DNA from: a virus
Length of the DNA stretch: 28,375 bases
Virus record (IMG/VR): IMGVR_UViG_3300008107_000287
Location: 1 to 28,375 of that record
Reading direction: 5' to 3' (one strand)
Shown: in pieces, positions 1 through 28,375 of the stretch
Numbering within the stretch: position 1 is the stretch's first letter
Layout: every line of letters starts with the position of its first letter
Notes under the pieces: generated by a model
Databases searched by the model: none
Told to the model about the DNA's origin: nothing
The model's input: the letters and a program-made list of their open reading frames with translations, nothing else
Translations under genes and position numbers: made by a program

Positions 1-44
1 AAAAGAAGATGTTATAAGTTTTTTATGTGGATGAATTACTTGCA

Positions 45-470
45 TTAGTTCTGGCCACGTTGAGAAATCTCCTGAACCTTAGCACCAACAAAATGCTTGA
101 TAGATGTAAGTACACTATCTTGGTCAGTTTTAGATAGCATAGTTTTAAATTGTTCAAAGCTGATTGTGTTGAGAAAATCAATTTCGTTGATTTCGCCTTG
201 TTCATCTACCTGACCTTGTGCATTCACTTTACTACCAATGGTAGTGTATCTTCTCCGGATTGGGAATGTTTTGATTTGTGCAGCCTCACCTTGTTGACCG
301 GGTAGTGTTTTTGCAATATCAAAAAGCCTCTGCCCTTGATTGTTTTTCTCATAAATATCAATGTAGATATCTATCTCCCAATCGGCATTAAACTCTAGTT
401 TAAAAACTTCCGCCTCTCTTGGATTACCAGTGATAGGATCGGGTGTAATTTGTACAATTAGTTTGCTCAT
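45..470 (-). CDS. Phage protein of unknown function, end of tail-tip operon
   Basis: A 141-residue protein that I do not recognise. It has no signal peptide or membrane segment. The first 50 residues look beta-rich, and the C-terminal third (from about residue 98) looks helical and polar. It is the last gene of the long minus-strand tail operon visible here and starts 3 nt after the stop of the LamG-like gene, so it is almost certainly co-transcribed with the fibre genes. By position it could be a fibre chaperone, a small tail-tip protein or a fibre attachment protein. None of these is shown by sequence. Confidence 0.75.
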   Translation of the reverse strand: MSKLIVQITPDPITGNPREAEVFKLEFNADWEIDIYIDIYEKNNQGQRLFDIAKTLPGQQGEAAQIKTFPIRRRYTTIGSKVNAQGQVDEQGEINEIDFLNTISFEQFKTMLSKTDQDSVLTSIKHFVGAKVQEISQRGQN

Positions 471-473
471 ATC

Positions 474-1238
474 TTAAAAATTATAGTAAAGTCTTAATCC
501 ATTAACTAGCTTGATAACATCTTGATTGTTTAACTCTGTGTTGAAATAGCTTAGCCGCTTAATTGTAAATCTTGAATAAGAGATTGGTGCACTTCTTACC
601 AAACCACCAATGTACATTCTGTTTGCTCCATTAGTTATTGAGTTATCAAACCATCTTGCTAATGGCGATGTTCCTGATAAGATCAAATCTTGCTGCATGC
701 TGTTTATGTATACAGAAGTCTTCTGTATCGTATAAACCCTAAAAACTGATGTGTCCGTTATTGATAAATCACCACTCATTGTAGAGTTACCAGCAGCTAA
801 TAGCTCTTTGTAAATCCGGTTATTATTAGATGAATCTCTTTTGCCGCAATTAAGAGAGTCGCCATCCGCTACTGCTGTATTACCTTGCGATAAAAACCTT
901 TCAACACTATTAGCTCTATCAAATCTAACCACAGCCATCACTGTACCAGTGGTATCTGTAATAAGATTTGCTGAATGCTCCAAATGATCGTCCACAAACT
1001 GAGCACCAACACCTGCAACAAATGCAGGACGTAAAGATGCTGTTGCTTGTGTAAAGTCACGATCCTGCGAAGTAGCATCAAGTATTGTCTGAATGTTATT
1101 AGAACCGTCCAAAGTTATTGAAGCAAGATTTAGAAAGTCCAAATCCATACCTAATGAAGCAAATTCATTAGGCATAGCTGTAAAAGATCCCAGTAAATCC
1201 GCAGCTTCTATTTCACAACCTGATATCTCTGCTCCCAT
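474..1238 (-). CDS. Putative LamG/concanavalin-like tail adhesin
   Basis: A 254-residue protein with the pattern of a jelly-roll (laminin G / concanavalin-like) lectin domain: alternating hydrophobic strands, a short AVVRFD strand near residue 105, and a C-terminal segment ending in LRLYYNF. Proteins of this kind are common near the tail fibres of Bacteroidetes phages and are thought to bind glycans. The gene lies 1 nt downstream of the 574-residue fibre gene, which supports a role in the adsorption apparatus. The fold is assigned by pattern only. The protein is short enough to be a single-domain receptor-binding or fibre-tip protein. Confidence 0.6.
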   Translation of the reverse strand: MGAEISGCEIEAADLLGSFTAMPNEFASLGMDLDFLNLASITLDGSNNIQTILDATSQDRDFTQATASLRPAFVAGVGAQFVDDHLEHSANLITDTTGTVMAVVRFDRANSVERFLSQGNTAVADGDSLNCGKRDSSNNNRIYKELLAAGNSTMSGDLSITDTSVFRVYTIQKTSVYINSMQQDLILSGTSPLARWFDNSITNGANRMYIGGLVRSAPISYSRFTIKRLSYFNTELNNQDVIKLVNGLRLYYNF

Positions 1239-1239
1239 T

Positions 1240-2964
1240 TTAGATTGGTTCTAGAAGTCTAACAAACGATAATTCATGTATAGTAACTCTAAAGGCTAAA
1301 CCTCCAGAAGTGTTGTTTACAAAGTTGATGTTGATACGCTTGTTAGTGTTATCAGGAACAATGTTCATCACAAAGTCACCGGCTGTTCTTTTAATATCAA
1401 GCACCGTTTGTGATCCAAAATCTTGAACAGTTCCACCACTTATTCTTATCACTGAACCTTCTACAATACCTCTACCTCCAACTCCTGCGTTACTAACACA
1501 TGACCATCTACACTTTACTACAACATACTCTTCATCGGTGTTCATAGGTATGCTGGTTATTAAAGTCGTGCTACCGTTAGCAGCGTTAGCCGTTACCTGA
1601 GCCGGTTGAGTAGTATCGTATGGTATAAGATTGTTGCCCTGTACGTCTAATCTCTGAATAACTCGCAAATTAAATCTTTCATCACCGTCAGTTGTTCTAA
1701 AAGAAGCGTACTCTTTGCCCGACTTGTCTTCGATAATAAAGCCCATCGCTTGATTATCATTTAACTGCATCCTTGAATTGCCTGAAGGCACGGCATCCTT
1801 AACCCTGATAATAAATTGTGTGCCTGGAATACTGAACCTTTTATTATTTAAAAACTCAAACTTTTCACCATCAGAATTTTCAATGTCTAATGATGATGTT
1901 GATCCTAAGTTGTTAATTCCTTTAATTACTAACTTTCTATTAATAAGGTCATATTCTATCCAAGGAATCTTTGTCAGCTGCCCATCGCTTGACCGAATAT
2001 ATACTCCTACGTTCTTACCGCTTTCAATCTGATTAGTTATGGCAAGGTCATTTAGAATTGCGGAGTTAGCTATACCTAATAATCTAAAGTTTGTTCCATC
2101 GAAAACAAGATTATAAATCTGACCTGCAGCAATATCTCCACTTACAAGTGCTGTATTAGTTCTCTTTACTATAGTTCTCGCTCCTAATCCATTTAAGTTG
2201 AGTGTTGGGTTAGTTATAGTACTGGCATTTGTAAACTGAATCGTTACTCTTAGTCCGGCAACATAAGCAGCTGGAGTAGGTGTCACTGTGGCTGTATAAG
2301 TATTAGTGCCAGACGCCACTGCAAAGCCATCAGTAGGGATGTTTGAACCTCCAGCTGAACTGAGAATAAACCCAGCCGTTGCACTAATAGCAAGAAGCAC
2401 AGGTAAAGGGCTTACTGTCGTAACTATGGTACCTGAATTGTTAACATGGTACAATGCTCCTGGTGTAAGTCCACTCAAGTTATCGATGTATCCAGCGAGA
2501 ACAAGCTCGAAGGTGTTTGCATCTATAACCGTTCTAACAATTCCAATAGGCTTCTGGGTGGAGGTGTTTGATACCTTTACATAAGCACCACTGTTATCAA
2601 TTGTGATAACATCTTTTGCCACAAACCCGTGTGCAGTTTTACTCAGTGTTTTGCGCAAAGAATCAACTTCTGTTGCCACAACTGTTTCAGGGCTTACCTC
2701 TGTCCAAAAGGCATTCTCATTAGGTATGTTCCCAGTGTTTGCGTTCTGTAAAGATTTCCAAAATTTAAGATTCCACTCAACAATAAAGTCGATTGTATAT
2801 GGTTCTTCAGGGTCCCATACAGGCACAGATTTACCGCTTAATAAAGTGGCAATCTTTATTCGTACAATCTTATTTAACACTGGTGAGTACACTAAGAACT
2901 CATCGTTTGCTTCTGCTCCTGGTTTAAGGTCCAGTGTGTTGGGGTATATTACTGTAAAGCTCAT
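1240..2964 (-). CDS. Tail fibre protein with a carbohydrate-binding-like N-terminal module
   Basis: A 574-residue beta-rich protein. Residues about 48-92 contain evenly spaced aromatic residues (VWDPEEPYT, EWNLKFWKSL, NAFWTEV), which resembles small chitin/cellulose-binding modules of the CBM5/12 type found in many phage fibres. Residues 210-310 are Thr/Asn-rich strand repeats, and the C-terminal part looks like a beta-sandwich. It overlaps the end of the upstream 701-residue tail gene by 4 nt (ATGA) and is followed by the LamG-like gene. The role as a receptor-binding fibre is inferred from composition and context. Confidence 0.65.
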   Translation of the reverse strand: MSFTVIYPNTLDLKPGAEANDEFLVYSPVLNKIVRIKIATLLSGKSVPVWDPEEPYTIDFIVEWNLKFWKSLQNANTGNIPNENAFWTEVSPETVVATEVDSLRKTLSKTAHGFVAKDVITIDNSGAYVKVSNTSTQKPIGIVRTVIDANTFELVLAGYIDNLSGLTPGALYHVNNSGTIVTTVSPLPVLLAISATAGFILSSAGGSNIPTDGFAVASGTNTYTATVTPTPAAYVAGLRVTIQFTNASTITNPTLNLNGLGARTIVKRTNTALVSGDIAAGQIYNLVFDGTNFRLLGIANSAILNDLAITNQIESGKNVGVYIRSSDGQLTKIPWIEYDLINRKLVIKGINNLGSTSSLDIENSDGEKFEFLNNKRFSIPGTQFIIRVKDAVPSGNSRMQLNDNQAMGFIIEDKSGKEYASFRTTDGDERFNLRVIQRLDVQGNNLIPYDTTQPAQVTANAANGSTTLITSIPMNTDEEYVVVKCRWSCVSNAGVGGRGIVEGSVIRISGGTVQDFGSQTVLDIKRTAGDFVMNIVPDNTNKRININFVNNTSGGLAFRVTIHELSFVRLLEPI

Positions 2965-5066
2965 GGCACACCTAATAATGATTCGTTTGTTCCTAAAACA
3001 TCTATATCTGCCTGACCGGAGTCATGACTATTTTCACTCATAAATTCTACTTGCTGTATCTTAGCTTTTCCGTTGCCAAGTCCATCGTTTTGGAAATATT
3101 CAGGCTCAAATCCTTCTTCTGATTGATACTCAACTCCATTAATTCTAAACCAATCATGAGCCATGGCTAATCTTATCTTTTCAAGTAGATATGGAGGTAA
3201 ATCATACACAAAAAGCTGCGGGTTTCTGGTGACAATTTCCTCTACCTTTATTAGCCTGGCATTTGAATCTCTGTAGGTCGTGTTTTCTCCTCCTGGTAAT
3301 GGCCACTTTAACTCACCAGTTACTCTTATCTTGTGAACAATGCCTGTAGTGTAATCTATCTTAAATGCGCTATCATAATTCTTGTATTCTATTAGTACAT
3401 GATCATCGTGTGAAGCTTTAATGCTAATAGGCTCTGATACTGCTTTGTAATCTGCAAATTGAGCATCGGTACCAACTACTTCAATGTAGTATTCGCCAAC
3501 ACCATAAACAGACCAATTGACTGTAAACTCATAAACGTCAAATTCTTCAAGATTAAAAACAGTTGTCAAATCTCCTGATAAAATTGATGATGGGCTTGTC
3601 CACACTTTGTTTAAAATCAATACTTCATAACCTGCTGCAGCTGCAAATCCTTGTCTGATATCCTGAATTTCGTAAGTGCCATTTAAGGATGCTTGGTTCG
3701 CTATCGTTACAGTCTGACCAATCTGATAAATCAACGGTAAACCATTGTTAAAGAATACCTGTATCTGACCACTACCAAGGTTAGCAAAGAATGCTGAACG
3801 TGTATCAGACTTATCGATATAACTCAGTCTTTTAAATGGTAGTATGGTGCCAACAAGGTTGTCGTTTGCTTTATTGTAAACTCTGACTTGATTATTTACA
3901 TAAGAGCTTCTAAACTGAATAACACTTGTATCATTTAGTTCTAAAGATTGATTGTAATCGCATTGCATTACGCCCGGATATTGCTGCTGAGCGAACAACA
4001 CATTATCAAAATTCTGTAAGTCGTTGTTTTCAACAACAAAACGTAACCCATTTACAATTGGGAATTCGACAAATCTTTTCTTGTATCTTAATACATTCAC
4101 AATGCGTGTTTCTTCACATCCAATGTTATCGATTACTTTAACTATGTATTGACCAGGTTCTAAATTTGTAAATATAGGACTAGACTGATAGGTACTGCCG
4201 TTATCGATAGAATAGCTTATTGGCGCGTTAGAGCTTGTTGCCAGAATGTTTATTGATCCGTTGTCACCAAAGCTTGATTGCTCATGTACAAGATTAACAG
4301 TAACAATAGCAAGGTCGCAAGAAACCGAATTGCCCACAATTACATTTCTACTAACGATACAGGATGTATAATCTTTGTATCGCACCTGAAGGTTATATGT
4401 GTTAGCTGTTAAACCTGTAAATGTTGGACTATTTTGCCATGCTCCTGCGCCTAATCTGTACTCAACAGGAGCTCGAACGTTGATAAGGTTAAGTACATTA
4501 ATTTGCCCGTTAGATCCATTGGCAGGAACTGTAGTTACTGCGCCAATAGCTAAATCGCAAGTAATGCTATCAAAACCAATGGTAAACTGAATTAGCTCTG
4601 AACATGAAGGTACATAACCAAAAACGGTCCAATCATTTACTCGTACTAAAACTTCATACTGACCAGGTGCCAAGTTGGCAAAGCTGTTAGAGTTCTGGTA
4701 GGTAATACCATCAATCGTAAAATCTATTATCTGCCAAATAGGATCAAATCCTGTAACATTAATTACTACAGAACCATCCGATGTATTTTCAAAAGTTGCA
4801 TTAGATGTATTGGCTGTAACATTTAAGCTACCACATCCACTGCTTACACTTACAAATGATGCGTATGGAGCTATGTTTTGCGCAATTAGAAATCCTATTA
4901 CAACAGTAGGGAAAGGTCTTATCTCTGCTAGTATACCTGTACTTGGTATAGCTGATGATGTCAACAAAACTGTGTGGCTAACAATCTGTCCTGTCTGATC
5001 ATTATAGACTATCTGTACATCTCTACCGATCGATTGATTAAGATATATTATAGTTTGGTTGGCCAT
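2961..5066 (-). CDS. Large tail-tip protein with three SprB/Ig-like repeats
   Basis: A 701-residue protein. Residues about 78-165, 170-245 and 250-325 form three related units, each starting near a Cys (CGSLNV, CDLAIG, CDLAIV) and containing the core FxNLxPGQY or FTGLTANTY followed by a V-x-V strand. This matches the SprB-type repeat of Bacteroidetes surface adhesins. The C-terminal half is a mixed alpha/beta tail domain. The start overlaps the stop of the 688-residue gene by 1 nt. Position after the tape measure and one further gene suggests a baseplate or tail-tip component that carries host-like adhesive domains. Exact role unknown. Confidence 0.65.
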   Translation of the reverse strand: MANQTIIYLNQSIGRDVQIVYNDQTGQIVSHTVLLTSSAIPSTGILAEIRPFPTVVIGFLIAQNIAPYASFVSVSSGCGSLNVTANTSNATFENTSDGSVVINVTGFDPIWQIIDFTIDGITYQNSNSFANLAPGQYEVLVRVNDWTVFGYVPSCSELIQFTIGFDSITCDLAIGAVTTVPANGSNGQINVLNLINVRAPVEYRLGAGAWQNSPTFTGLTANTYNLQVRYKDYTSCIVSRNVIVGNSVSCDLAIVTVNLVHEQSSFGDNGSINILATSSNAPISYSIDNGSTYQSSPIFTNLEPGQYIVKVIDNIGCEETRIVNVLRYKKRFVEFPIVNGLRFVVENNDLQNFDNVLFAQQQYPGVMQCDYNQSLELNDTSVIQFRSSYVNNQVRVYNKANDNLVGTILPFKRLSYIDKSDTRSAFFANLGSGQIQVFFNNGLPLIYQIGQTVTIANQASLNGTYEIQDIRQGFAAAAGYEVLILNKVWTSPSSILSGDLTTVFNLEEFDVYEFTVNWSVYGVGEYYIEVVGTDAQFADYKAVSEPISIKASHDDHVLIEYKNYDSAFKIDYTTGIVHKIRVTGELKWPLPGGENTTYRDSNARLIKVEEIVTRNPQLFVYDLPPYLLEKIRLAMAHDWFRINGVEYQSEEGFEPEYFQNDGLGNGKAKIQQVEFMSENSHDSGQADIDVLGTNESLLGVP

Positions 5067-7132
5067 TACAAGTTTGCTTTTAAAAGTTTAAATGATGTAA
5101 GCTCGCTGTCTGCTTCAGGATCTATCTTCACTACATAGCCTTTCTTTCTTGTCTTACCATCGGCAGAAAACTCTATATATCCATAAGGATTATCCTCTAA
5201 AGCTTGCTGGTACTCTTGCTTAAAAGGTGCTTTAAAACTGTAGAACTCCGGTATCCATAAAGGCTTACCAAGTGAAGCTACTGGCACTGTAGTCTCATTT
5301 ACCAAAGTGCCTCCTGTTAAAGTTGTTTGTAAGCGAGTGTTTCCTTCACCAAAAGCGAGGTTGATGTTTGCTGAATCGCGCTTAAAAAGTCCTGATCGGA
5401 TCATCTGCCCATTACGCAGTATACAGCGCATAGGGCTTAGCCTAGCGTTATAAACAGTGGCCGGATCAATTACATTACTAATGGTTATACCAGCGTTTTT
5501 TTCAGGTTCGTAATCTGCGCCTTCGCGAATAAGCTGCACAACAAAATTGAAGTTATCTCTATCTTCATCAGTCGTAGAACCAAGTGTTACAGGCTTTCTT
5601 CTTACAAACTCAATAGTGTAACCGGATGCAATAATTGCACTCATCATTTGTAACCTGCGCTTTACTTGCGTAATAGGTAATACAAACTCTCGCGTAGAAT
5701 TAAACTCGTCCAGGTTGTTTACAAACTCATTGTTCCATTCCGGATACTTAAAGATTAGTTCGTTGTAGTATAATTCATCAGCAACTTCTTTTTCTATATC
5801 ACGCACAAAGTCAATGGTGCAAATCTTAGTAGGGTTGTAGAAGTAATCCAATTTCTCAACAACAACAGTTTCAATACCATTGATGTACTGAATACCCACG
5901 CCTATTCCGTCAATAGCCTGAAATGATTCTAGAAGGTCTTTAAAGTTGATGTAAACCGGGTTATCTGTTATATTAAATCCACGGATAGACTTACCTGAAT
6001 GAATAGATCTTATCGCACCTTCACCATCTTGTGCGTAGCCTCTATCGGTTCTTCCAAAGTAGTTACTTCTAAACCTGTTGGTTGGTACAGATAAGTTTTT
6101 AGTTACGACTCTTTCGAAAGCTTCATATAACAATACACCCTTTGCAAAGCTGGCAGGAAAAGTTGTTAGGCCAGTAATGTTGATAGCTGTTAACATTCCA
6201 TCAACCACAGGTTCAAGAAATGGATTGAAAAGCGTTAAGAAGTTTACAGTGTTTGAGCCAGAGCCAATGATAGAAGTAACTTCCAATACGCCATAAATGT
6301 AAATTTCATCTTCGGGCTGTAAGGTTCTATTAACAACTCCGCTCTGCGCGCCATTTAAAATTGAGCCACCACTAACAGTTTGAGTAGTGCCTATTTGAGT
6401 AGTTGTGTAGCCTCCTGTTTTACCTGTAGTTATGTACCACTTAACATTCCAGATTCTATCTAAGGAAGAGGTGAAAGTGTATTGAATAGTAAAGTTAAAG
6501 GTGTACTGGCCTCCTTCTTTTAAAAGGTAGTTGTACTTGGCAAATGCTACCGGGTCTAAAGCTGAGAATCCGGGATCGTATTCAAACAACTCAGCTAAAT
6601 CATTTTCTTTGTTAGCGCGTATAGGCAAGCTTACATAGTGCGTGCCAACATTAAGATTACCTACTCCGTTTTCATTGATAAGTGAGTTGCTTACTCGCTT
6701 TATTGTTCTGGAGTGAAGTGGTATATCTAAAGTGCCATTCTCTGAAATGTTTTGCTTTATGTCCTGGCTATTTTTGAAAAGCTGAGTAAAGCCAGTCTGA
6801 TCGACATTGCATTCTGCTGTAGTTGGCGTAACTTTTAACTTAGTTAAATTTAATCTGCCGGTATAATACACATCCCAATACCTGGTGACTTCATTTTTTC
6901 TGTAGATGATTAATGTAATGTTGGCTTCAATGCCAAGTGTCTCATATCGCGAGGCAATGAAATCTCTACCATCTTTAATAAACTTTAACTTAGGAGAGTA
7001 AGAGAACATCACACCGTGCGTTTTCATATCACGTTCCAGTGTACGGCCTAGTGAGTCCCATCCAAGAGGATCATACTTCAGCTTTTGCTTAGTTTTTAAA
7101 TCAGGGCTATATAGGTAGTAACGAAAGAGCAT
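5066..7132 (-). CDS. Large tail protein downstream of tape measure (distal tail/hub candidate)
   Basis: A 688-residue protein starting LFRYYLYSPDL. It is encoded directly after the tape measure gene, sharing 1 nt with it. In long-tailed phages this slot usually holds the distal tail protein or tail hub, and this length with an aromatic, beta-rich N-terminus fits a fused distal-tail/hub protein. Related proteins occur in Bacteroidetes phages next to the tape measure. I see no peptidase or lysozyme motif. The assignment rests on gene order and general composition, not on a catalytic signature. Confidence 0.6.
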   Translation of the reverse strand: MLFRYYLYSPDLKTKQKLKYDPLGWDSLGRTLERDMKTHGVMFSYSPKLKFIKDGRDFIASRYETLGIEANITLIIYRKNEVTRYWDVYYTGRLNLTKLKVTPTTAECNVDQTGFTQLFKNSQDIKQNISENGTLDIPLHSRTIKRVSNSLINENGVGNLNVGTHYVSLPIRANKENDLAELFEYDPGFSALDPVAFAKYNYLLKEGGQYTFNFTIQYTFTSSLDRIWNVKWYITTGKTGGYTTTQIGTTQTVSGGSILNGAQSGVVNRTLQPEDEIYIYGVLEVTSIIGSGSNTVNFLTLFNPFLEPVVDGMLTAINITGLTTFPASFAKGVLLYEAFERVVTKNLSVPTNRFRSNYFGRTDRGYAQDGEGAIRSIHSGKSIRGFNITDNPVYINFKDLLESFQAIDGIGVGIQYINGIETVVVEKLDYFYNPTKICTIDFVRDIEKEVADELYYNELIFKYPEWNNEFVNNLDEFNSTREFVLPITQVKRRLQMMSAIIASGYTIEFVRRKPVTLGSTTDEDRDNFNFVVQLIREGADYEPEKNAGITISNVIDPATVYNARLSPMRCILRNGQMIRSGLFKRDSANINLAFGEGNTRLQTTLTGGTLVNETTVPVASLGKPLWIPEFYSFKAPFKQEYQQALEDNPYGYIEFSADGKTRKKGYVVKIDPEADSELTSFKLLKANL

Positions 7133-9405
7133 TAGAATTTATAGCGATTACTTACATACTGAGACCATTGATTATTTTTTCTGGACCATGCTCTGAAACC
7201 ATTTTCATTAATGTCAATGTGCATTTCCTTCTTACCTTCGATTGCTTTGCGTGTTAAACGCATCTCTGAAATCAATTCACTGGAGTCACTAATGGTTTTA
7301 CTCTGGAACAAATCACCTCTAAGATTTACCGGAATGTTTTTATCTACTAGATTCTTCAACTCCATAAGAGTTAGGTCTTCCTCTATCAACGGCTTTAATA
7401 ACCAACCAAACTTTTGAGATTGCTTTGCCGGCACAACGGATTCGTGCGGTGAAAGCATGGCCATGATGCTATCTGATGTTGGTGTACCTGGACCTTGTAA
7501 GTCGTATACACCTTTAGCAAATTTTGGTAATGGTCTTGATGAAACAATTGCAGCTTGTGCAGCTCCTGTAAAGCCAATAGCTACAGATAGTGGAACATTG
7601 GGAGGAACTGAAGCTAATGCAGCCATCACACCTTGCGCAGTGTTTACCAAGATATTAAACAAGGCTTGGTCTTTATCACTTTGTGCTTGCTTCTGTTTTA
7701 ACTTTCGCTGCTCTTCATCGTACTTTCTGTTGATACGCTTTTTTGCTTCAGCGTTATCACCGGCAAGTTCTATTTCACGGTTACGGGCCATCTCTAGCGA
7801 TTGCATTTCAGCTTCAAAACGTGCCTGGTCTAATTCAAACAACTCGTTAGCTAAACCTTGCGCAGCATCTCTAACATAGTCGTTAAACTCCAATCTGTTC
7901 TGGAGCATACCATCAAGAAAATCTTTATCCTCTTTTAACTTTTTTTCACGGTCTTTTGTCAGAGAATCATTAGATTCTTTCATCTGCTTTTCATCTTCCT
8001 CTGCAAACTCTCGTTGAGCATCACGAAGACTTTCTTCTATCGACTGCTGAATCCGTAACTCAGTATTTCTTTCTTCTAAAAGTTTATTAAGTCGTTCTTG
8101 TTTTTTTGCTAATTCTTCTGCGATTCTGGCTTCCTCAATTTCTCTATCTACTACACCATCCCATTCTTTATTAGCTTTTTCAAATTCTTGCCTTTTCCTT
8201 TTTAAGGCATCAGTCTCTTTGGCTAGTTTGTCAGCTTCTTCAGCATCTTTTTTTGCTTGCGCTGCTGCTTCAATTCCTTTTTTGTAATCTGCAATTAATA
8301 AAAGAGCTTCGCCTATAATTTTTACATCCCGTTGATTCTGTTGATACCTTTTATAACTTGCATTACCCCAGTCTTTTTCTGCTTTTACATTTTCAATTTG
8401 AGCTTCAACTTTTCTTTTGTAAAGTAAATTCAGATAAGCTTCCTGTTCACCAAGGCTTTTCTTTGCTTTGAATTCTTCAAAAACTGAGTTTGCAATTCTT
8501 GTTTGTGTTTCAGAATTTCTTTGTTCGGTTGTTTTAACTAAATCAGTTGCAATCTTTAAAGCTTCATCAAGTAAAGTTACAGTGCCACTTAAGGCTCCTT
8601 TATTACCATCACCAAGTGTCCTTAAAAATGTGTCCCAAGAATCCCCTAGGTTTGATATTCTCCCTCCAAGAGTTTTGGATATTGCTGCCATACTTCCCGA
8701 AACTCCGCTTGCATCACCAAGACTTAATATGTAGTTTCTTATTTCCTCAGCAGTTCCTTTTACGGTTGTTTGTAAGCCTTTAAATGTAAATGTTACGTTA
8801 TCACCTTCCTTACGTGCTCTGATACCAAACTCCTTTAAACGTTCAAATTCTAAAGTTTGTGCATCAATAATGGCTTCTGTTAACTGATCAAAGTCTTTTC
8901 CTGTAGAGGCTGCTAAGTCACCAAGTTTTGTAAGTTCATTGTTGGTTGGAACAAATCCTTGGTTAGCGAGCTTTACAAAAGAGTTGGTGAGTTGCTGAAC
9001 ACTGAATGGAGTTTTACTGGCAAAACTTTCAATTGCACGTAATGTCTGTTGTGCAGCACTCTTTGAACCTAGTGTGTTGGTTAATACTGCTTCAGCTTTT
9101 TGAAATTCTGCAGTAATGTCAATGACAGCCTTGCCAAAAGCTATTACCCTGTCGATGGCAAACGCAGCTACTACAGCTCCTCCTAGCTTTTTTACACCAC
9201 TACTTACAAAGTTATCCATGCTCTGGTTAACCTTGTTGATCTGGTTAGGTCCTTCCTGGCCGACCTTCTTTAGTTGTTTTTCAATGTCAGCAATTTCCTT
9301 TTCAGTAAGGTTAGCTTCCTTACCTGCTTTCTGTAACAAGCCAATAAGTTTGTCGAGATTTTTCCCGTCAAGTGGTATGCGTAAAGGAAAATCTATGCCA
9401 CTCAT
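7132..9405 (-). CDS. Tail tape measure protein
   Basis: A 757-residue protein that sets tail length and is packed inside the tail tube. Residues about 95-245 carry the conserved tape-measure N-terminal region (FQKAEAVLTNTLGSK, then FASKTPFSVQQL and LAASTGKDFDQL). Residues about 360-600 are charged coiled coil rich in E and K. Near the C-terminus a hydrophobic stretch (GVMAALASVPPNVPLSVAIG) is followed by a G/P-rich segment (LPKFAKGVYDLQGPGTPTSD), which is typical of Bacteroidetes phage tape measures. The start ATG overlaps the TGA of the frameshift extension upstream as ATGA, the usual chaperone/tape-measure junction. Confidence 0.92.
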   Translation of the reverse strand: MSGIDFPLRIPLDGKNLDKLIGLLQKAGKEANLTEKEIADIEKQLKKVGQEGPNQINKVNQSMDNFVSSGVKKLGGAVVAAFAIDRVIAFGKAVIDITAEFQKAEAVLTNTLGSKSAAQQTLRAIESFASKTPFSVQQLTNSFVKLANQGFVPTNNELTKLGDLAASTGKDFDQLTEAIIDAQTLEFERLKEFGIRARKEGDNVTFTFKGLQTTVKGTAEEIRNYILSLGDASGVSGSMAAISKTLGGRISNLGDSWDTFLRTLGDGNKGALSGTVTLLDEALKIATDLVKTTEQRNSETQTRIANSVFEEFKAKKSLGEQEAYLNLLYKRKVEAQIENVKAEKDWGNASYKRYQQNQRDVKIIGEALLLIADYKKGIEAAAQAKKDAEEADKLAKETDALKRKRQEFEKANKEWDGVVDREIEEARIAEELAKKQERLNKLLEERNTELRIQQSIEESLRDAQREFAEEDEKQMKESNDSLTKDREKKLKEDKDFLDGMLQNRLEFNDYVRDAAQGLANELFELDQARFEAEMQSLEMARNREIELAGDNAEAKKRINRKYDEEQRKLKQKQAQSDKDQALFNILVNTAQGVMAALASVPPNVPLSVAIGFTGAAQAAIVSSRPLPKFAKGVYDLQGPGTPTSDSIMAMLSPHESVVPAKQSQKFGWLLKPLIEEDLTLMELKNLVDKNIPVNLRGDLFQSKTISDSSELISEMRLTRKAIEGKKEMHIDINENGFRAWSRKNNQWSQYVSNRYKF

Positions 9406-9698
9406 TTGCTTTTTTGCTGTCGTTGTAGTTTGTCTGCGCCTTCAAGCCAGATGTAGTAAGCTTCATTGGTTTTACTTTTTACATCACTTGCTTTATCTCC
9501 TGTAACCAGGCACATTCTCATTACAGTATTTTCAAAACTTATTAAGTTGTCGTGTCTGTTTTTTCGAAAAGCATCTGGCGATAAGCCTTTAGCTTGACCG
9601 CGCTTTGTTTCAAATATTTTAGCATGTCGTCTGGTGATTGCTCTCCAGTGGTTTTGAAACCTTTCCGCAATAGCCTGTCGAAAAAAAAACCTTGATCT
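9402..9698 (-). CDS. -1 frame extension of the tail-assembly chaperone (T-like part of a G-T fusion)
   Basis: The -1 frame relative to the 203-residue gene opens after a TAA at 9699-9701, just upstream of the T9 run, and stays open to the TGA overlapping the tape-measure ATG. After the slip it encodes about 92 residues, beginning RQAIAERFQNHWRAITRR and ending LEGADKLQRQQKSK. The segment is rich in basic and aromatic residues and looks like a real protein. An internal ATG would give only a 39-residue protein with no clear purpose. By analogy with lambda gpGT and many other long-tailed phages, it should be made as the C-terminal part of a ~250-residue frameshift product that binds the tape measure during tail assembly. 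Confidence 0.75.
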   Translation of the reverse strand, partial: RSRFFFRQAIAERFQNHWRAITRRHAKIFETKRGQAKGLSPDAFRKNRHDNLISFENTVMRMCLVTGDKASDVKSKTNEAYYIWLEGADKLQRQQKSK

Positions 9699-10153
9699 TT
9701 AATTTTTTTGAACTTGGCAATCTTTACCGAGTTGTAATCCTGATCGAAACACTTAAGGTCCTCGTTCTTATCGAAGTACAACATAGCTGCTAAGTTGTAG
9801 AGCGTTTCGATGGGCGTACAATTGTTAATGGTGTCTTGCATGGTATAGAGTAATGCACCAAGTCTTGCTTTGTCTACAGGCTCGTTGTTAAGACAAGCTT
9901 TCATTTCCTCCAGGTACTTATTGGCAAGCTCTCTATCCATCGAAAGACTCATCTCCTGGCGTAAATGCAGATAGTGTATAAATCTTTCTTGTGGCATGTC
10001 TGAAAGAGAAACAAACTCATAGTACTGTACACCATCAAGTACAAGGCCCTCAACCGGGCGAATGAGCTTGCTGTTTATCTTATCAAGCTGCAATGGCTCA
10101 TAAGTTAAAGTGTATAACCAGGTAACAAGCTTTACAAAGGTTTTGCGTATCAT
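9542..10153 (-). CDS. Tail assembly chaperone (G-like, zero-frame product)
   Basis: A 203-residue, mostly helical, soluble protein directly upstream of the tape measure, where tail-assembly chaperones are found. Codons 155-158 read G-F-F-F over nine consecutive T residues. Zero-frame translation ends 46 codons after this run, at 9542. A -1 slip would replace the last 46 residues with the extension at 9402-9680. The upstream gene overlaps its start by 4 nt. The identification rests on position and the frameshift architecture, since the sequence itself has no motif I recognise. Confidence 0.75.
   Translation of the reverse strand: MIRKTFVKLVTWLYTLTYEPLQLDKINSKLIRPVEGLVLDGVQYYEFVSLSDMPQERFIHYLHLRQEMSLSMDRELANKYLEEMKACLNNEPVDKARLGALLYTMQDTINNCTPIETLYNLAAMLYFDKNEDLKCFDQDYNSVKIAKFKKIKDQGFFFDRLLRKGFKTTGEQSPDDMLKYLKQSAVKLKAYRQMLFEKTDTTT
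9681..9689 (-). promoter_or_regulatory. Probable programmed -1 ribosomal frameshift site
   Basis: Nine T in a row on the coding strand, with zero-frame codons GGT TTT TTT TTC, which includes the slippery heptamer T TTT TTT. The -1 frame opens only 9 nt before this run, and the downstream overlap in both frames is about 46 codons. A weak GGTT/AACC stem-loop lies about 20 nt downstream, around 9653-9664, and could act as a stimulator. The site is placed as expected for chaperone frameshifting. Confidence 0.7.
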
Positions 10154-10839
10154 TTTAAAACGCGTTTAAGTGATACATAAACCAAAATGATAAACCCAGA
10201 ACCAAGCACGAGCCATGCGGAAAAAAATTGAAATTGCTTCCACAATCTCTCACGCCAGTTCAATGCTTGATATGGGTCAGCCACCACTACATCTGGGCAT
10301 TGTCCTTGCACCTCTACAGGTACTTCTTTTTCTATTATAATTTGTTTGGGCTTTTTATCAACCCGGTAGTTTAAAATCCTGTTATACTTGTCTATCCAAA
10401 GTTTTAAAGAAAGCTCGCTGTTGATGTTGATATGAACTAGGCTATCTATTTTACCATAAAGCAGCGAATCAATGCTTACCGATCCTTGTAGAGAATCCGG
10501 CTCGATGTATACTGTATCGCGTAGCGTTACTGTATCGCGTAGCGTTATCGGTGTGCTCTGTGTGCCAAACTTGTCTTTGCATCGATTAAGTGTAACGCAA
10601 GAGCTTAATAACACACTTATGCATACTGCAGCTAAAAATATACTTGCTGTATTTTCGTTCTTTGGGTCTTTGGCACCTATAAGTCCGAGGCCTAACGTGT
10701 AGAGCGTTATTTCTTCAGCTCCAATGTCTTTTTGTTTAATGGTGGCATAGGTGGCCACACCTATAAGAATAACACCAAGTACAGTTGTAAGTGGCGATTT
10801 CTTTATGTTCTTCCAGTGGAAAAAGTCTTTAATTAGCAT
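10150..10839 (-). CDS. Membrane protein with lipobox-like site and C-terminal TM; lysis (holin/spanin) candidate
   Basis: A 229-residue protein made of clearly different parts. Residues 17-33 and about 44-56 are hydrophobic segments like a small holin. Residues 65-81 form a second signal-like segment ending ISVLLSSC, which resembles a lipobox with Cys81. Residues 82-195 are polar and probably periplasmic, with repeated TLRDTV and an EKEVPVEV stretch common in phage spanin-like proteins. Residues 205-223 are a transmembrane helix with a basic tail. It sits directly after the amidase gene (11-nt overlap), so a lysis role is likely. Whether it works as a holin, a spanin or both cannot be told from sequence. 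Confidence 0.6.
   Translation of the reverse strand: MLIKDFFHWKNIKKSPLTTVLGVILIGVATYATIKQKDIGAEEITLYTLGLGLIGAKDPKNENTASIFLAAVCISVLLSSCVTLNRCKDKFGTQSTPITLRDTVTLRDTVYIEPDSLQGSVSIDSLLYGKIDSLVHININSELSLKLWIDKYNRILNYRVDKKPKQIIIEKEVPVEVQGQCPDVVVADPYQALNWRERLWKQFQFFSAWLVLGSGFIILVYVSLKRVLK
10511..10546 (-). repeat. Perfect 18-nt tandem duplication in the lysis-candidate gene
   Basis: Two adjacent identical 18-nt units (10511-10528 and 10529-10546) encode TLRDTV twice in frame within the predicted periplasmic part of the membrane protein. Because the unit is six codons, copy number change would lengthen or shorten the protein without a frameshift. Confidence 0.9.
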
Positions 10840-11386
10840 AAATGTTTTGTTCAGGTATTCCTACTTTTCTTAACCAAGCTGGCACATCGAAGCTTGGGCA
10901 ATCTTTTTTATCAAACTGATTGTGACCACCGATTTTAATGTGTTGATAAAGCTTGATCATGTTCTTGCAGTACTGAAGTAAAGTTTGAGCTTGTGCTGCC
11001 GTGCGAGTGTCTTTTGGTTTTCCTTTAGAATCTGTACCTCCAGCGTATACAATGTGCCTGGCTTCACCATTGATACCGGCAACACCATTGGTTATTTCCC
11101 AAGGGTCTACGATGTTGTCATCGTTATACTTTACAAGGTTGGCGATGTTGCCACTCAAAAGGATAAGGTCAGAGTAGCCTACTTGCCTCCAACCTCTGCC
11201 ACGTTTGTTACGAACGGCTGCGGGCAAGGTATCATCCGAAGAGTAATCCTTGCCCATGTATCGTAGTTTGCCGTTTGGCTGTAGTTTTGGCCACGTGTGC
11301 CAATCACGAATTTCTTGTGGTGTTACAGGTCTGCCCTCAGGTGTTGCTGTGCAATGAATGATGAGCAGTTGAATGAGTTTAGCCAT
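10829..11386 (-). CDS. N-acetylmuramoyl-L-alanine amidase endolysin
   Basis: A 185-residue peptidoglycan amidase that cleaves the bond between N-acetylmuramic acid and L-alanine at the end of the lytic cycle. The amidase_2/T7-lysozyme-like fold is visible: IIHCTATP with zinc-ligand candidate His11, the GWRQVGYSDLI motif with Tyr71, and KIGGHNQFDKKDCPSFDVP with candidate ligands His155 and Cys163. There is no signal peptide, so it would need a holin; the next gene downstream is a membrane protein. It is the first gene after the terminator at 11406-11428. Confidence 0.92.
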   Translation of the reverse strand: MAKLIQLLIIHCTATPEGRPVTPQEIRDWHTWPKLQPNGKLRYMGKDYSSDDTLPAAVRNKRGRGWRQVGYSDLILLSGNIANLVKYNDDNIVDPWEITNGVAGINGEARHIVYAGGTDSKGKPKDTRTAAQAQTLLQYCKNMIKLYQHIKIGGHNQFDKKDCPSFDVPAWLRKVGIPEQNIYAN

Positions 11387-11405
11387 GTTGTAGTAGTGTT
11401 AAAAG

Positions 11406-11428
11406 AAAGGCTTCGGTGAGAAGCCTTT
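11406..11428 (-). terminator. Hairpin terminator between head genes and lysis/tail genes
   Basis: A perfect 9-bp inverted repeat (AAAGGCTTC / GAAGCCTTT) with a 5-nt loop lies in the only larger gap of the minus-strand operon. On the minus strand it is followed by CTTTTAAC, a short T tract. It would separate expression of the capsid genes upstream from the amidase and tail genes, or attenuate read-through. Confidence 0.75.
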
Positions 11429-11447
11429 ACTTGTAATTGATTGAACT

Positions 11448-11672
11448 TTATTCTGCTGCTTCGAAAGTCAAATAGTATTCTTTCTTTGGTTCAAAGAATT
11501 GACTTGCAGGAACATCACCATCAATGTTGATGCTTAACTGTCCTGAAGGTGTAGCTTTTGCAAAATCCGCATTTTCACCTTGGTTAGCTGCTACTGCAGA
11601 AAAATTAGCGGTCTTATTCCATCCAAAGTCTTGTACCGATGTACATCTAAATTTCGCTCTAACTGTTTTCAT
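11448..11672 (-). CDS. Small phage protein of unknown function
   Basis: A 74-residue beta-rich protein containing KFRCTSVQDF near the N-terminus and a C-terminal EYYLTFEAAE. Proteins like it occur in Bacteroidetes phages near structural genes, but I know of no assigned role. It overlaps the upstream gene by 14 nt and is followed by a terminator. It may be a small structural or stabilising protein. Confidence 0.7.
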   Translation of the reverse strand: MKTVRAKFRCTSVQDFGWNKTANFSAVAANQGENADFAKATPSGQLSINIDGDVPASQFFEPKKEYYLTFEAAE

Positions 11673-11958
11673 CTTTTTTTGCTTTAGATTTTTTGGAGTC
11701 TTTCTTCGCTTCAGCTTCAGCTAAGGCTTTTGCTTCCAGTTCAGCCTTTTGCTCATCGGTCAACTCAGCCGGAGCTTCATCTTCTTCTTGCTGATCCTTT
11801 TTGAATTCAATCAATTCTGATTGAGTTTTTTCATCAAGTCTTGCCTTCTGCTCTTCATTGTAGAAGGTGCCGTTTTCAAGGGCATACACCTTGTCCAGGT
11901 GCGAGGTAGCAAACACGCCCTGGGCGAGTTCTGCTAGTTGTTTTTTGTTGTATTTCAT
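11659..11958 (-). CDS. Small acidic/Lys-rich phage protein
   Basis: A 99-residue protein. The first 45 residues are helical (YNKKQLAELAQGVFATS), and the remainder is a low-complexity tail of E, A and K repeats ending KKSKAKKDENS. The tail is predicted to be disordered or a charged helix. It overlaps its neighbours on both sides, so it belongs to the head-gene operon. A connector or head-completion role is possible from position, but no family is recognised. Confidence 0.7.
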   Translation of the reverse strand: MKYNKKQLAELAQGVFATSHLDKVYALENGTFYNEEQKARLDEKTQSELIEFKKDQQEEDEAPAELTDEQKAELEAKALAEAEAKKDSKKSKAKKDENS

Positions 11959-12206
11959 AGTGGTAATTTCCGTTCGATCTTATCGATGCGATCCTCTAGA
12001 GATTTTAATTGAACTGAGAGATGATTGAAACCAGTCTTGCCTTTCTCCTCGTTACGCACGAGGTCATTCATGATCTTAACCACATCGTTTCTTAGCCCTT
12101 TGAAATCTTTGTGCATCTCACGTAAGAAATATCCGATGATGCCTAGTAGCCCTCCGAATAACAGGAATACCAGGCTTATCACCGAAATAACTAATTCGTA
12201 GTTCAT
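11955..12206 (-). CDS. Membrane-anchored coiled-coil protein (XhlA/holin-accessory-like)
   Basis: An 83-residue protein with one N-terminal transmembrane helix (residues about 7-28, FLLFGGLLGIIGYF) and a cytoplasmic-type coiled coil (residues 30-80) ending LEDRIDKIERKLPL. The shape resembles XhlA/hemolysin-type phage proteins that assist lysis, though XhlA normally has its membrane segment at the C-terminus. It sits within the head operon with 4-nt overlaps on both sides. The assignment is topological only. Confidence 0.6.
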   Translation of the reverse strand: MNYELVISVISLVFLLFGGLLGIIGYFLREMHKDFKGLRNDVVKIMNDLVRNEEKGKTGFNHLSVQLKSLEDRIDKIERKLPL

Positions 12207-12781
12207 GAGAATTGAGCTCTGAGTGCTGCTTTGGTAAAACCTGTTACAACAGGAGCTCCGAGTACATAAGGAAGATCTTTAGCGGTCCAGTTAGCTGTAC
12301 CTTCGAAATGTCTTGTGCCTCCAAGTTCCTCAGTTGACACTGGCGACATGACAATGTCCATCGGTATAACTTCCTTGCTTCTGTCAAGGGCACCCCAGAT
12401 ACTTAAGTCTTCGAAAACAAACAACATTGAGTAATCTTTGCTGTTGTTTACTTTGTTCCAAAACGCAAGATTCGCGTCTACACCGTAGTGCTTGATAGGA
12501 ACGGCAAAGGTGTTCGATGAATGCTTTTCGCGCTGAAAGCCCATGCCAGGCTTCTTATTAGAAGTTGCAGCTGGCCAGTTTCCTGCAAGGCCCACAACCG
12601 GAATAATGTTCTTAGCAACTATGGCAGCACTAATGGTAGTGTTGTCGATCAGCGTTTCAAGGTCGAAACCTTTTTTTACAAGGTAGCCCCCGACAATTCG
12701 GGAGCCTTCCTCTAGGCAGTCAGCCTCCGGAACAAAAGCTCCGATAGGCTCTGCACATGGATCATATACTGTGATAGCCAT
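12203..12781 (-). CDS. Putative structural protein downstream of major capsid gene
   Basis: A 192-residue protein starting AITVYDPCAEPIGAF, with central FAVPIKHYGVDANLAFWN and C-terminal DLPYVLGAPVVTGF. Similar proteins follow the capsid gene in Bacteroidetes phages of this type. The lack of membrane segments and the beta-rich character suit a virion protein such as a tail-tube or head protein. It lies 12 nt after the capsid gene. The exact function is not established. Confidence 0.6.
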   Translation of the reverse strand: MAITVYDPCAEPIGAFVPEADCLEEGSRIVGGYLVKKGFDLETLIDNTTISAAIVAKNIIPVVGLAGNWPAATSNKKPGMGFQREKHSSNTFAVPIKHYGVDANLAFWNKVNNSKDYSMLFVFEDLSIWGALDRSKEVIPMDIVMSPVSTEELGGTRHFEGTANWTAKDLPYVLGAPVVTGFTKAALRAQFS

Positions 12782-12793
12782 GCTCTGGTACTG

Positions 12794-13891
12794 TTAAGGT
12801 TCCTGAACAATAGCTACAACACCTTCCTGGTTCTTGCGCTCCAAGCGTCCGCCAAAGCGAATCAATGCGTTGTATATATCACCTTGGAAATGCACATCGT
12901 CTTTACCTTCAAAGAACTTAGGAGTTCCTAAAGCGTAGTGCACATACTGCCAGTCGATAAGCAAGGCAACGTCATTATCTGTTGCCACACCTGCTAAGGT
13001 GTAATCTCTTTTCACAGGAGTACCGGAGTTGTCGTAACGACCTGTTACGTTGGTCCTGATGATATCAAAACCATGAAGAGCAACAAGGTCACCGTTTTTC
13101 CATACTGCACCTACACTATCCATAGTGTCTTTATTGATCACAGTAGGATCAGCCTTTAACTGATTGTATAACTCCTCGCTTAAGATGATCGAGCGATTAC
13201 CGCTTTCTCTTCGTGTGTCAAGGTTAAGGATTGTTTTACCGGTGGCGATATCAACAGCAAGTAATCTTTTTCTGTTGCCTGTAGAACCAGATAAGTGCGA
13301 TGCTACAGTTGTACCTGTAGTGCGTCTTATAACACGTGCAAGTGATGGATACCATCTGTCTAAGATGTCTTTCGCAGAATCTTCAGATAACTGGTTCACG
13401 TGATCCATGTACACGCTTGATATCTTGTCGTAAGACAACTCAACTTTATCCGCATCCGGAATGTGTGTAGACTCAGTTGATAACTCATCAATGGGATAAG
13501 TAATGTCATCATCATTACGTCTTACAACCGGTATAGGAAAGTTCTCGCGGTTTTTAGATGTTTTGGGTCTTGCTCCTGCCTGCGGAATGTGTACAACAGC
13601 GTTGTTTAAAACGAAAGCTGATCTGTCTTTAGCTCGCTTAATCCATTCGTAGGTTTTATACAGGTTTTCGGCAATGAAGTTTTCCCACACTTCTTTTTGC
13701 ACAGCCATGTGAAGGGCAACGCTTGTGCTTACCTGGTTAGATAAGGCTACAATCAATCGAAGTCCGGAAAGAACGATAAAGGTGCATACTGATGCAACTA
13801 TTGCATCAACACCATATACAACGGCAGATACCGCTCCGATAAGGAGCGATACTAGCACGTTGAAAAGAAGATTTAAAAATTTGGTTTTCAC
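12794..13891 (-). CDS. Major capsid protein with unusual hydrophobic N-terminal arm
   Basis: A 365-residue protein. From about residue 53 it has the Bacteroidetes-phage capsid pattern: STSVALHMAVQKEVWENFI, then NNAVVHIPQAGARP, RRNDDDITYPIDEL and VELSYDKISSVYMDHVNQL, with HK97-like fold expected. The first 50 residues are different: two hydrophobic stretches (LLFNVLVSLLIGAVSAVVYG and AIVASVCTFIVLSGLRLIVA) that would be predicted as membrane helices. This arm may act like the HK97 delta domain and be removed by the protease encoded upstream. An internal start at Met61 is possible but would cut into the conserved region. Confidence 0.85.
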   Translation of the reverse strand: MKTKFLNLLFNVLVSLLIGAVSAVVYGVDAIVASVCTFIVLSGLRLIVALSNQVSTSVALHMAVQKEVWENFIAENLYKTYEWIKRAKDRSAFVLNNAVVHIPQAGARPKTSKNRENFPIPVVRRNDDDITYPIDELSTESTHIPDADKVELSYDKISSVYMDHVNQLSEDSAKDILDRWYPSLARVIRRTTGTTVASHLSGSTGNRKRLLAVDIATGKTILNLDTRRESGNRSIILSEELYNQLKADPTVINKDTMDSVGAVWKNGDLVALHGFDIIRTNVTGRYDNSGTPVKRDYTLAGVATDNDVALLIDWQYVHYALGTPKFFEGKDDVHFQGDIYNALIRFGGRLERKNQEGVVAIVQEP

Positions 13892-13921
13892 GTTTAAAAA
13901 ATGGTTTAAGGTTGATACTTC

Positions 13922-14263
13922 TTAAGGGATACTGATCCAAGCGTTATCAGCTACGAATCTTGCGCCTGTCCAGGTAAGCTTGATTCGGCTAGTGTTGTTA
14001 ATCACACCTGTAAGGTTAGGAGCCTTAATGGTGTTGCCTGCTGATCCAAACGATACGTTACGTGCTGTTGCACCGTTATCGATGTTCACAACAACTTCAC
14101 TACCGGGTAGCAAGTCTTTTGATGCACGTAGGCTCAGTGTCATGTTCTGTATAACGGGCATGTTTAACTCCGTTTTGGTATCAACTATATCTACCAATGG
14201 AGTAGCACTATCAACTACACTTATAAGTGTGTATGGGCTAAATGGGAATCTTATACCGTCCAT
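13922..14263 (-). CDS. Candidate capsid decoration or small head protein
   Basis: A 113-residue beta-rich protein with a Pro-rich N-terminus (GIRFPFSPYTLISVVD) and a C-terminal strand pattern ending ARFVADNAWISIP. It lies between the protease/scaffold and capsid genes, the usual place for the decoration protein (gpD-like) in lambdoid-type head operons. The C-terminal strands resemble fibre or jelly-roll ends. The role is inferred from location. Confidence 0.55.
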   Translation of the reverse strand: MDGIRFPFSPYTLISVVDSATPLVDIVDTKTELNMPVIQNMTLSLRASKDLLPGSEVVVNIDNGATARNVSFGSAGNTIKAPNLTGVINNTSRIKLTWTGARFVADNAWISIP

Positions 14264-14275
14264 GTTTACTCGGGG

Positions 14276-15307
14276 TTATTTGGGTTCAACGTTGTACTTA
14301 GCCTTGTGCATTTTCTTAAAATGCTCAGGGTTGCTCACTTTGATTTGAGCAAGCTTACCTGCTTTGTGAAGCTTATCGTACTCTTCAATAAGCTTTGCAG
14401 TTTCATCCACTTCTTCAGTTACTGATAACTGAGTAGATACAGGTGTGTAACCTGTCATAGAATCTAAAACAACTTTTGTTGCTTCATAATCTGCTTTGGC
14501 CAGTTTCAGAAACTGGTCCTTTTGCGCTGCAGTAATTTTCTGCGCTGCCAGTGCACTGTCAACAAGAATTACAGCGCGATCAGTGATAGCTTTTGCCTCT
14601 GCATTGGCAAGCTGTGTGTTTAGATCATTGATCTTGTTGTCTTTAGTAGACAACTCAGTTCTCAACGTAGCAAGTGTTTGTGCTTGCTCACGGTGTTTGG
14701 CTAGTACCGATTCTACGGCAGCTAATACTTCTGTTTCGCTGGCCGATGCAGCCAAGGCAACAAAACCTGAAGCAGATAGCTTCGCAATGATTTCTTTCAT
14801 TGGTTCTTTTGGTTTATAGTTTGAAAAAATTTGACTTACATCGCCCTTACCTTCAGATAGCGTTACATAGTTGCCTTTGTAGCCAAGCTTTACTGCGTTG
14901 GCATTTACAGGAATGTCTGCAATGGAGATTTCTTTCAGCTTGCTTTTGGTAATGGTTGGTAGCACCTGTCCTGGTAACATGTAGGCAGGATCTTCGCTGA
15001 TCTCAATAATGTCAAAGCCAATTGAAGTAGCACTTAAAATACCTTTCTCAACTTTTCTTTTAACATCCATGGCGAAAGAATCACCATCATCGAATTCAGG
15101 ATCAACAAGCATGGCATTGCCTTGCTTTCTTAGCTTGGTCCATTTACCAATCGGTAACATTGGATTACCATTTGCTTGTGAACCCAAGCGCAAGTGGTCA
15201 TAGAGCATGACAGGGTTCTTCTCAAAGTCAGAAGTATCAATGCCTTCTGTTAAAACCCGAAAGCCATAACTGTTTACTGAGTCATCTGATGCAACAAATG
15301 TTGGCAT
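14276..15307 (-). CDS. Prohead protease fused to scaffold-like coiled coil
   Basis: A 343-residue protein from the ATG at 15307, counting that Met as 1. Residues 1-145 match HK97-type prohead proteases: PTFVASDD, NSYGFRVLTEGID, MLYDH with His38 as candidate catalytic His, LSATSIGF with candidate Ser, and LKEISIADIPVN. Residues about 170-270 are a helical, coiled-coil region consistent with an internal scaffold. The protease would cut scaffold and capsid arms during maturation. The frame also has an upstream GTG at 15331, but the family normally begins MPTF..., so ATG 15307 is preferred. Confidence 0.88.
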   Translation of the reverse strand: MPTFVASDDSVNSYGFRVLTEGIDTSDFEKNPVMLYDHLRLGSQANGNPMLPIGKWTKLRKQGNAMLVDPEFDDGDSFAMDVKRKVEKGILSATSIGFDIIEISEDPAYMLPGQVLPTITKSKLKEISIADIPVNANAVKLGYKGNYVTLSEGKGDVSQIFSNYKPKEPMKEIIAKLSASGFVALAASASETEVLAAVESVLAKHREQAQTLATLRTELSTKDNKINDLNTQLANAEAKAITDRAVILVDSALAAQKITAAQKDQFLKLAKADYEATKVVLDSMTGYTPVSTQLSVTEEVDETAKLIEEYDKLHKAGKLAQIKVSNPEHFKKMHKAKYNVEPK

Positions 15308-15472
15308 GTGCGATTTTTTGTTTGAAAGCACAAATCAATGTTGCTTATGTGGCTCTAAAAAATGGCACTTATTGATTTGATATGAATTGAATACACCACC
15401 AAAACATTGTTTCTAAAACACAAAAGCTCTGTTTTTTCAACCCCCCTCTTTCAATGACTTTTGCTCAACTGT
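15308..15472. promoter_or_regulatory. Divergent intergenic region, probable late promoters
   Basis: 165 nt between the minus-strand protease gene and the plus-strand terminase gene. It is A/T-rich with a short C6 run at 15441-15446 and a small imperfect palindrome around AAACATTGTTT. Because two long operons diverge here, promoters for both are expected inside. I do not see a good match to the Bacteroidetes TAnnTTTG element on either strand, so a phage-encoded activator or polymerase change may be needed. Confidence 0.45.
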
Positions 15473-15931
15473 ATGGCAAATCATAAAAAAGATAAAGAGC
15501 AAGAAGCACACGCGCTATTCATGGAGACAAACATGACCTGCGAACAAATTGCAGAGCGTATTGGAGTGAATGTTAAAACAGTTTACTCGTGGTCTAAAAA
15601 AGATGAGTGGAAAGTGCAACGCGCTGCCAACCAGATTACGCGCAAGCAACTGATTGTTGGTTATCTTATGCAACTGCAAAAGCTTAATGAAGCTATTAAG
15701 CTAAGAACTGATGCAGCCTATCCTACAAGCAAAGAGACTGATCAGATTGTTAAAATCACAAAAGCAATCAAATCCTTAGAAAAGGACCTTACACTATCTG
15801 ATTACATCACTTCATCAGAAGAGATTATGTCTTTCGGCATGCGTGTAGATGCCAATGCCACTAAAGGTTTCATTCCTGTTATCAAAGAGTTTATACAATT
15901 AAAAGCGCGCGAGCTCGCAAAGGTTAAATGA
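15473..15931 (+). CDS. Small terminase-like protein with N-terminal HTH
   Basis: A 152-residue protein starting at ATG 15473 (MANHKKDKEQEA). Residues about 18-45 form a helix-turn-helix (MTCEQIAERIGVNVKTVYSW) of the type used by small terminases to bind DNA. The C-terminal part is helical and suited to oligomerisation. It overlaps the large terminase by 4 nt. A TTG codon 12 nt upstream is in frame but adds only four residues and is less likely. Its job would be to recognise phage DNA and load the large subunit. Confidence 0.8.
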   Translation: MANHKKDKEQEAHALFMETNMTCEQIAERIGVNVKTVYSWSKKDEWKVQRAANQITRKQLIVGYLMQLQKLNEAIKLRTDAAYPTSKETDQIVKITKAIKSLEKDLTLSDYITSSEEIMSFGMRVDANATKGFIPVIKEFIQLKARELAKVK

Positions 15932-17430
15932 GAATACACAAACAAGAGCTGGTAAACTGGGAAAAGTTTTGCAGGGATCTTGCAAAAGAAACACCTGTTA
16001 ACTCTGCTGAAACCTCAGCTCAGAAAAGTGCGCGTATTACTGAACTTGAAAAAGACTGGCGCAAGTGGTTGGCATACTACTTCCCACATTACTGTGCTAA
16101 ACCTTTTGCTCCTTGGCAAAAAAGATATGCCAAAGCCTTGCTTACTCCAGGTAAGAACTTTGTAAGCCGTATGGTTTTTCGTGGTGGTAGTAAAACAACT
16201 ACTACGCAGATGCTAGTTACCATGCTTATTGCAACTGGTAAAAAAAGAAACCTGTTGTGGGTATCTAAGAACCAGGATGCAGCCATTGAGATGATCCGTG
16301 TTATAAGGTTGCAGTTTGAAGCTAATCAGCGTTTGATCAACGACTATGGCGATCAGAAAAACTTAGGTGCATGGACCGATGAAAAGTTTGTGACGCGTAG
16401 TGGTGCTTCTATTCGCGCAATTGGTAAAGGTCAATCTCCACGTGGTGCTAAAGAAGAAGAGTCGCGCCCGGACTGCATCATCTGCGATGACTGCGATGAT
16501 GATGAAGAGGTAAGAAACAAGTCGCGCCTGGATAACACCTACGAGTGGGTAATGGGTGCACTGTTTGGATGCTTTTCAGTAAATGGTGCAAATCTATTTA
16601 TAGCACTTGGTAACAAGATTGCTCCGGATTGTCTTATTGAAAGATTGTCACAAATAGCCGATGATCACGAACAAATAAACCTTTTAAATGAGCAAGGCCA
16701 GCCAACATGCTCAGACTGGTATACATTAGAGCAGTGCCTCTACATGATGAATAAGATGGGCACACGCCTGGCGCAGCGTGAGTATCAAAACAATCCTGTT
16801 ACTGAAGGGAAGGTCTTTAATAAAGACTGGTTGCAAGATAAGCCGATGCCAAACCTGAAAGGCTACTCTGTTATTTTATCCTATCTCGATCCATCGTTCA
16901 AATCAAAAAAGAATGCCGATCATAAGGCATTAGTGTTGCTCGGATTAAAGGGCGGTGAAATCCATGTAATAAAAGTGTGGTGTAATAAAGCTACCGTACA
17001 TGAAATGGTAATGTGGCATTACGAGCTTGATGCATATCTAAAAAGGCATCAAGTAGCTGCCGAAATGTATATGGAAGAAGTATTTCTGCAGGATCTGCTT
17101 TATGACGACTTCAACGAAGCTGCAAAAGAGAAAGGTTTTCCTATTCCTATAAAAGGAGATACCAGAAAGAAGCCAGACAAAGATGCCAGGATAGAGGCAA
17201 CCAGTGGCCACTTTGAAAGAGGTAGCGTGTATTTCAATGAGCTGGAAGCAAGCAACCACCACATGATAAGGCTAAAAGAGCAGTTCCTTCTTTTCGAGCC
17301 CGGCAGCAATGGCATAAAGAAAGATGGTCCTGATGCTTTTGAAGGTGCTTTGTTCAAGGCAAAAGAAAAAATTCAAACAGGTGTGCCAGCAAAGGCAGGC
17401 CAAAGAGTTCGAAGTAAAAACATGTATTAA
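15928..17430 (+). CDS. terL: Terminase large subunit
   Basis: A 500-residue DNA-packaging motor. The ATPase domain shows a Walker A-like FRGGSKTTTTQ at residues 84-94 and a Walker B region CIICDDCDDDEE at 183-194. The C-terminal nuclease domain begins near YLDPSFKSKKNADHK (Asp321), with further acidic candidates near Glu383-Glu384 and GPDAFEGAL (Asp469). Length and architecture fit Mu gp28-like or related terminases. It overlaps the small terminase gene (ATGA) and is followed by gp36-like and portal genes. Confidence 0.92.
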   Translation: MRIHKQELVNWEKFCRDLAKETPVNSAETSAQKSARITELEKDWRKWLAYYFPHYCAKPFAPWQKRYAKALLTPGKNFVSRMVFRGGSKTTTTQMLVTMLIATGKKRNLLWVSKNQDAAIEMIRVIRLQFEANQRLINDYGDQKNLGAWTDEKFVTRSGASIRAIGKGQSPRGAKEEESRPDCIICDDCDDDEEVRNKSRLDNTYEWVMGALFGCFSVNGANLFIALGNKIAPDCLIERLSQIADDHEQINLLNEQGQPTCSDWYTLEQCLYMMNKMGTRLAQREYQNNPVTEGKVFNKDWLQDKPMPNLKGYSVILSYLDPSFKSKKNADHKALVLLGLKGGEIHVIKVWCNKATVHEMVMWHYELDAYLKRHQVAAEMYMEEVFLQDLLYDDFNEAAKEKGFPIPIKGDTRKKPDKDARIEATSGHFERGSVYFNELEASNHHMIRLKEQFLLFEPGSNGIKKDGPDAFEGALFKAKEKIQTGVPAKAGQRVRSKNMY

Positions 17431-17431
17431 T

Positions 17432-17851
17432 ATGGTATACCTATTAAGAGAAGATTTTAAAACACAGATAAAGGACACTATCCTTAACAACATTGTTGAG
17501 GGTGACTTTAATCTGCTAGATGTTGTTGAGATGCAGAGCATCTCTCAAATGACATCGTACCTGGCCGTGCGATACGATGTGCCTCAGATTTTTAACAAGC
17601 AGGAAGCGCAGCGCAATTCGCAGGTGGTTATGGTGCTGGTAGATATGTGCTTGTATCACCTTTACAGCCGTATTCAGCCAGGCCAGGTGCCGGAGCTTCG
17701 CCAAAACCGCTACGATGATGCTATAAAATGGCTAGAAGGTGTTGCTGCCGGAAAGTTTCTGCCCGATCTGCCACTACCAACAGGTACTGAAACCGGAGAA
17801 AAGTTAGTGTTACAGTATGGTTCAAGGCCTGCGCGTAACCCTTACTACTAA
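17432..17851 (+). CDS. Mu gp36-like head-tail connector protein (DUF1320)
   Basis: A 139-residue, mainly helical protein from ATG 17432, which follows the terminase stop by one base. It starts MVYLLREDFKTQI and has the gp36-like pattern of an N-terminal LREDF segment, AVRYDVPQIF, then MCLYHLYSRI and the YDDAIKWLEGVAAGK motif. This family acts as an adaptor or head-completion protein in Mu-like phages. Longer upstream starts would run through the terminase gene and are not supported. Confidence 0.82.
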   Translation: MVYLLREDFKTQIKDTILNNIVEGDFNLLDVVEMQSISQMTSYLAVRYDVPQIFNKQEAQRNSQVVMVLVDMCLYHLYSRIQPGQVPELRQNRYDDAIKWLEGVAAGKFLPDLPLPTGTETGEKLVLQYGSRPARNPYY

Positions 17852-17934
17852 AGCATGGCAAATGAAGTGGTTTAGACATGGTTTAAACGAAAGATTTTTA
17901 TAAAAACGTACAAACACCCCACTAATTAAGAAAG

Positions 17935-20010
17935 ATGGCTAAAACGCAAAGAATTAAGCCGGACATAAATCCGCAGAATCAAGGCAACGAACCGGGTATC
18001 GTTATAAACAACATCGTTGTAGGCCAACTAGAGCGTGGCAGGCAGGATGTACAGACCTGGTTTACTAATTTAAAGAGCGCAGAGCGTGTATTAAACCCCA
18101 ACAGGCGTTATCTGCTCGATACCTATCTGGATATCGACATAGATCTTCACTTGGCTTCGGTGAAAGGCAAACGGATTAGAGCATTAAAGAATGTACCTTT
18201 TGTATGGCAGGGTCTTGAAAACGATCTGATAAAGGATAACCTGTCCGCTCCATGGTTTTACGATTTTCTTGAAACTTGTGGTGAATCTCTATTCTGGGGT
18301 TACACAGTAAATGAATTCAAACTAGGCGGTTCTGGCCTTATTGAAGAATCTGTTATGATACCGCTGCAGAATGTGAAACCTCATAAAAAGGTAATCACAA
18401 AATACATGTGGGGTGATGAAGCAACAGGCTTTCCGTACACTGAAGCTCCTTACAATAAATACATACTTGAAATTGGTAAGCCTACTTATCTTGGTATGTA
18501 TGCGCGTATTGCTCCTTACGTGCTATTGAAAAGAGCTAACCTCTCAGACTTTGCTCGATTTAATGAGATGTTTGGCATGCCACTGAGATGGTATGAATAC
18601 GATCCCCACGATCCAGGTTCAAGAGTAGAGGTTGAAAAATCTGCTCAAACACAAGGTTCGGCAGCTTACATTATTGTCCCAAAGGGAACTGCTGTTAACT
18701 ACCTGGAGAGTAAGCAATCAGGAACGCAAGCTTTCACAGACTTTCATCGATTGTTAAATGACGAAATCTCTATCGGTGTTCTTGGACAAACTTTGACCAC
18801 AACCAACGATGGTAAAGGTTCTAATGCACTTGGTAAAGTCCACATGCAAGTAGAAGCTGAGATAGCTATGGAAGATAGACTATTTATTGAACTGCTTGTC
18901 AATTATAGTTTTAAAAAGAATATTCTACTTCAGCACGGATATCCTTTAAAAGATGTTAAAGGAGCATTTAACCTTACCGAAGAAGTATCAATGGAAAACA
19001 AGCTTAAGATGTGGCTTGACATGGTAGATAGAGGTTTACCTATTGCTGAAGAAGATTTCTATAATGAGTTTGGTGTACCACTACCGGTTTCAAGGCCAGT
19101 TGTTGTTAAACAAGCAAGTCCTCCAGCACCTCCGTCTAGCAGCGATCCGGCAAATCCGGATACTGATCCTTCAGATGATGATCCTGATACCGATTTATCT
19201 CGCAAGAATGTTACCAAGCTTGTAGCACAACTTTACAATGCGCAGTGCAAACATCGTCATACTCCTGTATCACTACAATTAAGTTATACAAGTGAGCTTA
19301 ACAATCTTATCGAACAACTCATACAAGATTTGTTTCAGAAAAAGATTGAGCCTGGTCAGGTAGATGGCAGACTTCGCGAGCTATACTTAAAAGAGTTCAA
19401 TGTTGCTGTATTTAAAAGCATTGGCAATGCCGATGCTGAGTTTAGAAATGCTCTACTAGATGATGTAAAGGTGTTCTCACAGTTTAAAGAGTATCAGTTT
19501 CTGCGTGCTGCAACTGATGCGCTTGTTGATGAAACTGGAGCGTTAAGAACGTTCTCTGCTTTTCGAGATGAGGTATTGAAGCTTAACAGCCAATACAACA
19601 TAGACTGGTTGCAAACTGAGTATAACCATGCTATAGGCTCTGCACGTATGGCCAAGAAATGGCAGGACATAGTAAAGAACAAAGAAACATTGCCTTTACT
19701 ACAATATGTAACTGCTGGTGATTCGCGTGTGCGACAGTCGCACAAGAAGTTGGATAAAATCATTCTACCAATGGATCATCCATTCTGGGATACTCACTAT
19801 CCACCTAATGACTGGAACTGTCGTTGCACAGTTAAGCAATTAGCAGAAGGTGAGCAAAGCATTTTGCGCATGGATGAATTGCCACAGCTTAAACCTGAGT
19901 TTTCAACCAACACAGGTAAGGCCAGGACTATCTTCCCTAAGAACCATCCCTACTACAATGCGCGTGAAGAAGATGCGGGTGCTGCAGCAAACAACTTTGG
20001 GTTAAAGTAA
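17935..20010 (+). CDS. Portal protein (DUF935, Mu gp29-like) fused to MuF minor head domain
   Basis: A 691-residue fusion. Residues about 30-385 match the DUF935/Mu gp29 portal, including DLHLASVKGKRIRAL, WFYDFLETCGESLFWGYTV, SDFARFNEMFGMPLRW and EISIGVLGQTLTT. A P/S/D-rich linker (395-422) joins it to a C-terminal Mu gpF/SPP1 gp7-like domain; residues 591-636 carry the signature AGDSRVRQSH, LPMDHPFWDTHYPPNDWNCRC. The portal is the DNA gate and motor dock; MuF proteins enter or line the head. In Mu these are separate genes. Confidence 0.9.
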   Translation: MAKTQRIKPDINPQNQGNEPGIVINNIVVGQLERGRQDVQTWFTNLKSAERVLNPNRRYLLDTYLDIDIDLHLASVKGKRIRALKNVPFVWQGLENDLIKDNLSAPWFYDFLETCGESLFWGYTVNEFKLGGSGLIEESVMIPLQNVKPHKKVITKYMWGDEATGFPYTEAPYNKYILEIGKPTYLGMYARIAPYVLLKRANLSDFARFNEMFGMPLRWYEYDPHDPGSRVEVEKSAQTQGSAAYIIVPKGTAVNYLESKQSGTQAFTDFHRLLNDEISIGVLGQTLTTTNDGKGSNALGKVHMQVEAEIAMEDRLFIELLVNYSFKKNILLQHGYPLKDVKGAFNLTEEVSMENKLKMWLDMVDRGLPIAEEDFYNEFGVPLPVSRPVVVKQASPPAPPSSSDPANPDTDPSDDDPDTDLSRKNVTKLVAQLYNAQCKHRHTPVSLQLSYTSELNNLIEQLIQDLFQKKIEPGQVDGRLRELYLKEFNVAVFKSIGNADAEFRNALLDDVKVFSQFKEYQFLRAATDALVDETGALRTFSAFRDEVLKLNSQYNIDWLQTEYNHAIGSARMAKKWQDIVKNKETLPLLQYVTAGDSRVRQSHKKLDKIILPMDHPFWDTHYPPNDWNCRCTVKQLAEGEQSILRMDELPQLKPEFSTNTGKARTIFPKNHPYYNAREEDAGAAANNFGLK

Positions 20011-20543
20011 TGCACTACACAAAGTTTATATCGGGCCTTCGTAAGCTAAAAAATGACATGCCGATATTGGTTGGTAATGAGTGTGTAAACTTTGCCCTTG
20101 ATAACATACGGGCATCACAAGATGCCTTCGGCAGACCTTTTAAAGTTCGTAGTCCAAAAGCCAAAAGAAACAAAGGCAGAAAACTTTTAATCGATAGAGG
20201 TGATGGCAGGCGTTCTATACGCATCCTGCGTGCTACTGCAGCTGTTATTGAGATTACAGCTAACGATTACATGGAAGCGCATAACACCGGAGTGAACAAA
20301 ACTGTAACTATATCTGGACACACACGAACAAAGAGCACTCGTGTTAGTGAAGGTACAGGTGTTTTTTCTGTTCGATCAAAAAGAGAAAGAACAAGAACAC
20401 GCAGAGTAGCATCAGGTAGCTATAGTGTTAAAACGCATTCACGTAAAATGAATTTACCACAGCGTACTTTTCTTGCTCCTGGTCCAAGGTTAAAGGCAAG
20501 AATTACGCGTGTATTACTTAACCGTTTTAAATCCCTTTTATGA
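20010..20543 (+). CDS. Phage virion morphogenesis protein (Mu gpG-like)
   Basis: A 177-residue, strongly basic protein. It begins with a helical region (ISGLRKLKNDMPILVGNE), followed by FGRPFKVRS, the GRKLLIDRGDGRRSIRI segment and C-terminal NLPQRTFLAPGPRLKARI, which match the gpG-like tail-completion family seen next to MuF genes. The Arg/Lys-rich middle (120-150) may bind DNA or be disordered. It overlaps the portal stop by 1 nt and the next gene by 4 nt. Confidence 0.8.
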   Translation: MHYTKFISGLRKLKNDMPILVGNECVNFALDNIRASQDAFGRPFKVRSPKAKRNKGRKLLIDRGDGRRSIRILRATAAVIEITANDYMEAHNTGVNKTVTISGHTRTKSTRVSEGTGVFSVRSKRERTRTRRVASGSYSVKTHSRKMNLPQRTFLAPGPRLKARITRVLLNRFKSLL

Positions 20544-20935
20544 ATCAGGAAAAGATACCAATCCTTTACAACTTCGAGCCAATAACCAGGCGTAATCAAT
20601 TTCTGGGTGTTGCCTTTGCGTTGTATGATGCTAACGGAGCTCCTATTAATCTGGCAGGTGCAACAATAAAAATGGATGTGCGCGAAAAGCCTGGAGCAAC
20701 TGCAGTAATCAGTTTCTCTACAGCTGCAAATACAGTTATCATTGAAACTGATGGTGAGCAGCCCGTCCAGAATCAACTAAGGCTTGCACCAAGAACCGAG
20801 GTTGATATGAATATACCTGGTGGATGGCCCTTGCCTAAAAAGTACAAGTACGATATAGAAATCAGTCTTGCCGGGCAAGGAGTACAAACATTCTTTAAAG
20901 GAGATTTCCCAATACTTGAAGACATCACCCAATGA
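20540..20935 (+). CDS. Small beta-sandwich protein, probable fibre or baseplate anchor
   Basis: A 131-residue protein beginning NQEKIPILYNFEPITRRNQF, followed by strands that read FALYDANGAPINLAGATIKM and a C-terminal KYKYDIEISL segment. The pattern resembles BppU N-terminal or similar small beta-sandwich domains that attach fibres. It lies directly before the long fibre gene with a 4-nt overlap, which supports a linker or anchor role. The family assignment is tentative. Confidence 0.6.
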   Translation: MNQEKIPILYNFEPITRRNQFLGVAFALYDANGAPINLAGATIKMDVREKPGATAVISFSTAANTVIIETDGEQPVQNQLRLAPRTEVDMNIPGGWPLPKKYKYDIEISLAGQGVQTFFKGDFPILEDITQ

Positions 20936-23103
20936 AGGTCATAGTAAAACCAAATGTTCTGCAGAGCTACAAGGTAGTTGTAAAGAACGTATTGCTTTCT
21001 CAAAATGCTGGTGGAAGTGGTGAGGTTAACACAGGCAACAATGCCGGCACAGAAGGGCTGGGCATTTACGATGGTAAAATCGGTGCCGTGCTTCAATTCA
21101 GAAATGTAAAAGCTGGCTCTGGCCGATTAGCTATACAATTTAATGTTGGCACAAAAACTTTGGAGTTTGATTTAGGCACTGTAACTATTGCAGATGTGCA
21201 AGGCTTGCAAGCTGCACTTGATGGTAAACAGCCTTCAGGCAATTATGCTAACAGTGTGCACTCTCATGCTATTGGTGATGTTACCGGATTAGCAGCTGCC
21301 ATTGCCGGTAAGATGGATGCTTCAGTTTACGATCCTAATGGCAACGGTACTGTAAATGATTCCGAACGATTAGGAGGTGTTGTTGCTGCAAGCTATGCGT
21401 TACAGTCGTATGTGGATAATGCTATCATTAATTTAGTAAATGGTTCGCCTGCACTTCTTGACACATTAAATGAGTTAAGCAATGCCTTAGGCAATGATCC
21501 TAACTTTGCCACAACAATTGCTAATGCTCTTGCAGGCAAAGAACCAACTATTACTGCCGGTACTGCTTCGCAGTATTGGGCCGGTAATAAAACATGGCAG
21601 GTGTTAAACCTTGATGCCGTAGCCGAAACGGCAAACAGAAAGCATGTTAGCCAGGCAGAGAAAGACAGTTGGAATAACAAAGCAAGCGATGGCGATAAAG
21701 GTGATGTGGTAATTAGTGCCAGTGGTGCAACTTACGAAGTACACAGTATTGCCAAGGCATTAGAGTTAAAAGGCGCATTAGCCCCTTCAACTTTGAGTGC
21801 CAATGTAAATGATTACAACCCTGCTAACTTGGCTGATGCTGCTCAGTTAAAACTATCTTCTTCTGCAAATATTGAGATTACCGGGCTTGCTGGTGGAGCA
21901 GAAGGTAGGGTAATGATTATTAAAAACGTAGGTAGTTTTCTTATTACGTTAAAAGATGAAAACGCTGGCTCAGCTGCAGCTAACAGATTTTCTACTCCTG
22001 GCGATGTTGAGCTACCTCCAGGCAAAATGGTTATTGCTGTATATGGCACCGTGCAAAACCGATGGGATGTTATTGGCTACCCAAAAAGCGATGGAATTTT
22101 TGGCACCGGCAGCGATGGTGATGTTACAATCTCTTCTGGAACAACAACATTGGTGCGCGATATGTATTACAGAAACCTAACAATTTCTGGTACAGGTAAA
22201 CTTCGAACTGCGGGTTTCAAAGTTTTTGTAGAAAACATTCTCGATTTATCAAATGCACCTTCAGGAGCTATCGATAACATTGCAGGAAATGGCACCAACG
22301 CAACCTCTAACACTGGCGCATCTGCACCAGCAGCAGATGCAACAGGCTCACTTGGTCGTGGCCAGCAAGGTGGTGCCGGTGGCGGTGGTGGTACTGGTGC
22401 CGGAACACAAGCAACTGCAGCTGCTCCTAATGCTGGTGTAGTCTTGGGCGGACAATCCGGCTCTGGTGGTGCCGGTGGCCTTGGCTCTGGTGGTGCGGGT
22501 GGTGCGCAAAGAACAAGCTCAGCGCCTACCAACACTTTCTTAATGCGTAGGCTCACAGAAGATTTTATCAGAGGTATAACACTTTTGCTTGGTGGTGGTC
22601 CCGGTGTTGGTGGAAGCGGTGGTGGTGGCGATGGTACTGCTGCTGGTGGTGGTGGCTCCGGAGGTAATGGTGGTGGTATAATCGTAATCATGGCCAAATA
22701 CATCAACCGCGGAAGCAATACTAACGCAAATATTGTGCAAGTGACCGGTGGTAATGGTGGCAATGGATTTTCTCAAACTGCTGGCAACCGCGGTGGCGGT
22801 GGTGGTGGTGGCGGTGGTGGCGGTGGATGGGTATTCATTGCTTACAACTTTTTGTTGGGTAACACTATTGTAAATGCAATAAGCTCGCAAGGTGGCACTG
22901 GTGGTAATGGTGGTAATGGATTTGGTACCGGAGTAGGTGGCAACGGTGGCAACGGTGGCTTTGGAGGCAGAGTAACGCTGTTTGATATCGAGAATGAAGC
23001 TACAACAGAAGCAACTGGTAGTGCAGGTAGCAATGGCAATGCAGCTGTTGGTACTGTTGGTGGCAGCGGTGGAGCAGGTTCTAATTTACAAGTAAACTTA
23101 TAA
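20932..23103 (+). CDS. Long tail fibre with polyglycine-rich tip domain
   Basis: A 723-residue protein. The N-terminal 20 residues are short strands, probably for attachment. Residues about 85-265 have typical fibre motifs (LQAALDGKQPSGNY, HSHAIGDVTGLAAAIAGK, NDSERLGGVVAASYAL, HVSQAEKDSWNNKA). Residues about 390-450 look like beta-helix strands. From about 465 to the end it is very Gly-rich, with a run of 12 Gly before WVFIAYNFLL and many GGNGGNG units. This composition recalls the polyglycine-II sandwich adhesins of T4-like gp38, but also other G-rich adhesins. It likely binds the receptor. Confidence 0.8.
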   Translation: MKVIVKPNVLQSYKVVVKNVLLSQNAGGSGEVNTGNNAGTEGLGIYDGKIGAVLQFRNVKAGSGRLAIQFNVGTKTLEFDLGTVTIADVQGLQAALDGKQPSGNYANSVHSHAIGDVTGLAAAIAGKMDASVYDPNGNGTVNDSERLGGVVAASYALQSYVDNAIINLVNGSPALLDTLNELSNALGNDPNFATTIANALAGKEPTITAGTASQYWAGNKTWQVLNLDAVAETANRKHVSQAEKDSWNNKASDGDKGDVVISASGATYEVHSIAKALELKGALAPSTLSANVNDYNPANLADAAQLKLSSSANIEITGLAGGAEGRVMIIKNVGSFLITLKDENAGSAAANRFSTPGDVELPPGKMVIAVYGTVQNRWDVIGYPKSDGIFGTGSDGDVTISSGTTTLVRDMYYRNLTISGTGKLRTAGFKVFVENILDLSNAPSGAIDNIAGNGTNATSNTGASAPAADATGSLGRGQQGGAGGGGGTGAGTQATAAAPNAGVVLGGQSGSGGAGGLGSGGAGGAQRTSSAPTNTFLMRRLTEDFIRGITLLLGGGPGVGGSGGGGDGTAAGGGGSGGNGGGIIVIMAKYINRGSNTNANIVQVTGGNGGNGFSQTAGNRGGGGGGGGGGGGWVFIAYNFLLGNTIVNAISSQGGTGGNGGNGFGTGVGGNGGNGGFGGRVTLFDIENEATTEATGSAGSNGNAAVGTVGGSGGAGSNLQVNL

Positions 23104-23105
23104 GT

Positions 23106-23291
23106 ATGGAATTTGTAAGCATAAATGAAACTCATCATGCAGCTATCCATCAAGAAAAAGCTGTAATGGAATTAAAGAACTGTACTGCAGAAAAGGCTAA
23201 ACAAACTATGGCCGACTGCATACTGACTCCGGAGGGTAGTGATCAGTCCTTTCGGTTTGATTTAGAGGCTGATCAATTTACAACCACTTAA
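23106..23291 (+). CDS. Small phage protein of unknown function
   Basis: A 61-residue protein starting MEFVSINETHHAAIHQEKAV, 2 nt after the fibre stop. It is helical in the first half and acidic at the end. No family recognised. Its place right behind the fibre gene suggests a fibre chaperone or small attachment protein, which is only a positional guess. Confidence 0.6.
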   Translation: MEFVSINETHHAAIHQEKAVMELKNCTAEKAKQTMADCILTPEGSDQSFRFDLEADQFTTT

Positions 23292-23299
23292 TTTCTCTT

Positions 23300-23500
23300 A
23301 TGGAAAAGAAGTATTTAATCTACAGTCATCCCTTAAATGGATACTGGTATGCAGCCAATCAGGAAATAATTGCTGATGCGACTGCAGCAACTCGTTACTC
23401 GACAAAACAAGATGCCGAAGATGCTATCATCAATGAAGTGAACGGCATGTACAGTTTATCGGGTCCTTTAGAAGTAAAGGAGTTTTTCTTAAACGTTTAA
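23300..23500 (+). CDS. Small phage protein of unknown function
   Basis: A 66-residue alpha/beta protein with YLIYSHPLNGYWYAANQE near the start and VKEFFLNV at the end. It has short gaps to the genes on both sides (8 and 4 nt). No membrane segment and no motif recognised. Probably translated with the fibre operon. Confidence 0.6.
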   Translation: MEKKYLIYSHPLNGYWYAANQEIIADATAATRYSTKQDAEDAIINEVNGMYSLSGPLEVKEFFLNV

Positions 23501-23504
23501 GTTT

Positions 23505-23993
23505 ATGGAATTTCCGGAAAAGCAAATCTATACCGATGTTATTGCTCGCTTAAAAAACAACAGCAATTACTTTATCGATGCTCATCACGAGCCTCCTGCT
23601 TACTTTGATTGGGACAGAAACCAAGAGCAGCCAGAAGAGGAAGCAAATGAACTTCCATTCAACAGGCCTGCTATACTTATTCGCTTTGGTGAGATAACGT
23701 ATGAGGCAATGGGTTCTCGCTCCAGAAGAGGCACGGTGCCAATTACGGTAAAAGTAGTACAAGACAAAACCGTAGATGCAGCTGAAGATCTTGGAACACA
23801 AGAGTTGTTTACAAAGCTTTTGGAATACAAGTACCTGGTGAATGATTTGCTCGAGTATTACAGCACAAATTGCTTTTCCGGATTAGAGCTTTTGTCCATG
23901 GAAACAGACCATACAAACAGGATGTTGCACGTAGAGACAATCCAATATCGTTGTAGGTTCACGTTACTGCGAAAGGCTAACTTACCAGAGTAA
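23505..23993 (+). CDS. Putative tail terminator/completion protein
   Basis: A 162-residue protein. It begins FPEKQIYTDVIARLKNN and contains FNRPAILIRFGEITYEAMG, a strand RRGTVPITVKVVQD and a C-terminal MLHVETIQYRCRFTLL. This alpha/beta layout (N-terminal helix, strand with RPAI, strand with V-x-V, last strand before the C-terminus) fits small tail-terminator or head-tail joining proteins. It is the last gene before the terminator at 24001-24030. Finding it behind the fibre gene is unusual. Confidence 0.6.
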   Translation: MEFPEKQIYTDVIARLKNNSNYFIDAHHEPPAYFDWDRNQEQPEEEANELPFNRPAILIRFGEITYEAMGSRSRRGTVPITVKVVQDKTVDAAEDLGTQELFTKLLEYKYLVNDLLEYYSTNCFSGLELLSMETDHTNRMLHVETIQYRCRFTLLRKANLPE

Positions 23994-24000
23994 AATGAAA

Positions 24001-24030
24001 GGGGCTGATTTTTCAGTCCCTTATTTTTTA
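24001..24030 (+). terminator. Rho-independent terminator of plus-strand structural operon
   Basis: An 8-bp stem (GGGGCTGA / TCAGTCCC, one G-T pair) with a T4 loop, followed by TTATTTTTTA on the plus strand. It begins 8 nt after the stop of the 162-residue gene. Confidence 0.85.
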
Positions 24031-24054
24031 TACCTTTATCTAAACGTTGTTGCT

Positions 24055-24348
24055 ATGGTATACTTCATCATCTGGATTGCTATTGGTTTTGTTGCTGCAT
24101 TAATTGCGCGGAATAAAGGCAATAATTCTTGCCTTGGAATGATTATTGGATTACTTCTTGGTCCTATTGGTTTACTGATAGTTTTCTTTCTACCCGATAA
24201 TGAAATAGGAAAGCTAAAAAGGACTGGCAACACAAAGCAATGCCCTAACTGTGCGGAGTATGTAAAGCCAGAAGCCAGAGTATGCAAGCATTGTGGTTAT
24301 AGTTTTGGAAGTGATTCGGGTTTCGACCTTGAAAAATACAGATCATAA
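24055..24348 (+). CDS. Small membrane/zinc-ribbon protein, probable phage cargo (moron) gene
   Basis: A 97-residue protein from ATG 24055. Residues 1-16 (MVYFIIWIAIGFVAAL) and about 27-46 (LGMIIGLLLGPIGLLIVFFL) are membrane segments. Residues about 62-81 form a zinc ribbon with two CxxC pairs (CPNC and CKHC). Short two-TM proteins with a zinc ribbon resemble superinfection-immunity or exclusion-type membrane proteins. A longer reading starting at 23995 would run through the terminator hairpin, so the internal start is preferred. It forms its own unit between two terminators. Confidence 0.7.
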   Translation: MVYFIIWIAIGFVAALIARNKGNNSCLGMIIGLLLGPIGLLIVFFLPDNEIGKLKRTGNTKQCPNCAEYVKPEARVCKHCGYSFGSDSGFDLEKYRS

Positions 24349-24350
24349 AA

Positions 24351-24379
24351 AAAAGCCAGGTTAGCCGGGCTTTTGTTTT
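24351..24379. terminator. Bidirectional terminator between convergent operons
   Basis: AAAAGCCAGG / CCGGGCTTTT inverted repeat with a TTAG loop and one internal A-G mismatch. It has TTTTGTTTT after it on the plus strand and eight T on the minus strand. It separates the plus-strand cargo gene from the end of the minus-strand DGR operon. Confidence 0.85.
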
Positions 24380-24435
24380 GGGCTCAGGGTGGTAATTCCT
24401 GATTGACTTAATAATTGCATTACAAATATACGGAT

Positions 24436-24732
24436 TTAAGTAAACTCATAATAATCATTATCTCCTCTGATGATTGTTGTAAAAGGAAATCCATCTTGTG
24501 GCACTCTCTTAATCTGATCTATAAGTACAGTAGAACCAGTAAAAACAATTCTCTTTTCATTTCCTTTTATGATTTGTAGGGTTAGTAACTCAGTGCCTTT
24601 TTTATGTTTGGAAGGTTCAACTTTATAGTCTAATACTTGAATAGATAAATTGAATAGTTTTTGTACCTGAATCTTTTCGCCTACAAACTGATTCACTTTT
24701 GGCTTGATGTTGAATTCACTAAAGTTTTTCAT
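24436..24732 (-). CDS. DGR-linked accessory protein, not Avd-like
   Basis: A 98-residue protein whose ATG overlaps the last 14 nt of the reverse transcriptase gene, so translation is probably coupled. It reads as alternating strands (GEKIQVQKLFNLSIQVLDYK, LLTLQII, RIVFTGS), one helix (TVLIDQIKRV) and a final pair of strands (FPFTTIIRG, DYYEFT). This order fits an OB-like fold but is not proof. Avd, the usual DGR partner, is a helical bundle; no such gene is visible nearby. Conserved hypothetical accessory genes have been noted in DGR surveys. A nucleic-acid-binding role that replaces Avd is an inference. Confidence 0.75.
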   Translation of the reverse strand: MKNFSEFNIKPKVNQFVGEKIQVQKLFNLSIQVLDYKVEPSKHKKGTELLTLQIIKGNEKRIVFTGSTVLIDQIKRVPQDGFPFTTIIRGDNDYYEFT

Positions 24733-25678
24733 CTTTTAAAATTGTTTTCGTAAAGTGTTTCGCATCGCAGTGTTTCAACCAACCTAAGTAACTAGCTTGT
24801 GAGGCATGGTTCGGATTAGATGCCATCTTACGTGCAAATGATTTCTTAATTGACTTTCTGATTAGTATATGAGAATGAAAGAATTTATATCCAACGTAAT
24901 CTATGCCTCTAGCAGCAACAGGAAATACCTGGTGATTATCTTTTACTTCTAACTTCAAAGATTTTAGGTATTGCTTGATGTCAGACAGTAAGTTATGTAA
25001 TACCTGTTTATCTGAATGAAGAATAACAATGTCATCGGCATATCTGTAGTAGTACTTTACCGCTTTTTGTTCTTTTATCCAATGGTCGAAATAGCTGAGG
25101 TAAAAGTTTGCCAGATACTGGCTAAGGTAGTTGCCAATGGGTAAGCCTGGCGCACTGTCTATTATTTCATCGAGTAGTTTTAAAAGACGATGGTCCTTTA
25201 TCTTTTTTCTAATCAATGATTTTAGTATGTCGTGATCAATACTTGGATAAAACTTCTTGATGTCAAACTTTAAACAATAGCGTGTTTGATTCTCATTTAC
25301 TAAATCTTGTTTGAGTGTGTAAAATAGTTTGTGTATGCCTCGGCCTTTTATGCACGAGTAAGTGTCTTTTGTAAAGGTGTTTACAAAGATTGGTTCGAGT
25401 ACATTCATTACTGCATGATGCGTGATTCTGTCTGGATAGTAAGGAAGTCTATAAACCAATCTTTCTTTAGGTTCATATATAGTAAAAACATCGTATCTAG
25501 ATGTTTTGTAATTCCCATTTAGAAGTGTGTTATGAAGAGCAATAATGTTCTGCTCTTGATTACGAAGGTGTAGTTTAACTCCGTATTGATTTGATTTGCC
25601 TTTTTGGGCTTTTAAATCTGCAAGTTGTAGATTTTCTATGCTTGCAATTTTATCGAAGATGTTATTTATTCTTTTCAT
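24719..25678 (-). CDS. Diversity-generating retroelement reverse transcriptase
   Basis: A 319-residue RT. Motif A is CLKFDIKKFYPSI with catalytic Asp139. Motif 4 reads LPIGNYLSQYLANFYLS (residues 179-195); the IGxxxSQ form instead of the QGxxxSP of group II intron RTs is the hallmark of DGR RTs. Motif C is YRYADDIVIL with the Asp pair 215-216. No maturase or endonuclease domain follows. The C-terminus has IDYVGYKFFHSHILIRKS, normal for the thumb region of this family. It lies 106 nt downstream of the template repeat and copies that RNA into adenine-mutated cDNA that replaces the variable repeats. Confidence 0.96.
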   Translation of the reverse strand: MKRINNIFDKIASIENLQLADLKAQKGKSNQYGVKLHLRNQEQNIIALHNTLLNGNYKTSRYDVFTIYEPKERLVYRLPYYPDRITHHAVMNVLEPIFVNTFTKDTYSCIKGRGIHKLFYTLKQDLVNENQTRYCLKFDIKKFYPSIDHDILKSLIRKKIKDHRLLKLLDEIIDSAPGLPIGNYLSQYLANFYLSYFDHWIKEQKAVKYYYRYADDIVILHSDKQVLHNLLSDIKQYLKSLKLEVKDNHQVFPVAARGIDYVGYKFFHSHILIRKSIKKSFARKMASNPNHASQASYLGWLKHCDAKHFTKTILKDEKL

Positions 25679-25748
25679 CCTTTGCTTTTAATGAGTCGCC
25701 TTCTTCCAATAAGGTTTACCAACGCCTCATGTTTTGTTAAGTTATTTT

Positions 25749-25762
25749 TTGCCAAGTGGCAA
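25749..25762. repeat. Hairpin in the spacer downstream of the template repeat
   Basis: TTGCC / GGCAA inverted repeat with a 4-nt loop, 22 nt beyond the template repeat, followed by A6 on the minus strand. It may be a structural element of the template RNA. It is unrelated in sequence and distance to the hairpins after the variable repeats. Confidence 0.5.
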
Positions 25763-25784
25763 GGCCTGTTTCGGTATGTTTGTT

Positions 25785-25861
25785 AGCATAGGTGCGAGCT
25801 GACATTCGAATTCGAGTTCCAATTATCGTAGTCGTTATACTGAAAACCGGAGGAACCGCCC
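25785..25861 (-). repeat. DGR template repeat (TR)
   Basis: A 77-nt repeat of the two variable repeats. On the coding strand it would read GGSSGF, then Q-Y-N-D-Y-D-N-W-N-S-N-S-N, then V-S-S-H-L-C, with many AAY codons as expected for a template. It has 18 adenines on that strand. All differences to either variable repeat fall on those adenines. Direct identity stops on both sides of this interval. Confidence 0.96.
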
Positions 25862-25883
25862 AACCAAAACACAGCCTATTTTT

Positions 25884-26273
25884 TTACATCAAGAAATACT
25901 CTTTATACAATTCAATAAATTGATTGCCCACATACTCTGCAGTATCATAATTAATAAAGCAAAGGCGCGAGCCGACACCCGAATTCGAGCGCCAAGCAGC
26001 GCAGTCGTAAGACCGAAAACCGGAGGAACCGCCCATATCAAACCATGGGTAGTATTTGTATTGATCGTAATCGTTCCAATCTGGTTGCCACGGTTTGTTA
26101 TCGTTAGCAAGCTGATTAGCAGCGCGTGCTATCAACACAAGTTTTGCATGCGCTTGCATGGCTTTTCTGTCTTGGTCTGGATAGAGCTCAAAAGTTGGAA
26201 CAACAGAAGGCTCAATGCCTAATACTTTGCAGGCATCTTCGAAGGTTTTTAAGTTTTCTTGTAAGTTTTTCAT
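25884..26273 (-). CDS. DGR target protein 1
   Basis: A 129-residue protein whose residues 81-105 are encoded by variable repeat VR1. The N-terminus (LKTFEDACKVLGIEP, then DRKAMQAHAKLVLIARAANQ) is helical. A conserved region follows (WQPDWNDYDQYKYYPWFDM), then the variable GGSSGF...GSRLCF segment, and a conserved C-terminal tail (AEYVGNQFIELYKEYF). Related proteins are common in Bacteroidetes phages and prophages, and their function is unknown. No signal peptide, membrane segment or fibre-like part is visible. The stop lies 22 nt from the template repeat. A ligand-binding surface is likely at the varied residues. Confidence 0.9.
   Translation of the reverse strand: MKNLQENLKTFEDACKVLGIEPSVVPTFELYPDQDRKAMQAHAKLVLIARAANQLANDNKPWQPDWNDYDQYKYYPWFDMGGSSGFRSYDCAAWRSNSGVGSRLCFINYDTAEYVGNQFIELYKEYFLM
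25932..25945. repeat. Hairpin downstream of VR1
   Basis: ATACT / AGTAT 5-bp inverted repeat with a 4-nt loop, 12 nt beyond the 3' end (coding strand) of VR1. In the Bordetella phage DGR a hairpin or cruciform at a similar place is needed for efficient retrohoming. A counterpart lies after VR2; the template repeat lacks it. Confidence 0.6.
25958..26034 (-). repeat. DGR variable repeat VR1
   Basis: A 77-nt region aligned without gaps to the template at 25785-25861. It differs at 14 sites, all at template adenines (coding strand): among the outcomes are Q to R, Y to S, N to Y, Y to C, D to A, N to A, N to R and N to G. The other 59 bases, and four of the adenines, are unchanged. The 3' part (GTCGGCTCGC) is where the initiation of mutagenic homing is expected. 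Confidence 0.96.
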
Positions 26274-26275
26274 AA

Positions 26276-26725
26276 TTAGATAGTCATAAATTGTTTGTAC
26301 TGATTTAAAAATTGCGTGCCTGCATACTCTGCCAGTACGCTGCTTTTATAGCAAAGGCGCGAGCCGACAGTCGAAAACGAGTACCAACAAACGTAGTCGT
26401 GACACCGAAAACCGGAGGAACCGCCCATGTAGAACCAAGCGTAATACTTTGGTTGATTGTCGTTATTCCAATCTGGTTGCCATCCTTCATTGAGGCACTG
26501 TACAAGCATTTTTAAAAAGCGATATGCTTTTTCATCTGGTGTTAGATCTTCGCATTTTTCATCGAACTCTTCTTCTGTTAGCAAGTGATGAGCAAGTACA
26601 TCTTTCACGGTTTTAAATCTTTCTCTCACATCTTTTGGCACAGGTTTAAATTTGATTTCGCCTGAGTTCACATCGACATTATCGATTTGAAAGCCTTCTG
26701 GAATTTGAATTTTTAGTGTTTGCAT
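26276..26725 (-). CDS. DGR target protein 2
   Basis: A 149-residue protein, residues 101-125 encoded by VR2. Its N-terminus (LKIQIPEGFQIDNVDVNSG, then KPVPKDVRERF and a helical DEKAYRFLKMLVQCLNEG) is unlike target 1, but from WQPDW onward the two align: WQPDWNNDNQPKYYAWFYM, the variable GGSSGF...GSRLCY segment and AEYAGTQFLNQYKQF. It lies 2 nt upstream of target 1. The shared C-terminal module with different N-termini suggests duplication with domain exchange. Function unknown. Confidence 0.9.
   Translation of the reverse strand: MQTLKIQIPEGFQIDNVDVNSGEIKFKPVPKDVRERFKTVKDVLAHHLLTEEEFDEKCEDLTPDEKAYRFLKMLVQCLNEGWQPDWNNDNQPKYYAWFYMGGSSGFRCHDYVCWYSFSTVGSRLCYKSSVLAEYAGTQFLNQYKQFMTI
26324..26338. 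repeat. Hairpin downstream of VR2
   Basis: ATACT / AGTAC inverted repeat (one G-T pair on one strand) with a 5-nt loop, 11 nt beyond VR2. The codons around it differ from those at VR1 (GTA CTG GCA against GAT ACT GCA), yet stem pairing is kept. Confidence 0.55.
26350..26426 (-). repeat. DGR variable repeat VR2
   Basis: A 77-nt gap-free match to the template, with 13 differences, all at template adenines. Changes include Q to R, Y to C, N to H, D to V, N to C, N to Y, N to F and N to T. At most sites the new base differs from that in VR1, as expected for independent mutagenic events. Confidence 0.96.
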
Positions 26726-26748
26726 TTTGATATGTGTTTAGTAAAGTT

Positions 26749-26985
26749 TTAAATAAGCATTTTAAGTGGTATAGCTTGCATCTCTGCCGATGGTGGAGCA
26801 ACTTCCTGTAGCTCTTTTTCGAATTGTTCTTTGGCTCTACTTAAATTTGCCTTTCTGTTGTCAACCATTATCCTGGTTACAAACATGATTACTGATATTC
26901 CGCTTTCGGTTTCACCTTCCCAGCATCTTGCCGGCACACCGTTAAGGGTTACGATCTTCGATGTGTTTGTTATTGTTACTTTCAT
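26749..26985 (-). CDS. Small phage protein of unknown function (early-type operon)
   Basis: A 78-residue protein: short N-terminal strands (KVTITNTSKIVTLNGVPARC), a hydrophobic strand ISVIMFVTRIMV and a charged helix (NRKANLSRAKEQFEKELQEV). Related short proteins occur in early regions of Bacteroidetes phages. It overlaps the upstream gene by 4 nt. No known function. Confidence 0.65.
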   Translation of the reverse strand: MKVTITNTSKIVTLNGVPARCWEGETESGISVIMFVTRIMVDNRKANLSRAKEQFEKELQEVAPPSAEMQAIPLKMLI

Positions 26986-27254
26986 GTGTAAGCGTGTTGT
27001 TTTTTAGTTTTCTGTTCGCGTAATAACTCAATGGTTACATCTACTACCGAAGCTTCTCTTATTGCTTCAGGGTAGTGTTTAATAAGAAATTCACTTAGTC
27101 TGTAAATCTCCTGATCTGCTTTTACCAAGCGTGGTTTCCTTGGTTTCAAAAGCTTTATCGATACAATAGTGGCTGTTGTCATGCCGAACACAATGCAGAT
27201 AAGCATTATGCTTACAAGAGCCTGTGATGATAGGTACATCATGTTTTCAAGCAT
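26982..27254 (-). CDS. Small single-pass membrane protein
   Basis: A 90-residue protein with one transmembrane helix at residues about 11-34 (QALVSIMLICIVFGMTTATI), then a basic stretch (KLLKPRKPRLVK) and a helical soluble tail (IYRLSEFLIKHYPEAIREA). Topology by the positive-inside rule puts the tail in the cytoplasm. It overlaps both neighbours. Function unknown. Confidence 0.65.
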   Translation of the reverse strand: MLENMMYLSSQALVSIMLICIVFGMTTATIVSIKLLKPRKPRLVKADQEIYRLSEFLIKHYPEAIREASVVDVTIELLREQKTKKQHAYT

Positions 27255-27471
27255 GGCCGTTGATTTTATGTTTCATAAAAATCATCTTGCCAACACTTAG
27301 CCTCAAGTCTTTCTCCACATTTCGCTTTGCTTGTGCTTTGCTCTTGGCATCTGTGGTTACGTAAAACTTGGCTATTGCTTTATCGTGGTAATCACTGAGC
27401 ACGTGTACTTCAACCTGGTACTTGCCAGGGTTTTGAAATCTTCTTCTTATCCAATTAAAAAAGTTTCCCAT
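27247..27471 (-). CDS. Small basic phage protein of unknown function
   Basis: A 74-residue protein starting MGNFFNWIRRRFQNPGKYQV, with strands (VEVHVLSDY, KAIAKFYVTTDA) and a helix (KAQAKRNVEKDLRL). The basic N-terminal helix could touch membrane or nucleic acid. No family recognised. It overlaps the next gene by 8 nt. Confidence 0.65.
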   Translation of the reverse strand: MGNFFNWIRRRFQNPGKYQVEVHVLSDYHDKAIAKFYVTTDAKSKAQAKRNVEKDLRLSVGKMIFMKHKINGHA

Positions 27472-27481
27472 AAAATTTGGT

Positions 27482-28066
27482 TTAGTGTAATGATTCCGGA
27501 CTCTTCCATTGTCCGTCTATTTTCTTCCAGCCCAAAGCATGGAGGTGTTGCCAGTAGGCACTAAGCGCAGGGCCGTCAAGCTTGCGCTCAAACTCTCTGT
27601 CATAAACATCCGGATACTTGCTCTTGCTTGGCTTACCGTTGGCGGTGATATCGCGCAGGTAGTTGTAGTGCCTTACATAATCGCTGATCGATTTAGCGTA
27701 TGTAAGTGGAAAATCACTCGAAGTAAAGTAAGCATCGAGCATCTCTTTGCTTACAGATACATCGGCAATGTTAGCGCGCTCGTTTTTCTTTGGCGTATAG
27801 GCTGTCTTTCTGTAGTTTCTAAAGGCCATGCAGAATGCAACTATCTTGTCCTGCACGGTACGTGGCTTCAGCTCTACTATACCTTTCCAAGCGCGCAGAG
27901 CTTCTTCATTAAAGGGTAACTCAAGGTTTATTTTCTTCAATACCTCGTAGTTGTTATCCTTCGGTTCTACAAATAGTTGGCGTAATAGCTGATCTTTAAA
28001 TAGCAAGTAAGCCACTGCCTTTTCCGTTTCAGGAAAATGGTATTTATACATCTTGTAATCGTTCAT
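27482..28066 (-). CDS. Phage early protein of unknown function
   Basis: A 194-residue, mainly helical soluble protein: FPETEKAVAYLLFKDQLLRQ at the start, a central KIVAFCMAFRNYRKTAY, and C-terminal ALGWKKIDGQWKSPESLH. It starts inside the stop of the partial ATPase gene (ATGA), so it is likely translationally coupled to it and may work with it in DNA replication or handling. No motif allows a firm assignment. Confidence 0.65.
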   Translation of the reverse strand: MNDYKMYKYHFPETEKAVAYLLFKDQLLRQLFVEPKDNNYEVLKKINLELPFNEEALRAWKGIVELKPRTVQDKIVAFCMAFRNYRKTAYTPKKNERANIADVSVSKEMLDAYFTSSDFPLTYAKSISDYVRHYNYLRDITANGKPSKSKYPDVYDREFERKLDGPALSAYWQHLHALGWKKIDGQWKSPESLH

Positions 28067-28375
28067 GCTACTTTAAGCTGAAGTTGATCTCCTACTTTTG
28101 GTTTCTTATTCCAGATGATAAAGTCTTTACCACCACCAAAGCGCGATCTGCACTTGGCTTTGAAATCATGCACGTGCACTACGATATCAACCATGTATTC
28201 AATATCCTTAGCAAACTTTCCTGCAGGTTTTCCGGCCTGTTCCCAACAAATGATGATGAAAGATTTATGTGGGAAAAGTGTAATAAGCTTTATGGGCTGC
28301 TGCGCAGTAAGCTTCATGTAATCACGGCTATCGATAAAGATAAACTTGCCTCTGTTTTTACCTTTTAGGTACTCA
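28063..28375 (-). CDS. C-terminal part of a P-loop (RecA/AAA-like) ATPase, cut by window edge
   Basis: The frame stays open through the right end, so the ATG at 28317 is an internal Met and not the start. The visible 104 residues contain RGKFIFIDSRDYMKL, a Walker B-like strand with Asp, then KSFIIICWEQAGKPAGKFA, DIVVHVHDF and CRSRFGGG, the pattern of the C-terminal half of RecA-like phage ATPases. The Walker A part lies outside. It heads the visible early-type operon. Confidence 0.7.
   Translation of the reverse strand, partial: EYLKGKNRGKFIFIDSRDYMKLTAQQPIKLITLFPHKSFIIICWEQAGKPAGKFAKDIEYMVDIVVHVHDFKAKCRSRFGGGKDFIIWNKKPKVGDQLQLKVA

Follow-up and report, generated by a model that had tools for sequence, protein, structure and literature searches.

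How does the cDNA made by a diversity-generating retroelement (DGR) come to rewrite its target and not the template from which it was copied? How DGR cDNA finds and enters the target is described as unresolved (PMC12875486), and a phage locus in an IMG/VR virus record bears on the question. The window analyzed here is that whole record of 28,375 bases, which also contains terminase, portal, major head, tape-measure and tail-fibre genes. From the sequence comparisons below we conclude with high confidence that it carries a complete, active phage DGR. The DGR itself is ordinary in kind, a further case of a known element type, and what extends an earlier sequence-only reading of the locus is a 98-aa gene, a spacer RNA and an antisense-IMH element. 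Two features merit follow-up, a likely substitute for Avd and an element of the spacer RNA that matches the target. The most far-reaching reading, to which we assign a probability of roughly 0.4 on the basis of comparative sequence analysis, is that in this branch of DGRs antisense-IMH would guide an RNA-primed cDNA to the target repeat and not the template, and that an OB-fold protein, either separate or fused to the reverse transcriptase (RT), would replace Avd.

One template and two variable repeats

The components of the DGR, all on the minus strand, comprise the RT, one template (TR) and two variable repeats (VR1 and VR2) in neighboring target genes:

24436..24732, minus strand: P0002, 98 aa, a basic, OB-fold-like protein and proposed RT partner, overlapping the 3' end of the RT gene (basis: AlphaFold2 model, linkage, fusions)
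24719..25678, minus strand: DGR-type RT, P0001, 319 aa (RVT_1, E 1.3e-22; PHROG 1423 'reverse transcriptase', E 1e-118; IGNYLSQ at 181, YADD at 213)
25678..25766, minus strand: TR-RT spacer RNA, Rfam RT-17 (RF03020), with two conserved hairpins (40.9 bits against a gathering score of 40.4)
25679..25688, minus strand: antisense-IMH element AAAGCAAAGG, perfect complement of the VR IMHs
25785..25861, minus strand: TR, identical in four related phages
25785..25801, minus strand: IMH*, the 3' end of the TR; adenines 25800, 25793 and 25789 are fixed G, G and T in the VRs
25884..26273, minus strand: target gene 1, P0003, 129 aa, an open frame that carries VR1 (PHROG 11581, E 1e-22)
25958..26034, minus strand: VR1, with 14 differences from the TR (11 at mutable adenines and 3 fixed in the IMH)
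25958..25974, minus strand: IMH of VR1, coding sequence CGGCTCGCGCCTTTGCT
26276..26725, minus strand: target gene 2, P0004, 149 aa, an open frame that carries VR2 (PHROG 11581, function unknown, E 9e-15)
26350..26426, minus strand: VR2, with 13 differences from the TR (10 at mutable adenines and 3 fixed in the IMH)
26350..26366, minus strand: IMH of VR2, same sequence as the IMH of VR1

The recomputed alignment of TR, VR1 and VR2 runs over 77 nt without gaps at exactly the coordinates given by the sequence-only reading, and reproduces its hand count of 14 and 13 differences. All 27 of 27 differences fall on the 18 coding-strand adenines of the TR and none on the other 59 positions, as had been claimed, with 11 adenines changed in both repeats, three in VR1 only, two in VR2 only and two unchanged. 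Each differing TR position is a T on the plus strand, that is, an A on the coding (minus) strand. Were the differences placed at random, the probability that all would lie within these 18 of 77 positions is 3.6e-12 for VR1 and 4.7e-11 for VR2. The DGR-type IGxxxSQ motif noted before is present as IGNYLSQ at RT residue 181, and both target frames are intact. The system is complete, as first described (RT, TR, two VRs and IMH/IMH*), and shows the hallmarks of a DGR: RT motifs, adenine-site TR/VR differences, an invariant TR and an IMH/IMH* mismatch.

One element of that earlier description requires revision. It had counted all differences alike; mutagenesis applies to 15 mutable TR adenines (11 changed in VR1, 10 in VR2) but not to three positions per VR, about a fifth of the total. 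Each of the eight VRs in the four sister phages has G, G and T at coding positions 62, 69 and 73, and in 46 related loci with 92 VRs these letters recur in 91/92, 91/92 and 89/92, where the TR has A at all three; the two adenines immediately upstream of position 62 vary freely in the same 92 VRs. With the same letters fixed across sister phages and family, these positions are the IMH/IMH* mismatch, mark the boundary there and are not counted as mutagenesis. Adenines vary up to template position 57 but almost never at 62, 69 and 73, so the end of the written segment falls between 57 and 62. No template codon with a mutable adenine can become a stop, and the coding capacity amounts to 7.8e8 possible protein variants per target, with up to 10 variable residues in each.

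P0003 and P0004 are short homologues of each other, both belonging to PHROG 11581. Related loci mostly have two such genes in tandem, at times three, and in most of them the target homologues lie upstream of the RT. The VR closes with GSRLC, as reported for CLec3 VRs (PMC7290462), and VR residues are modelled at low confidence (pLDDT about 57). A structure search with the targets against PDB folds gave no match, and a viral structure library returned uncharacterized phage proteins only, some of them from crAss-like phages. By analogy with other DGR targets, P0003 and P0004 probably serve a Bacteroidota phage as binding proteins.

The previous suggestion that the system is active or recently active gains support from its relatives. 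Nearly the same DGR occurs in three independent records, L002 and L003/L082 (virus contigs; RT 96% and 93% identical to that of the window) and L086, a Cyclobacteriaceae metagenome-assembled genome whose accessory protein is 99% identical to P0002. The sequence-only reading had named VRs fixed across strains, or substitutions at non-adenine positions, as evidence that would count against it; in these contigs the TR is identical in all four phages (77/77 nt), the eight VRs are mutually different, and they vary at adenine sites only, except for one base. That base, one of 472 non-adenine VR positions, lies in a single VR of L086, whose VR1 has just two mutable adenines changed. None of 354 such positions is changed among the window, L002 and L003/L082, in which the genes around the DGR diverge by roughly 2–12%. 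Across the wider family 71% of template adenines are changed (74 loci, 148 TR-VR pairs), in a scan that penalizes non-adenine mismatches and so biases its low non-adenine rate; the four-phage comparison is free of this bias.

Closer pairs differ only within a VR. Prophages L037 and L039 are identical in RT, TR, VR1 and 120-nt flanks, and their VR2 differs at 11 sites, 11/11 of them TR adenines; L025 and L026 share identical RT and TR, and their VRs differ at six sites, 6/6 at adenines. To judge from the sequences, these patterns are those expected of single, recent homing events. That the TR-VR pattern instead records past homing by an element now dead is very improbable, even though a single contig is unable to show ongoing activity and VRs are identical in some close pairs (L009/L010, L063/L064). 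Against such a fossil stand the intact TR, RT motifs and target frames, the four related phages with a constant TR and different VRs throughout, and the two pairs in which RTs are identical and VRs differ at adenines alone.

A small basic protein beside the RT

DGR accessory proteins have been named as Avd, HRDC and MSL types (PMC10053308), and avd is reported to be absent from lineage-3 DGRs (PMC7290462). Neither the window nor any of 18 related phage contigs matches the Avd profile PF05635 (23S_rRNA_IVP). P0002 is Avd-like in small size and basic charge (11.4 kDa, pI 9.4), and its AlphaFold2 model (pLDDT 93) is beta-rich, with the order strand-strand-strand-helix-strand-strand of an OB-fold. 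We considered P0002 as an Avd, which is a four-helix bundle, and ruled this out given the beta-rich model and the missing PF05635 match. A PDB fold search placed the OB-folds of RPA, HIN and PrgE among weak matches, none below E 0.001, and with these weak structural matches the model suggests that P0002 is OB-fold-like. Compared member by member with Pfam, the family gave scattered weak matches only, and a search of PDB sequences gave nothing real.

Almost every related locus has a P0002 homologue next to its RT, as have ANMV-1 and Methanosarcinales virus vir525, where it lies on the 3' side; a profile search did not find homologues in two crAss-like loci. When 395 Bacteroidia genomes were searched with the P0002 profile without reference to the RT, six were positive, of which four carry the homologue beside a DGR RT and two carry it fused to the RT C-terminus. 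Bacteroides phages BT-TP2 and p00 (hankyphage) also encode the domain as a fusion with the RT. From this linkage and repeated fusion we argue that P0002 is a physical partner of the RT, and the genomic pattern makes an RT accessory its likely role. The modelled fold further suggests that it may bind single-stranded nucleic acid. A search of the literature accessible without subscription found no OB-fold DGR accessory and no naming of the P0002 protein, and P0002 is a candidate for the accessory role left vacant in avd-less DGRs.

A spacer RNA element complementary to the target

Between TR and RT, the spacer matches the whole Rfam RT-17 model (1–95) at 40.9 bits, barely above the gathering cut-off of 40.4, and the spacers of sister loci score 42.1 and 40.7 bits. 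Both hairpins show compensatory changes in an alignment of 35 sequences. Immediately ahead of the RT start, the spacer of the window ends in AAAGCAAAGG, which complements the IMH of VR1 perfectly over 10 nt (CCTTTGCTTT) and that of VR2 over 8 nt (CCTTTGCT); the TR reads CCTATGCTAA at this site and has no perfect match with the element. Among 62 non-redundant related loci, 49 have a perfect VR complement of 8–14 nt in the 35 nt that precede the RT and 0 of 62 have a perfect TR complement of at least 8 nt there, counts that come from loci of one family and are not independent; 4.9% of shuffled spacers reached 8 nt. Literature accessible without subscription yielded no link of RT-17 to a DGR or IMH, and no IMH-antisense element.

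The element co-varies with the VR IMH in L034, L036, L050, L053, L067 and L075, as seen in the paired sequences CTCTGTTTT/AAAACAGAG (L034), GCCTTGTTT/AAACAAGGC (L050), CGCCTTGC/GCAAGGCG (L053), GCCTTGTGT/ACACAAGGC (L067) and GCCTTTGCA/TGCAAAGGC (L075). Five loci have a gap of 300–500 nt between TR and RT, and in these the element is kept about 95–140 nt after the TR. Five divergent family members (L027, L051, L068, L077 and L081) lack a clear match. The same test applied to 21 further DGR loci, most of them belonging to distant phages, gave p<0.05 for BPP-1 alone; 20/21 failed, the combined p was 0.52, and an energy-based test gave no general signal either. Because of these two results we do not claim the element for all DGRs, and offer the model, built on sequence complementarity, for the family of the window and BPP-1 only.

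In BPP-1, spacer positions 48–56 (AGGTGGTCA) are an exact 9-nt complement of VR 118–126 (TGACCACCT; shuffle p 0.01), where the TR reads TGCCCATCA. The match ends at spacer A56 and abuts TR/VR G117, the two bases that we take from published biochemistry to be the cDNA junction. An RNA-cDNA strand joined there would therefore be a continuous perfect complement of the VR, not of the TR, across the junction. The BPP-1 complex has recently been studied by cryo-EM, and an RNA duplex reported in its active site may correspond to the TR-spacer half of the pairing. The BPP-1 IMH has two parts, of which a 21-bp mismatched stretch sets the direction of transfer (PMC3240598), and the IMH mismatches covered by the spacer match are part of that stretch.

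These observations suggest how the components, of which the RT, TR and spacer RNA are seen in the window, might act together. The RT would reverse-transcribe a putative transcript containing the TR and the RT-17 spacer, in a presumed complex in which P0002, given its linkage and fusions, probably stands in for Avd. TR adenines would be copied at random and the cDNA would replace the matching part of VR1 and VR2, as the substitution pattern among sister phages indicates. The antisense-IMH of the spacer would pair loosely with the IMH* of the TR, priming cDNA synthesis, and perfectly with the IMH of the target, such that the RNA-cDNA strand would recognize the VR and not the TR, setting the direction from TR to VR. 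Judged on complementarity, priming on IMH* followed by delivery to the VR is a tentative proposal that we place somewhat short of even odds. If true, it would give a sequence-level explanation for the one-way flow of information from TR to VR.

A rival reading is priming alone, with the element pairing only with the IMH* of the TR and the better VR match a by-product of IMH/IMH* near-identity. The window's MFE fold pairs TR CCTATGCT with spacer AGCAAAGG across one A.A mismatch, most of these pairs are kept in the 35-spacer alignment, and the BPP-1 TR could pair at 7/9 positions, one of them G.U. Selection for priming alone, however, would favor a perfect TR match, and wherever a locus was scored it was the TR, not the VR, that mismatched the element, leaving this reading credible if on the doubtful side. 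A spacer RNA primer that is copied into the target at integration would explain why VR and spacer match perfectly and why position 73 is a fixed T, the VR IMH matching because homing writes the spacer sequence. We think this unlikely, as position 62 is also a fixed G (91/92 VRs) yet falls outside the element, and the marker-transfer boundary of BPP-1 is located upstream of the mismatched 21-bp part of the IMH.

The conserved AGCAAAGG immediately precedes the RT start codon in the window, as might a ribosome-binding site for the RT, but zero spacing to the ATG is wrong for a Shine-Dalgarno sequence and the element co-varies with the VR. We reject this scarcely credible function because the element keeps its place close to the TR in the five long-gap loci, where the RT start is hundreds of bases away. 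The short spacer element, which may prime and then guide the cDNA, bears on target finding in that it matches the target and not the template, co-varies with the target across phages and falls exactly at the known BPP-1 priming site. The antisense-IMH is open to a simple base-change test, and a BPP-1 system reconstituted in E. coli exists (PMC12875486).

Relation to known DGRs

As far as Wu et al. 2018 is relayed in PMC7290462, lineage-3/CLec3 DGRs have in common with the window the order target-TR-RT, the absence of avd and the SRLC end of the VR, and we liken the two by architecture and this SRLC end. In the same account, those DGRs have one tail-collar fibre target, whereas the window has two small tandem targets and a separate 98-aa OB-fold-like gene after the RT. 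Among the matches listed, the closest DGR RTs of crAss-like phages are 51–57% identical to the RT of the window.

Hankyphage (Bacteroides phage p00) likewise carries a Bacteroides phage DGR whose RT has a C-terminal P0002-family domain. It differs in that this domain is fused to the RT and not encoded by a separate gene, in its spacer RNA (RT-3, RF03068, in place of RT-17) and in its target, one large tail protein (PMC6199706). The archaeal virus ANMV-1 resembles the window in having a P0002 homologue directly after the RT, and differs in its large single target, AdtA. ORFs between RT and target in ANMV-1 are marked Avd-like (PMC4372165). The P0002 homologue is annotated 'hypothetical protein' in the ANMV-1 record.

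BPP-1 shares with the window adenine mutagenesis, an IMH/IMH* difference, the order TR-spacer-RT, a structured spacer RNA and a spacer element antisense to the VR IMH. By contrast, BPP-1 encodes Avd, a four-helix bundle, upstream of the TR, whereas the window is without Avd; it has one target, the Mtd tail fibre, in place of two small ones; and its spacer RNA is Rfam Phage_DGR (RF03022) and not RT-17. Recurrence of the same complementarity at the BPP-1 A56/G117 junction suggests that the principle is not confined to one family.

Possible host and neighbouring gene

A Cyclobacteriaceae genome holds a near relative of the window's phage region (locus L086, JAPZUF010000005.1 71829-82122), with DNA identity of about 94% across the DGR and 82% across the neighbouring genes. 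This similarity suggests that the phage of the window infects Bacteroidota. Beside the DGR operon, the window carries a gene convergent with it:

23995-24348, + strand, small membrane protein with a zinc ribbon at its C-terminus

Spacer and RT in related loci

In L005, L009, L010, L023, L025, L026 and L044 the RT start does not directly follow the spacer RNA: an additional insert of 200-400 nt separates the two. The spacer of the archaeal virus vir525 (L084) contains AAGCGCGG about 9-16 nt after the template repeat (TR), and this stretch complements CCGCGCTT of the variable repeat and not CCGCACTT of the TR, a match that is suggestive only (p 0.07). The form taken by P0002, the proposed RT partner, differs between phages: it is either a separate gene or, in L095, L099, L085 and L109, a C-terminal domain fused to the RT, in proteins of 414-437 aa.

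Targets and their structural relatives

Related phages L005, L012, L013, L017, L024, L046 and L070 carry three targets in tandem, with a single template serving all three. According to BFVD matches, contigs of gut phages, crAss-like ones among them, encode distant structural relatives of the window's targets, P0003 and P0004; every one of these relatives is uncharacterised.
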